This document shows, piece after piece, positions 1 to 53,149 of a stretch of 53,149 nt of DNA. The notes below the pieces were generated by a model. The model did not search any database, had not been told where the DNA came from, and saw only the letters and a list, made by a program, of their open reading frames with translations. The position numbers were made by a program, and so were the translations under genes. Source of the DNA: an uncultured cyanobacterium (lineage in GTDB: Bacteria; Cyanobacteriota; Vampirovibrionia; Vampirovibrionales; JAGQHJ01); contig CALAJO010000090.1 in assembly GCA_937922745.1 (NCBI GenBank), positions 1-53,149 on the forward strand, read 5' to 3'. Every line of letters starts with the position of its first letter. Within the stretch, counting starts at the first letter, position 1.

Positions 1-1
1 G

Positions 2-133
2 GTTGAGCGTGCTTTTGCCTGGTTGGGCTGGTTCAAGCGTTTGGAGATACGATTAGAAAACTATGTGAGCCGTTACAAAGCCTTCTGGCAACTCGCTTGC
101 ATTCGCATCCTGCTCAAATACTTACCGGACTAG
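2..133 (+). mobile_element. IS5-family transposase, C-terminal 43 residues (cut by window edge)
   Basis: The open frame enters from the left edge and stops at TAG 131-133. It reads VERAFAWLGWFKRLEIR, then a stretch with RYKAFWQLA, the usual C-terminal signature of IS5-group DDE transposases, in which the Glu of the catalytic triad lies in the ERAFAWL block. Only the last 43 residues are present, so activity cannot be judged. The bases around the stop (ACCGGACTAGTTCTAA) resemble those around the stop of the other transposase at the right edge (ACCGGATGAGTTCTAA), and probably mark the terminal inverted repeat of the element. Confidence 0.8.
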
Positions 134-141
134 TTCTAAGT

Positions 142-426
142 GTTAAACGCAATGATTCCCTTCATGCCAAGAATTTAGATGCTATTAAGTTAAATATGGA
201 TGAAATTTCTGAATTGTATATTTGGGCAGCTTGGGGCACGTCTATTAAAAAAAGGGCTTATTTAACCAGTTGCTTAAGAGACATTTGTGATATCTTGCCT
301 GTAGAAAACTGGTTGCATTGCGGCACTTTAACCAAGGCAGGACATCCGAGGCACCCATCTCGACTGAAATACGAATCCGAGTTTTCAAAATTCGATATTC
401 AAGCTTATTTAAAACAGTTAGTTTAA
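142..426 (+). pseudogene. DUF1643-like protein, C-terminal remnant next to an IS end
   Basis: Immediately after the transposase end an open frame continues to the stop at 424-426. The segment contains AAWGTSIKKRAYL followed by WLHCGTLTKAGHPRHPSRL. This matches the end of DUF1643 proteins, where an AWG block is followed by an LTK-GHPRHP block. The N-terminal half of the domain is missing, and the only upstream ATG (position 97) lies inside the transposase in another frame. The simplest reading is that IS insertion cut the gene, leaving a non-functional 3' part. DUF1643 has no assigned biochemical role that I know of. Bases 427-635 behind it show nothing else I can support. Confidence 0.6.
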
Positions 427-635
427 TAAGTTACCGCAAAGGTGCGAATGGATGGGGCACCTTGCAGGCGACTTGCTGCTTGGCGGCGCTAAACATAATG
501 CGTCCTGAAAACAGGGCTGCCGATAACATAGCTGGCAAACAGGTGCTTGGGTTCCGTGTATAAGCGAACCAACCTAAAGTATCACTTCCGATTCCGTGAT
601 CCGGTTTTCCAGCACTTCAATCGTTGAAGAAAAAA

Positions 636-709
636 TACGCTCGGCGCGATTCGAACGCGCGACCCCTTCCTTCGGAGGGAAGTACTCTATCCAGCTGAGC
701 TACGAGCGC
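636..709 (-). tRNA. tRNA-Arg (anticodon CCG)
   Basis: On the minus strand the sequence folds as a tRNA. The acceptor stem pairs GCGCTCG (709-703) with CGAGCGT (643-637) with one G-U pair. The D arm holds AGCTCAGCTGGATAGAG. The anticodon stem CTTCC/GGAAG encloses loop CTCCGAA, giving anticodon CCG. The T arm GCGCG-TTCGAAT-CGCGC is canonical, and the discriminator base is A. The 3' CCA is not encoded and must be added after transcription. It stands alone, divergent from the heptose kinase gene. Confidence 0.95.
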
Positions 710-785
710 ATCAAGATCCACCTCATACTGCATTGAAGAAAAACGAAAGTCAACCGTAAAGGCTGGCCTCCTCATGCGGTTACGG

Positions 786-791
786 TATAAT
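786..791 (+). promoter_or_regulatory. -10 element upstream of the heptose kinase operon
   Basis: TATAAT lies 28 bases upstream of the ATG at 820. The -35 region at 17-base spacing (CTGGCC, 763-768) is a poor match, so this is a half-supported sigma70-type promoter. The short leader carries AGAGGCGGAAG as ribosome binding site. Confidence 0.4.
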
Positions 792-819
792 AGTCAGCAT
801 AGACGCTAAGAGGCGGAAG

Positions 820-1860
820 ATGGACAAGGCAACTTTAGAACAGCGAATCAAGCAATTCAATCAAGGCCGTGTGCTGGTTGTAGGCGATATTGTGATTGAT
901 GAAATGGTGTATGGGGAAACCAGCCGCCTGTCCCGCGAGGCCCCGGTAATTATTTTGAAGCACACCCAGACGGATATCCTGCTGGGTGGTGGCGGCAACG
1001 CCGCGCATAACCTTACGGCCCTAGGCGCAAACAAGGTTACGATGGTGGGCCTTGCCGGGAAGGATTATTACTGCTCCCTGTTGTTCGAGGCGATGGAACG
1101 CGACGGGATATCCCTGGAGGGGATGGTGCAGGACGATAGTCGGCCGACGATTACCAAAACCCGCATTTCTGGGCAGGCAAGGCAGTCGGTGCTACAGCAG
1201 ATTGTGCGGATTGACCGCGAGTCCACGGCGCCGGTTTGCGAGGCGATTGAAAAGGACATCATTGATAAGGTGGTGCAGTTGGCCCCCTTGCACGATGCAT
1301 TGATTATTTCCGATTATAACCTGGGGCTGCTGACGCCGCGCGTGATTGAGGTGTGCAAGCAGGTGGCCGTGCAGCAGAACATGATCTGGTCGGTGGATTC
1401 GCATCGCCCCTTAGTGACATTTGATGGTGCCACCATTGCCACCCCGAACCTGCCGGAGGCCGAGGAAAATGTAGGGTATCCGCTGGTAACGGAGGAAGCC
1501 CTGCTGAAAGGCGGAACGATGCTGAGGCAGGCAGCGAAACTGAAAAACCTGTTGATTACCCGGGGAAGTGACGGGATGAGCCTGTTTGACAGCGATGATC
1601 AGGTCATCCATATTCCCGTGTTCAACAAAAGCGAGGTATTTGACGTGACGGGCGCGGGAGATACGGTTATCAGCACGTTAACCCTGGCCATGGCAACCGG
1701 GGCAAGCCCGTTGGAAGCAGCTGTATTAGGCAACCTGGCCGCCAGCATCGTGGTTAAAAAATACGCGACGGCCACCACGTCCGTGGAAGAAATGCTGGAA
1801 ACGCTGGCTGAAATGGATGACGGGCTTTTGCAGCTGGAAGCCTTCAGTGCGACAGTTTAA
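820..1860 (+). CDS. hldA: D-glycero-beta-D-manno-heptose-7-phosphate kinase (PfkB family)
   Basis: This 346-residue protein is a PfkB/ribokinase-family sugar kinase of the RfaE domain I type. It should phosphorylate heptose 7-phosphate at C1 in the cytoplasm on the way to ADP-heptose for the LPS core. The N terminus has VLVVGDIVIDEMVYG, then the substrate-binding LGGGGNAAHNL block near residue 51. The C-terminal PfkB signature DVTGAGDTVIS (about residues 275-285) contains the catalytic Asp and anion hole. The length fits a stand-alone kinase, so the adenylyltransferase (RfaE domain II) must be a separate gene not seen here. It leads a four-gene cluster, followed after 31 bases by DUF4330. The LPS role is family-level inference supported by the downstream glycosyltransferase. 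Confidence 0.85.
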   Translation: MDKATLEQRIKQFNQGRVLVVGDIVIDEMVYGETSRLSREAPVIILKHTQTDILLGGGGNAAHNLTALGANKVTMVGLAGKDYYCSLLFEAMERDGISLEGMVQDDSRPTITKTRISGQARQSVLQQIVRIDRESTAPVCEAIEKDIIDKVVQLAPLHDALIISDYNLGLLTPRVIEVCKQVAVQQNMIWSVDSHRPLVTFDGATIATPNLPEAEENVGYPLVTEEALLKGGTMLRQAAKLKNLLITRGSDGMSLFDSDDQVIHIPVFNKSEVFDVTGAGDTVISTLTLAMATGASPLEAAVLGNLAASIVVKKYATATTSVEEMLETLAEMDDGLLQLEAFSATV

Positions 1861-1891
1861 GTGATACGTTGGAGAGAGAAAGAGAACGAGC

Positions 1892-2410
1892 ATGGCACTT
1901 GTTGATGAACGCGGCAGATTATTCGGCAGGGTGAACGTTGTCGATTTTGTGATTGGCATCATCATTGTCTTGATGGTGGCCGGGGTATTCCTGGTCCAGT
2001 CCGGGACGCATATTACCTCCGGGCAAGTGGTTGAAGGGGAAACGGATATCGTAACGACGATCCTGATTCCCAACCTAAAAAGTATGGACAGCGAGCTATT
2101 CCAGGCCGGCAAGATGACGGCCATCACCATTCGCAACCAGCCCCGCGGGGAAGTGCTGATCCAGGATGTGAAAAAGGAGCCGGTGCGTATGACGATGATG
2201 ACGCCCAACGGACAGCCCCAGGTTATCCAGGACATCGCGCAGCAGAACGCGCTTGATTATACGTTGCAACTAAAGGATCACGCTAAAATTACCAAGGATG
2301 GCTATGTTGCCGGAGGCGTCAAGGTCAAGGTCGGCCTGCCGATTGAGCTGGAAGGGTTCAAGTATCGCGTCTACGGCAAAATTGTCGATGTCCAGCCGCT
2401 CAAGTCTTAA
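1892..2410 (+). CDS. DUF4330 family membrane-anchored protein
   Basis: This 172-residue protein starts MALVDERGRLFGRVNVVD, followed by one hydrophobic segment (about residues 14-34, FVIGIIIVLMVAGVFLV). A mainly beta-like soluble domain follows that should face the periplasm. The N-terminal GRLFGRVNVVD block is the hallmark of DUF4330, found mostly in cyanobacteria and relatives. The function is unknown. A GGAGAGAGAAAGAG ribosome site precedes the ATG. Its stop codon shares a base with the start codon of the next gene, which suggests translational coupling and a shared role in the envelope. Confidence 0.75.
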   Translation: MALVDERGRLFGRVNVVDFVIGIIIVLMVAGVFLVQSGTHITSGQVVEGETDIVTTILIPNLKSMDSELFQAGKMTAITIRNQPRGEVLIQDVKKEPVRMTMMTPNGQPQVIQDIAQQNALDYTLQLKDHAKITKDGYVAGGVKVKVGLPIELEGFKYRVYGKIVDVQPLKS

Positions 2411-3900
2411 TGGAACGCCTGATGTCCACACCGGCATTTTTAGCAACGTCATATCTTCTTTCACCCTTTGTTCGGCTGGCGCAAACCACCCACCGGGCCC
2501 TGTCTGGCAGTTTTGAGCAAAGCACGGCAGCAAGGGCGATTAATGGCTTTTACCAGGCCGTTCTGCTACCCGTTCACCAGCGGTTCGAAAGCATGGGCTG
2601 GTTGCATCAGACCTTGCGTGTCCTCAACCTCGTTGCGGCATGTGGCATCCTGGTGCTTGCCACGTTTGCCTCGACGGAGGTGATTGGCGCGGCCGTCGTG
2701 TTGACCTTTGGTATCCTGATTTTCAGGATGCTGTTGAAGCCGATTGCCTTAAAACCCAACATTATCGATGCGCTAGTGGTACTTTTCTTTTTAACGGCGC
2801 TTGTCTCCACTGCCTTTTCTTCCTATGTCCAGACCAGTGTGGTGGGTCTGGTAAAGTTTCTCGTTTTCTTCATCGGCTATCTCAATTTCCGATTGATGGT
2901 CGCGGAGAACCGGCGGCAGCTTTTCCTGTTCCTGGGTGTGCTGCTGGCCTTGGGAATTGCGGAGTCCTTTATCGGGTTTTACCAGTACATTAATCACGTG
3001 CAGCCGTTGGCAACCTGGCAGGATATGTCCGTTAACCCGGAAGATCGCCTGACCCGGATTTTTGGCACGTTGAAACCTTATAACCCCAATTTGCTGGCCG
3101 GGTTTTTAATCCCGCCTTTAGCCATTGGCGTTGGGCTGGCCTGGGTTTCTGTCTTTAAAAAACGCTGGCTGCAAGGTGTTGCGCTATTTCTGGTGAGCAT
3201 GCCTGTCCTGGCGGCTTTGGTACTCACGGGCTCTCGAGGCGGCTATCTTGCCATCCTGGCCATGGCAACGCTCACGTTTATGTTGCTTGGCCATCTGCTT
3301 TGGCATGATGAGGAGTTGAAAGATCAGATTAAATTGAAAGCGGCCTGGATACTGGTCCTGTTGGGCAGCATCCTGGGTTCCGTCGCAATGGCATCCGTGG
3401 TGCCGGCTATTCGCAACCGGTTCCTCTCTATTTTTGCCATGCGTGAGGACAGTAGTAATTCTTATCGGCTCAACGTGTGGAATAGCACGATTGAGATGAT
3501 CAAGGACAACTGGCTGGTGGGCATTGGGCCTGGAAATGATACGTTTAAGCAGGTTTACGGGCTTTACATGGTGCCGGGATATAACGCGCTCAGCGCCTAC
3601 AGTATTTTCCTGGAAATCTGGGCAGAGCAGGGCATTATGGGCTTTATTGTCTTCCTGTTGCTGCTGGTAACAGTGTTAATGCGCACCTGCCTGGCCTTTT
3701 ACGGCAGCCTGCCCGCATACCGCAAAATGATTATCGGGATGCTGTTTGTCGGCATCGTGGGTTCCGTTCTGTACGGGCTGTTCGATACGATTTGGTACCG
3801 ACCCAGTGTTAATCTGCTTTTCTGGCTTCTGGTGGCCGGGTTTGCAGTCTATTCCGAACAAGCGATAGAAGAAGGAAGTCAGGCTACAGTCCATGGATGA
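2410..3900 (+). CDS. IctB/O-antigen ligase (WaaL)-like polytopic membrane protein
   Basis: This 496-residue protein has about ten to twelve hydrophobic segments from residue 75 onward and a large loop near residues 330-400. Diagnostic blocks are TGSRGGYLAI, SYRLNVWNSTIEMIKDNWLVG with GIGPGNDTFKQVY, and ALSAYSIFLEIWAEQG. These are characteristic of the cyanobacterial IctB family within the Wzy/WaaL (PF04932) superfamily. The family was once named as a bicarbonate transporter. The fold and this neighbourhood (heptose kinase, GT9) fit a glycan ligase or polymerase acting at the periplasmic face of the inner membrane. The start codon overlaps the previous stop by one base. ATG 2422 is an alternative start. 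Confidence 0.75.
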   Translation: MERLMSTPAFLATSYLLSPFVRLAQTTHRALSGSFEQSTAARAINGFYQAVLLPVHQRFESMGWLHQTLRVLNLVAACGILVLATFASTEVIGAAVVLTFGILIFRMLLKPIALKPNIIDALVVLFFLTALVSTAFSSYVQTSVVGLVKFLVFFIGYLNFRLMVAENRRQLFLFLGVLLALGIAESFIGFYQYINHVQPLATWQDMSVNPEDRLTRIFGTLKPYNPNLLAGFLIPPLAIGVGLAWVSVFKKRWLQGVALFLVSMPVLAALVLTGSRGGYLAILAMATLTFMLLGHLLWHDEELKDQIKLKAAWILVLLGSILGSVAMASVVPAIRNRFLSIFAMREDSSNSYRLNVWNSTIEMIKDNWLVGIGPGNDTFKQVYGLYMVPGYNALSAYSIFLEIWAEQGIMGFIVFLLLLVTVLMRTCLAFYGSLPAYRKMIIGMLFVGIVGSVLYGLFDTIWYRPSVNLLFWLLVAGFAVYSEQAIEEGSQATVHG

Positions 3901-5032
3901 ACAACAACCGCTCTTCGAAAAGGATTTTGAACGGATTGCATTGCTGAACTTTGGCGGCATTGGCGATGAAATCCTATTTTCCCCCGTGATTGACGCGATT
4001 CACCAGGCATGCCCCCAGGCCCATCTCACGCTTGTGCTGGAAGCCCGCAGCGGCCGCATCCGCGAGCTGATGCCCCAGTTGGACAGCACCCTGGAAGTGG
4101 AACTGCATCGGTATTCCAAGCCGGCCTTGTTTGGCAAACTGCTTAAGTTCCTTCGTAGGAACCACTTTGATGCAGTGGTTTCCAGCGGCAGTTCCCCGTT
4201 TATCCCTTTCCTGCTTGCAATGAGCGGCATCCCGATTCGGGTGGGATTTGATACGGGCGCCTTGAGCAGGGTGTTATTGACTGCGGCCGCACCCCTGGAT
4301 CGGAAGGCGTATGCGGGGGACATGTATTTCTCCTTGGCAAAAACCTTTCTTCGGCATACGCGCCCGGATTTTACCTTTAAAGAGCCGGCGGTTCCCGCCC
4401 TCCATGCCGATGACCTGACCCGGCAAAAGGCCCGGCACATCCTGGCGGAGTATGAGGCCACACCACCCGGCCAGCGCATCATGATTCATCCGGGCGTGAG
4501 CAAGATGAGCGTGCAGAAGAATATCCTTAAGAGCTGGCCGCTGTCCTCCTGGCAAGCCTTGATGGAACAGCTGCCCCGTCGCTATCCCCAAGCCCATGTT
4601 TACTTGCTCGGTGGGCCGGACGATGCTGAAACCATTACGGAAATGGAAACCTTTCGTCTGTCCCTGCCGCCGGAAATCCGATCCCGGATTATCAACCTGT
4701 ACGGAAAAACCGCCAGCCTGCGCGACCTTGCAGGACTGATTGCCCTGGCCGATGTGCTGGTATCGGTAGACTCCGCGCCCATGCACCTGGCCGTTGGCCT
4801 AAAAACCCCAGTCGTGGCGATTTTCTCCCCAACGGATGAAAAAAAACTGGTGCCGCAAACTAACTTGGTGCGCGTGGCCGCCCGGGACGACCTGGTTTGC
4901 AGGCCTTGCCTTTGGGATGTGCGCAAAGTCTCCTGCGAGACGCCCTTGTGCCTGGACGTGAGTGTATCGGACGTTGCCCGGAATATTAGCGACCTCCTTG
5001 CGCAGAAGGCGCCTTCCGCCATTTCCCCCTAG
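3893..5032 (+). CDS. Glycosyltransferase family 9 (heptosyltransferase-like)
   Basis: This 379-residue protein is a GT-B fold GT9 enzyme of the kind that transfers heptose from ADP-heptose to LPS core. The N terminus shows RIALLNFGGIGDEILFSPVIDAI, the acceptor-side loop. The C-terminal half has HPGVSKMSVQKNILKSWP, the nucleotide-side LLGGPDDAE, and the ALADVLVSVDSAPMHLAVGL block with the conserved Asp-Ser-x-x-x-His. The ATG sits 8 bases inside the preceding gene, behind GAAGGAAG, so the two are probably coupled. Its location in an operon with a heptose kinase supports a heptosyl substrate, but GT9 enzymes vary in specificity and I do not assign WaaC or WaaF. Confidence 0.8.
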   Translation: MDEQQPLFEKDFERIALLNFGGIGDEILFSPVIDAIHQACPQAHLTLVLEARSGRIRELMPQLDSTLEVELHRYSKPALFGKLLKFLRRNHFDAVVSSGSSPFIPFLLAMSGIPIRVGFDTGALSRVLLTAAAPLDRKAYAGDMYFSLAKTFLRHTRPDFTFKEPAVPALHADDLTRQKARHILAEYEATPPGQRIMIHPGVSKMSVQKNILKSWPLSSWQALMEQLPRRYPQAHVYLLGGPDDAETITEMETFRLSLPPEIRSRIINLYGKTASLRDLAGLIALADVLVSVDSAPMHLAVGLKTPVVAIFSPTDEKKLVPQTNLVRVAARDDLVCRPCLWDVRKVSCETPLCLDVSVSDVARNISDLLAQKAPSAISP

Positions 5033-5035
5033 CTT

Positions 5036-5067
5036 ATAAGAAAAAGGCCTCTGAACAATCAGAGGCC
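5036..5067 (-). terminator. Intrinsic terminator of the first RTX gene
   Basis: GGCCTCTGA/TCAGAGGCC form a perfect 9-bp stem with loop ACAA (5046-5067). Read on the minus strand it is followed by TTTTTCTTAT. It lies 51 bases beyond the stop of the minus-strand RTX gene. The plus strand lacks a U tract but could use the hairpin weakly for the GT9 operon. Confidence 0.8.
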
Positions 5068-5118
5068 GAAGTCAGCATATGTGCCTGGGTTAAACGATAT
5101 TGTGGTTATTCGCTATTC

Positions 5119-6225
5119 TTAAGGGACAGGATTGCTTAAATAGCTTGAAAGATGCTCAAAATCATAGTCCTCATCGTCCAGGCAAAGCGTATACTGCCCG
5201 GCTCCGGCTTGCAAAGCGGTCACGTCCGAAGTGCTGTTATCAAAATAGTTCATTAAGGTAATAATGGTATCGTCATCGGTGGTAATGCGCAGGGCGTCAA
5301 AGAATGAGTCGCCATCCAAATCGATGGCTTCCAGCGTCAGGTCGTCCAGCATCATACCCAGCTGAATGGTATTGTTCCCGGCGGCATCATCAACAATGTC
5401 ATTTCCGGTGCCGCTGCCAAACTTATAAAGGTCATCGCCGTTACCACCCACAAGGATATCATCACCGCCACCGGCGAAAATGATATCGTTGCCGTTACCA
5501 CCTTCGATCACATCGTTACCTTCCCCGCCATAAAGACGATCGTTGCCGTTGCCGCCGAAGAGGTTGTCATTTCCATCACCGCCATACAGCTTGTCGTTTC
5601 CGTTTTCGCCAAACAAGTTATCGTTGCCATCATCCCCGTGCAGGCGATCGTTTCCGGCACCACCGTAGAGGACGTCATTATCATCCCCACCATGTAGCCG
5701 GTCATTGCCTTCGTTGCCGTTAAGGTTATCTTCACCATCTTCGCCGTAAATCCGATCGTGGCCTTGCTGGCCAAAAAGCTTGTCATTTCCAGCGCCGCCG
5801 CGGATCTGATCATTTCCACGGCCACCATTGGCTGTGTCGTCATCGTCACCGCAATCCAGCCAGTCATTGCCATGGCCGCCGTTCAACTGGTCTTCGCCCT
5901 CATCGCCGTAGAGTTTGTCATTTCCTTTGTCGCCGTTCACGATGTCGGTGCCATTCTTGCCATGGAGATGATCATTCCCCTTACCACCGCTCATGATGTC
6001 GTCATCATCACTTCCCCAAAGGCGATCATTTTTGCCGCCCCCGCGATGGCGGTTTCCTCTGTAATCCCCGTCATCATCACACCCGGAATGACGGTTTAAA
6101 AAGTTGAACGCGTTAAAATTTGCCAGCTCTTCTTCCGGAATCCACTGGCTGAGATACTGATATAGGGCCTGGCTAAAAAATGAATAAAAATCCCGATAAA
6201 AAACAGCAGCATTTCCATGGGGCAT
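5119..6225 (-). CDS. RTX-type calcium-binding protein (368 residues)
   Basis: After an N-terminal segment without repeats (FYSFFSQALYQYLSQW), about 20 nonapeptide repeats of the type GGxGNDxLxG run from about residue 60 to 280. They form the Ca2+-binding parallel beta-roll of RTX proteins. The C-terminal part resembles the haemolysin-type calcium-binding related domain (PF06594), with DALRITTDDDTIITLMNYFDNS. There is no N-terminal signal peptide, as expected for type I secretion through a C-terminal signal. The chosen ATG at 6225 follows GGAGAGTGG. An upstream in-frame GTG at 6255 would add ten residues. No enzymatic domain is visible, so it may be structural, adhesive or a bacteriocin-like effector. 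Two paralogues lie at 23974 and 39985. Confidence 0.8.
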   Translation of the reverse strand: MPHGNAAVFYRDFYSFFSQALYQYLSQWIPEEELANFNAFNFLNRHSGCDDDGDYRGNRHRGGGKNDRLWGSDDDDIMSGGKGNDHLHGKNGTDIVNGDKGNDKLYGDEGEDQLNGGHGNDWLDCGDDDDTANGGRGNDQIRGGAGNDKLFGQQGHDRIYGEDGEDNLNGNEGNDRLHGGDDNDVLYGGAGNDRLHGDDGNDNLFGENGNDKLYGGDGNDNLFGGNGNDRLYGGEGNDVIEGGNGNDIIFAGGGDDILVGGNGDDLYKFGSGTGNDIVDDAAGNNTIQLGMMLDDLTLEAIDLDGDSFFDALRITTDDDTIITLMNYFDNSTSDVTALQAGAGQYTLCLDDEDYDFEHLSSYLSNPVP

Positions 6226-6554
6226 AATTCCACTCTCCACTTCTCTTAGCAACACAGCAGTATTTCAGTAAAAATAAGCCATTGCGTATGCACAGGCACG
6301 GTTAGCGGTTCAGTTTTTTAATCCTGAATCTCCATTTTTTAATTCGTCCTGTTTTACGCCTGAAAACGGTTAGAATTCCTCGCTACTCAAAGATAACAAG
6401 GGGTTTCTGGGTATCGTACTTGCAGCATTAAACTGGTTTTTCCCCAGATTTTCTCAGATCAATCCGAATGTAACCAAAATGTTACCCCTCATGCGTTTTC
6501 GCGATCCCATGTCTCAATAACCACGATTGATCCATGTTTGAAATTCCATACATA
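6226..6554. other. Intergenic stretch upstream of RTX, no gene seen
   Basis: This AT-rich stretch between the RTX start and the thyX terminator contains no convincing ORF. It presumably holds the RTX promoter on the minus strand, but I cannot point to clear -35/-10 boxes. Confidence 0.4.
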
Positions 6555-6586
6555 AAAAAAACCCTTAGCAATTCATGCTAAAGGGC
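6555..6586 (-). terminator. Intrinsic terminator downstream of thyX
   Basis: On the minus strand CCCTTTAGCA pairs with TGCTAAGGG around loop TGAAT with one bulge, followed by eight T. It lies about 150 bases beyond the thyX stop. Confidence 0.8.
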
Positions 6587-6734
6587 AACAAAGGATAGAG
6601 AGTTAGAGTTTGATCATGTTTATACCGTTCATGAGGTTTCATGGGAAGACATGTTACCAAATAACATATAAATGTTTACAAACCACTGCCCATTCAGGCA
6701 GGAGAAGGGGTGAATATTCACTGAGGATGCTTGG

Positions 6735-7454
6735 TTAAGCCAGTGGTTGTTGCAACAGGGCTTCGTAGGAAATGGGGACAACCTGGCTGGTGAGTTTCTC
6801 AATCGCGTTGGCATATTCCCGGATCTCGTATTGAGCCCCTTCGTGCTTGCGCAGTTTGATAAAATTAACCACGGCCTGTAGCGAAACCGTCCAGTAGAAC
6901 TCGGTATAAATATTCAGCGGCAATACACCGCGGGCTTGCTCCTTGGCGACCCCAGCGGTCACCAGTTCATCGTAAAGGGCAAAGGCCTGGCGACAGTGGT
7001 TCCGGTATTGCTCACGCAGGTGCCCATCCGCATCAACAACCTGCTCATCGCGAGAGGCCTGCTTGTTGTTCTCGCTCTGCATCCTGAAGCCGTCCGGCGT
7101 GTAGAACTCAAAGTCCGATGCATCCACGTAACGCAAGCTTATCTCATTCCAGGCGTGATCAACCGTAACGCCTTCCGAGTAGGCAATGCCGACCACGTGT
7201 TTATACCACTGGCGCGCGACAAACTCCGGCACCTTGCAATGAAATTGCAGTTGCACATGCCGAAAAGGGCTCCAATGCTGGTGAGCAGCCAGGTAATTAA
7301 TCAGCTTCCTATCCCCATCGGACAATTCGGTTTTACGTTTACCAAACGAAACGCGCGCAGCATTTACAACCGTTAAATCGTTACCCAAGCTGTCAATCAG
7401 CTCTACAAATCCATGATCCAATACGGAAAGTGCATTTTTTTCCAACGTCTGCAT
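6735..7454 (-). CDS. thyX: Flavin-dependent thymidylate synthase ThyX
   Basis: This 239-residue protein should methylate dUMP to dTMP using FAD, NADPH and methylene-tetrahydrofolate. The N terminus has the ThyX pattern SLGNDLTVVNAARVSFGK. The core block reads VARQWYKHVVG, then WNEISLRYVDAS, equivalent to the RHRxxSxNExSxRY region of classical ThyX. The first RHR is replaced by YKH, and an insertion (GIAYSEGVTVDHA) separates it from NEIS-RY. The C-terminal region RGVLPLNIYTEFYWTVSLQAVVNFIKLR is well kept and holds the Arg and Asn of the active site. No thyA is visible in this window. Monocistronic with its own terminator. Confidence 0.85.
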   Translation of the reverse strand: MQTLEKNALSVLDHGFVELIDSLGNDLTVVNAARVSFGKRKTELSDGDRKLINYLAAHQHWSPFRHVQLQFHCKVPEFVARQWYKHVVGIAYSEGVTVDHAWNEISLRYVDASDFEFYTPDGFRMQSENNKQASRDEQVVDADGHLREQYRNHCRQAFALYDELVTAGVAKEQARGVLPLNIYTEFYWTVSLQAVVNFIKLRKHEGAQYEIREYANAIEKLTSQVVPISYEALLQQPLA

Positions 7455-7709
7455 GTCTGCCTCGCTTTACCCCAAGCTGATACCTGATTTCCATCATATC
7501 CGCTCCCCCTCTATCTGAAAAGTAAACTTATGTTAGCGCACTTCAGCGAATGCATGCAGCATCTCAGGATGTAAAGAAAAGCAGTTTATGAAGTAAAGTT
7601 CAAATTAAATTTGACGAAAAGAACCTGAAGCCATGCCGTGTAACCGATGGCGAACTGACACCGATGATCAGTGGCAAATGGCTAATTAGTGGATACGAAG
7701 GACTTACTG

Positions 7710-8846
7710 ATGCATTGTAGATTGAAGCATTTACTCTCTGGAGTTGCTACCAAAGGCCAGCCGAGATCTGGCCAGGCTTCCGTACAAGTGCTGGGTTTGC
7801 TGCTAATCAGTATGGCCGTGGGCGCCCTTTCGGTGGACGCGGGCTTGTTTTATGCTCACCACCAGGGCATGCAGAATGCTGCGGATGCTGCTGCCCATGC
7901 GGCGGCCTCGGAACTATTTAAGTATACACCCGCAGTTAATGGCAGTGCCTTATCCACTATCCAACTCCGGATGCAGTCAGCCAGGGCAAAGGCCAGAACC
8001 CTTTCCGAATCCAACCAGGATATGGCCATTGATGATGCCGACATTGATTTTGGTTATATCAACCCGGCGACCGGGGCATATGATCCCAGCACATTTGAGA
8101 CGCCCACAAACAACGCAGCTTTTGCGCAAACTGCAGGTTATAATGCGGTTCGTGTCACTGTGCGGGCAGAGAGAGGAGGGCTGAACTCACCCGTGCCTGC
8201 ATTGTTTGCCAAGTTCCTGGGTGCGCAAGATTTCAACTCCTATGCTCAAGCCATCGCGATTTACGGAGGCAGTGTTTCCGGTATGACCGGGCTCAGGCCG
8301 CTGTATGTCTGTCAGGCGGGCTATGATCAGGCCGTTGCCTTGTTTGGAGACGCCAGCAAACCCACCGTTCGGTTTTATGGCGACACCTTAACCGTTGGCG
8401 GAACGGATGTCGATCAAGCCAGCAGTTGCGGCGCCTTAGGCCCTGGTAACTGGGGGCTTGCCGACTTTGATGGCGGTGGCGGTGGCTCAAAGCAACTGGG
8501 CGAAGTAATGCGCGATGGTTATGACGGTGTTGTAAACGTGGGCGAATGGTATGGCCCCAAACCGGGCAACGCGATTAATGCCAACGGTGTGGAAACCGCG
8601 CTGGAAAAGCTGAAAAACAACGGGACTGTTATCGCCATCCCGCTATATAGCCAGACAACTGGAAACGGAAAAAATGCACAATTCAAGATCTCATCCATCC
8701 AGGGTTTTGTGATTACAAAATACAAGGCTCAAGGCAACGACTCTTATGTTGAAGGGCATTTTGTAAAAGGTTATTGTCACGCGGGCTGTTCCATCAGTAA
8801 TTCCAGCGGGGGCGGCACCCTGACCCGACTACGGTTAATTCGATGA
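7710..8846 (+). CDS. TadE/G-like (Flp pilus-associated) secreted or membrane protein
   Basis: This protein of about 378 residues begins with a polar leader containing GQPRSGQASVQ and a hydrophobic segment (VLGLLLISMAVGALSVDAGLF), followed by HQGMQNAADAAAHAAASEL. This is the signature of the putative Flp pilus-assembly TadE/G-like domain (PF13400), in which one N-terminal helix anchors a periplasmic domain. The rest (about residues 70-378) is unrecognised and rich in Gly, Asn and Thr, ending in a Cys-containing segment. The ATG at 7710 is preferred because GAAGGA lies 7 bases upstream. A GTG at 7689 is an alternative. It is followed by a second pilin-like gene. No tadA/B/C or prepilin peptidase lies in the window. 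Confidence 0.6.
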   Translation: MHCRLKHLLSGVATKGQPRSGQASVQVLGLLLISMAVGALSVDAGLFYAHHQGMQNAADAAAHAAASELFKYTPAVNGSALSTIQLRMQSARAKARTLSESNQDMAIDDADIDFGYINPATGAYDPSTFETPTNNAAFAQTAGYNAVRVTVRAERGGLNSPVPALFAKFLGAQDFNSYAQAIAIYGGSVSGMTGLRPLYVCQAGYDQAVALFGDASKPTVRFYGDTLTVGGTDVDQASSCGALGPGNWGLADFDGGGGGSKQLGEVMRDGYDGVVNVGEWYGPKPGNAINANGVETALEKLKNNGTVIAIPLYSQTTGNGKNAQFKISSIQGFVITKYKAQGNDSYVEGHFVKGYCHAGCSISNSSGGGTLTRLRLIR

Positions 8847-8930
8847 AAACTCTGTTTAAGATAGAGCAATCCTCGCCGATAAGTTACACGAGTGACTGAT
8901 GCGAAGAACAAAGCAAAAAGGAAAAGCTGC

Positions 8931-9314
8931 ATGAAAAAGCAACACGGTGCTGAACTTGTCGAATTTGCCGGTGGCATCGTCCTGATGACGCTATTGGTAG
9001 GTAGCCTGGTAACAGTAAGCCGGGCGGTAATGCAGCAGACCGTGGACAGCTCCATGGATAACGCTTCTAATTTTTACGCCAGCCGTGCCGGTATTGGCGA
9101 CGATGCAGCCACACCTTCTCCAGCTCCGGAACCTAGCCCGTCTCCCTCGCCTAGCCCGTCGCCATCTCCATCACCTAGTCCTTCTCCAAGCCCATCGCCT
9201 TCACCGTCTCCATCACCAAGCCCGGCGCCAGCGCCACAACCTTCACCTGCTCCTGCACCGCAACCAGCACCTGCCCCCTCTCCGGCTTGCAAAAAAAATC
9301 CGAAAAAATGTTAG
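8931..9314 (+). CDS. TadE-like small protein with Ser-Pro repeat tail
   Basis: This protein of about 127 residues starts MKKQHGAELVEFAGGIVLMTLLVG. That is a pilin-like N terminus with a Glu near the start of the hydrophobic helix (GAELVEFA), as in TadE/TadG or Flp-like pseudopilins. After about 60 residues it becomes a low-complexity (Ser-Pro)n then (Ala-Pro)n tail of about 55 residues, ending SPACKKNPKKC with two cysteines. Such tails usually span cell walls or act as extended stalks. Start 8931 is supported by AAAGGAAAAG. It lies 84 bases after the preceding gene, and a strong terminator follows. The tail DNA is repetitive and its length may vary between strains. Confidence 0.6.
   Translation: MKKQHGAELVEFAGGIVLMTLLVGSLVTVSRAVMQQTVDSSMDNASNFYASRAGIGDDAATPSPAPEPSPSPSPSPSPSPSPSPSPSPSPSPSPSPSPAPAPQPSPAPAPQPAPAPSPACKKNPKKC
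9119..9285 (+). repeat. Ser-Pro / Ala-Pro coding microsatellite-like tract
   Basis: Repeating TCN-CCN hexamers (first SP, then AP units) make up the 3' half of the pilin-like gene. The codons vary in the third position, so the tract is conserved as protein more than as DNA. Confidence 0.8.
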
Positions 9315-9337
9315 AATAGAGGATTGTCCTATCAGTG

Positions 9338-9371
9338 AAGAAGGCTCCTTTTGGAGCCTTCTTGATTTTTA
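9338..9371 (+). terminator. Intrinsic terminator after the pilin-like pair
   Basis: AAGAAGGCTCC (9338-9348) pairs perfectly with GGAGCCTTCTT (9353-9363) around loop TTTT, followed by GATTTTTA. It lies 24 bases after the stop of the Ser-Pro gene. Confidence 0.9.
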
Positions 9372-9655
9372 TTTAAAAAACAAAAATAGAAATAAACTGT
9401 TGCAAGATGTCATGAAATCTTAAGAAAATCTTTTTATATTAATATACAGCAATCATTAATAAAATATAAAGGATAGAGGCATCGTTAACCGGGGCATTCA
9501 GGGCGAATTAAACAACAAAATTCTGAACTGCAAAATCAATATTCAGATCGTCTGATTGTAACTTCAATCGAACGACATAGCCTTATAGCGAAGAAGAATC
9601 AATGGGGAAATTCGTATAAGGAAGAGTGAGAGATCTATTCGTTCATCTATATTTT
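9372..9655. other. AT-rich intergenic stretch, no ORF
   Basis: Between two plus-strand terminators lie about 280 bases without a usable reading frame. The first part is very AT-rich (TTTTTATATTAATATAC and AATAAAATATAAAGG). Because a second terminator ends the stretch, a small untranslated RNA is possible but not shown. Confidence 0.3.
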
Positions 9656-9697
9656 AAGCCTGTTTTTTGAGGGGGAAACAGGCTTTTTATTTTTTTA
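9656..9697 (+). terminator. Stand-alone intrinsic terminator
   Basis: AAGCCTGTTT (9656-9665) and AAACAGGCTT (9676-9685) form a 10-bp stem with a 10-base loop, followed by TTTATTTTTTTA. No plus-strand gene ends near it. On the minus strand, at the end of the FHA gene, the hairpin lacks a good U tract but may serve both sides. Confidence 0.75.
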
Positions 9698-10474
9698 TGG
9701 CAGAACTAAACGATGATTCCCAAGCGTCAAAACATCACCGGATTGAAGCTCGACAGACTGATGTGTTCCCAACATACCTCTCTTTGATGACGTGGAATAG
9801 TTCGTTACGCCCTCATGCAATGAAACAAACTTGTATCCATTGGAAGTTTTATGCAGGGCACCATGCAAGGGGCTCATCGCCTTATCCGCCCCTATTAGCC
9901 TTAAAAGGACGTGATCGGTTCTGGTGTCTTCATCGGTAAAGCGACCAATGGATAAAATATGTCCTTTCGCTAATTCCAGTTTAATGCAATCTGCAATGGC
10001 CTCCTCGTTATTAATTGGAATGGGAAGCCGTTTAACACTATTAACTGGAACCGTGCAGGTTCCAATCTTAATAACATCATTCGCATTTAATGCTGTCGGT
10101 TCTGCAATTTTCTTTCCGTTAACCCTGGTTGTGTTTGTTGCCCCTAAATCTTCAATCATCAATTGATTGAATTGATTAAAATAGACTGTAGCATGCCTAC
10201 CGCTGACGTAAGAATCGTCAATAATACACAGATTGTCAGGATTAGCGCCAATTGTAACACCATAGCCATAACTTGCGAGTTTAAGTATTCTGTTAAAGAC
10301 ACTTTCCCCTTCAGTCGCCTGAAAGGTAATGCCTGCCGGAGCCGAAACGGTTCCTTGGGGTTGGTTCGAGCTGAATTTTCCTTCACCTCGAGTTCGAACA
10401 TGCGTAGCGGCTGGTGAAGGTTGAATTTGCTTTAGGGGAAAGACCGAATTAAATCGAATTTGCATGATACCCAT
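9695..10474 (-). CDS. Protein with two FHA domains
   Basis: The 259-residue protein has a linker-like N terminus and a clear FHA (phosphothreonine-binding) domain at about residues 70-145. This domain shows VTIGANPDN, the SYVSGRHATVYF block with Ser-Gly-Arg-His, and GATNTTRVNGKKI. A second, weaker FHA-like unit spans about 170-259 (ILSIGRFTDEDTRTDHVLLR, then SPLHGALHK and ELQSGDVLTLGNHRLVLP), with SPLHG replacing SRxHA. It probably reads phosphorylation from a Ser/Thr kinase, but no kinase or phosphatase lies nearby. The start is either ATG 10474 or ATG 10465 (MQIRFNSV); neither has an ideal ribosome site. Domain assignment is firm for the first FHA and tentative for the second. Confidence 0.75.
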   Translation of the reverse strand: MGIMQIRFNSVFPLKQIQPSPAATHVRTRGEGKFSSNQPQGTVSAPAGITFQATEGESVFNRILKLASYGYGVTIGANPDNLCIIDDSYVSGRHATVYFNQFNQLMIEDLGATNTTRVNGKKIAEPTALNANDVIKIGTCTVPVNSVKRLPIPINNEEAIADCIKLELAKGHILSIGRFTDEDTRTDHVLLRLIGADKAMSPLHGALHKTSNGYKFVSLHEGVTNYSTSSKRGMLGTHQSVELQSGDVLTLGNHRLVLP

Positions 10475-10588
10475 TCCATCTGAACGATTTCCTTACTTAA
10501 AATCCCTCAATGTTGCAAATTGCCCGCATTCCTTGCAATGCATCGTTGAGGCAGTGAGTGCGTGTTGTCCTCCACATCCCCTATTCTA

Positions 10589-12166
10589 TTATGAAACCAC
10601 AGGGACTCTTGGCCCCACCTTTTCCAGGTGTTCCACGCCGTTGAACTTTCGGAAGTTCTCGATAAACATGATTGCCAGCTTGGTTGCCATGGCGTCGTAC
10701 TCAACCGGGTTTGCCCAGCTATTACGAGGATCAAGGATTTCCGCTGGGACACCCGGACATGCCTTGGGCACCATAATGTTAAATACCGGATGCGTCCAGT
10801 ATTCCTGTTGCTCTAAGGTGCCTTCCAACGCAGCCGTAACCATTGCGCGCGTATGCGGAATGCTGATGCGCTTGCCGATACCATAAGGGCCGCCCTGCCA
10901 ACCGGTATTAATCAGGTACACATTAACCTTATGTTCGGTAATGCGTTCCTTCAGAAGTTGGGCATAAACCGAGGAAGGACGCGGCATAAAGGGCGCCCCA
11001 AAGCAGGTGGAGAAGGCCGCAACAGGCTCGACGATCCCGCGCTCCGTACCGGCAATTTTGCTGGTGTAGCCGCTAATAAAATGGTACTGTGCCTGTTCCT
11101 CGCTGAGCTTGGAGATGGGGGGCAGTACGCCAAATGCATCCGCCGTGAGGAAGATAATGGCGCTAGGGTGGGGCGCCACGCCTTTTGGATCCGCATTATG
11201 GATAAAGTCGATGGGATAACCGACGCGTCCGTTTTCGGTAAGGGAAGCATCGTTATAATCGGGAATACGGGTGTCGGGATTAATCACGACGTTCTCGCAT
11301 AGCGCGCCAAACTGGATGGCGTCCCAGATTTCGGGCTCATTTTCCTTGGAAAGGCGAATGGTTTTGGCATAGCAGCCGCCTTCGAAGTTAAAGATGCCGG
11401 TATCGGCCCAGCCATGCTCGTCATCGCCAATCAGTGTGCGCTCCGGGTCTGCGGAAAGCGTGGTTTTGCCGGTGCCCGACAAACCGAAGAACAGTGCCGA
11501 ACGACCATCGGCCCCAACATTGGCCGAGCAGTGCATGGGAAAGACGTGGCGATCCGGCATCAAGTAATTCATCGCGCTGAAGATGGATTTTTTGATCTCC
11601 CCGCAGTAATGTGTCCCTGCAATCAGGACCATCTTGCGTTCCAAATGCAGGATAATGGCCGCTTCGGAATGTGTGCCTTCCGTTGTGGGATTCAGTTCCA
11701 GGCCTGGGGCGCAGATGACGGTAAATTCCGGATGAAAGTCTTGAAGCTGATCTTTCTCCGGACGCCGGAACAACTGGTGTGCAAACAGGCTCTGGTGGGC
11801 ATACTCGTTGATGAAGCGGATGGACAGTGCATAGTGTTGGTCCGCACCGGCAAAGCCATCAAAGATAAACAGGTCTTTCTCGGCCAAATAGCTTGTCATC
11901 CTTGATAAGACACGGTTAAAGACGTTTTCTGAGATAGGCAGATTGACGCTGCCCCAGTCCACATGGTGATGGATGGCAGGGACATCCACAATAAAGCGAT
12001 CCTGCGGAGAGCGCCCTGTATATTTGCCCGTTGTAACAACCAGAGAGCCGTTAGCGGCAAGCACACCCTCATTACGATGAAGCGCGGCTTCGACGAGATG
12101 GGGAACCGACAGTTGGTAATACTGCCGACCCGTCGTTTGAAATAAGCCCTGAAGATAATCCGCCAT
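10589..12166 (-). CDS. pckA: Phosphoenolpyruvate carboxykinase (ATP)
   Basis: This 525-residue cytoplasmic enzyme interconverts oxaloacetate + ATP and PEP + CO2 + ADP, the entry step of gluconeogenesis. Visible motifs are TGKYTGRSPQDRFIV near the N terminus, HYCGEIKKSIFS, the kinase-1a P-loop GLSGTGKTTLSADPER, metal-binding NFEGGCYAKTI, and the adenine-side SGYTSKIAGTERG. The length matches the ATP-dependent family. ATG 12166 is chosen because GGAGGT lies 8 bases upstream; an earlier ATG at 12193 lacks this. Its presence suggests growth on organic or amino acids. It is monocistronic, divergent from the DUF6544/P450 pair. Confidence 0.95.
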   Translation of the reverse strand: MADYLQGLFQTTGRQYYQLSVPHLVEAALHRNEGVLAANGSLVVTTGKYTGRSPQDRFIVDVPAIHHHVDWGSVNLPISENVFNRVLSRMTSYLAEKDLFIFDGFAGADQHYALSIRFINEYAHQSLFAHQLFRRPEKDQLQDFHPEFTVICAPGLELNPTTEGTHSEAAIILHLERKMVLIAGTHYCGEIKKSIFSAMNYLMPDRHVFPMHCSANVGADGRSALFFGLSGTGKTTLSADPERTLIGDDEHGWADTGIFNFEGGCYAKTIRLSKENEPEIWDAIQFGALCENVVINPDTRIPDYNDASLTENGRVGYPIDFIHNADPKGVAPHPSAIIFLTADAFGVLPPISKLSEEQAQYHFISGYTSKIAGTERGIVEPVAAFSTCFGAPFMPRPSSVYAQLLKERITEHKVNVYLINTGWQGGPYGIGKRISIPHTRAMVTAALEGTLEQQEYWTHPVFNIMVPKACPGVPAEILDPRNSWANPVEYDAMATKLAIMFIENFRKFNGVEHLEKVGPRVPVVS

Positions 12167-12329
12167 CCTAATCCACCTCCAATAAGTTTGCATAACCTTT
12201 TTTCATATTCTGGCAAAACCGGGGTAATTACAAACTGAGCAATATCGTATAAGTGAGATTAGCAGTAATGGTAATTGATCCGGAATGGGTTCGATATGTT
12301 AACGTGAACAGATGGATGAAGGGCACTTT

Positions 12330-13175
12330 ATGAAACGAATTCCTTGTTTACTGCTCACCTTGGCCGGCACAATAGCTGGCGGGACACTGCTGGCCATTTT
12401 TGCAGGTCAGATGCTTTGGAAGCGTGGCACGGAGCAAGCCAATCTGCAAATCCAAGTGGCTTCAACCATGGCGTCTACCACGCCATCCTTTTCAGATTTA
12501 CCAGCGCCAGTGCAGCGGTACTTTCAGTTTGCTTTGCCGGAGGGGCAGATTTCAGCAAAGCAAGTTCGGATTCAGCAATCAGGGCAGTTTCGAATGGGGG
12601 GCTTTAACGCCCCTTGGCGGCCTTTCACTGCGGCACAGGTTTTTTCCAGTATGCCGCCCGCCTTTATCTGGGATGCAACAATCGAAATGATGCCGCTTCT
12701 GCAAGTCAACGTCCGAGACAGTTATATTGATGGCCATGGCGGCATACGCGCCAAAGTTTTGGCCTTGGTTCCGGTAGTCAATCTGCATGGGCAGCCGGAG
12801 TTGAGCGCAGGCGCTTTACAGCGTTATCTGGCCGAAAGCGCCTGGTTTCCAACAGCCTTGTTGCCCAGTCCTAATCTTTCGTGGGAAGCCATTGACGAGC
12901 ATTCAGCCCGGGCAACCTTGGTGGATAAAGAGACAACCGTCTCCCTGGATTTCGTGTTTGGCGAGAATGGTGAAATTCTGCGTACCTACACACCGGGTCG
13001 CTACAGGGAAGTTAACGGACGTTTTATCCCAACCCCCTGGACTGGTTACTACAAACGCTATAGAAAACGAAATAACATGATGGTTCCGACTGAAGCCGAG
13101 GTTGCGTGGATTTTACCTGAAGGGGAATTGGCTTATGCCAGGATACGCGTAGAAGAAATAACTTTAGAGCATTAA
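12330..13175 (+). CDS. DUF6544 family protein
   Basis: This 281-residue protein begins with an N-terminal hydrophobic anchor (LLLTLAGTIAGGTLLAIFAG). It then shows the DUF6544 succession: LPAPVQRYFQFALPEG, VRIQQSGQFRM with APWRPFTAAQVFSS, AFIWDATIEMMPLLQVNVRDSY, and ALQRYLAESAWFPTALLPS. The family has no established function. Members often sit beside redox or lipid-modifying genes. The P450 gene begins 26 bases downstream, so the two are probably co-transcribed. ATG 12330 follows AAGGG; the upstream ATG at 12312 would add six residues. The predicted location is the outer face of the inner membrane. Confidence 0.7.
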   Translation: MKRIPCLLLTLAGTIAGGTLLAIFAGQMLWKRGTEQANLQIQVASTMASTTPSFSDLPAPVQRYFQFALPEGQISAKQVRIQQSGQFRMGGFNAPWRPFTAAQVFSSMPPAFIWDATIEMMPLLQVNVRDSYIDGHGGIRAKVLALVPVVNLHGQPELSAGALQRYLAESAWFPTALLPSPNLSWEAIDEHSARATLVDKETTVSLDFVFGENGEILRTYTPGRYREVNGRFIPTPWTGYYKRYRKRNNMMVPTEAEVAWILPEGELAYARIRVEEITLEH

Positions 13176-13201
13176 TCAATCTATGGGGGTAATTAAAAAA
13201 G

Positions 13202-14557
13202 ATGATCAGCATGCCAATCAGAAGAACATCGTTGCCGCTGGTTTCCGCGCTTGCATTCGCAGGAATCGCGTTAACAACCTTATATATCCGTAAACGTAAC
13301 CGGGAGCGTAAAAGTGAAAATATTCCAACCGATACGGCTTTCGATAACACACTTGCCCTCTTGCAGGAGCCGTATCACTTTATTTCCCGGCGGTGTGAAA
13401 AGCTTCAAAGCGATGTTTTTCAAACCAGAGTCATGTTTCAGGATATGATTTGCATGCGTGGTTCGGCTGCCGCAGCGCTATTTTATGATGAAACCAAGTT
13501 TGTGCGTCTCAAAGCGGCACCGCTTAAACTCAAGTCCACATTATTCGGGTTTGGTGCGGTTCAAGGGATGGATGGCGAGGCCCATCGACATCGGAAGCAG
13601 ATGTTGATGTCCATGATGACCCCACAGAAAATTGGTTCGCTAAGAGCGCTCGCCGCAGAGCAATGGGTGCTTGCAGCGGAAAAATGGAAAAGCCAGGAGC
13701 AGGTTGTGCTGTATGATGCGTTGCACCAGATATTGGGTCGGGCTGTTTATGACTGGTGTGGGGTACCGGTAGAGGAAACCGAGATGCGGATGCGTCTTCA
13801 CGACCTGAGAGCCATGTTTGATTATGCCGGGGCGGTGAACCTGCGCCATTTTGAAGCATCCTTCGCCCGCAGGCGAACCGAAAAGTGGTTATCCGGGCTA
13901 ATTCAGCAAATCCGGGATGGCAAATTAAAGGTGGATGAAGAGAGCCCCGTTTTTATTATTGCCCATTACCGGGATTTAAGTGGCAGCCCGCTTTCCCCGC
14001 ATCAGGCGGCTGTCGAATTGATCAACCTTCTGCGTCCTACGGTTGCCGTTTCCGTTTATATTGTCTTTGTCGCGCATGCCTTGCATCAGAATCCGCGCTG
14101 TTTGGAAGCGTTGAAGGCGGATGAGGGTTACACGGAGCTATTTGTTCAGGAAGTACGGCGGCTCTACCCTTTCTTTCCGGCCGTTATTGCGAAGGTAAGA
14201 GAGGATTTTGAATGGCAAGGTTATGTCTTTAAACAAGGAAAGAAGGTGATGCTGGATCTTTATGGCACCAACCATGATGGCCGAACCTGGCAAAACCCGG
14301 ATGCGTTTGACCCGAAGCGCTTCCTGGATTGGGATGGAAGTCCGTATAATTTCATTCCGCAAGGGGGCGGGGATCACTACAGGGATCATCGCTGTGCCGG
14401 AGAGGCACTAACCATCGATCTCATGAAGGATGCCGTCCGCCTTTTGACAGAAAAGATTCGTTACCAGGTACCAGAGCAGGATTTACGATTGGATTATTCC
14501 AGGTTGCCGGCCCTCCCAAAAAGCCGGTTTATCATCAACCAGGTTCATCTGGTATAA
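13202..14557 (+). CDS. Cytochrome P450, CYP152-type fatty-acid peroxygenase
   Basis: This 451-residue P450 carries an unusual N-terminal hydrophobic segment (about residues 11-29). The CYP152 signatures are clear. The early block ALFYDETKFVRLKAAP is followed by LFGFGAVQGMDGEAHRHRK. The I helix has INLLRPTVAVSVYIVFVAHAL with Arg278-Pro279 in place of the acid-alcohol pair of monooxygenases. The heme loop is FIPQGGGDHYRDHRCAGE with Cys398, and the ExxR motif is E317-R320. In this family the Arg binds the fatty-acid carboxylate and the enzyme uses H2O2 directly, giving alpha/beta-hydroxylation or decarboxylation, so no reductase is needed. It follows the DUF6544 gene in one probable operon. Confidence 0.85.
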   Translation: MISMPIRRTSLPLVSALAFAGIALTTLYIRKRNRERKSENIPTDTAFDNTLALLQEPYHFISRRCEKLQSDVFQTRVMFQDMICMRGSAAAALFYDETKFVRLKAAPLKLKSTLFGFGAVQGMDGEAHRHRKQMLMSMMTPQKIGSLRALAAEQWVLAAEKWKSQEQVVLYDALHQILGRAVYDWCGVPVEETEMRMRLHDLRAMFDYAGAVNLRHFEASFARRRTEKWLSGLIQQIRDGKLKVDEESPVFIIAHYRDLSGSPLSPHQAAVELINLLRPTVAVSVYIVFVAHALHQNPRCLEALKADEGYTELFVQEVRRLYPFFPAVIAKVREDFEWQGYVFKQGKKVMLDLYGTNHDGRTWQNPDAFDPKRFLDWDGSPYNFIPQGGGDHYRDHRCAGEALTIDLMKDAVRLLTEKIRYQVPEQDLRLDYSRLPALPKSRFIINQVHLV

Positions 14558-14596
14558 GCCAATTTATCAAATACAGGGATGCTGAGTCGGTGTAAT

Positions 14597-15550
14597 TCAA
14601 ACATCCAGTATCCAATCCGCTGCGTAGCGAATTTGCCGTTTTTCAGCAGATGAGCGCTGAAACGCATTGCCGGGGAGGGCTTTGCCCAGGGCTTCCCTTA
14701 AGAACCAGGTAAAGCTATCCAGACCCACGGCGACGCTTAAGCCGGATGCCCCTCCAAACCGGGGATTGCACTCAATCACGTGAAAATGCCCTTTCGAATC
14801 AATCATGACCTGGAACATCACGTGGCCGTATAGTCCTAAGGCTTCAGCCAACCGGATACACAGCGCTTCCAATTCCGGGTGACGCACGGTTACCGTGATT
14901 TGGGATTCCCCGTTAACCACCACCTCCCGCTTGCGAACGACGCAACCAACGGCTTTTCCCTGTTGACTAAGATACAAGTCAACACTCATTTCCATCCCGC
15001 TAATAAACGGCTGAAAAACCGGGGATTTCAAGTTGCAAGCATATTCCTTGGCTTCTGCGGGTTTCAGGTCAAGTCCAATAGAACGGGAGCCTGCGCCAAA
15101 GCGCTCCTTTACGACTACCATGCCAGAAGGAATTGAGGTTAGCGTTTCTGCGGTAGGGATTGCCGGATAACCCATTTGACTTAAAGCCTGGAAAAACCGG
15201 AGTTTATCAAAGCAAGATTCAACAGCCACTTCAGACGATACCATGACATGTATACCTTGTTCTGAAAGATAAGAACGGTAGGTTGCATAATAAGCCAATT
15301 CCCCATCCCGGGTCGGGATTATGGCTTTAACGTTTTTCCGATGGCAGAAGTCCACCAAGGCTTCAATCGAAAGCGTGGATAACGCAGGCATGTCCCAAAA
15401 GGCATCAACAAAATACCGCCCTATGCAGTTTGGATTCGTATCCCCGCCAATAATTCCCCCGTACTGAGGCAGTTTTTCCAGCGCCTTTTTCAAAGTTCTA
15501 ACCAACGGCACCTTTCTGGACAGGCTGCTGACCAAAACCTGGTATTTCAT
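14597..15550 (-). CDS. ATP-grasp domain protein
   Basis: This 317-residue protein resembles the carbamoyl-phosphate-synthase-type ATP-grasp family (PylC-like). An N-terminal Rossmann-like half is followed by the ATP-grasp core: VVVKERFGAGSRSIG (nucleotide-binding Lys and Gly loop), FQPFISGMEMSVDLYL, and the metal-binding VIECNPRFGGASGL. Such enzymes ligate a carboxylate to an amine or thiol through an acyl-phosphate. The substrate is unknown. Its start overlaps the GNAT stop by 4 bases, and it ends a four-gene operon (methyltransferase, HAD, GNAT, ATP-grasp). Similar mixes occur in surface-polysaccharide and secondary-metabolite loci. Confidence 0.75.
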   Translation of the reverse strand: MKYQVLVSSLSRKVPLVRTLKKALEKLPQYGGIIGGDTNPNCIGRYFVDAFWDMPALSTLSIEALVDFCHRKNVKAIIPTRDGELAYYATYRSYLSEQGIHVMVSSEVAVESCFDKLRFFQALSQMGYPAIPTAETLTSIPSGMVVVKERFGAGSRSIGLDLKPAEAKEYACNLKSPVFQPFISGMEMSVDLYLSQQGKAVGCVVRKREVVVNGESQITVTVRHPELEALCIRLAEALGLYGHVMFQVMIDSKGHFHVIECNPRFGGASGLSVAVGLDSFTWFLREALGKALPGNAFQRSSAEKRQIRYAADWILDV

Positions 15551-16152
15551 GGGGAACTTCCGTTATCGGCATCGTTGTATTCCCTTAAACAGCCATGCAG
15601 GAGCGAATCGACATACTGCCCGTCGATAAAGTTGTGCTGCCTCATGCGTCCTTCCGGACGAAAACCGCTTTGCTCCAGGACTTCGATGATGTAGGGGCGC
15701 AGGTCAAAGGTTTCACTAAAGAGACGGTTGAGCTTTAAGTCCCCGAAAGCCGCTTGCTTCAGAAGCTTTAGATAAATCCGGAATTCCTGCTTATAGGGTT
15801 CCAAATCCGTTGTTCTATCGGTGGCCAGGAGGAAAGACAATTCAGCGCGGCGATGCTCCCAGTGAATATTGGTTAAACCGCCATAGCCGATGCACTGGCC
15901 GTTTAAAAGGTAGCTGAATAACACCTGGCTTGGGAAGGCTTGGGTAAAGGTTGGCAGAATCGCCTCTTGGTAATACTTCAGCTGGCGCTCCTCCGTAAGT
16001 GGTTGGCTTTGCCGAAGGATATTCATCTGTTCGTTTCGCCAATCCCTGATTTTCAAAATATCTTCGTAGCGAATCGGGCAGAGTTCGTAACCGTTCTCCA
16101 CAAACCGTTGCAGCTTGAGACATTGATAATCCATCCGCTCAACCGCCTTCAT
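15547..16152 (-). CDS. GNAT-family N-acetyltransferase (RimJ/PseH-like)
   Basis: This 201-residue protein has YELCPIRYEDILKIRDWRNEQMN near the N terminus and GYGGLTNIHWEHRRAELSFLL in the core. It ends with NRLFSETFDLRPYIIEVLEQSGFRPEGRMRQ, the acetyl-CoA-binding half. The RDWRN and GGLTNI...A-LSF features resemble sugar-modifying acetyltransferases such as PseH more than ribosomal-protein enzymes. In this operon it may acetylate an amino sugar or an amino-acid intermediate. This is inference from context. ATG 16134 (MDYQCLK) is an alternative start with AAGGCGG upstream. Confidence 0.7.
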   Translation of the reverse strand: MKAVERMDYQCLKLQRFVENGYELCPIRYEDILKIRDWRNEQMNILRQSQPLTEERQLKYYQEAILPTFTQAFPSQVLFSYLLNGQCIGYGGLTNIHWEHRRAELSFLLATDRTTDLEPYKQEFRIYLKLLKQAAFGDLKLNRLFSETFDLRPYIIEVLEQSGFRPEGRMRQHNFIDGQYVDSLLHGCLREYNDADNGSSP

Positions 16153-16205
16153 CGTATCAACAGCATTCTATACACCATTTTAGCCGGTTCCTGCCCAGAT
16201 AACTT

Positions 16206-16871
16206 TTAATCTTCTTCGAACAACGCCGTAAAGTCCAGTTCATCCAGGCTGGTGATCTCCCGATGAGCCTCATAATCAGGAGATAAACGCGTGTCCTTGA
16301 ACGGGCCTTGCAAGATCCGGATGGTTTTGAAGCCCAACGGCTTGATGCCCACAAAGTCCTTATGCGGATTGTCCGCAATATACACCACTTGTTGAGGCGA
16401 CACATTGTCTCTCTCGCAGATCTTCAGGAAGCAGTAAGGGGATGGTTTGCTGTGTCGTATGCCGTATCGGTAAGTGAGGTAGCAAAACCGCGCCTTTTTG
16501 GTAAGTCCCAGGGACTGCAATTTGTTGTATTGCACGGTTTTGTTTCCGTCTGTCACGATGTAAAAGGGTTTACGGCCCAATCGCTTCAGGCAGGCCTCGG
16601 CGTCCGGGTTTAACCGAATGCTGGGATGATGCGTACGATACACCCGAATGCATTCCCGCACCCGGGTTGGGTTAAAAATCCCGAAATGCTGGAGTGCGTC
16701 ATTAAATAGCTGCCCGCGGCCATAGGTGTGGATGCTGGTGAGGTAATCAAAAACTTCGGCTTCCGCTAAACCGAACTGATGTGCCAGATGACGGGATACA
16801 GCCCAAAAGCCGCTCCTGACATAAGTCAGTTCATCATACAAGGTGTTATCCAGGTCGAAAACAATGATCAT
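16206..16871 (-). CDS. HAD-superfamily hydrolase
   Basis: This 221-residue protein starts with motif I FDLDNTLYDE (Asp5 nucleophile, Asp7 acid/base). Motif II is the Thr of FYIVTDGNKTVQ, the motif III lysine lies near RHSKPSPYCF, and motif IV is YIADNPHKDFVG. The helical cap between motifs I and II places it with the phosphoglycolate phosphatase / pyrimidine 5'-nucleotidase type. It is probably a small-molecule phosphatase supplying a dephosphorylated intermediate to its operon. The substrate cannot be told from sequence. It begins 27 bases after the methyltransferase stop. Confidence 0.8.
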   Translation of the reverse strand: MIIVFDLDNTLYDELTYVRSGFWAVSRHLAHQFGLAEAEVFDYLTSIHTYGRGQLFNDALQHFGIFNPTRVRECIRVYRTHHPSIRLNPDAEACLKRLGRKPFYIVTDGNKTVQYNKLQSLGLTKKARFCYLTYRYGIRHSKPSPYCFLKICERDNVSPQQVVYIADNPHKDFVGIKPLGFKTIRILQGPFKDTRLSPDYEAHREITSLDELDFTALFEED

Positions 16872-16898
16872 CGAGGTATATCAGGCTTGGCGCTTGGA

Positions 16899-17807
16899 TT
16901 AGGCAGGTTTAAAAAAGCCGATGATTTGCCGTCCTAAACCCATCTCCGCCAGAACCTCATAAAGCCGGTTCGTCTTCTCCGGGGAGATGTCATGGAGCAG
17001 GTTTTCAATCTTAACGCGGGCATAGTGGCTGGCTTTGCCTATGGAAGGGTTCTCGACGTAATTGCTGTTGGGATTGAACAGATCAAAATCGATCCAGTAA
17101 TCGGCCATAATCAGAACATCCCGCCAGCCCGCCTCGCTGCATAGGTTAATCAACCCATCCCGGTTAAAGTAGGAAATATGATCCGGCGTCTGGACCCAGA
17201 ACTGCCTGGAGATATAGCCCTCTTTGTACAAGCGCTCCTGGGATGGTGAAAAGTCATTCGGGACTTCGATAACCAGCATACCGGAAGAATGGACCAGCTT
17301 CCGGCATTGTTCCACCAGGGCATAGGGATCGATGACATGTTCCAGCACGTTATCCAACCAGATGCAGTCGAATAATTCGTCCTGCTCAGCAAGCCGATCC
17401 AGGTTGGCGTAGATATTCCCGATCATCAGATCGTCCAGGCAATCGGGATTATGGCCTTTGCATCCGCTTTCGCTGTAATCCAGGCCTAATACTTGCCAGG
17501 ATTGTTTTTTAAAGTACTGTAGCGTCCAACCTTCGCCACAGCCCACATCCAATAACTTCCTTGTCTGCTGGGGTTCCTCCGCAAAATGGGATTGGATAAC
17601 TTTAAAACGCTGCTCGATTTTATTTAAAAAATACTGGATTTCTTCTGGCGTATATTCTTTGTCATAATACCCCAAGCTTTCCTGGTAATATTTATGGGCA
17701 TAATAATTCTCAAGGGTTTTCTCGTCAGGCTTGTGCTTCATTTCAAAAAAACCGAAGCGATTTTTTACCATTTCAACACTGTCCGGCTTGGCGGTTGAGT
17801 TTATCAT
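16899..17807 (-). CDS. Class I SAM-dependent methyltransferase
   Basis: This 302-residue protein has the SAM-binding motif I KLLDVGCGEGWTLQYF (about residues 87-102), the acidic end of beta2 in VLGLDYSESG, and CIWLDNVLEHVIDP at motif IV. The arrangement is that of the methyltransferase-11/23 group, often acting on sugars, quinones or small metabolites. GGAGAGTGAGCG precedes the ATG, making it the first gene of the four-gene minus-strand operon. The N-terminal segment (about residues 1-80) is charged and has no recognised domain. Confidence 0.8.
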   Translation of the reverse strand: MINSTAKPDSVEMVKNRFGFFEMKHKPDEKTLENYYAHKYYQESLGYYDKEYTPEEIQYFLNKIEQRFKVIQSHFAEEPQQTRKLLDVGCGEGWTLQYFKKQSWQVLGLDYSESGCKGHNPDCLDDLMIGNIYANLDRLAEQDELFDCIWLDNVLEHVIDPYALVEQCRKLVHSSGMLVIEVPNDFSPSQERLYKEGYISRQFWVQTPDHISYFNRDGLINLCSEAGWRDVLIMADYWIDFDLFNPNSNYVENPSIGKASHYARVKIENLLHDISPEKTNRLYEVLAEMGLGRQIIGFFKPA

Positions 17808-17917
17808 TCGCTCACTCTCCTACGGTTGCGGCGTCCGGATTGCCCTGACCCCTATCCACATAACACCATTCTAGCAGCTTGGGCCTTAACGGGCGTCCAT
17901 TAAATAGTGGTTATCCG

Positions 17918-18250
17918 CTATGGGTGCGAGGGCCTATAATCATGAGCTACGCAGGTTAGATTAGCGCTTATCCCGTTAATCGAGAGCAGTTTAAAACGTC
18001 TCCAGCCAAGCACTAATAGGTTTGTATGAGGTTCGGGCGTTCGTCTACACTTGCCTCCTTTACGTTGTCGCCTGGGAGTGCCCGGTGAAATCCATTGTGA
18101 CGGCCAAAGATGCTGGAATCTTTTGTGGAATGGGGAGACAGGCTTTGTATTGTCACGGCTGTCTGATTCCAAATCAAAATCAACCGTTTCGTCCGCCGGA
18201 ACCAACGGTTCAATCTTAGCCCATTCTTCTTTTAATCGAATTCTCGCCAT
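17918..18250 (-). CDS. Small hypothetical protein, possibly frameshifted
   Basis: The first about 35 residues (MARIRLKEEWAKIEPLVPAD, then ETVDFDLESDS) look like a genuine protein start, and GAGAGG lies 6 bases before the ATG. Beyond that the composition becomes Arg/Pro/Trp-rich and unlike a folded protein. A second frame from about 18160 ends GDNVKEASVDERPNLIQTY, which looks more natural. One frameshift could join the two. I recognise no family. It may be a decayed gene. Confidence 0.3.
   Translation of the reverse strand: MARIRLKEEWAKIEPLVPADETVDFDLESDSRDNTKPVSPFHKRFQHLWPSQWISPGTPRRQRKGGKCRRTPEPHTNLLVLGWRRFKLLSINGISANLTCVAHDYRPSHP
17935..17940 (+). promoter_or_regulatory. Isolated TATAAT box
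   Basis: TATAAT on the plus strand with TTATCC 18 bases upstream (17911-17916). No plus-strand protein gene follows, so it could serve an untranslated RNA or be chance. Confidence 0.25.
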
Positions 18251-18304
18251 CTCAAGCCTCTCTAACTCTAGCTTTTAAGCCCATCCTAATAAAAAATTAC
18301 GGGA

Positions 18305-18430
18305 TGACCTCTATCTCAAGACTCTTCTTATGAGGATTGCGTTGAGTGTACGATAGGAGATAGAGTATGTGATACCTGTAATGGTAGGAAAGGCGCAACG
18401 AACGAGTCCTCATTAGCGCCTTTTATTTTT
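18305..18430 (+). ncRNA. Candidate structured small RNA with kissing loops and terminator
   Basis: No coding frame fits here, but the plus strand folds well. CTCTATCTC (18309-18317) pairs perfectly with GAGATAGAG (18357-18365). Downstream, AAAGGCGC (18389-18396) pairs with GCGCCTTT (18416-18423), followed by a T-rich tail, an intrinsic terminator. The loop of the first hairpin contains ATGAGGA (18330-18336), complementary to TCCTCAT (18407-18413) in the loop of the second, so the two loops could kiss. The following TTGCG also complements CGCAA at the terminator stem. The downstream gene katG is on the opposite strand, so this is not an ordinary leader. Existence as an RNA is inference. Confidence 0.4.
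18389..18430 (+). terminator. Intrinsic terminator of the candidate RNA
   Basis: An 8-bp stem AAAGGCGC/GCGCCTTT has a long 19-base loop and tail TTTTATTTTTG. No plus-strand protein gene ends upstream. Confidence 0.6.
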
Positions 18431-18582
18431 GCTTTGTGATTGGTAGAGTTTTACTGTTGCGTAAAAGCAACAGTATGATAGCTTTGCAAACGAACCGTCT
18501 GTCCGCCGAATCGAAGACATCACCAAATACAGTCGTCCGAAGGTTTGATACCCAAGCTAGATTGAATTGCAAATATGTAGCC

Positions 18583-18613
18583 AAAAGCTGGCTGCCGTGG
18601 CCGGCAACCAGCT
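18583..18613 (-). terminator. Intrinsic terminator of katG
   Basis: On the minus strand AGCTGGTTGCCG pairs with CGGCAGCCAGCT (one G-U) around loop GCCA, followed by TTT. It lies 15 bases beyond the katG stop. The T tract is short. Confidence 0.65.
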
Positions 18614-18627
18614 ATAAAAGGCACTTT

Positions 18628-20862
18628 TTACTTGGAGGCCAAGTCGTATCGATCCAGGTTCATGACTTTTGTCCAGGCCGCAATGAAGTCGCGGACGAAT
18701 TTGTCATTCGCGTTTTCATAGGCGTAAACCTCTGCCACGGCACGCAGCTCCGAGTTGGAGCCGAAGGCCAAATCAACAGGCGTGGCCGTCCACTTTAATT
18801 TGCCGGTTACGCGGTCGCGGCCTTCGTAAAGCCCCTCTAATACAGGTGACTTCGACCACTTTGTTGACATATCAAGCAAGTTCACGAAGAAGTCGTTGTT
18901 TAACGACCCCGGTCGCGCGGTGAATACGCCATGTTTAGACTGGTCGGCATTGGCATTGAGCGAGCGCATTCCGCCAACCAATACCGTCATTTCCGGCACT
19001 GTCAGATTGAGCAGGCTAGCGCGATCCACCAGCATTTCTGCCGAGGTGTAACGGTTACCGTTGGCGTAATAATTACGGAACCCATCGGCAGTCGGCTCCA
19101 TCACGGCAAACGCTTTTACATCGGTCTGTGCCTGAGAGGCATCGTTACGTCCCGGTGTAAAGGGAACCGTAACATTGTGGCCAGCTTCTCTGGCGGCATG
19201 CTCAACCGCTGCCGAACCGGCCAGAACAATGGTATCCGCCAATGAAATTTTGGTACCATCCGTTTTCGAACGATTGAAGTCGCTACGAATTTTTTCCAGG
19301 ACCGTCAGCACCTTATTTAACTCAGCCGGGTTGTTCACGGCCCAGTCTTTTTGTGGGGCAAGACGAATGCGCGCGCCGTTGGCTCCGCCACGCATGTCGG
19401 TGCCTCGGAATGTTGAAGCCGATGCCCAAGCCGTGCGTACAAGTTCAGGAATGGTAAGGCCGGATGACAGGATATCCTTCTTGAGCCGGGCGATATCAAC
19501 ATCACTTACCAACTTATAGTCGATTTGAGGGATCGGATCCTGCCAGAGGAGCGTTTCACTTGGAGCCTCCGGCCCTAGATAGCGTACACGCGGCCCCATG
19601 TCGCGGTGGGTTAGCTTGAACCAAGCCTTGGCAAATGCCAAACGAAATTCTTCCGGATTCTCGCGAAAACGCTGGGCAATGGCACGGTATGCCGGGTCAA
19701 ACTTCAGCGCCAGATCGGTTGTGAACATCATAGGGGCATGGCGCTTGGTCGGGTCATGGGCGTCGGGCACAGATTGCAATTCAGCGGCGTTTACTGGCGT
19801 CCACTGCACGGCGCCCGCAGGACTCTTTGTTTGTACCCAGTCGAATCTGAGTAAGTTATCCAGGTACTGCGTGGTCCACGCGGTGGGGTTGAATGTCCAG
19901 GCCCCCTCCAGGCCGCTGGTTACGGTATGGCCTGCATTACCGGAGCCGCATTTGGAAGTCCAGCCAAAGCCTTGCTCTTCCAAACCTGCAGCGGCAGGCT
20001 CGATGCCAACGCATTCGGATGGTTTATGTGCGCCGTGTGCCTTGCCGAAGGTGTGGCCCCCTGCAATCAATGCAACGGTTTCTTCGTCGTTCATCGCCAT
20101 GTTGCCAAAGGCTTCACGAATATCTTTAGCTGCCGCAATGGGGTCCGGGTTACCGTGTGGGCCCTCAGGGTTCACGTAAATTAGTCCCATCTGGACTGCG
20201 GCCAGTGGGTTTTCCAGCTTTCCGTCCGAGCCATGACGTTTATCAGCCATAAATTCGGTTTCTGGGCCCCAATAAACCAGGTCCGCTTCCCAATCGTCCT
20301 GCCGGCCACCAGCGAAGCCGAAGGTTTGGAAACCCATCGATTCCAGCGCAACGTTGCCCGTCAATACCATTAGATCGGCCCAGGAGATTTTCTCACCGTA
20401 CTTTTGCTTGATTGGCCATAAAAGGCGGCGGGCCTTGTCTAGATTGGCGTTGTCTGGCCAACTATTCAAAGGTTCAAAGCGTTGCTGGCCACCATCTGCG
20501 CCACCACGACCGTCCCAAAGGCGATAAGTCCCTGCGCTGTGCCATGCCATGCGAATGAAAAATGGGCCATAGTTGCCGAAATCGGCAGGCCACCAGTCCT
20601 GCTTTGTTGTCAAAACGGTCTTAATATCTTTTTTTACCGCTGTCAGGTCAAGGTCCTGAAAGGCCTGTGCGTAGTTAAAATCTTTGTCCATGGGATTCGA
20701 GGCTGCGGCATTCCTGCGTAAAGGCGATAAATCAAGCTGATTTGGCCACCAAGCCTGGTTCGTTCTTACTTGCCCTGAGGCATTTACCGGGTGAACCGGA
20801 ACCGTCGTAAGAGATAACGTCAAAGCCATTAACATCAATAACGCGCTTGTTTTACGCTGCAT
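18628..20862 (-). CDS. katG: Catalase-peroxidase with N-terminal signal peptide
   Basis: This 744-residue bifunctional heme enzyme removes H2O2 as catalase and peroxidase. The N-terminal domain has the distal site [12 protein letters not shown] with Arg104, Trp107 and His108. Tyr229 ([10 protein letters not shown]) and Met255 (NMAMNDEE) are present, so the Trp-Tyr-Met adduct needed for catalase activity can form. The proximal heme ligand is His270 in [11 protein letters not shown]. The degenerate C-terminal KatG domain follows from about residue 440. Unlike cytoplasmic KatG, it starts with a typical Sec signal ([20 protein letters not shown], cleavage probably near VNASG). It therefore probably acts in the periplasm, like KatP-type enzymes. 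It is monocistronic with its own promoter and terminator. Confidence 0.95.
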
Positions 20863-20932
20863 TGCAATTGCCTCTTCTACTGTATGTAACTGTCACTCTG
20901 GACTCAAATAATAGGAACTCTTCAACGCCTTG

Positions 20933-20962
20933 ATTATACTTGAAAATAAACGAGAGCTCCAA
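20933..20962 (-). promoter_or_regulatory. Probable sigma70-type promoter of katG
   Basis: Read on the minus strand: TTGGAG (20962-20957), an 18-base spacer, TATAAT (20938-20933). Transcription would begin near 20926, giving a leader of about 63 bases. I see no Fur or OxyR box I would defend. Confidence 0.55.
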
Positions 20963-21005
20963 TTGGGACAGTTTCCAGAAATCGGTTTTTATGGCTAAGG
21001 AGTTA

Positions 21006-21230
21006 TGAAAGAGGAGAACCCAACAAGAATGAACTGTTTAGCCAAACCTTGCTTAGGCTGTTTGAACTGGGCTTTACACCTGAATACGTAACTTTTGACA
21101 CGTGGTATGCGGCAATGAAAAGCTGAATCTGCTCAATGAGCTGGGCTGGGCCTACGTTTGCAAGCTCAGGATTTCCTCTCCAAGTGTTCAACCCGCTCAA
21201 CAGCAGTTCCTTAGCTTGGCTCAATCACAA
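21006..21230 (+). pseudogene. Decayed DDE transposase fragment (IS4/IS701-like)
   Basis: One frame reads KNELFSQTLLRLFELGFTPE, then YVTFDTWYAAMKS and a stop. Moving one base to a second frame restores KLNLLNELGWAYVCKLR. Together they match the central part of IS4/IS701-type transposases around the second catalytic Asp (F-D-x-W-Y-A, then a GW-YV-KL strand). Start, end and inverted repeats are missing, so this is a frameshifted relic between katG and def. Confidence 0.65.
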
Positions 21231-21305
21231 AAACTCAAGCGCACAGCTTTTCTATCTCAGGCTGCGTAACTTTTGAATGAATATAAATTTTCAGCGATTA
21301 ACGTC

Positions 21306-21872
21306 CTAAATGGAACACTGTAGGACCTGATCCAGATCCGGCTCGCTTAGAATTTTCGACGGATCGATCATGGGCAGATTATTCTCTTTGAGCAACGCAT
21401 CTGCCCCAAAGCGATCAATCACGTGATCGACGAACAGGATACCGTTCAAATGATCCATCTCGTGCTGAATGGCGCGGCAAAGCAAGCTTTCCGGCTCCGG
21501 CGTCATTACGAACGTGCGTCCTTTAATGTCCTTGGCGCGCACCGTGACGCTGGCGTAGCGCTTCACATCGATAAACACGTTGGGGAAGCTCAGGCAACCT
21601 TCCCAGCTAATCATCGCGCCTTCCTTCTTCACGATGACCGGGTTGATGAAGACCATTTGCGGCGCAGGCTTATCGTCCGTGGAAACATCCAACACAAAAA
21701 TGCGCTTGGCTTCCCCAATTTGGGGCGCGGCCAAGCCAACACCATTGTTGGCATACATAGTGTCAAACATATCCTCTACCAGCTTTTGGATTTTGGCGGA
21801 CACCTTGGGGACTTCCTTTGTTTCCGCGCGAAGAACGGGCTCACCATATTGCACAATCTTTAAAACGGTCAT
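21306..21872 (-). CDS. def: Peptide deformylase
   Basis: This 188-residue metalloenzyme removes the formyl group from nascent polypeptides. All three motifs are present: GVGLAAPQIG (about residues 44-53), EGCLSFP with the metal-binding Cys, and QHEMDHLNGILFVD with the two metal-binding His and catalytic Glu. The partner enzyme Fmt is encoded about 20 kb away rather than in the common def-fmt pair. The C-terminal extension after the HEMDH helix is somewhat long but normal for type I enzymes. Confidence 0.95.
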   Translation of the reverse strand: MTVLKIVQYGEPVLRAETKEVPKVSAKIQKLVEDMFDTMYANNGVGLAAPQIGEAKRIFVLDVSTDDKPAPQMVFINPVIVKKEGAMISWEGCLSFPNVFIDVKRYASVTVRAKDIKGRTFVMTPEPESLLCRAIQHEMDHLNGILFVDHVIDRFGADALLKENNLPMIDPSKILSEPDLDQVLQCSI

Positions 21873-22085
21873 GCTGCAAAAACCTTACTTCATCTTACTT
21901 TTCTTCATTATAACCAATTCAAAACCGGGTTACATCCCTTTCTTACCGGAAGCGAAAAAAATTAACCCTATCTTTATGTTTATTTCGGCAGAAAGGCGCT
22001 TTTGCTTAAATTTCAACGATGCCACCGACCTGCCATGCTACAATAGAGCCGTTCCGTATCCGTGATATTAATGCTTGTAATTTGA

Positions 22086-22766
22086 ATGATGACCGCTTTA
22101 GAAACCTCACCGCAAAGCAGCGAATCCAGGGCACCGATTTCAGCGCGGTATAAGAGCTACAGTTTATCGCACTTCTCGCGGTTTCGCACGGCTGTGCATA
22201 TGGTGGTGCTGTCGTGTCTGGTCATTCCATTTGTTGTGATCAAGTATCGCCCAATTATCCACAACCAGCAAAACCGCTTGAAGGAAGGCCCGTTTATCGT
22301 CGCGTCCAACCATATTTCCATGCTGGATCCGCTGCTCATTTCTTATGCTTTGTATTATCCCATTGCGTACATGGCCAAGCGGGAGCTGTTTAACACACCC
22401 TGGAAGGCAGAGTTTTACCGAAATATGGGAACGTTCGCGCTGGATAGGGACAACCCGGATGGCGCAACACTGAAGACCGCGCTCAATGTCTTGAGATCTC
22501 CCGCAAAGTGGGCGCTCGGCATTTTTCCTGAAGGCACCCGCAGCAAAACCCACGAGTTGCTACCGTTTAAAAAGGGGCTGGGCAGCCTGGCGCATAAAAC
22601 CCAAACCCCGGTTTTACCCGTAGGGATTTACAGGGATATTAATGGGCGCATGCATGTCTGCATCGGCGAAGCCATTCGCGACGTCTCCAATGCCGATGCC
22701 GTTCAGCAAAAGGCATACGAGGCTATTTTTGAGCTAACTGATCCGGGGCGGCGTTATCTTTCCTAG
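22086..22766 (+). CDS. plsC: 1-acyl-sn-glycerol-3-phosphate acyltransferase (PlsC-like)
   Basis: This 226-residue protein should acylate lysophosphatidic acid to phosphatidic acid at the inner membrane. An N-terminal hydrophobic segment (VVLSCLVIPFVVIKY) precedes motif I SNHISMLDP (the NHxxxxD catalytic pair). Motif III, LGIFPEGTRSKTH, and motif IV, TPVLPVGIY, follow. Two adjacent ATG codons (22086, 22089) may start it, and no clear ribosome site is seen. Its stop overlaps the stop of the convergent neighbour by 4 bases. Some PlsC-like enzymes acylate other lipids, so specificity is inferred. Confidence 0.85.
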   Translation: MMTALETSPQSSESRAPISARYKSYSLSHFSRFRTAVHMVVLSCLVIPFVVIKYRPIIHNQQNRLKEGPFIVASNHISMLDPLLISYALYYPIAYMAKRELFNTPWKAEFYRNMGTFALDRDNPDGATLKTALNVLRSPAKWALGIFPEGTRSKTHELLPFKKGLGSLAHKTQTPVLPVGIYRDINGRMHVCIGEAIRDVSNADAVQQKAYEAIFELTDPGRRYLS

Positions 22767-23755
22767 CTTAGCGTAAAGGGTTGCTGGGCATCCGCTAACA
22801 GTGTGCCATCCGCATTGAACTTAAAGCCTATCATGCTCATCAGATGCACCAATTGCCGACGATTGGGATTATCAGCCGCAATGCCGGTTGCCAACCACTT
22901 TTGAGACATGGCTGAAAGCGTCGCCTTGGTAAAATTTTCCATTTTGGTGCTGGCCGTGTCCGCCACGCCGTTAAGTAAAAAGCTGGCCAGGTTGTTGTTC
23001 AGCTTTCCGTCTTCCATGCTCAGCCCTCTGTCGGCTATATGCCGGCTCAGGATATTCCGGCGCGTTTCGTCCATGGTGTCAATCAGCCTGGGGCGCAGCA
23101 GGGTATGAGGCCCTACCACGTCTTCCTGCTCGCACAGGGCACACAAGGTCAACAATTCATCCAGCTTATTGGGGCTGGTTTTGGTCATCATCGTCTGAAA
23201 GGCCTTCATGAGATCGGCCTTGGTAAAACGCCTTTCTTCCAAGGCGCACTTTAACCGGGAGACATCGCCTTCGCCAACCACGTAGCCATCACAGTCCGCA
23301 TCTTCCGCGTTCTGCTCATGCGATTCCTTTTTCAGGAACTGGTTAAGATAGGTCATCGCCTGCTGCTGGCCTTCTGTATAAGAGGCGCCGGTACCCAAGG
23401 CCCCATCCCCGCCACCGAGGAAATTGCCCAGGGAGCCGTTGAGATAGTTCAACTGCTCATCGGTTACGCCGGCATTGCTCAAGTTATAGCCACTACCCTG
23501 CACCTGCCTCAATATGCCGGTTAACTGCCCCAGCAATCCAATCATCTGGTTCATCTGGAACATCATGCTGCTGTAAAACATCGCTTGATCTGCCGGCATG
23601 CCGCCCGGAGGGGGAGCTTGCTGCTGTGGGCTGCCCGGATAGGGGTTTTGCCCCGTTTGTGTGCGCTGCTGGTATTCCCGAATGAAATTCATGTTCTGTG
23701 AAATTAGGGAATTGGCGGGGCCAACAATCATTTGGATATCTGACCAGTTACTCAT
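22763..23755 (-). CDS. Hypothetical protein with Gln/Met-rich N terminus
   Basis: This 330-residue soluble protein matches no family I recognise. Residues 1-60 are Gln/Pro-rich (QQRTQTGQNPYPGSPQQQ), then Met-rich (MFYSSMMFQMNQMIGLL). A short Asp-rich segment DADCDGYVVGEGDVSRLK resembles a single EF-hand/dockerin-like loop but lacks the full pattern. The C-terminal 170 residues are predicted mostly helical. ATG 23755 is preferred because AGGAG lies 11 bases upstream. An alternative start at 23815 adds 20 residues. It is probably lineage-specific. Confidence 0.6.
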   Translation of the reverse strand: MSNWSDIQMIVGPANSLISQNMNFIREYQQRTQTGQNPYPGSPQQQAPPPGGMPADQAMFYSSMMFQMNQMIGLLGQLTGILRQVQGSGYNLSNAGVTDEQLNYLNGSLGNFLGGGDGALGTGASYTEGQQQAMTYLNQFLKKESHEQNAEDADCDGYVVGEGDVSRLKCALEERRFTKADLMKAFQTMMTKTSPNKLDELLTLCALCEQEDVVGPHTLLRPRLIDTMDETRRNILSRHIADRGLSMEDGKLNNNLASFLLNGVADTASTKMENFTKATLSAMSQKWLATGIAADNPNRRQLVHLMSMIGFKFNADGTLLADAQQPFTLS

Positions 23756-23873
23756 CCGTTGTCTAACTCCTTTCCTCTCCTCCAGGGATTGTGAACAATT
23801 TTGTATCGACTGCAAAGCGTAAAAGTTTAATTCCTTAATTTGTTTTTAAGGGTTGCCGGGTTCGTAAACAAAG

Positions 23874-23919
23874 CCTGTTGATCATGCTCCCCTGTTTAAA
23901 CGATACGAACAGGTTTAAG
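23874..23919 (+). promoter_or_regulatory. Inverted repeats upstream of the large RTX gene
   Basis: CCTGTT occurs at 23874-23879 and 23891-23896, with its complement AACAGG at 23908-23913. Overlapping this, TTAAAC pairs with GTTTAA (11-base gap). This cluster lies 55-100 bases upstream of the RTX start and could be an operator. No regulator can be named. Confidence 0.35.
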
Positions 23920-23973
23920 ATTTGGGATAGTGGGGGTAAGAATCACTAAAATGGAAGTAGACTGGGCCGGACT

Positions 23974-26682
23974 ATGCTGATCGACAAGAATGTTTTTAAA
24001 TTGCTGCCAAGCTCCGATGTACTGGACACAACCGGGTACTTGTTTCTCCCTTCGGTTATTTACGGCCTGTTTCCGGAATTTGATCTCAAGGACTACCTGG
24101 GCGAGGAAATGTACCAGGTATTGATGCAGTACGACAACCGCATTTACGGCCTGGGCAAAGATGACAGCCTGGACGGCGGCACCGGGAACGACTTTATAGA
24201 CAGCGGCTGGGGAGATGATACGCTGATTGGCGGCGCAGGCAGCGACTACTTATTTGGCAGCTTTGGCAACGATGTGTTTATACAGGATAGCCCGGACGGG
24301 ACAGATACCATTTTAGGCGGCATGGGTTGGGATAAGGTGGATTATTCCAATGGGGGCAGAGGGGTTGCGTTTAACCTCTTTACGGGTGTTATTTCTATCA
24401 ACGGGGTTCAGCAGCAGGTTAGCGGCGTGGAACATTTAATCGGCTCCAGTGGCGATACCGACTCGATTGACGCCCGTGAGGCAAAGAATGACATTACTTT
24501 TACCGTCGGCCAGAAAACCCGCTTCAACAAGGGGTTTGATATCCGTGTGGTGGAAGGCTTCGAGAGCTTTTTATCCGGATCCGGGAATGACACGTTGAAC
24601 GGCAACGAGCGAAACAACGCCCTGAGCGGCTTTGCTGGAGATGATACGCTGAAGGGTTTTGCCGGAAATGACACCTTGCGCGGCGGGGATGGCAAGGACT
24701 CCCTGTTAGGGGGTTCCGGGAACGACTTGCTGGAAGGGGATAAAGGCAACGACAGGCTGTTTGGCGAAGCCGGAAACGACACATTGAGTGGTGGCCTTGG
24801 CAACGATTTCCTGGATGGCGGCAGCGGCAATGATGAGTTGAATGGGAATGAAGGCCGGGATACCTTGCTGGGTGGCGATGGCGCGGACACCTTAAAGGGT
24901 GGCTCTGAGAACGATATTTTACGGGGCGGTAACGGGCACGACTCCCTGGAAGGCGACAGCGGTGACGACTTGCTTGAAGGCGACGCCGGGAATGACACGC
25001 TGGATGGTGGCGACGGCGATGACACCCTTAAGGGGGGAGACGGTAACGACTCCATGCTGGGCGGAAACGGGACAGACTCCATGGAAGGGGGCAACGGCAA
25101 CGATACCATGGATGGCGGGGCCAGCGAGGATACCTTGAAAGGCGGCGCAGGCGACGACTCGATGAAAGGCGGGGCCGGAAACGATTACATGGAAGGTGGC
25201 AGCGGTAACGATACCCTGCTGGGCGAAGAGGGCAACGATTCCATGATTGCCGGAGACGGTAACGACAGTATTGAAGGTGGCGAGGGCAACGACTCCGTGC
25301 AGGGAGGCGAAGGGAACGACACCGTTAAAGGTGGCGAGGGCGATGATAATATCGTGGGCGAGGATGGTGACGATCATCTGGAGGGCGATGAAGGGAATGA
25401 CACGCTCATCGGCGGGGACGGCAATGACTCCCTGGTGGGTGGCGAGGGCAATGACGCGCTGGAAGGCAACGACGGCGACGATACCTTAAACGGCGGCGCA
25501 GGCGACGACTCCCTGGTGGGTGGCGACGGTGACGACCTCTTCTTCCAGGATTCCGTTGACGGGGCTGACAGCATTTACGGAGGGCTTGGCACGGACACTG
25601 TGGACTACCGGAATTTAACCAATACCATTACATATGACACCATCAACCGTATTGTGGATAAAGGCTCCTATAACGATATTCTCAACGATATCGAGCGGAT
25701 TCAGGCATCCCTACTGCTGGGCGATATCTTTGACGCTTCGGCCGAAACGGCTGACCTGAACATTAACCTGACGACCGGGAACGCCATAGGCCTGGCCCAT
25801 GGTGATATGGAACTTGAACAGTTTGAAAACGTGAACGGCGGCACCGGAAATGATTTGCTGACCGGCAGCAGCCTCAACAATGTCATTAACGGTGGGGATG
25901 GAAACGACACGATTGTAGGTGAGGCCGGGAGTGATAACCTGAGCGGGAACGAAGGGGATGATATCTTTATCCAGTCCGATACGAATGGGAATGACATTAT
26001 AGATGGCGGCGATCAGAACGACACCATTGACTACCGGGCCAATATCGCCGTCACCTTCCGCACCCATAACAACACCGTCTTAAAAGGGGCATCCGTCGAT
26101 ACGTTCTCGAACATCGAAATTATCCTGGGATCAGATGATGATGGCGACACCGTGGATGCCTCCCAGGAAACCGGCAATGTCGGCATCAACCTCACCACTG
26201 GCGACATCACGGGTATCTCAAGTGGCGTTAACTTCATCCAGGGCTTCGAGAATGCCTCTACCGGGGACGGCAATGATACGCTGACGGGAAGCGCCGCAAA
26301 CAATATCCTGAGAGGCGGCACCGGCAACGATACTTATGAAGGGTATACGGCTGCCGGCTTTGGCGAGGATATCATCTTTGATACGCTGGGCTCGGATACC
26401 CTGAACTTCCACGATGGCGTAACCGGCTTTAACACCACGGATGTGGTGAGTTGGACCGCGCTGGACCTGTTTGACGGCTCCGGCAACCCCGGCACGGATG
26501 GCTTGCTGGATTCGCTGGAAATTGATTTCGGCGGCGGCGACAAAATTACCATCCATTATTATTTTGACAACAGCAGTGCCGCGGTCGGAACGAGCGGATA
26601 CGGCCAGGGTGAAATCGAGACGCTTCATTTCGGTGATTTTGACTGGACCTTTGCCGACGTGCTGCTGGTTGCAACCACCTAA
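23974..26682 (+). CDS. Large RTX calcium-binding protein (902 residues)
   Basis: After a 60-residue N terminus (SVIYGLFPEFDLKDYLGEEM) the protein is built almost entirely of nonapeptide GGxGNDxLxG repeats, several dozen in all. They form a long Ca2+-dependent beta-roll. The repeats are densest at residues 200-520, and blocks like DTVDYRN-L and LTTGNAIGLAHGD interrupt them. The interruptions include a thrice-used DA(S)-ET-x-N-x-INLTTGD module near residues 590, 730 and 160. The C-terminal 90 residues contain DSLEIDFGGGDKITIHYYFDN, resembling PF06594, and probably carry the type I secretion signal. No protease or lipase site is visible, suggesting an adhesin or surface-layer role. It is very acidic and lacks cysteine. 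Confidence 0.85.
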   Translation: MLIDKNVFKLLPSSDVLDTTGYLFLPSVIYGLFPEFDLKDYLGEEMYQVLMQYDNRIYGLGKDDSLDGGTGNDFIDSGWGDDTLIGGAGSDYLFGSFGNDVFIQDSPDGTDTILGGMGWDKVDYSNGGRGVAFNLFTGVISINGVQQQVSGVEHLIGSSGDTDSIDAREAKNDITFTVGQKTRFNKGFDIRVVEGFESFLSGSGNDTLNGNERNNALSGFAGDDTLKGFAGNDTLRGGDGKDSLLGGSGNDLLEGDKGNDRLFGEAGNDTLSGGLGNDFLDGGSGNDELNGNEGRDTLLGGDGADTLKGGSENDILRGGNGHDSLEGDSGDDLLEGDAGNDTLDGGDGDDTLKGGDGNDSMLGGNGTDSMEGGNGNDTMDGGASEDTLKGGAGDDSMKGGAGNDYMEGGSGNDTLLGEEGNDSMIAGDGNDSIEGGEGNDSVQGGEGNDTVKGGEGDDNIVGEDGDDHLEGDEGNDTLIGGDGNDSLVGGEGNDALEGNDGDDTLNGGAGDDSLVGGDGDDLFFQDSVDGADSIYGGLGTDTVDYRNLTNTITYDTINRIVDKGSYNDILNDIERIQASLLLGDIFDASAETADLNINLTTGNAIGLAHGDMELEQFENVNGGTGNDLLTGSSLNNVINGGDGNDTIVGEAGSDNLSGNEGDDIFIQSDTNGNDIIDGGDQNDTIDYRANIAVTFRTHNNTVLKGASVDTFSNIEIILGSDDDGDTVDASQETGNVGINLTTGDITGISSGVNFIQGFENASTGDGNDTLTGSAANNILRGGTGNDTYEGYTAAGFGEDIIFDTLGSDTLNFHDGVTGFNTTDVVSWTALDLFDGSGNPGTDGLLDSLEIDFGGGDKITIHYYFDNSSAAVGTSGYGQGEIETLHFGDFDWTFADVLLVATT

Positions 26683-26707
26683 TAGCCTGCGCTTGCGTTT
26701 TTAGGCG

Positions 26708-26738
26708 TTGGCAGCCGTTCCATTGGCTTTGCTATAAT
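26708..26738 (+). promoter_or_regulatory. Possible promoter of the VOC gene
   Basis: TTGGCA (26708-26713), 19-base spacer, TATAAT (26733-26738), 51 bases before the ATG. The spacing is long but the -10 is perfect. Confidence 0.45.
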
Positions 26739-26789
26739 GCTTTCATTCCACCTAAAGTTAGGGGTTGGATTGAGAAAGGATTAAAAACA

Positions 26790-27254
26790 ATGGCAAAAGC
26801 GGTTCAGCCTATCCCGGAGGGGTTTAACACCTTAACCCCGCATTTGACGGTTTCCAATGCGGCTGCGGCGATTGCTTTTTACCAAAAAGCGTTTGGCGCC
26901 ACCGAGATGGGTCGCATGAATATGCCCAATACCGATAAGGTTATGCACGCCGCCCTTCGCATCGGGAATTCCATGCTGATGCTGAACGATGAATTCCCCG
27001 AGATGGGCTGTACCGGCCCGGGCAATGATGGCCGTGGCGCAGTCACCATCCATCTGTACGTCGAGGATGCCGACGCCGTTTTTCAGCAGGCGCTGGATGC
27101 GGGCGCGACTGTTAAAATGCCAATCGGTGATATGTTTTGGGGCGATCGATATGGCATTGTGGCCGATCCGTTTGGGCACCACTGGTCCATTGCCACCCAT
27201 ACCCGGGATGTTGGCCGGGATGAAATGATGGCTGAAATGGCTTGTACACCTTAG
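26790..27254 (+). CDS. VOC (glyoxalase/PhnB-like) family protein
   Basis: This 154-residue protein shows the YdcE/PhnB-like beta-alpha-beta-beta-beta pattern: LTPHLTVSNAAAAIAFYQKA, then FGATEMGRM, ALRIGNSMLMLNDE, HLYVEDADAVFQQALDAG, and MFWGDRYGIVADPFGHHW. The family covers metal-dependent lyases, dioxygenases and antibiotic-binding proteins. The D-PFGH-W end is the common glyoxalase/bleomycin-resistance signature. No specific substrate can be assigned. It starts with its own TATAAT promoter. Confidence 0.8.
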   Translation: MAKAVQPIPEGFNTLTPHLTVSNAAAAIAFYQKAFGATEMGRMNMPNTDKVMHAALRIGNSMLMLNDEFPEMGCTGPGNDGRGAVTIHLYVEDADAVFQQALDAGATVKMPIGDMFWGDRYGIVADPFGHHWSIATHTRDVGRDEMMAEMACTP

Positions 27255-27280
27255 TCGCAGGTTTTTGGTAAGCAATAAAC

Positions 27281-28261
27281 CTAAATACCGGTCTTTAACA
27301 GGTCGTGCAGGTGAATAATCCCTTCCGTAACGCCATCGGGCTGGTTAACACAAAGCACGGTAATCTTGTGCTGCTCCATCAGAGACAAGGCCGTGGCCGC
27401 GAGGGCTTCCTTATGGATGGACTTGGGATTCCAGGTACACACATCCTCAACCCTCAACTGGGCCAGGTCCGTATCTTTGCCCAGCGCCCGGCGCACATCC
27501 CCATCCGTCACGATGCCGCAGGTCTTGCCTGCTTCATCCAGAACCAATGTCATGCCTAGTTTTTTGGAGGTAATTTCCACAAGGGCGTCCTTAAAGGGTG
27601 TCTCCAGGAAGACAACGGGCAGCTCCTCCCCGGCGTGCATTACCTCTGCCACGGTCAGCAGGAGGCGTTTGCCCAGGCTGCCCGCAGGATGGAACAAGGC
27701 AAAATCGTTAGCGGAAAAGCCTTTGCGCTCCATCAACGTAATGGCCAGGGCGTCCCCCATCACCATGGATACGGTCGTGCTGGCCGTGGGAGCCAGATTT
27801 AACGGGCAGGCTTCTTTCGATACTGAAATATCCAGCGTCACATCGCTACGGGTTGCCAGCGTCGAGTTCGGATTGCCGGTCATCGCAATCAATGGAAGCC
27901 CAAAATGCTTGACCACAGGAAGTACGTGAAGAAGCTCCGAGGTTTCCCCGCTGTTGGAGATGGCAATTACCACGTCGCCGGGGCGCATCATCCCCAGGTC
28001 GCCATGCATGCCTTCCGCCGGATGGAGAAAGTAAGCCGCCGTACCGGTACTGGAAAACGTGGCTGCCATTTTACGCCCGATAATGCCGGATTTGCCCATC
28101 CCGGTGATCACCACGCGGCCCTGGCATTGTTCGAGGATGTCGATGGCCCGCTCGAACTCGCCGTTGAGGTTGGATAATAAGCGCGCCAAGGCATCCATTT
28201 CCTCTTGTATGACTTGCCTGGCAAGCGAGATGGCATTGGGTTTCGAAAGGGTTTCCGGCAT
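27281..28261 (-). CDS. kdsD: Arabinose-5-phosphate isomerase (KdsD/KpsF family)
   Basis: This 326-residue protein converts ribulose 5-phosphate to arabinose 5-phosphate for Kdo synthesis in LPS. The N-terminal SIS domain shows VVITGMGKSGIIGRKMAATF, HGDLGMMRPGDVVIAISNSG, and FHPAGSLGKRLL. Two CBS domains fill the C-terminal 120 residues (EVMHAG... and VEDVCTWNP...). This is the classical KdsD layout. ATG 28261 (MPETLSK) is chosen because the longer frame to 28351 has no family match. It fits with heptose genes at 0.8-5 kb and indicates a Kdo-containing LPS. Confidence 0.9.
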   Translation of the reverse strand: MPETLSKPNAISLARQVIQEEMDALARLLSNLNGEFERAIDILEQCQGRVVITGMGKSGIIGRKMAATFSSTGTAAYFLHPAEGMHGDLGMMRPGDVVIAISNSGETSELLHVLPVVKHFGLPLIAMTGNPNSTLATRSDVTLDISVSKEACPLNLAPTASTTVSMVMGDALAITLMERKGFSANDFALFHPAGSLGKRLLLTVAEVMHAGEELPVVFLETPFKDALVEITSKKLGMTLVLDEAGKTCGIVTDGDVRRALGKDTDLAQLRVEDVCTWNPKSIHKEALAATALSLMEQHKITVLCVNQPDGVTEGIIHLHDLLKTGI

Positions 28262-28364
28262 TGATGCTTGATCCTGTCTGCGGTGTAAGGTTACAAGCAT
28301 CATAGCACAAGGATTGGTTCGCTTCGATGGCGGGTGTGCTGCCAGGCACAAAATTTAGAAAAAT

Positions 28365-28383
28365 AGACGAACGAACCCAATTT
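28365..28383. repeat. Dispersed intergenic motif, copy 1 (16/19 match)
   Basis: AGACGAACGAACCCAATTT shares the 13-base core ACGAACGAACCCA with two exact 19-base copies at 37586 and 50811. It lies about 105 bases upstream of kdsD on the minus strand. Confidence 0.6.
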
Positions 28384-28416
28384 GAGCCGTTTGTCTTGTT
28401 ACAGAAATGCCGTTTT

Positions 28417-29412
28417 TTATTTATCCTCAGCCGCCACGGGAGTTGGTTCCACTGGGGTGTCGACTTCGGATTCCACAATTTCCTTAACCTCTTTGGCCTC
28501 GGAAGGTTTGATGAACGAAATCATCCGTGTTTCGGACATTTGGGTGCGCGCTTCTTTCAGGGCAACCCGAACGTCCTCGTCAATTTCCGTGTTGTCAATC
28601 AACCGATCAACCACCCTGGTGTTGAGTTTGAACGCTTGCCCATCCAGCCCGGCCGCCTTGATAATCTTGCGGAGCGCGGCCTCGTTGTACTCGTAATTGC
28701 GGCGATAGGAGGACACCATCAGATCGCCGGAGGTGGTGAGCAATGGCTTGCCGCCCTGCTGAAAATACAGCTTAAAGATGTCCCGCAGATCGTTCATCTC
28801 GGCCTGAAGCATCTGGATGGTGCGCTGCATGCGCAGGTAGCGCTCCGCCAGGTAGGGGATGTTCGTGAGTTGGGACAACTGCCAGGATAGCTGTTGTTCG
28901 TATAAATCCAGCAGTTGCGGATACACCAGCGCCAGGTTACGGGCATCATCCAGTGCGCGGTGCTTCACTTCCTGCGGAAGGCCAAACCGGGTCAGCAGGG
29001 AGGTTAGCCCATGGCTCTGCTCTTCGGGGAAAACGGTTTTATAGATCTCGAACGTATCAATCCGCAGGTTGGTGAGCCGTTTTTCGTACAGGCGTTTGCT
29101 GGCTTCGTTCAAAAAGGTGTAGTCGAAAATGGCGTTATGTGCCACCAGCGGATGATCGCCGATAAACTCCAGCACGGTAGGCATCACCTGGTCAATGGTC
29201 GGGGAATCCTTGACCATTGACCAGGTGATGCCATGGATGTTAAAACTGCTATGTCGGATTGGGACTTCCGGGTTCACCAGGGTTTCGTAAGTCTCAACAA
29301 TCTCCGTTCCCTCAAGGCGAACCGCGCCTATCTCCAAAATGCGTTCAGAGCGGTGATCCAGCCCTGTTGTCTCTAAATCCAGTACGATGACCGTTTTGTG
29401 ATCGGATAGCAT
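28417..29412 (-). CDS. DEDDh 3'-5' exonuclease (DNA polymerase III epsilon-like)
   Basis: This 331-residue protein starts with exonuclease motif I VIVLDLETTGLDH, then motif II around LVAHNAIFDYTFLN, and motif III HRALDDARNLALVY with the DEDDh His. The exonuclease domain takes about 175 residues. A 150-residue C-terminal part is helical, with a coiled-coil-like stretch near MQRTIQMLQAEMNDLRDIF, and ends in an acidic tail (EVDTPVEPTPVAAEDK). It could be the proofreading subunit or a separate repair or RNA-processing exonuclease. I leave the symbol blank. Start ATG 29412 is chosen by family alignment. Confidence 0.85.
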   Translation of the reverse strand: MLSDHKTVIVLDLETTGLDHRSERILEIGAVRLEGTEIVETYETLVNPEVPIRHSSFNIHGITWSMVKDSPTIDQVMPTVLEFIGDHPLVAHNAIFDYTFLNEASKRLYEKRLTNLRIDTFEIYKTVFPEEQSHGLTSLLTRFGLPQEVKHRALDDARNLALVYPQLLDLYEQQLSWQLSQLTNIPYLAERYLRMQRTIQMLQAEMNDLRDIFKLYFQQGGKPLLTTSGDLMVSSYRRNYEYNEAALRKIIKAAGLDGQAFKLNTRVVDRLIDNTEIDEDVRVALKEARTQMSETRMISFIKPSEAKEVKEIVESEVDTPVEPTPVAAEDK

Positions 29413-29550
29413 GAACTCTCTTTTTGCTTGCTCTAAAAACACGTTGAGCCTATTGTAACCAAACCGTCCCATTTTGTCTTGCAATGTTTGCTGGATTTCG
29501 GTGCATGATGCTCAACTTGTTCTATCCTAGCCATATTAGGCCCAAGGCAA

Positions 29551-29919
29551 TTAATCGTGGGGCTCAAAAGCCAGTTGATCGCCCATTTGGGTCGCAGTCG
29601 CGGCGATGACCCCGGCATCCAGCTCCAGGACCGTTTTGGCCTTGCGAATGATGGGGCAGACGCGCAACGGCTTCATCCGTTCGATGAGATGCACCACGCG
29701 ATTGTCCTTGTCCAGAAAAACCGCATCGAACAGGAAGCGCATCCCAATGGAATGGATTTCGTTGCAGGGAACAATCCACAGCCCCTCGCCCGGCTCCAGG
29801 GACTTCTTCGGCAGCAGCCCCAACAGCCGGGTCAAATAATTATCGGCCTTCCGGATTTTGTCACCCAGCAGCGTCTGTCGGGTTGTGTTGGTGCAGTGAT
29901 ACAGCTTGGGCTTTCCCAT
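29551..29919 (-). CDS. DUF192 family protein
   Basis: This 122-residue protein shows the DUF192 core: LLGLLPKKSLEPGEGLWIVP, then SIGMRFLFDAVFLDKDNRVV and LELDAGVIAA. Many family members carry a signal peptide; this one does not, so it is cytoplasmic. The function is unknown. It starts 21 bases after bioY stops and probably belongs to the rimI-bioY-DUF192 transcript. Confidence 0.85.
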   Translation of the reverse strand: MGKPKLYHCTNTTRQTLLGDKIRKADNYLTRLLGLLPKKSLEPGEGLWIVPCNEIHSIGMRFLFDAVFLDKDNRVVHLIERMKPLRVCPIIRKAKTVLELDAGVIAATATQMGDQLAFEPHD

Positions 29920-29940
29920 TCCATCAAAACCAAAAGCAGG

Positions 29941-30648
29941 TTAATACAGGCAGAACCAGAAGAAAACGCGGATCAGCCTCACAATGGAAACCGCCACGAT
30001 ACAAAAGGCCAAATCATAAATCAGCACCGGCCAGGAAAGTTGATGGATCCATTGCCCGGCCTGGATCATGTTGATGTGCCCCAGCGCCCAATGGATACCA
30101 ACGCCAAGCACACCACATAAATGCACCGTGAGGACGGCCAGGATGGCGGCAAAAATCAGCCACAGGGAGCGCCCCTTGAGCCAGCCGGTATTGCGGAAGG
30201 CCTTGCACAGGAAAGGATGAATCGCCCAGGGCACCAACACAAAGCTCAGCAGGTACCCGATAGAAGGTTGGGAAAAATATCCGGGACCACCGCCACCGGC
30301 GAAGACCGGCAAGCCTGCAAAACCCGCAATTAAATAAAGCAGCACCGCAAGCGTGCCGAACTTACGGCCCAGCATGGCGGCAACCAGAACCACCATGGGG
30401 ATTTGAAAAACGTAGGGAATCAACCGGGTCTGATGCTGCATCAAGGCAACCGGATCGGGGAGTTTGGCAACCAGCATGGCGGCGGCAGCCATAAAAATGC
30501 CGCACCAGATGACCACCAGAAACGTGGTGAGGTAAAAGCGCTTCGGCGCCCTGGAAATTTGATCCAGGAAACCCCTATCGGCGGCCTTTTGCCGGTCGAT
30601 ATGGTTGAGAAAATGAATGACATCGGGGTTGGTGGCTGGCGAAGTCAT
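29941..30648 (-). CDS. bioY: BioY-family biotin transporter S component
   Basis: This protein of about 235 residues has a soluble N-terminal 45 residues and about six membrane segments. The central block GRKFGTLAVLLYLIAGFAGL with PVFAGGGGPGYFSQPSIGYLLSF is diagnostic of BioY. It should bind biotin, alone or with ECF ATPases and EcfT encoded elsewhere. ATG 30648 lies just behind the rimI stop, and AAGGAG sits inside the rimI end. The N-terminal extension is longer than usual. An alternative start at 30681 is unlikely because it lies inside rimI. Confidence 0.85.
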   Translation of the reverse strand: MTSPATNPDVIHFLNHIDRQKAADRGFLDQISRAPKRFYLTTFLVVIWCGIFMAAAAMLVAKLPDPVALMQHQTRLIPYVFQIPMVVLVAAMLGRKFGTLAVLLYLIAGFAGLPVFAGGGGPGYFSQPSIGYLLSFVLVPWAIHPFLCKAFRNTGWLKGRSLWLIFAAILAVLTVHLCGVLGVGIHWALGHINMIQAGQWIHQLSWPVLIYDLAFCIVAVSIVRLIRVFFWFCLY

Positions 30649-30652
30649 TAGT

Positions 30653-31234
30653 CTAGTCGGCTCCTTCCGGCAATTTTCCACCCAGGCGTTCCATCAACTG
30701 CACCCGGTTCTCACGGAAAACCTGGCGAAACTCTTTTGACAGAATGTTGTCCGTCGTCATAATCAGGGCATCCTCATCCGTATCCTGGTAGTAATGCGGG
30801 CGCGTGCCCATGCTTTTAAAATGGTACTTGTAATACAACTGCTGTGCGGAGAAATTGCTGGCCCGGACTTCCAGCGTGGCCCACTTGACCGACTGGGTTC
30901 CCATCCTGTCAAGCATCTTAACCAGAAGCACCTCGCCCAGGCCGTTGCCGCGAAAGGCTTTATCCACGGCAATGGTGGTAATGTGAGCTTCATCAAGTAT
31001 GAGCCAGTAGCCGCAATACCCAATCAACCGGTTGAGCCCCTTGTGAATGAGGGAATAATAACGGCCAATCTGGTTCTTGATCTCAAACCCAAAGGATTCC
31101 GCGGACCAGTGGTGCGCCCCGAAGGAGACGGACTCAATCAACATCACCTCCGGGATATCGGAGGTGCGCATCCTGCGGATGAGCAGATCCTCTGCCTGGA
31201 CGGATTGCCGGGGTGGGTTGGACGTTTCGGTCAC
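30653..31234 (-). CDS. rimI: RimI-like GNAT N-acetyltransferase
   Basis: This 193-residue protein has LIRRMRTSDIPEVMLIESVSF, AHITTIAVDKAFRGNGLGEVLL (the acetyl-CoA Q/RxxGxG/A loop), and ATLEVRASNFSAQQLYYKYHF. This order is that of RimI, which acetylates ribosomal protein S18 and other N termini. The C-terminal 40 residues extend beyond typical RimI. It is first of a probable operon with bioY and DUF192, divergent from the TOPRIM gene. Confidence 0.8.
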   Translation of the reverse strand: MTETSNPPRQSVQAEDLLIRRMRTSDIPEVMLIESVSFGAHHWSAESFGFEIKNQIGRYYSLIHKGLNRLIGYCGYWLILDEAHITTIAVDKAFRGNGLGEVLLVKMLDRMGTQSVKWATLEVRASNFSAQQLYYKYHFKSMGTRPHYYQDTDEDALIMTTDNILSKEFRQVFRENRVQLMERLGGKLPEGAD

Positions 31235-31245
31235 GTTCGCCTGAC

Positions 31246-31274
31246 TTGGTTTCGATTGCTGCTTTGGTTATAAT
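31246..31274 (+). promoter_or_regulatory. Consensus-like promoter of the TOPRIM gene
   Basis: TTGGTT (31246-31251), exactly 17 bases, TATAAT (31269-31274). Transcription would start near 31282. This excludes the far-upstream ATG at 31213 as translation start. Confidence 0.65.
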
Positions 31275-31383
31275 TGTATCTTCAAATCCCAAAGCACACC
31301 AGTCCAAACGTAACAGCACTTTTAAGCAGGCGGCCCCTTTGGCAGAAATCTCCGTAAAATCGGTCACCATACAACCGGATGTG

Positions 31384-32718
31384 ATGCTTCCGGGGCTGGA
31401 AAACACGACGGAGCTGCAAATTCGGCCCCTGGAAGCCATGACGCTTTTTTCCGTAGCCAACCGGCTGCTTCGGTTCAAGTTTCCACCCCATCGCGATTAC
31501 GATTTACACTTGCAAATCCTGGGAAAAGGGCTGTTGTTTCCGCAGCTTTCCCGTAACCAACTGGCGATGCTGCCAATTAAGACGATAGAATTGCTGGCGC
31601 AGATGGTGGCCGAAGTGTCCATCCAGCAGTTGCACCCCCAGCGTTTGCCGCACCAGCAGGCGATGGATTGCCTGCTCACCATGATTATCGCCGTGGAAGA
31701 ATCGCGGCAGTTCGCCATGGAAAGCCTGGTTTCGGAAGACCTGGCCTTGCTGGAGGCGCACCAACAGGGCAGCTTGCATGGCTATTTCTTCAAGCCCAGC
31801 AAGGACTGGGAACTGCTCGCCCATGTCCTCCAGACACAAGGGTTTCAGACGGGCCTGGCCGGGCATGATCCGCAATCGGTTGACCTTCATCTGGCGTACT
31901 GGCTTTGCCGCCGCTTGACGGTCTGTTTCCCCTGGTCTGGAATCCTGAACCTTTTTCCAGTGGAGTACGCGGAGACATTTCCGTATCTCTTCCGGCTTTA
32001 CCGTATCTACCAAAACCTGCTGGAAAAGGAAAAAGCACTGGATGACGGCAGCGTGGCGCCGGCCAGGCTGCTGGAGAACTGGCTGGGCCGAATAGAAGAA
32101 TGGGAAAAAAACGAATTTCCAATCTTTTCGCAACAAGCACATATCCCTGCCCCGGTAAGCGTGATGGTGCTGGCGGAAGGCAGCACGGAAGAGCTTCTGC
32201 TCCCGGCACTGGCTCAGGCGCTGGATACCGACCTGGACCGGGAAGGCATCCTGATACAGCCGGTTGGCGGCAAGAACCAGATGCTGCAACAGTATGTCAA
32301 CTATTCCGAATATTTAAGCGTGCCGATCATCGTGCTGATGGACAAGGACGCCGCGCCGCTGCTGCCGGACCTGAATTACTACCGGCGTGAGCAGGATCAG
32401 ATCTTCATCCTGGAAGAGGGAGAGTTTGAGGATATTTACGCCCTGGAACTCATCGTTAAAACGGTGAACGAGCAATATATGCCGGGTAAGCCGCTGACGC
32501 TGAAGATGCTGAAGGATGCGGAAGCGGAAAACGACAGCCGCGTGAAGACCCTGCAATATTTATGGGCGGAGCTGGGGCTGGGCCTGTTTGACAAGGTGAA
32601 CTTTGCCCAGGCCATGGCCCGCACCATCCGGGAGGAGAAGCGGTTGTCCCCGCCGATGGAACAGTTGATGCGGACGATCATTGCGGCAAAACAGGCGAAT
32701 GCAGCACTACAGAATTGA
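31384..32718 (+). CDS. Orphan TOPRIM-domain protein (OLD-like nuclease module without ATPase)
   Basis: This protein of about 444 residues has an unrecognised helical N-terminal two thirds and a C-terminal TOPRIM-like module. The module contains VMVLAEGSTEELLLPALAQA (Glu265), IQPVGGKNQML, the metal-binding PIIVLMDKDAAP (Asp320, Asp322), and FILEEGEFEDIYALELI. These are the TOPRIM motifs seen in OLD-family nucleases, which normally have an N-terminal ABC ATPase. Here no Walker motifs exist. It may be a nuclease with another control domain. ATG 31384 is used. A TTG at 31339 (AGG 8 bases upstream) would add 15 residues. The next gene overlaps it by 20 bases. Confidence 0.6.
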   Translation: MLPGLENTTELQIRPLEAMTLFSVANRLLRFKFPPHRDYDLHLQILGKGLLFPQLSRNQLAMLPIKTIELLAQMVAEVSIQQLHPQRLPHQQAMDCLLTMIIAVEESRQFAMESLVSEDLALLEAHQQGSLHGYFFKPSKDWELLAHVLQTQGFQTGLAGHDPQSVDLHLAYWLCRRLTVCFPWSGILNLFPVEYAETFPYLFRLYRIYQNLLEKEKALDDGSVAPARLLENWLGRIEEWEKNEFPIFSQQAHIPAPVSVMVLAEGSTEELLLPALAQALDTDLDREGILIQPVGGKNQMLQQYVNYSEYLSVPIIVLMDKDAAPLLPDLNYYRREQDQIFILEEGEFEDIYALELIVKTVNEQYMPGKPLTLKMLKDAEAENDSRVKTLQYLWAELGLGLFDKVNFAQAMARTIREEKRLSPPMEQLMRTIIAAKQANAALQN

Positions 32719-33526
32719 TCATGCGGGTTCAGCCATCTTAGCGGGGCTGCCGGACGGGCTGTTTTACGGCACTGGCGTTTTTACGACCTTTAAAGCGATA
32801 CCCGGCGAAATCCCATTTCGACTGGAAGCCCATTATGAACGGTTGAAACGGGACAGCGCGTTTTTCAGCCTTGCTTTTCCCTGGGAGGAGTTTACAGCTT
32901 TTAAAACCACTCTCGAAGCGTTTTGTCATGCCCATTTGAGCGATTCCCAGGTGTTGCGGGTCAGCGTAATCCCGGACACTTTCGGCGGGCATGATGCTTC
33001 CGCGAAGACGGTTTGTTACGTCTCGATGCGGGCGTGCCCGGCACCCGTTGAGGCCGTGGCGCTGAAAACCGTCCGGTTTAACCGGCTTTTCCCGCAACAC
33101 AAGCACGGCAGCCATATAGCGGAATCGGTTTATCTCCCGGCCGTAAAGCAGCAGGGGTTTGATGATTACCTGAGGCTCTCCGAGGTAGGCTCCATTGCCG
33201 AATCCGCGTACGCCAATGTCTTTCTGGTTTTGGACGGCCATCATCTGTTAACGCCGGATATTCACCAGGTCGGTTGTTTGCCGGGTATTATGCGGCAAGC
33301 CGTGATTGAAGCCTGCGCCGATTCTGGAATCCAAGTCGAGGCGGGGCAATACCCCTTGGAAAAACTATCGGAATGCCGCGGCCTTTTTCTCACCAATGCC
33401 GTGCGAGGGATAATCCCGGTAAGCCGCGTGGATGCCTACCATTTCAATTGGGAAGCCCTTCAGCCGGTCATCACGGAAATCAGGAGAAGTCTTCGTTCTC
33501 GTAATACGCCTTTACCGTGGCGCTAA
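32699..33526 (+). CDS. PLP-dependent aminotransferase class IV
   Basis: This 275-residue protein has fold-type IV features: GLFYGTGVFTTFKAIPG at the N terminus, a catalytic-lysine region around FPQHKHGSH, GSIAESAYANVFLVLDGHHLLTP, and GCLPGIMRQAVIEACADSG. The family includes 4-amino-4-deoxychorismate lyase (PabC), branched-chain aminotransferase and D-amino-acid aminotransferase. The short length and the single-gene context slightly favour PabC, but no pabA/B is near. It starts inside the TOPRIM gene and its 3' end overlaps the convergent mgtC by 47 bases. Confidence 0.75.
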   Translation: MQHYRIDHAGSAILAGLPDGLFYGTGVFTTFKAIPGEIPFRLEAHYERLKRDSAFFSLAFPWEEFTAFKTTLEAFCHAHLSDSQVLRVSVIPDTFGGHDASAKTVCYVSMRACPAPVEAVALKTVRFNRLFPQHKHGSHIAESVYLPAVKQQGFDDYLRLSEVGSIAESAYANVFLVLDGHHLLTPDIHQVGCLPGIMRQAVIEACADSGIQVEAGQYPLEKLSECRGLFLTNAVRGIIPVSRVDAYHFNWEALQPVITEIRRSLRSRNTPLPWR

Positions 33527-34211
33527 TTACGCCGGGCAGGCGGCAGAGCCGTCGGGAAATCTCGTTGACGTCGTTTTTCCGGCCCATTGTATTGAGGATA
33601 AAGTTCATTTCCATCCGGTCGGTTTCCGCATCGCTATGGATGCGCACCTCAATCATATTGTCCTTGAAGTGATCCTCAATCCAGCTTTGGGACGGGTTTG
33701 CCGCCTGTGCCGTACTCACGATATGGATTTTGAGGCGGTTGGCGCTGCGGATGTTTTTGGTGAAGAAATGGCGCTCAATTTTCCCGATTGTAAAAAGCAC
33801 TAGAAACGTGAGTAACGTCGCGATAATCGCCAGGCGGGTCTGCCCAATCCCAACCAGCATACCGATACTCGCCATCGTCCATAAGCTGGCCGCCGTGGTG
33901 AGGCCACGAACAGTGGCGCCGTAGCGCAACACCGCTCCGCCGCCAATAAACCCAATGCCGGTCACTATCTGTGCGGCAACACGGGAAGGATCGCGAACAA
34001 TACGGTTATCCTCCGTGGGATCGTACGGTAGATGCGACAAGCCGTAATAAAAATCCGACATCGACACCAGTGTAAAAATCGTCGAGCCCAGGGTCACCAG
34101 GATGTGCGTGCGCAACCCCGCGGATTTTTGCGTAAATTCGCGCTCCAGGCCAATAATCGCGCCCAGGACAAAGGCAATAAAGATACGAGGTAATATATCT
34201 TGAAAATCCAT
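33480..34211 (-). CDS. MgtC/SapB family membrane protein
   Basis: This 243-residue protein has about five membrane segments in the first 135 residues. They contain the family blocks LGAIIGLEREFTQKSAGLRT, ILVTLGSTIFTLVS, and GIGFIGGGAVLRYG with VRGLTTAASLWTMASIG. A C-terminal ACT-like soluble domain of about 100 residues follows. MgtC proteins support growth at low Mg2+ and survival inside hosts; they are not themselves Mg2+ pumps. No mgtA/B lies nearby. Its stop lies within the convergent aminotransferase gene. Confidence 0.85.
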   Translation of the reverse strand: MDFQDILPRIFIAFVLGAIIGLEREFTQKSAGLRTHILVTLGSTIFTLVSMSDFYYGLSHLPYDPTEDNRIVRDPSRVAAQIVTGIGFIGGGAVLRYGATVRGLTTAASLWTMASIGMLVGIGQTRLAIIATLLTFLVLFTIGKIERHFFTKNIRSANRLKIHIVSTAQAANPSQSWIEDHFKDNMIEVRIHSDAETDRMEMNFILNTMGRKNDVNEISRRLCRLPGVISATVKAYYENEDFS

Positions 34212-34380
34212 ATTCGTATTATGTCAAACTCACTGGCAAATGGGAATACAGGCAACAGAGGACGCTTGCGCAAACCAGCGCCAGGCCCGCTAAAGATTGG
34301 ACGTTCAAGCAGTAGCGGATCGCACATTTTCGATCTACGATGGGGCAGTGTAGATGAAAATAATGAGTGGGTATAATTTT

Positions 34381-34707
34381 ATGCGCAATGCAACTTGGTT
34401 TTCAGGCTTTTTGTTGGCGCTGGCCGTTTCCGGGATGGGTTCCCAGGTGCTGGCCCAAACAGCCCCGCCGACTTTTATCCCGCCCGCCATCGATCCGGGT
34501 GCGGTGATGATGCGAGAGTACCGCGATATTACGCTTCGCCGGGAGTTCCCTTTTATTTACCGGCCCATCGTAATCCATGACGTGGTCCGTCCAGTCCCAC
34601 CCGCAGAAATCGATGTCATGCCGGGCGTCATCCCCGGGGAACGCTCTATCCAGGGTAGCTTAAGGACGCCGGGCGGCGCAACCATCTATAGCAATCCCCA
34701 GGAATAA
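34381..34707 (+). CDS. Small secreted hypothetical protein
   Basis: This 108-residue protein has a clear signal peptide (MRNATWFSGFLLALAVSGMG, cleavage likely after VLAQ). The mature part is Pro-rich (PPTFIPPAIDPGAVMM...) and ends in VMPGVIPGERSIQGS. No family is recognised. ATG 34381 follows GAGTGGG. ATG 34354 in the same frame would lengthen the n-region by nine residues. Confidence 0.6.
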   Translation: MRNATWFSGFLLALAVSGMGSQVLAQTAPPTFIPPAIDPGAVMMREYRDITLRREFPFIYRPIVIHDVVRPVPPAEIDVMPGVIPGERSIQGSLRTPGGATIYSNPQE

Positions 34708-34804
34708 AAGGGCAAGTTATCCGCGCGGTTTTTCGGAGTTCATCAATTGAAAATCCATTGTCATTGCGGTATGGTTACAGCAAATCGCTTGATAAGGAAT
34801 CACC

Positions 34805-35473
34805 ATGTTCACGGGCTTGATTGAGGAAGTCGGAACCGTCGCCGCTGTTCAGCAAACGGGAGGTGGCAGCCGGCTCACCATTCGGGCGGAAAAAGTACTG
34901 GACAAGGTTGCCCTGGGCGACAGCATCGCCATTGACGGGGCCTGCACCACGGTGATTGCTTTTGACAAGACAACCTTTACCATCGAAGCCTCGCCGGAAA
35001 CGTTGGACAAAACCACGTTTAAGAATTTTAAAGCCGGTACGCCGGTCAACCTGGAGCGGCCTTTAACCCCGTCCAGCCGGATTGGCGGGCATTATGTCAC
35101 CGGGCACGTGGATGGCCTGGCGCGGATTGTGTCTATCGAGCCGCAAGGGATCTCCTTCATCTTTATGTTCGAGGTGGAGCAGCCGGAGCTGGCGCAATAC
35201 CTTGTGCCTAAAGGCTCGGTTGCGGTATCGGGTATCAGCCTGACCGTGAATACCGTGGACGCCAACCGCTTTAGTGTTGCCATTATTCCCCATACTATGG
35301 CCCATACCACCCTGGGGCACGTTAAGGCGGGCGATAGCGTGAATATCGAAACGGATCTGCTGGGCAAATATGTCAAAAAGTTCCTGTCACCCGTTTTCAA
35401 TTCAGTATCCCGCGTGGACGAGTCATTTTTGCAACAGCACGGGTTTATGCCCGCAAGCGCCCAAGGAGGCTAG
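34805..35473 (+). CDS. ribE: Riboflavin synthase alpha chain
   Basis: This 222-residue enzyme makes riboflavin from two 6,7-dimethyl-8-ribityllumazines. It has the typical start MFTGLIEEVGTV and two lumazine-binding repeats, each with a G-x-x-x-x-x-G(A)-C/S-x-T block (DSIAIDGACTTVI; GSVAVSGISLTV). GGHYVTGHVDG lies between. The first gene of ribE-ribBA-ribH. No FMN riboswitch is recognisable in the 97-base gap upstream. Confidence 0.95.
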   Translation: MFTGLIEEVGTVAAVQQTGGGSRLTIRAEKVLDKVALGDSIAIDGACTTVIAFDKTTFTIEASPETLDKTTFKNFKAGTPVNLERPLTPSSRIGGHYVTGHVDGLARIVSIEPQGISFIFMFEVEQPELAQYLVPKGSVAVSGISLTVNTVDANRFSVAIIPHTMAHTTLGHVKAGDSVNIETDLLGKYVKKFLSPVFNSVSRVDESFLQQHGFMPASAQGG

Positions 35474-35474
35474 T

Positions 35475-36701
35475 GTGAACCAATCGGAGCCGCTTCAGCA
35501 GTTTGACCGGGTTGAAGACGCCATTGAAGCCATTCGCAATGGCGAAATGGTGATTGTGGCCGACGACGAGGATCGCGAAAACGAAGGCGACCTGGTTTGT
35601 GCCGCGGATAAGGTGACGCCCGAGCTGATTAACTTTATGGCGGAAAAAGGCCGCGGGCTCATCTGCCTGGCCTTGTCCCCGGAGTTGTGCGACAAGCTGC
35701 AACTGCACCAGATGACCTTTCAGAACACGGAGATGCTGAACACGGCCTTTACCGTCAGCATCGACGCCCACCAGAAATATGGCGTCACCACGGGCATTTC
35801 CGCATCGGATCGGGCAACCACAATTAAGGTTGCCGTGGCGCCGGATGCCGTCCCGGCCGATTTACGCCGTCCCGGGCATATCTTTCCGCTTCGTGCGCGT
35901 CCTGGCGGTGTGCTGGAACGGGTTGGCCAAACCGAGGCCAGTGTTGACCTGGCTAAAATGGCCGGCTTGACGCCTGCCGGCGTCATTTGCGAAATCCTGA
36001 ACCCGGACGGTACCATGGCCCGCCGTAATGACCTGTTTGTTTTTGCCAAGGCCCACAACCTCAAATTTATCACCGTGGCGCAAATCATCGCCTATCGGCT
36101 TCGGACGGAGCGCACCGTGGTGCGCGATGCGGAAGCCACGCTTCCTACCCGCTTCGGGGACTTTAACGTTTTTGCCTACACCAACCTGCTCGATCAGACG
36201 GAACACCTGGCCCTGGTGAAAGGCAATCTGGGCGAGGAGGGCGAGTTGCCGCTGATTCGGATGCATAGCGAGTGCCTTACCGGCGATGTGTTGGGGAGCT
36301 TGCGTTGCGACTGCGGCCCGCAGCTCCATACCGCCATGCAGATGATCGAGTCCCACGGCAAGGGCGCGGTAGTCTACCTTCGCAACCACGAAGGGCGCGG
36401 CATCGGCCTGGCGAACAAGATTAAGTCCTATGCGCTCCAGGAGAAGGGCGTCGATACGGTCCAGGCCAACATCGACCTGGGGTTTGCCCCGGATCTGCGG
36501 AATTACGGCGTTGGGGCGCAAATCCTGCTGGACTTGGGCGTCAGTTCCTTTAAACTGCTGACGAATAACCCTCGCAAGATTCGCGGGCTGGAAGGCTATG
36601 GGCTCAACATCATCCAACGGGTGCCCATGCCGCTCTGTGTTACCGATCACAACGAGTTATACCTGGAAACCAAGCGCCTCAAACTGGGGCATATCATGTA
36701 G
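35475..36701 (+). CDS. ribBA: Bifunctional DHBP synthase / GTP cyclohydrolase II
   Basis: This 408-residue protein combines two riboflavin precursor enzymes. The RibB half shows [33 protein letters not shown], and [20 protein letters not shown]. The RibA half has the Zn site [18 protein letters not shown] (three Cys), the catalytic [14 protein letters not shown], and [18 protein letters not shown] 35475 is the start, with AAGGAGG 6 bases upstream and one base after the ribE stop. An upstream ATG at 35370 lies inside ribE and gives no family match. The two domains are both intact. Confidence 0.95.
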
Positions 36702-36743
36702 CCGCAAGCGGTCGCCGCTTTTAGCAAGGAGAAGCTTCGCACG

Positions 36744-37277
36744 ATGTTGCATCAAACCATCCAAGGCCAACTTACCGGCAACGGTCTCAAAATCGGGATT
36801 GTCGTCAGCCGCTTCAACGAGTTTATCACGGGCAAACTGCTGGAAGGATGCGTGGATACGCTCTCGCGCCACGGCGTTTCCAGGGAGGATATTTACGTCT
36901 TCTGGGTTCCTGGGGCGTTTGAGATTCCCTACACCGCAACCCGCCTGATGAGCCTGAACCGTTTCGACGCCATTATCTGCCTGGGCGCCATCATTCGCGG
37001 CAGCACCCCGCATTTTGACTTTGTGGCAGGCGAATCCGCCAAAGGTGTAGGGCAACTCAACGCCAAAGGGCAAATTCCGGTTATTTACGGCATCATCACC
37101 ACGGAGAATATCGAGCAGGCCATTGAGCGGGCAGGCACCAAGTCCGGTAACAAAGGCGCGGATGCCGCCATCGGAGCGATTGAAATGGCGAACCTCTCCC
37201 GCACCATTGATGCCATGGCCGAAGAGCCGGTTACTCGTCCCAGCCGGGCAACCGGGCGCAAGCAGAAGACCCGCTAG
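36744..37277 (+). CDS. ribH: 6,7-dimethyl-8-ribityllumazine synthase
   Basis: This 177-residue protein joins DHBP and the ribitylaminouracil to make lumazine, the substrate of ribE. Motifs are [28 protein letters not shown] and [21 protein letters not shown] with the catalytic His, plus [17 protein letters not shown] precedes the ATG. A C-terminal tail of about 20 basic residues ([13 protein letters not shown]) is longer than in most RibH. ribD is not in the window, so the pathway is completed elsewhere. Confidence 0.95.
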
Positions 37278-37284
37278 CAGTCAA

Positions 37285-37521
37285 CTACATCATCCTGTTG
37301 AGCTGCTGGTAATTGGCGGCATTGCTGGCTGCCGCCAGGTCGAACAGGATTTTGGGATCCGCCGGGGCCTGGTATTGCTGTATTCTGCGTTCGTAATCGG
37401 TCAGGTAGTTGCTAATCTGCTGCTGGATGCGCAGGTTATTGGTTAATTGCAGGTATTGCACCTGGCTGTTGATCTGGGCCAATGACGGCGGCTGCATCAT
37501 AGGGTACATCATCGGTGGCAT
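37285..37521 (-). CDS. Small Met/Gln-rich hypothetical protein
   Basis: This 78-residue protein begins MPPMMYPMMQPPSLAQINSQ and continues as a Gln-rich amphipathic helix, ending in NYQQLNRMM. The ATG at 37521 has AGGAGG 7 bases upstream, so translation is likely. No family is recognised. Its Met/Gln-rich N terminus resembles that of the 22763-23755 protein, which may indicate a shared lineage-specific type. Confidence 0.6.
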   Translation of the reverse strand: MPPMMYPMMQPPSLAQINSQVQYLQLTNNLRIQQQISNYLTDYERRIQQYQAPADPKILFDLAAASNAANYQQLNRMM

Positions 37522-37585
37522 CTCTAATCCTCCTTTGTGGGTTATAAAACCGTTGAAGCCGGAAATATGCCCACAATTAAAAACA

Positions 37586-37604
37586 GAACGAACGAACCCA
37601 TTTT
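37586..37604. repeat. Dispersed intergenic motif, copy 2 (19 bases)
   Basis: GAACGAACGAACCCATTTT, identical to 50811-50829. It lies between two divergent genes, 65 bases upstream of the minus-strand small protein and 117 upstream of the P1 peptidase. Confidence 0.8.
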
Positions 37605-37720
37605 GGAGAAATTGTCGGCGATTCCATTGATATATCAGGTTTTCCGGCATATTGGGTTTGTTTGTTCAATGGCCGTCAAACTGTGCTTCAATAAGGATGG
37701 AGGCAAGCAAGGATCAAGGC

Positions 37721-38905
37721 ATGCGTAAGCGAATTGGGATTTTAAACCTTTTGCTGGTGCTGGGCATAGCGATGCCCCTGGTGAATGCGCAAGTGCCTGA
37801 AAGCCAGGCGGCCCTACAGCAAGGTATCCAGCAGAACCGTATTGAGTTGCCCCAATGGCGGTTTAAGCCGGGCCTGCTTAATGCCATTACCGATGTGCCG
37901 GGTGTGAAGGTCGGGCATGTCACGATCCTGCGGGAGCATCCCCATCGCACTCGTACAGGGGTAACGGCGATTGTGCCGCATCCGGGCGACCTGGCAGGAA
38001 AAGGCGTTTGGGGAAACGGCGCCATGCTCCACGGCAACGGCGAGCTGACCGGCCTGCATTTTCTCAATACCACGGGCATCCTCAGCAGCCCTATTTTGCT
38101 GACCAATTCGTTTGCCGTTGGGGCTGTCCATACCGGGGTGATGCAGTATTACCTGAAGCATTATCCCGGCGACAAACCGGGCACCACTCGGTGGAGCGGC
38201 CTGTTGCCCATTGTGGGTGAGTGTTACGATGGCTACTTTAACCATATCGAAGACCTGGCAGCCATCCAGCCAACCCATGCCGTTAAGGCCATTGAATCTG
38301 CAACAGCGGGGCCATTGGCGCAAGGACGGGTCGGGGCCGGCACCGGCATGCGATCGTTTGGGATGCACGCGGGCATCGGTAGCGCCTCGCGCCAGGTAAG
38401 CTATGAAGGCAAACGGTATACCATCGGGGTGCTGGTGAATGCCAACCACAGCCGGTTTGAGCATCTGAACCCGGTGATTGCGGAAAAACTGGCCGACGCA
38501 TTGCAAAAGCCGTTGGAAGAGCTGAAGCAGCAAGCCGAACGGGACAAGGTGGCGTCTGCACCCACGGCAAGCCAACAAAGGCAAGGGTCGATCATCGTGG
38601 TGATTGCAACCGATTTACCCCTAATACCCCATCAACTGGCGCAACTGGCCAAGCGCACCGCCTTGGGCATCGGCGCAACCGGCAGCATCATGGATCCTTC
38701 CAGCGGGGATGGCGTGGTGGTATTTAGCACGGCCCAGTTGATTGATGTCTCGGAGGACAAGCCCGTGACGATTCCCACGATTGAAACCCTTCACCCGGAC
38801 ATGTTGGCGGATGCTTACCGCGCCACGGTGGAAGCGGTAACGGAAGCCCAGATTAACGCGCTCCTATTCGGCAACCGATCGGACGGTAGCGGGATTCTCC
38901 CGTAG
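37721..38905 (+). CDS. P1 family (DmpA-type) peptidase with signal peptide
   Basis: This 394-residue protein starts with a signal peptide (MRKRIGILNLLLVLGIAMPL, cleavage probably after VNA), so it is exported. The mature part is an N-terminal-nucleophile peptidase of family S58. It shows GLLNAITDVPGVKVGHVTI, RTGVTAIVP, and VGAGTGMRSFGMHAGIGSAS. The self-processing Gly-Ser site is in RQGSIIVVIATDLPL (Ser290). Family members are aminopeptidases for D-, L- or beta-peptides and cleave themselves before that Ser. ATG 37721 is chosen by the signal peptide. Its 3' end overlaps the convergent epimerase by 42 bases. Confidence 0.8.
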   Translation: MRKRIGILNLLLVLGIAMPLVNAQVPESQAALQQGIQQNRIELPQWRFKPGLLNAITDVPGVKVGHVTILREHPHRTRTGVTAIVPHPGDLAGKGVWGNGAMLHGNGELTGLHFLNTTGILSSPILLTNSFAVGAVHTGVMQYYLKHYPGDKPGTTRWSGLLPIVGECYDGYFNHIEDLAAIQPTHAVKAIESATAGPLAQGRVGAGTGMRSFGMHAGIGSASRQVSYEGKRYTIGVLVNANHSRFEHLNPVIAEKLADALQKPLEELKQQAERDKVASAPTASQQRQGSIIVVIATDLPLIPHQLAQLAKRTALGIGATGSIMDPSSGDGVVVFSTAQLIDVSEDKPVTIPTIETLHPDMLADAYRATVEAVTEAQINALLFGNRSDGSGILP

Positions 38906-39793
38906 CAGGCGCATCAAGGCATCAAACAGCTCCGGGTATTGAAAAGGATAGCCGGCATCCAGCAACTTCGCCGGGTACACCCGCTGGCTGGACAGCAACA
39001 GCGCTTCCGCCATCTCCCCAAAGAGCAGCTTGGTTACAAAGGCCGGGATCGGCGTAATCGCGGGCCGGTTCAGGACATCCCCCAGCACCTTGGCAAACTT
39101 GAGGTTTCGGGCCGGGTTAGGTGTCACCACGTTCACCGGGCCGCTTAATCCGGGCGTATCCAGTATAAACTTCAGAATCGAGACAACGTCATCCAGCGTG
39201 ACCCAGCTCATGTATTGCTGGCCGCTGCCGAGCGCCCCGCCGGCACCCATGCGGAAAGGGGGCAGCATCTTTTGCAGCGCGCCGCCACGCTCGCTCAGGA
39301 TGAGCCCAAAGCGCGCGTTCACTACTCGGATGCCAGCAAGTGAGGCTCTCTCGGTTGCCGCCTCCCAGGCCGCGCAGAGTTCCGCCAGAAAGTCGTGGCC
39401 GGACGGGCTTTTTTCCGTCAGCAAGGCTTCCCCGCAATTGCCGTAATACCCAATGGCAGAAGCGCAAATGAAAACCTGGGGCGGTTGCTTTAAATCCACA
39501 AGCGTTTTGGTCAGCAACTGCGTGCTTGCAATCCGGCTGCTGCGAATCAGGCTCTTCTTCTCCGGTGTCCATCGCTCCCCGGCAATGCTTTCACCCGCCA
39601 GGTGAATCACTGCGTCAAACCCCTCCAGGGATTCTGCGGAAAGCTCGCCCTTGTCCGGGTTCCAGGGCAGATCCGTGCTTCCGGCAGCCGGAGCCGACCG
39701 GACCAACCGGCAAACGGTATGATGATGGCTGGCCAAAAAGGGAACCAGGGCGCTTCCAACCAACCCGTGAGACCCGGTGACCAATACTTTCAT
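38864..39793 (-). CDS. TIGR01777 family NAD(P)-dependent epimerase-like protein
   Basis: This 309-residue extended-SDR protein has the Rossmann loop VLVTGSHGLVGSALVPFL, GFDAVIHLAGESIAGERWTP (hallmark of TIGR01777/YfcH), and ASAIGYYGNCGE with the Tyr of the active site. The C-terminal DUF1731 part around LLSSQRVYPAKLLDAGYPF follows. Substrates are unknown in this family. GGAGTT lies 9 bases before ATG 39793. Confidence 0.85.
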   Translation of the reverse strand: MKVLVTGSHGLVGSALVPFLASHHHTVCRLVRSAPAAGSTDLPWNPDKGELSAESLEGFDAVIHLAGESIAGERWTPEKKSLIRSSRIASTQLLTKTLVDLKQPPQVFICASAIGYYGNCGEALLTEKSPSGHDFLAELCAAWEAATERASLAGIRVVNARFGLILSERGGALQKMLPPFRMGAGGALGSGQQYMSWVTLDDVVSILKFILDTPGLSGPVNVVTPNPARNLKFAKVLGDVLNRPAITPIPAFVTKLLFGEMAEALLLSSQRVYPAKLLDAGYPFQYPELFDALMRLLRENPATVRSVAE

Positions 39794-39984
39794 CCGCTTA
39801 AACTCCATTTATCGGGATGCTATTTCTATGGTATAGCACGCATCCATAAGGAACAAATATGTTATCGTCCGATTCCGCTTTTCACCTGAATCTTCATCAG
39901 AGATGAAGCTTTTCTGTCTGCGACGAGAGTAAAATAGAAGTAGGCGATGCAACTTGGAATTGATAAAAGAAGGGAAGGATTAAA

Positions 39985-40671
39985 ATGGCCGTTGTGAAGG
40001 GCAATAACAGCGATAATACACTGAAAGGCACCACGGCAAGCGACACGATATATGGCTACAGCGGCGCGGATAAGCTGGCCGGCGGCAATGCAAACGATAT
40101 TCTCTACGGCGGCAACGGCAATGACACGCTCCACGGGGAACTCGGAGACGACGCGTTACGAGGGGACTCGGGTATAGATGTGCTTTATGGCGGCGCCGGG
40201 CTGGACACGCTTTGGGGCGGAACCGGCGCAGACCGGCTGTATGGTGACGACGGACACGATTATTTGGACGGCCAGGACGGGAATGACCGCTTGTACGGCG
40301 GCAACGGCAACGATCGGTATAAGCCCACGTTTATAACCGGCGATGATGAAGATGATCACGATGTCATCTATGATCTCTCCGGGACCGACCTGCTGGACCT
40401 GCGGCAATATACCTTTAACCGGCTGGACTCCCTAAATGCACTGGATCTCTTCCGGGCGGACGGCTCCGCCGGCGCGGACGGCAAGGTGGATACCCTGCAG
40501 CTTGAAACCATTTACGATGATGAGATCCGCATCCACCATTATTTTGACAACACCAGCGCCACCCCGGAAGGTAGCGGAGCGGGACGCGGCGCCATCGAAA
40601 TGATCCGCTTCAGCGATCGCGGCTTGACGTTTGAAGGCATCCAGGACCTGTTTGCCGCGGATATTTTCTAG
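39985..40671 (+). CDS. Short RTX calcium-binding protein (228 residues)
   Basis: The nonapeptide repeats begin almost at residue 1 (KGNNSDNTLKGTTASDTIYG) and number about ten, ending near residue 112. The rest resembles the PF06594-type C-terminal part, with GKVDTLQLETIYDDEIRIHH followed by YFDNTSA, and EMIRFSDRGLTFEGIQDL. This end matches the ends of the two larger RTX proteins, so all three may use one type I exporter. It may be a minimal RTX carrier lacking a separate effector domain. AGGGAAGG precedes the ATG. Confidence 0.8.
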   Translation: MAVVKGNNSDNTLKGTTASDTIYGYSGADKLAGGNANDILYGGNGNDTLHGELGDDALRGDSGIDVLYGGAGLDTLWGGTGADRLYGDDGHDYLDGQDGNDRLYGGNGNDRYKPTFITGDDEDDHDVIYDLSGTDLLDLRQYTFNRLDSLNALDLFRADGSAGADGKVDTLQLETIYDDEIRIHHYFDNTSATPEGSGAGRGAIEMIRFSDRGLTFEGIQDLFAADIF

Positions 40672-40679
40672 CTAAAGGC

Positions 40680-41090
40680 TTAGGGGTGCATAGGAAAGCG
40701 CTTTAATGAGTTATCGCCTTCCTTGTCCAAGATAAACCGATCCCGTGTTGCTGGGATATCAACGCCGGATGCTTCCGATAACATGGCCTCCAGAGATCGG
40801 ACCACGGCATCCTTCTCTGCTGCATTAAGACCTAGATCCCCATATTGCAAATGGACTAAAGCCACAATCAAGGCCGCAACCTTCTTTTGTTGGGGTGTTA
40901 CTTCTAAATTGGAAGTTAGCTTTGCCGTATTGCTTAACCGCATGCTATCCAAATCACCTTTTTTATGGAAAACCAACTCAACAACGCTGTTTAAAAAGCG
41001 GGTTCTCTTCTGTTCTACGGTTTCGCGGGCTGCAAAAGCAAACTGCAAGTGCTGTGCTTTAAAGTTAGTATTTAACTGTACGGAATTCAT
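40680..41090 (-). CDS. Hypothetical protein
   Basis: This 136-residue helical soluble protein has no recognised family. GGAGG lies 6 bases before ATG 41090. The start NSVQLNTNFKAQHLQFAFAA resembles the MNIQF/MQIRF starts of two other unrecognised proteins here. Convergent with the short RTX gene with only 8 bases between stops. Confidence 0.6.
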   Translation of the reverse strand: MNSVQLNTNFKAQHLQFAFAARETVEQKRTRFLNSVVELVFHKKGDLDSMRLSNTAKLTSNLEVTPQQKKVAALIVALVHLQYGDLGLNAAEKDAVVRSLEAMLSEASGVDIPATRDRFILDKEGDNSLKRFPMHP

Positions 41091-41195
41091 GAGATGCCTC
41101 CTTTTACATTTACCTTTACGTTCGAATAATCTATTTAAAACGCTCAATTACAAAGTTTGCTACTATTCGCAAAATGGAATTCCTACCTAACGGAT

Positions 41196-41222
41196 TTGCG
41201 CAGACGGTGTTTGGTTTACAAT
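41196..41222 (+). promoter_or_regulatory. Possible promoter giving a leaderless fmt mRNA
   Basis: TTGCGC (41196-41201) and TACAAT (41217-41222) have a short 15-base spacer. The -10 ends 6 bases before the fmt ATG, which would place the transcript start at the start codon. No ribosome site is visible. Confidence 0.3.
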
Positions 41223-41228
41223 ACCGTT

Positions 41229-42215
41229 ATGACATTGCGTGTTGTATTTTTAGGAACCCCGGCCTTTGCCGCCCCCAGCTTGCAAGCCCTGCTGGCAGAT
41301 AATGGGATGCAGGTGCTGGGCGTGATGACACAACCGGACAGGCCGGCAGGACGCGGGCAAAAACTGACGCCGCCCCCGGTTAAAGTGCTGGCCGAAAGCC
41401 ATGGCCTGGATGTGCGCCAGCCGGTGCGGCTGCGAAAAGAGCCGGATATGATTGACTGGCTGCGCCAACAGCAGCCGGATTTTTTGGTCACAGCGGCGTT
41501 CGGGCAGATTTTACCGCAGGAAGTCCTGGATATCCCCAAGCACGGCACGGTGAATGTGCATGCGTCTTTACTGCCGCATTATCGGGGCGCAAACCCTGTG
41601 CAATGGGCCATCCTTAACGGGGATGCCAAAACCGGCGTGACCACTATGCTCACCTCGCTGGGTGTGGATGAAGGCCCGATGCTGCTTAAGATAGAGACCG
41701 ACATTGATCCGGATGAAACGGCTGCCGACCTGGTGACGCGCCTGGCTGTGCTTGGGGCTTCCATCCTCCCCGGGACATTGAAGGAATACGCATCCGGCCG
41801 GTTAAAAGCCACAGAGCAGGACGCGTCCCAGGCTACGCACGCCCCCAAGTTGGACAAGGATGCCGCTATGATTGACTGGCACATGTCGGCGGAGCTGATT
41901 CACAACAAAATCCGCGGGCAACAGCCTTGGCCAGGCGCGGCAACGATGATTGAGAACCAGATCGTTAAAATCCATAAAAGCCTGGCCCCCCAACGCTGGG
42001 CGGACTCTAAAGAATTTATGAACAATGGAAAACCGGGTGAGATTATCGCTATAATTAAAGCGGGTATTGTCGTGCAAACCGGATCTTCGCCGCTTCTCAT
42101 CGAATCCGTGCAGCCGCCCGGCAAGCCCAAAATGGCCGCGCGGGACTGGGCGAACGGCGCGATAAAACACGATACCCAGCCATTATTCCATTCGCCAGAA
42201 AAGGTGGAGATATAA
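41229..42215 (+). CDS. fmt: Methionyl-tRNA formyltransferase
   Basis: This 328-residue protein formylates initiator Met-tRNA using 10-formyl-tetrahydrofolate. The N-terminal half shows VVFLGTPAFAAPSLQALLAD and the catalytic region NVHASLLPHYRGANPVQWAI (SLLP-RGA-P), then GVTTMLTSLGVDEGPML. The C-terminal OB-like domain is shorter but has KIRGQQPWPGA. ATG 41229 fits the family; a longer frame from 41157 does not. The deformylase gene is at 21306. It is followed after 3 bases by a zinc peptidase gene, as in other genomes. Confidence 0.95.
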   Translation: MTLRVVFLGTPAFAAPSLQALLADNGMQVLGVMTQPDRPAGRGQKLTPPPVKVLAESHGLDVRQPVRLRKEPDMIDWLRQQQPDFLVTAAFGQILPQEVLDIPKHGTVNVHASLLPHYRGANPVQWAILNGDAKTGVTTMLTSLGVDEGPMLLKIETDIDPDETAADLVTRLAVLGASILPGTLKEYASGRLKATEQDASQATHAPKLDKDAAMIDWHMSAELIHNKIRGQQPWPGAATMIENQIVKIHKSLAPQRWADSKEFMNNGKPGEIIAIIKAGIVVQTGSSPLLIESVQPPGKPKMAARDWANGAIKHDTQPLFHSPEKVEI

Positions 42216-42218
42216 ACC

Positions 42219-42935
42219 ATGTTCTACTTTGATCCGCTCTATATACTCTTGATGCTTGTCGGCTTGCCACTCATCCTGATTCCGCAGTGGTGGGTTAAAA
42301 GCACGTTTAACAAGTATTCCAAGGTGCCAGCTTCTTATGGCCGCACCGGGGCCGAGCTGGCCCGCGACCTGCTGGCCTATAACGGCATTACTCATGTGGA
42401 TGTGGATATCTCCCACGGCATCCTTTCCGACCATTACGACCCGGTGCATAAGGTGGTTCGTCTGTCCGAGGAGAACTACCACGGCCGATCCGTTGCCGCC
42501 GTTGCGGTGGCCGCACACGAAGTAGGCCATGCCATCCAGCACGCCCGTGGGTTCTTCCCCGTGGTGCTGCGATCTGCCATGGTTCCCGCCGTTAACATCG
42601 GGAGCCAGTTTGGCCCCTTGCTTATCTTCTTCAGCATCCTGCTGATGGGAATGCGCGTCCTGGCTCCGGACATGGGACTTCTGCTGGCCTGGATAGGCGT
42701 CATTTTATTTGGGCTCGCCGTGGCCTTCCACTTTGTCACGCTCCCGGTCGAGATTGACGCGAGCATGCGGGCGGTCGGCGTATTGAATTCTACGCGTTAC
42801 CTGTCCACGCAGGAGATTCCGCTGGCGAAGAAAGTGCTGACGGCGGCGGCGTTTACTTATATCGCCACGGCGCTGTACTCGCTGATGCAGCTGATGTACT
42901 ACATCATCCAGCTCAACCGCGGCCGGGAAGAGTAA
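42219..42935 (+). CDS. Membrane zinc metallopeptidase (YugP/PF04298)
   Basis: This 238-residue protein starts with a membrane helix, then NKYSKVPASYGRTGAELAR. The zinc motif is VAVAAHEVGHAIQHARGFF (HExxH), followed by three or four membrane segments and EIDASMRAVGVL, where the family has the third ligand. The family is conserved but functionally uncharacterised. It begins 3 bases after fmt and is probably co-transcribed. Confidence 0.85.
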   Translation: MFYFDPLYILLMLVGLPLILIPQWWVKSTFNKYSKVPASYGRTGAELARDLLAYNGITHVDVDISHGILSDHYDPVHKVVRLSEENYHGRSVAAVAVAAHEVGHAIQHARGFFPVVLRSAMVPAVNIGSQFGPLLIFFSILLMGMRVLAPDMGLLLAWIGVILFGLAVAFHFVTLPVEIDASMRAVGVLNSTRYLSTQEIPLAKKVLTAAAFTYIATALYSLMQLMYYIIQLNRGREE

Positions 42936-42937
42936 GA

Positions 42938-43720
42938 TTATAAGTCTTTCAGCATCCGTTGCAGTTCATCTGGAGATACCGGACGGAAGGCGCATTCCGG
43001 CAGGTAAGCCAGCATGTCATAGCTCGAAAATGCGGCTGAAGTGATTTGATTGTCCTTCACAGCCAGCAGAACATCTGTTATTGGGTTGACTCGTCCTAGG
43101 TTGATCAGCATGCTATTCTGGCCGGTCTTGATAGCACGGATGGGATAAGGCGGATTAAAAGCGAGATGTGAAACCTCTTGGCCCGGTAAGGCCTGGCTGG
43201 CTTTGGCAACCAGCGCCTTTAAGGGCGCAAAGTCATCAATCGCAGGATACTTCGCATCCCGGCCAGACGTGTTGGGAAGCTGATCGGGATCAACCAGGTT
43301 CGGCAGGCCGGATTGTTGTATCGCAGCCATCACTTGCTCGGTAAGGCGATAATAGGGGGCATCTTCTTCTGGGGCGGCTGCCAATACAGTGAGAGGGTTT
43401 TGGTCTGTAACCTGGCCATCCTGAAAATTGACTGTCACCGAGAAAGATGAATTATGGAGGCCAGGTATCGATTTGCCTGCGCTGAAAAGTGAAATGGCGC
43501 TGATGCCAGATGGCGACTCCCTTTTGTGCAAGACAACGCTCACCGGTTCCGAACCAGGGGGGGTAAACGTAATGGGCAAGGCAAACATTGCAGGTAGTTG
43601 TTGGAGAAGCCGGGGAAGGAACTGACGGGCTTGCGCGGATAATTGCGGGGTTTTGGCGCTTTCTCCAAAACGCGCTTTAACAGCAGCTTGATGGCGCACC
43701 GGATAAAATTGAATGTTCAT
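42938..43720 (-). CDS. Hypothetical protein
   Basis: This 260-residue soluble protein starts MNIQFYPVRHQAAVKARFGE. It looks like an alpha/beta protein with no motif I recognise. The start resembles the MQIRFNSV start of the FHA protein, as if a shared N-terminal tag occurs in several proteins of this genome. It is convergent with the peptidase, with 2 bases between stops. Confidence 0.55.
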   Translation of the reverse strand: MNIQFYPVRHQAAVKARFGESAKTPQLSAQARQFLPRLLQQLPAMFALPITFTPPGSEPVSVVLHKRESPSGISAISLFSAGKSIPGLHNSSFSVTVNFQDGQVTDQNPLTVLAAAPEEDAPYYRLTEQVMAAIQQSGLPNLVDPDQLPNTSGRDAKYPAIDDFAPLKALVAKASQALPGQEVSHLAFNPPYPIRAIKTGQNSMLINLGRVNPITDVLLAVKDNQITSAAFSSYDMLAYLPECAFRPVSPDELQRMLKDL

Positions 43721-43783
43721 ATTTGCAGAGCCTATTTTCATCATGACATGGCTATGAAAAAACCGGGCCGGGATTGAAATTGC

Positions 43784-44284
43784 CTAAGAAGCCGGTTGCG
43801 GGTTAAACAGCTTCAAGAAGTCGAAGGAGCTGGCGATGCCCAGGACATGTCCGGACTCATCCACAATAATGGCATGGTGGTTGCGGGTTGCGATCATCTT
43901 GAAGCTGACCATCTCGATGCTTTCATCCGGCGGCACGAACAGCGTCCTCACGGACATGACTTCCCGGGCCTGGAGGTTGATTGGCTCATCCAGCGCAAAG
44001 CTGGCCTGCACCTGCTCCCGGATATCCGGCTCCATTCCGGCGAGGATAATTTGAAGGTACTCTTGCAGATCGAACAACTGGCGGCATTTCTCCAAGTCCC
44101 TTACGGAGATGGATCCCTGAAGCCGATCATGCTCGTCCACGACAGGAATGCAGTTAAGGTTATACAGCGCAAACAGCTTAAAGACTTCCTGAACGGCCGT
44201 ATCTTCCCGCACCCGCAGCGGGTTCGGGGACATGATGTCCTGTATTCTGCGATGGGGTTGTCCGTCTGCTATCATAAAAACCAT
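43784..44284 (-). CDS. CBS-domain pair protein
   Basis: This 166-residue protein is built of two CBS motifs: RIQDIMSPNPLRVREDTAVQ with NLNCIPVVDEHDRLQGSISV, and AREVMSVRTLFVPPDESIEM with NHHAIIVDESGHVLGIASSF. CBS pairs bind adenine nucleotides or SAM as sensors. It is divergent from the receiver-domain gene at 44409 with a 124-base gap, so shared control is possible. Confidence 0.8.
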   Translation of the reverse strand: MVFMIADGQPHRRIQDIMSPNPLRVREDTAVQEVFKLFALYNLNCIPVVDEHDRLQGSISVRDLEKCRQLFDLQEYLQIILAGMEPDIREQVQASFALDEPINLQAREVMSVRTLFVPPDESIEMVSFKMIATRNHHAIIVDESGHVLGIASSFDFLKLFNPQPAS

Positions 44285-44408
44285 TATAATTCAGATTGGA
44301 ATACTGTAAGATAGAGATTGCGCTTTTCGTTAAGGTCTCAATCGGGAAAACGCGTTTTTCCCAGCGCAATGCTTGATCTTGAATGTTAAATTGGCCAGAT
44401 AGAAGAGA

Positions 44409-45314
44409 ATGACGGACAGAATCGAAATCGATACAGACGACGCCATGCGGGAGGCTTTGTTTCAACTGTTTTCGCTGGCTGGAATGCCGCGGCCGGTTGT
44501 GAGCATTTCGGCGATTGATGTCCTGTTTGCGGTGCGGCAAATCCAGAGCCAGTTGGAAATAGCCCGAAAGCAGGTTGCCGCGGCGCCCGTTGTTCCCAAT
44601 TCGGCCTTTACCGCGCCTTCAACACCGGCTGTTCCTTCTCCACCTGCGCAGATGGAATTTATCAGCACGGCGTCGACATTTCCTTCTCCTGCCGGTAATG
44701 CTGCGCCATCGGCCCCTAGTGTTTTTGCCCCGCCATCCGCGTTTCCGGGGGCTACTCCGGCATCTCAGCCTGTCCCCTCGGTTTTTGGCAACCCGCCCCC
44801 TATCGCGTCCGATGGCCCGTTGCCCATCGCGATGGATTTTGCGGGCGCGTCGCTCGAAGAAATGGCAGCGATGCTCCAGGGCGGCGGTTTTGCGACATCT
44901 GCGCCGAAGCCGACATTCCGCCTGGATGACACCAATATCCTTATCGTAAGCGAGTTGGGAATCGTAACCTACCAGGTCAAAGCGTCCTTAATCAAGCTGG
45001 GCGCGACGGTAACGATTGTCCGCGGGATTAACGAAGCGATTACCGAGTACCAGAAACGAAAATACACCGGGGTCCTGATCGACATTTTCGTGCCGACCGA
45101 GCGGGAAGGCTTGCTCGTGCTGAGTGAGATCAAGCGGCTCTCGGATGAAACGGGCAATAATAGCAGTATTGCCGTACTCGCCACCACGGTGAAGGAAACT
45201 CGCCAGGATTTACGCGATCTCTGCCGGGAAAAAGGCGCTTCCATCTTTTTAGAGAAGAATGAAGGCTGGCACCAACGCGTCGTCAACTTCTTCTCCGGTA
45301 ATTACGAGTTTTAA
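44409..45314 (+). CDS. Receiver-domain protein with Pro/Ala-rich linker
   Basis: This 301-residue protein has a helical N terminus of about 55 residues, a Pro/Ala/Ser-rich linker of about 105 residues and a C-terminal CheY-like receiver (about 175-301). The receiver shows TNILIVSELG, the phospho-acceptor VLIDIFVPTEREGLLVLSEI, VLATTVKETRQ, and IFLEKNEGW with the conserved Lys. The acidic pair at the end of beta1 is reduced (VSELG), so phosphorylation is uncertain. There is no DNA-binding output, and no kinase lies nearby. Confidence 0.65.
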   Translation: MTDRIEIDTDDAMREALFQLFSLAGMPRPVVSISAIDVLFAVRQIQSQLEIARKQVAAAPVVPNSAFTAPSTPAVPSPPAQMEFISTASTFPSPAGNAAPSAPSVFAPPSAFPGATPASQPVPSVFGNPPPIASDGPLPIAMDFAGASLEEMAAMLQGGGFATSAPKPTFRLDDTNILIVSELGIVTYQVKASLIKLGATVTIVRGINEAITEYQKRKYTGVLIDIFVPTEREGLLVLSEIKRLSDETGNNSSIAVLATTVKETRQDLRDLCREKGASIFLEKNEGWHQRVVNFFSGNYEF

Positions 45315-45337
45315 GCCCGTATTTTTCTAATGACGCT

Positions 45338-45357
45338 CCTCGGAACGAGGCATTTTT
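45338..45357 (+). terminator. Weak intrinsic terminator before uvrC
   Basis: CCTCG-GAA-CGAGG followed by CATTTTTAAA, 24 bases after the receiver-gene stop. The stem is only 5 bp. Confidence 0.4.
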
Positions 45358-45424
45358 AAAAACCCGGATCATCGGGCATAATAGCAATAGCCGTTCCATA
45401 TCGGATGAAGCAGGTTCGCAACCC

Positions 45425-47287
45425 ATGACGCATTCCTTATCCATCGCCGAGCAACTCAAGGCCGTTCCGTACAAGCCGGGTGTTTACCTGTACCGGGATG
45501 AAGCCGGGGCGCTGCTGTATGTCGGCAAGGCCAAGACGCTGCACAACCGGGTGTCGAGTTATTTCCACGCGCGGGCCAACCATTCGCCCCGCATCCAATC
45601 GCTGGTGGAGCATGTGGCAAAGATCGATTACATCGTCACCAAGTCCGATCTGGAGGCGCTGATTCTGGAAGCGAACCTGATTAAGACCCAGCGCCCCAAA
45701 TATAACATCCTGATGCGGGACGACAAGAAGTATCCCTGGCTGATGCTGACGGACGAGCCTTTTCCCCGGCTGCAAATAACGCGTGAACCAACCAAGCGGG
45801 GCAAAACCAAGTATTTTGGGCCGTATGCCTCGCCCGGCGCGCTTTATCAAACGCTTCAGCTGGTTAAGAAGATTTTCCCGCTGCGGCAACGCAAAACGCC
45901 GCTGTTCAAGGATCGGCCCTGCATGAACTACCATATCGGGAGCTGCTTGGGGCCTTGCCAGGCGTTGATTACGCAGGAAGAATACATGAAAATCGTGCGG
46001 CAGATGGAGTTGTTCCTGCGCGGCCACGCGGAAGACCTGCTGGCCGAGTTGCAAAAGGAGATGATCCTCGCCAGCGAGAACATGGACTTTGAGAAGGCCG
46101 CCCTGCTGCGCGATCGCTACCAGTCCATCCAAAAGGTGCTGATGCGTCAGCGCGTAATGTACGATGACGAAACCATTAGCCAGGATGTGCTGGGCATGTG
46201 CGAATCCGATGGGGTGGCTTATATTGCCCTGCTCAAAGTTCGCCGGGGTAAGCTCATCCAGACGCAGTTTTTCGAGATGCCGATGGAAGGGGAGGCCCAG
46301 CAAACCGAGGCCTACGAATCCTTCCTGCTCCAGTACTACCAGGAGCCGGAAGATCGCGAGGATTTACCGAACGAAATCATCCTACAGATGCCGATTGAAG
46401 ACCAGGACCTGCTGGGGGAATGGGTAAGCGCCAGCAAAGGCCGAAAGGTAACGGTTAACGTTCCCCAGCGCAGCGGCCCCAAGAAGGATATCCTGGACAT
46501 GGCCATCAAGAATGCCGAAGAATCACGGGATCGGGCCAAAATTTACCAGGAAACCCGCCTGAAGAACGATCCGGCGCAGGCCTTGATTTTATTGCAGGAG
46601 CGCCTCGGCTTGCCCAACGCACCCCGTCGCATCGAGTGCTACGATATTTCGCACACTGGGGGCAATTTCACGGTGGCCTCCATGGTGGTGTTTACCGATG
46701 GCATCCCGGACAAGAAGGAATACCGCCGGTTTAAGATCCAGACCGTGGAAAACGGCAAACCGGATGACTTCCAGAGTATGTACGAGGTGATGTCCCGGCG
46801 CTTTACCAACCTGGAGGAAAAAGGCTGGCCCGACCCGGATCTCGTCATAATCGACGGAGGAAAAGGCCAGCTAAGCAGTGCTGTGAGGGCGCTGGAGAAA
46901 ATCGGCGTTACCGATCAGCCCATTATTTCCCTTGCCAAGAAGTTCGAGGAGGTTTACACGCCCGCCTCGCAGCGCCCCGTCCTGTTCGATCGCGACAGCA
47001 TTGCGCTGTTCCTGCTGCAACGTATCCGGGATGAAGCGCATCGCTTTGCCATTACGTATAACCGTAACCTTCGCGCCAAGGCCCAAACCCGATCTTTTCT
47101 GGATGACGTGCCGGGCATTGGCAAGGTGCGTAAACAGCGCCTGCTGGAAAGCTTTCAGTCCGTCCAGGACATTCGCCAGGCCAGCCTGGAGGACATTGCC
47201 AAAGCCACCCAAACCCACGGCAAAACCGCGGAGCAACTGTACGATACCCTGCAGGCCGCCTTCAACCCCGCCGCTCGGAATGCTTAA
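45425..47287 (+). CDS. uvrC: Excinuclease ABC subunit C
   Basis: This 620-residue nuclease makes both cuts in nucleotide excision repair with UvrAB. The N-terminal GIY-YIG domain (PGVYLYRDEAGALLYVGKAK) makes the 3' cut. A UVR motif follows near residue 210 (ASENMDFEKAALLRDRYQSI). The RNase H-like nuclease contains ECYDISHTGGNFTVASMVVF and DLVIIDGGKGQLSSA, and two C-terminal helix-hairpin-helix motifs (DDVPGIGKVRKQRLLESF) bind DNA. The length and domain order are standard. Confidence 0.97.
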   Translation: MTHSLSIAEQLKAVPYKPGVYLYRDEAGALLYVGKAKTLHNRVSSYFHARANHSPRIQSLVEHVAKIDYIVTKSDLEALILEANLIKTQRPKYNILMRDDKKYPWLMLTDEPFPRLQITREPTKRGKTKYFGPYASPGALYQTLQLVKKIFPLRQRKTPLFKDRPCMNYHIGSCLGPCQALITQEEYMKIVRQMELFLRGHAEDLLAELQKEMILASENMDFEKAALLRDRYQSIQKVLMRQRVMYDDETISQDVLGMCESDGVAYIALLKVRRGKLIQTQFFEMPMEGEAQQTEAYESFLLQYYQEPEDREDLPNEIILQMPIEDQDLLGEWVSASKGRKVTVNVPQRSGPKKDILDMAIKNAEESRDRAKIYQETRLKNDPAQALILLQERLGLPNAPRRIECYDISHTGGNFTVASMVVFTDGIPDKKEYRRFKIQTVENGKPDDFQSMYEVMSRRFTNLEEKGWPDPDLVIIDGGKGQLSSAVRALEKIGVTDQPIISLAKKFEEVYTPASQRPVLFDRDSIALFLLQRIRDEAHRFAITYNRNLRAKAQTRSFLDDVPGIGKVRKQRLLESFQSVQDIRQASLEDIAKATQTHGKTAEQLYDTLQAAFNPAARNA

Positions 47288-47444
47288 ACCACCGATAGTT
47301 TTTGGGAAACTGAACTTCCTGGCGTCATTTCTTGCGTTTTCCTTAAGCCTACGGCATTTGGATGAAACGCATGCTAAAACAAGGTAAAAGGCGCAATATT
47401 GCTTACAATGAAAGTATCGCCCCACATCGGAGGATTCCTTGGCC

Positions 47445-48812
47445 ATGGTTACCGAACATCCCCAGCAAAACCTGATTCCCCAGGATCGCCTGGAATCCAC
47501 CCGCGACCGCATTCGCGAAGTCCTGTACTCCGAGGACCTGTGCCGCTACAAAGGCCGTGTCTCCAAGCTGATGGGGCTGACCGTGGAAGCCTACCTGCCC
47601 CAGCTCAAAATCGGGGATCTCTGCTTTATCGAAACCAAGAACGGTGAGCCCAAGGCAGCCGAAGTGGTGGCCTTTAAGGGTGACGTGGCCCAGATGCTGC
47701 TGCTGTATGACGGCACCGGCATTGCCCAGGGCAGTTGGGTCACCACCACAGGCAACCCGATAAACTTCCCTGTCGGCGACTTCCTATTAGGACGGCTGAT
47801 TAACCCCCTTGGGGAGCCGATGGACGGCCTGCCGATTGACTACTCCAAAGCCACTTGGATTAACGCAGACGGCCCGCCGCCGGATCCGCTGGATCGGCCG
47901 ATCATCAAGAACAAGTTTTCCACCGGCGTCCGCGCCGTGGACTCCCTGCTGACGATGGGCGCCGGCCAGCGGATGGGGCTTTTCGCCGGTAGCGGCGTCG
48001 GGAAATCGACCATGATGGGGATGATTGCCCGTAACTCCGAAGCCGACGTGAACGTCGTCGCCCTCATCGGAGAGCGTGGCCGCGAGGTCAAGGAGTTTAT
48101 GGAGCATGCCCTCGGCGAGGAGGGCATGAAGCGCTCCGTACTCGTCTGCGCAACCGGCGATCAGCCGCCCCTGCTGCGGATGAAAACCCTGCTCAGCGCC
48201 ACGGCCATTGCAGAGTACTTTCGCGACCAGGGCAAAAAAGTGTTTATGATGACCGATACCGTGACCCGTTGCGCCATGTCCGGCCGCGAAGTGGGCTTGT
48301 CCATCGGAGAACCGCCCACCATGAAGGGCTACCCGCCCTCCATTTTCTCCTGGCTGCAAAAGGTGCTGGAGCGAACCGGCGTCACGGACAAGGGCTCTAT
48401 CACCGCTCTCTATACCGTCCTCGTTGAAGGCGACGACATCAACGACCCCGTGGTTGACACCGTCCGCGGGATTATCGACGGCCACATCTTCCTCTCCCGG
48501 AAGGTTGCGGCGCAGAACCACTTCCCCGCCATCGACATCCTGGGCAGCGTCAGCCGTCTGTTCACCGAAATCTGCGACCCCGAGCATATCCGGGCGGCAG
48601 GCAAAATGCGTGAACTGCTGGCCGTCTACAAGGATGCCAAGGACCTCATCGACGTGGGCGCCTACGAGCCCGGCTCCAACCCCAAAATCGACCTCGCCCT
48701 GCAAATCATGCCCGATATCAACAAGTTCCTGCGCCAGTCCGTCAAAGACATCGTCAACATGGACCTCACCATCAACACCCTCAAAGACATGATGCGCGAC
48801 GTCGACATCTAG
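47445..48812 (+). CDS. fliI: Flagellar/type III export ATPase FliI
   Basis: This 455-residue ATPase powers unfolding and export of flagellar or type III substrates. It shows the Walker A GLFAGSGVGKSTMMGMIARN, NVVALIGERGREVKEF, Walker B VFMMTDTVTRCAM, and the FliI/YscN block GLSIGEPPTMKGYPPSIFSW. The F1-type lid RFLRQSVKDIVNM is at the end. Flagellar and type III versions are hard to separate by sequence alone. No fliH, fliJ or other flagellar gene is adjacent. ATG 47445 is used. TTG 47439, 5 bases after GGAGG, is an equal alternative. Confidence 0.9.
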   Translation: MVTEHPQQNLIPQDRLESTRDRIREVLYSEDLCRYKGRVSKLMGLTVEAYLPQLKIGDLCFIETKNGEPKAAEVVAFKGDVAQMLLLYDGTGIAQGSWVTTTGNPINFPVGDFLLGRLINPLGEPMDGLPIDYSKATWINADGPPPDPLDRPIIKNKFSTGVRAVDSLLTMGAGQRMGLFAGSGVGKSTMMGMIARNSEADVNVVALIGERGREVKEFMEHALGEEGMKRSVLVCATGDQPPLLRMKTLLSATAIAEYFRDQGKKVFMMTDTVTRCAMSGREVGLSIGEPPTMKGYPPSIFSWLQKVLERTGVTDKGSITALYTVLVEGDDINDPVVDTVRGIIDGHIFLSRKVAAQNHFPAIDILGSVSRLFTEICDPEHIRAAGKMRELLAVYKDAKDLIDVGAYEPGSNPKIDLALQIMPDINKFLRQSVKDIVNMDLTINTLKDMMRDVDI

Positions 48813-48856
48813 GTCCTCATGCCGGACGGGCAACATGCAAGGGCTGCCGCCCTTAC

Positions 48857-48913
48857 GCTGAATCGGGCTGGCTCGACGGGAATGCAGGTTTTTTCGCACG
48901 GACCCGATTCAGC
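48857..48913. repeat. 11-bp inverted repeat downstream of fliI
   Basis: GCTGAATCGGG (48857-48867) and its exact complement CCCGATTCAGC (48903-48913), separated by 35 bases including TTTTTT. It may act with the next hairpin in termination or mRNA stability. Confidence 0.6.
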
Positions 48914-48926
48914 TATCCCGCGGGGG

Positions 48927-48956
48927 GGGAGGCTTTGCCTCCCTGGTTTGATTTTT
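48927..48956 (+). terminator. Intrinsic terminator between fliI and the GntR gene
   Basis: GGGAGGC-TTT-GCCTCCC followed by TGGTTTGATTTTT. The tail is interrupted by G, so efficiency is uncertain. Confidence 0.55.
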
Positions 48957-48992
48957 GGGGGAATGAGCCTCTGTTTCTGGAAATGAGGGATA

Positions 48993-50000
48993 ATGGAGGG
49001 GATGAAGATTTCGATTCAAAAAGGGACGGCGGTTTCGATCCACCAGCAGCTGATGACGCAGATTGCCTTGCAGATCGCGTCCGGCACCCTGGCGGAAGGG
49101 AGCAAGCTGCCCAGCGTGAGGGGCCTTTCCCAACGGCTGGATATCCATTACAATACCTGCCTGGCCGTTTACCAGGAGCTGGCCGAACTGGGCATGGTGG
49201 AGATGCGCCGTGGCAGCGGGGCCTATGTTAGCCGATTCGCCAGGGAAAAAGCCATTTCCCACGATATGCCGCAAGGCCTGCAACAACTGGCCCGATACTT
49301 CCTGGGGCTGGCTTACCAGCAAGGCCACACCTGGGAAGCCATCCAGGCGGCGCTTGCGGAAGCGAACGCGGCAAGAGCCTGCCGGCATACCCGCTTCGTG
49401 TTTGTCGATCAGCATGCCGATATCCTGCCACTGTTTCAGGCGGAACTGACCGAGGTGCTGGGCTGCCCCGTTGAAGCCGTGACCTTTGATGAGCTGCCCA
49501 ATGCCCCGAACGATGAGGCAACCGCCTTCCTGGTGAGCCGCTACCATCATCGCCGGTTGATGGGATGCCTGGATGGCGTGGACAGGACCGTTTTGCTGAT
49601 TGACGTGGGCACCGGCCAGGAAGGGGTTGGGCCCATAAACGCGCTGCCGGAAGGCGCGTTTGTGACCGTCCTCTCCCAAAGCCAAACCATACTGCACATG
49701 GCCGAATCGATGATCAGCAGCCTGCGAGGCCACGACCTCCTGGTGCGATGCGTCTTGGCCGATGAGGGGCCAGAGGAGATTACGCGGGCCGTTGGCCACG
49801 CCAGCCTGGTGATTATGGATGTGCTGTGCGCCCAAGCCTGGGCAAACCGAGCCGACAAGCCATCCGCGGTCTTACGCCTGATACCCAGTCAGGAAGGGGA
49901 GCGGATTCGGGGATGGCTTCGCGCTAATACCGCAATGCAAAGCGCTTCAGGATTAGCCAGTCCTGCACCCGATCCGGCAGGTTTTTCAGCAGAAGCCTGA
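48993..50000 (+). CDS. GntR-family transcriptional regulator
   Basis: This 335-residue protein has an N-terminal winged helix of the GntR type: SIHQQLMTQIALQIASGTLA, EGSKLPSVRGLSQRLDIHYN, and TCLAVYQELAELGMVEMRRG. The C-terminal 260 residues show no known effector domain (not FCD, UTRA or aminotransferase). A GFG-like core FVFVDQHADILPLFQAEL and LLIDVGTGQEGVGPI suggests a Rossmann-like fold, perhaps for a small ligand. The start is at 48993 or 49002 (GGAGG directly before). Its 3' end overlaps the convergent SDR gene by 77 bases. Confidence 0.75.
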   Translation: MEGMKISIQKGTAVSIHQQLMTQIALQIASGTLAEGSKLPSVRGLSQRLDIHYNTCLAVYQELAELGMVEMRRGSGAYVSRFAREKAISHDMPQGLQQLARYFLGLAYQQGHTWEAIQAALAEANAARACRHTRFVFVDQHADILPLFQAELTEVLGCPVEAVTFDELPNAPNDEATAFLVSRYHHRRLMGCLDGVDRTVLLIDVGTGQEGVGPINALPEGAFVTVLSQSQTILHMAESMISSLRGHDLLVRCVLADEGPEEITRAVGHASLVIMDVLCAQAWANRADKPSAVLRLIPSQEGERIRGWLRANTAMQSASGLASPAPDPAGFSAEA

Positions 50001-50784
50001 TTTTGGCGTCGCGGCCGATGACATAGCGGGTTTTGGGTGTTTTGGCCGTAAGCGCATGCACCACGGCCCTCACCACCTCATCCGTATCGACGCCGGTTTC
50101 TGCGGAACGACGCAGGGCGGCCTTGACACTATCAAAGTTCCGGCTGTAGCGGGTCTTCGCCTCCTCGGACAGGGTGGCAACCAGCTGATCCGCTAAAACC
50201 AAGGACTTCTGCCAGATGGGAGTCTTGACGCTGCCCGGCTCAATCAGGGAGACCTGGAGTCCCCATGGCGCCAGCTCCATCCGTAACGCATCGCTCAGGG
50301 ATTCCAGCGCATATTTGGAAGCGGAGTAGGGCCCGCCAAACGGCAGCGATCCGCGCCCGGCGATGGAACTCATATTGACGATGCGCCCCCGGCCTTGGCG
50401 CAACAGCGGCAGGAACGCCTGGGTTACGGCGACCTGCCCAACCACGTTGATCTCAAACTGCCGTCGCAGTTCGTCCAGGTCGAGATACTCCAGCGGCCCG
50501 CCGATAGCCACCCCAGCATTGTTGACCAGCCCCCTGAGCGGGGTATCTTTCGCCTCCTGCCGAAGAATCGCCATGGCCTCCCGGATGGTGTCGGCTTGGG
50601 TCACATCCAGTATCACCGGACGGATCTGGCCATTCGACCGGCTTTGCAGCGCTTGCCCATCCTCCGGCTTGCGAACACCGGCATAAACATGCCAGCCCAT
50701 GTCGGCCAGCGTGAGGGCACAGGCCGCCCCAATCCCGGTGGAGGCCCCTGTAACCAGTACGGCGGATTTTCGTGGCGACGTCAT
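49924..50784 (-). CDS. Short-chain dehydrogenase/reductase
   Basis: This protein of about 286 residues shows the SDR motifs AVLVTGASTGIGAACALTLA (NAD(P) loop), LVNNAGVAIGGPLE, and the catalytic Ser of NMSSIAGRGS with YSASKYALESL (Tyr, Lys). After the catalytic block, LIEPGSVKTPIW is typical of the retinol-dehydrogenase-like group. The C-terminal KTPKTRYVIGRDAKIRLL is also typical. The substrate is unknown. The start is ATG 50784 (MTSPRKS). It overlaps the GntR gene tail to tail. Confidence 0.85.
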   Translation of the reverse strand: MTSPRKSAVLVTGASTGIGAACALTLADMGWHVYAGVRKPEDGQALQSRSNGQIRPVILDVTQADTIREAMAILRQEAKDTPLRGLVNNAGVAIGGPLEYLDLDELRRQFEINVVGQVAVTQAFLPLLRQGRGRIVNMSSIAGRGSLPFGGPYSASKYALESLSDALRMELAPWGLQVSLIEPGSVKTPIWQKSLVLADQLVATLSEEAKTRYSRNFDSVKAALRRSAETGVDTDEVVRAVVHALTAKTPKTRYVIGRDAKIRLLLKNLPDRVQDWLILKRFALRY

Positions 50785-50810
50785 TTGCAACTAAATCAGG
50801 CTCCATTTTT

Positions 50811-50829
50811 GAACGAACGAACCCATTTT
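50811..50829. repeat. Dispersed intergenic motif, copy 3 (19 bases)
   Basis: GAACGAACGAACCCATTTT, identical to 37586-37604, 27 bases upstream of the minus-strand SDR start. Confidence 0.8.
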
Positions 50830-51099
50830 ACCCGGACCATAAGCGCAATCGGATCTCTTTTTAAAAAATGGACGTTCGAAGCCAATTTTGCGGAATGCCT
50901 GATATAGCCTGAATATCCGGCTTAAAATGCAGTCATGTCAGTGAGTGCAGTACTTGGATTTGAAAGCAAACCTCCTCTATTTCTTTTGTACCTGCGGAAC
51001 ATTTCCCAGCGCCCATGGTGACACTATGCCCAAGGGGACGAAGATTCAAACGAATGAAACATTAATCCTTCCTTAAGAAAAAGGGCATCGGAGGGTTTA

Positions 51100-51116
51100 C
51101 ACTTTGTAACAAAGTG
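51100..51116. promoter_or_regulatory. Palindrome CACTTTG-TAA-CAAAGTG
   Basis: Perfect 7-bp inverted repeat with 3-base spacer, about 105 bases upstream of the gene at 51221. Its size and symmetry fit a dimeric repressor operator; no regulator can be named. Confidence 0.4.
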
Positions 51117-51220
51117 CCAAAAATCACAAAATTTGTTTTTTTATACCTACATAGCTCTCTTTTCGATGTTTTGCGAACAGGCAATCAGCCTGCCACGAAT
51201 TTTAGGAGAAGTTTCGCGCC

Positions 51221-51556
51221 ATGAGTATTCTCTTTCCAGGATCGTTCGGATTTGGGCCGTTTGCCCAGGGCTCTCCCTTTGCACAGGGCGGCTATCCCAT
51301 TTATACTTCCTTAGGGGTTACCAACACCCCTGGTGGCTTCTCTGGCCGCAGCTTCGGCACCCCGGCCCTGCCCGGCGGCTTCGGGTTCCCGTCCTTCGGC
51401 GATCCGCGCTTTTATTTTATCCCGGCGGCCAGCAGCTTCTTTATCAACGATTTGCTCGGCTTTGCCAACGGCTCCGCCGTCAACATCAACGTTGGCCCTA
51501 AGCCTTCCCATTTAGGTTTAGGCCCCTTGCTCCTCGGCATGCCATTTTTCGGATAA
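51221..51556 (+). CDS. Small Gly/Phe/Pro-rich hypothetical protein
   Basis: This 111-residue protein is rich in Gly, Phe and Pro (LFPGSFGFGPFAQGSPFAQG; GGFGFPSFGDPRFYFIPAAS) with no family I recognise. AGGAG lies 11 bases before the ATG. The low-complexity composition suggests an aggregation-prone or structural surface protein. There is no signal peptide. Its stop abuts the stop of the next, convergent gene. Confidence 0.55.
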   Translation: MSILFPGSFGFGPFAQGSPFAQGGYPIYTSLGVTNTPGGFSGRSFGTPALPGGFGFPSFGDPRFYFIPAASSFFINDLLGFANGSAVNINVGPKPSHLGLGPLLLGMPFFG

Positions 51557-52174
51557 CTACTTTTCGTCTCTCTTATCCCTATCAATTCGGATAAACCGGG
51601 TTTTGGGTCTTGTAGGCTCAACCGGTTTAGCTGCCTGCTTTTCTTCTGCGAGCATTTGTCGGATGGCCGGCTTAAGCGGCTCCATATCCGGCACAAAAGC
51701 AAACGGTTTAATGGCGTCCCAAAAGGGCATAATAAAGCGTCCCAGTTCAACCGTAATATCTCGGCGTTCGTGCAAAACTTTTAAAATAGCCTCAAACCCT
51801 TCCGGTTTTTCCAGATGGGGTGCTAAAACCCGGTTGAGCTGCTGATGCTCCTCGCCTGTTGTAATGTATATATCACCACCTAATTGAAAGGCAGCTGCAT
51901 CGGAACGATGGGGGCTCCCTTCCAACTGATACTCATACACATGCAAAATAGGGGACGCCATCGAATCCCAGGCATCTGGGTGCCAACCCGCCAGATTCGC
52001 CTCATCGACCACCCGTGTGAGTTTGACCTCTTCGGGTTTTATTCCCTTGTCTTCCGCAACGGCAGCTTGTACGAGCATCTGCCTGAATGGCGGATCCAGG
52101 GCTTCGATAGTATGGCGCCTCAACCGCATCCCCGGCTCCCACTTGCGAACTGCCTGAAATCGGATACCTTCCAT
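51557..52174 (-). CDS. Hypothetical protein
   Basis: This 205-residue protein is soluble and alpha/beta in appearance (KLTRVVDEANLAGWHPDAWD; AAFQLGGDIYITTGEEHQQL). A charged C-terminal tail (KQAAKPVEPTRPKTRFIRID) follows. No family is recognised. It is divergent from the gene at 52357. Confidence 0.6.
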   Translation of the reverse strand: MEGIRFQAVRKWEPGMRLRRHTIEALDPPFRQMLVQAAVAEDKGIKPEEVKLTRVVDEANLAGWHPDAWDSMASPILHVYEYQLEGSPHRSDAAAFQLGGDIYITTGEEHQQLNRVLAPHLEKPEGFEAILKVLHERRDITVELGRFIMPFWDAIKPFAFVPDMEPLKPAIRQMLAEEKQAAKPVEPTRPKTRFIRIDRDKRDEK

Positions 52175-52356
52175 AATTTTGTTTCCCTATGCATATCGTT
52201 ATCTCATTTAAAGCAATAAGTTCCTAAAGAGTGAAAATTGCTTTCATCAGATTAAGGTTAAGAAATGCAAAATCCACTTACTAAAAAAGGCATTTTTTAT
52301 TTTTGAGCGGTGTTTCATCTTGAATCCAGTATAAATTTGGCATAAAGGATGATTAC

Positions 52357-52779
52357 ATGTTCAATCGCGTTGGATTTAATCCGGGTTTAACTCGTTTTAG
52401 TGGTGTCACACTTGTCCCCAGGCTGGGCGGAACAACATTTGATGCTGGAGTCCAATTCAACATAAGTGACACTTTTGAGGGTGTTCGCGTTGGCGATAAG
52501 GGTGAGACAAAACCGAGTACAGCAGCTGATGCCTTGACACGCCAGTCTTCAGGGCCTTACTTCTCAGATAATATTAATAAACATAGAGTTGGTGGCGAAA
52601 GACAATATCAGGATTTATTTTTACAAACGATAGATGATTCAGACTTGCCAGAGAATGATAAACGCAAAGCAAAGTCTGCTATTGAAGACTCCTATTTTAG
52701 AGATGCCGATATTGGTGTTATGGGCGGATCAGTGAAAGGTTATTATGAAGTAGCCTTTCGCCCAACGGGTGCTTTTTAA
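52357..52779 (+). CDS. Hypothetical protein
   Basis: This 140-residue protein starts MFNRVGFNPGLTRFSGVTLV and carries ERQYQDLFLQTIDDSDLPEN near the middle. It has no membrane segment or recognised domain. AAAGGA precedes the ATG and a terminator follows the stop, which support a real gene. Confidence 0.55.
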   Translation: MFNRVGFNPGLTRFSGVTLVPRLGGTTFDAGVQFNISDTFEGVRVGDKGETKPSTAADALTRQSSGPYFSDNINKHRVGGERQYQDLFLQTIDDSDLPENDKRKAKSAIEDSYFRDADIGVMGGSVKGYYEVAFRPTGAF

Positions 52780-52799
52780 GGATTAAATAAATTGATTGA

Positions 52800-52836
52800 A
52801 AGCCTCTTCTTTAATTGATAAAGAGGCTTCATTTTA
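52800..52836 (+). terminator. Intrinsic terminator of the last hypothetical gene
   Basis: AAGCCTCTT (52800-52808) pairs with AAGAGGCTT (52821-52829) around a 12-base loop, followed by CATTTTAG, 20 bases after the stop. Confidence 0.7.
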
Positions 52837-53017
52837 GCCCTAAAACAAACTTTGGTTCTCTTTCATTCAGAGAGCAACATATAAATCTTTCTCCAAGACA
52901 TAATCGTGGCGCATGTAGCCGTTGCCGATATCGCTGTTTATCTAAAGGGTATAACTTTTGCAAAACACGCAATTTCAATCTGTATTCTGTTTTATGTAGG
53001 ATGGTCTCAATTAGAAC

Positions 53018-53149
53018 TCATCCGGTAATTCTCTTCAGAATCAGAACGGCAGAAGCGAGTTGCCAAAAGGCTTCATAGAACTTGGCATATCGTTCATAGC
53101 GGATTTCCAATTTTCTAAATTTTCCCATCCAGGCAAACGTCCGTTCGAC
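53018..53149 (-). mobile_element. IS5-family transposase, C-terminal 43 residues (cut by window edge)
   Basis: On the minus strand the frame enters from the right edge with VERTFAWMGKFRKLEIRYER and ends LKRITG with TGA (53020-53018). It is the same C-terminal block as at 2-133 but clearly a different element. It has exactly 43 residues, as does the left-edge fragment. The 180 bases between this stop and the terminator at 52836 hold no gene I can support. One short minus frame there (SDIGNGYMRHDYVLEKDLYV) could be a relic. Confidence 0.8.

What the first reader, a model, noticed from the sequence alone, without database searches (positions are those of the whole stretch)
18305..18430. Candidate two-hairpin RNA with complementary loops
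Two hairpins lie in a gene-free region: a perfect 9-bp stem at 18309/18357 and a terminator at 18389/18416. The loop of the first holds ATGAGGA and the loop of the second TCCTCAT, perfectly complementary. A kissing interaction or a switch that opens the terminator is possible. No same-strand gene follows, which points to a free small RNA rather than a leader.
Basis: partly seen in the sequence, partly recalled or inferred. Interest (0 to 1): 0.55.

Follow-up and report, generated by a model that had tools for sequence, protein, structure and literature searches.

The report
Orphan small-RNA candidate with intrinsic terminator
A 130-base stretch between two genes of a Vampirovibrio-like bacterium folds into a long hairpin plus a transcription terminator and looks like a small regulatory RNA gene found in no other genome searched; the matching loops may well be chance.

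Summary
The two hairpins and complementary loops are real. Hairpin 1 is longer than described: about 18296-18382 in the predicted fold. The terminator has 7 Watson-Crick pairs (18390-18396/18416-18422), a 19-nt loop and a T-rich tail. The fold is better than chance (z -3.2; 6th of 758 plus-strand windows). The loop match itself is weak: a 7-nt match arises in 6% of shuffled loop pairs, an equally strong duplex in 1%.

No Rfam family matches. The element is single-copy, and no homologue was found in 193 other relative genomes by DNA, in 381 other genomes of its class with a one-sequence covariance model, or in Vampirovibrio chlorellavorus. Covariation, the decisive test, could not be run.

A nested switch opening the terminator is disfavoured by 15.5 kcal/mol. 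A kissing contact is possible but unproven. No frame through the element looks coding.

Best reading: a lineage-specific, plus-strand, free small RNA in the 820-bp gap between a methyltransferase gene and katG; the main rival is plain terminator hairpins. Its terminator loop carries a Shine-Dalgarno-complementary UCCUCAU. Cyanobacterial Yfr1, Yfr10 and Yfr2 are the nearest "works-like" analogues; membership is not supported.

The parts
18296..18382 (+). Hairpin 1, full predicted extent (inner perfect 9-bp stem 18309-18317/18357-18365, outer stem about 18296-18308/18366-18382)
18330..18336 (+). ATGAGGA in the loop of hairpin 1; Shine-Dalgarno-like; mostly buried in a small inner hairpin in the predicted fold
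18390..18430 (+). Intrinsic terminator: 7-bp stem 18390-18396/18416-18422, 19-nt loop, T-rich tail
   Evidence: not listed by the simple scan, whose loop limit is 8 nt
18407..18413 (+). TCCTCAT in the terminator loop, complementary to 18330-18336 and Shine-Dalgarno-complementary
18293..18384 (-). On the other strand hairpin 1 is followed by a T-run (TTTTTTATT), a second, weaker terminator-like signal
   Evidence: fold of -15.9 kcal/mol for 18285-18384 minus
18593..18622 (-). katG's own strong terminator-like hairpin downstream of its stop codon (approximate limits)
   Evidence: fold of -29.2 kcal/mol for 18575-18640 minus

Best explanation
The stretch is the gene of a roughly 130-nt, lineage-specific small RNA read on the plus strand, with a long 5' hairpin and a rho-independent terminator as its 3' end. 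Shown: sequence, predicted fold, terminator shape, position in a gene-poor gap, single copy, no homologue found. Inferred: that it is transcribed; that the partly accessible UCCUCAU of the terminator loop acts as a seed pairing with Shine-Dalgarno regions of mRNAs; and that the buried UGAGGA of hairpin 1 can pair with that seed and tune it. The last step is the least certain.
For: Fold z -3.2, 0 of 200 shuffles as good, 6th of 758 plus-strand windows. Terminator pairs have probability 0.79-1.0, with a T-rich tail. AGTCC of the terminator loop is unpaired with probability 0.97 or more, the next two bases about 0.16. No gene follows on the plus strand before katG, which is on the minus strand. 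All six frames of 18290-18440 score like non-coding sequence (-0.05 to -0.34 against 0.07 to 0.57 for 24 window genes).
Against: No sigma-70-like promoter was found upstream of it. No homologue in 193 other relatives by DNA (the matches listed are short, E 0.003 or more), in 18 and 381 other genomes by covariance model (one partial hit of E 6.5), or in V. chlorellavorus. Hfq was not found in 5 of 5 genomes searched, though sRNAs can act without it. No transcript data. The loop match is near chance.
Confidence: 0.5

Rival explanations
1. It is only a set of terminator-type hairpins: two back-to-back terminators in an intergenic gap (hairpin 1 with its T-run stops minus-strand readthrough from katG, hairpin 2 stops stray plus-strand transcription), with no RNA of its own function.
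For: Hairpin 1 is followed by TTTTTTATT on the minus strand; strong terminator hairpins usually fold better than shuffles (general knowledge); no promoter found; no conservation.
Against: katG already has its own strong terminator-like hairpin; no convincing plus-strand gene lies upstream that would need the plus terminator.
Confidence: 0.3
2. It is a minus-strand leader or attenuator in front of the 110-codon ORF 18250-17918, which has a plausible Shine-Dalgarno sequence (AGAGAGG) before its ATG.
For: Terminator-like hairpin 1 precedes the ORF on the minus strand; the first 40 codons score 0.19, within the range of the window's genes; 18313-18325 matches the ORF's ribosome-binding region 12 of 13, so plus-strand RNA could pair with it: -23.5 kcal/mol, 14 of 300 shuffles as good.
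Against: The whole ORF scores like a wrong frame (-0.17 against off-frame mean -0.18). No Pfam or NCBIfam match. Only weak hits in relatives (best E 0.006). Hairpin 2 has no T-tail of note on that strand.
Confidence: 0.1
3. It is a CsrA-titrating RNA (RsmY/RsmZ/CsrB type), using its GGA motifs.
For: CsrA is encoded in this genome and in 4 of 4 others searched; four GGA motifs lie in the 143 nt.
Against: The motifs are mostly in stems, not hairpin loops (unpaired probability at most 0.22 except one G). Only one copy in the genome.
Confidence: 0.05

Closest known systems
Yfr1, Yfr10 and Yfr2 sRNAs of Cyanobacteria (PMC6778093; abstract and passages seen)
   Same: Yfr1/Yfr10 carry a UCCU-containing motif, in Yfr10 in the loop on top of a stem, that is nearly complementary to a motif of Yfr2; here a UCCUCAU loop faces a complementary UGAGGA-containing loop.
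   Different: Here both lie in one molecule; the recalled Yfr1 core CUCCUCAC is absent from the whole window; no Rfam match.
Generic intergenic bacterial sRNA ending in a rho-independent terminator (recalled)
   Same: Size, 5' hairpin, terminator, seed-like loop in the terminator.
   Different: No promoter found, no conservation, no transcript evidence, and Hfq not detected in the genome.
6S RNA (RF00013)
   Same: Long hairpin with internal loops.
   Different: A better 6S candidate lies elsewhere in this genome (G000:C92:53668-53853, E 2e-6, 39.5 bits, below the cut-off).

Membership tests
Yfr1/Yfr10 | Conserved core motif (CUCCUCAC as recalled) | tested here: not met
   CTCCTCAC has 0 matches in the window; the loop has GTCCTCAT
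Yfr1/Yfr10 | Match to an Rfam model of the family | tested here: inconclusive
   No Rfam family at E <= 10 over 18200-18500; whether the library holds a Yfr1 model was not checked
Free sRNA with intrinsic terminator | GC-rich stem followed by a T-tract at the 3' end | tested here: met
   18390-18430
Free sRNA with intrinsic terminator | Own promoter | tested here: inconclusive
   No sigma-70-like site upstream on +; consensus scan only, other promoter types not covered
Free sRNA with intrinsic terminator | Discrete transcript | not testable with these tools
   No RNA data held
Structured RNA with a conserved fold | Compensatory changes in relatives | tested here: inconclusive
   No homologue to align
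CsrA-titrating sRNA | Several GGA motifs in hairpin loops | tested here: not met
   4 GGA, nearly all paired in the predicted ensemble
6S RNA | Match to RF00013 | tested here: not met
   No match at this place; the genome's 6S candidate is elsewhere
Terminator-opening switch | Alternative fold of comparable energy that opens the terminator | tested here: not met
   -27.3 against -42.8 kcal/mol

The most novel reading that the evidence does not exclude
One RNA of a non-photosynthetic relative of Cyanobacteria carries both a Yfr1/Yfr10-like anti-Shine-Dalgarno loop and its own Yfr2-like sponge loop, so that it regulates itself by a kissing contact: two interacting cyanobacterial sRNAs fused in one molecule.
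Probability: 0.04. Interest if true: 0.6.

Novelty: new member of a known kind. Interest (0 to 1): 0.2.

Why it matters
If transcribed, it would be an orphan regulatory RNA in a little-studied predatory lineage. Searches of the held papers for Vampirovibrio with 'small RNA', Vampirovibrio with 'transcriptome' and Yfr1 with Melainabacteria listed no sRNA study of this lineage in the titles and abstract starts shown. By itself it is an ordinary kind of candidate.

Tried and rejected
Rfam at gathering threshold and at E <= 10 on 18200-18500: nothing. Phages and plasmids by distant blastn of 17850-18640: no meaningful match. Two exact patterns in viral contigs: none. 6S RNA: rejected, a better candidate is elsewhere. 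Insertion element or repeat: the 833-bp gap is single-copy in the genome, and its internal repeats are short. Conserved synteny: katG is absent from 4 of 4 other genomes searched; V. chlorellavorus katG (L032) is followed by other sequence. A 43-residue startless frame with cysteine pairs (C-x2-C ... C-x2-C) across the element: no Pfam match.

Pairing with neighbouring translation starts was tested for three element segments against three starts. Two of nine combinations stand out against 300 shuffles each: loop 1 with the methyltransferase (7 of 300 as good) and the 5' segment with the 110-codon ORF (14 of 300). With nine tests this is only suggestive. Against 25 starts each of these two is also the best of its segment.

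Failures and slips: the fold scan of both strands timed out and was replaced by a coarser plus-strand scan with 12 shuffles per window and a fixed standard deviation of 3.4 kcal/mol. In one search the forced loop-loop pairs, and the second loop segment, were one base off; one search repeats them correctly and its numbers are used.

Full report
Where it is. The window is contig 90 of a 3.16-Mb, 167-contig genome. Its catalase-peroxidase is closest, among the 80 genome-contig loci kept, to that of Vampirovibrio chlorellavorus (74%; near records may be left out there). I infer a Vampirovibrio-like bacterium from this, not from a name. The finding lies in an 820-bp gap between a methyltransferase gene (17807-16899, minus) and katG (20862-18628, minus).

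What is there. Both hairpins and the complementary 7-mers are present as described. Hairpin 1 is longer than described: the minimum-energy fold runs from about 18296 to 18382, and the terminator follows at 18390-18422 with a T-rich tail. The fold energy is -42.8 kcal/mol against -31.9 for shuffles, z -3.2, 0 of 200 as good. On the minus strand z is -3.1, 1 of 200 as good, so folding alone does not tell the strand; the better T-tail does. By a coarse scan it ranks 6th of 758 plus-strand windows. Thus the fold is better than chance but not unique even in this window.

The loops. A perfect 7-nt match arises in 6.0% and a duplex as strong (-16.3 kcal/mol) in 1.0% of 5000 shuffles of both loops. 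In the predicted ensemble GAGGA of loop 1 is buried (0.05-0.22 unpaired), while AGTCC of loop 2 is open (0.97-0.99). A nested fold with the loop-loop helix costs 15.5 kcal/mol, so a switch opening the terminator is unlikely. A kissing contact would cost 3.7 and gain 8.3 to 10.4 kcal/mol before an unknown contact penalty: possible, not shown.

Relatives. With DNA, the only full match in 194 genomes is the window's own; the other matches listed are short and of E 0.003 or more. A covariance model built from the one sequence (entered twice) finds only the window itself at E <= 0.1 in 382 genomes of the class. In 19 relatives at E <= 10 it finds the window and one partial hit of E 6.5, and nothing in V. 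chlorellavorus. A one-sequence model has little reach, and no other genome of the same genus was among the relatives listed, so absence here means only that no near relative is available. Covariation is untested.

Coding. No ORF of 50 codons or more spans the element, and its six frames score as non-coding. The 110-codon minus-strand ORF beside it (18250-17918) scores like a wrong frame over its length (-0.17), though its first 40 codons score 0.19. It has no family match. Small plus-strand ORFs upstream score -0.06 and -0.12.

Mechanism. The most likely working is an ordinary small RNA: a 5' hairpin as body, an intrinsic terminator as 3' end, and UCCUCAU in the terminator loop as a seed for Shine-Dalgarno regions (inferred). 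Hfq was not found in 5 of 5 genomes and CsrA was found in 5 of 5, but the GGA motifs are paired, so a CsrA sponge is unlikely. The main rival is that these are simply terminator hairpins: hairpin 1 has a T-run on the minus strand, and no promoter was found.

Known relatives. Yfr1, Yfr10 and Yfr2 of Cyanobacteria have nearly complementary motifs and interact (PMC6778093, abstract and passages); in Yfr10 the motif sits in a loop on a stem. The resemblance is in working only; the recalled core is not met. PMC6974561 was searched for passages and its main text did not print the motif.

Verdict. Interest is low until a transcript or a near relative is in hand.

Noticed in passing
window 29180-29232: A 26-nt inverted repeat (92% complementary, 1 nt between the arms) inside a minus-strand ORF (28417-29484); it gives the strongest fold of the plus-strand scan (coarse z -7.1). 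It could be chance in coding sequence or an assembly fold-back.
   Followed up: partly
L032 9530-9690: In V. chlorellavorus, a long inverted repeat (TTTTGGCAAGTATCCCTTCACAACAG and its reverse complement, by eye) frames about 100 bp downstream of an ORF.
   Followed up: no
window 18450-18476: A second perfect hairpin (TACTGTTGC/GCAACAGTA) just downstream of the element, fold -15.2 kcal/mol for 18440-18485, without a T-tail.
   Followed up: no
window 13202-14557: CYP152-type fatty-acid peroxygenase relative (NF053744, 559 bits, below its cut-off of 600).
   Followed up: no
G000:C92:53668-53853: Likely divergent 6S RNA of this genome, 39.5 bits, below Rfam's cut-off (46.4); further hits at E <= 1 in 9 of 18 other relatives, one of them over the cut-off.
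   Followed up: no
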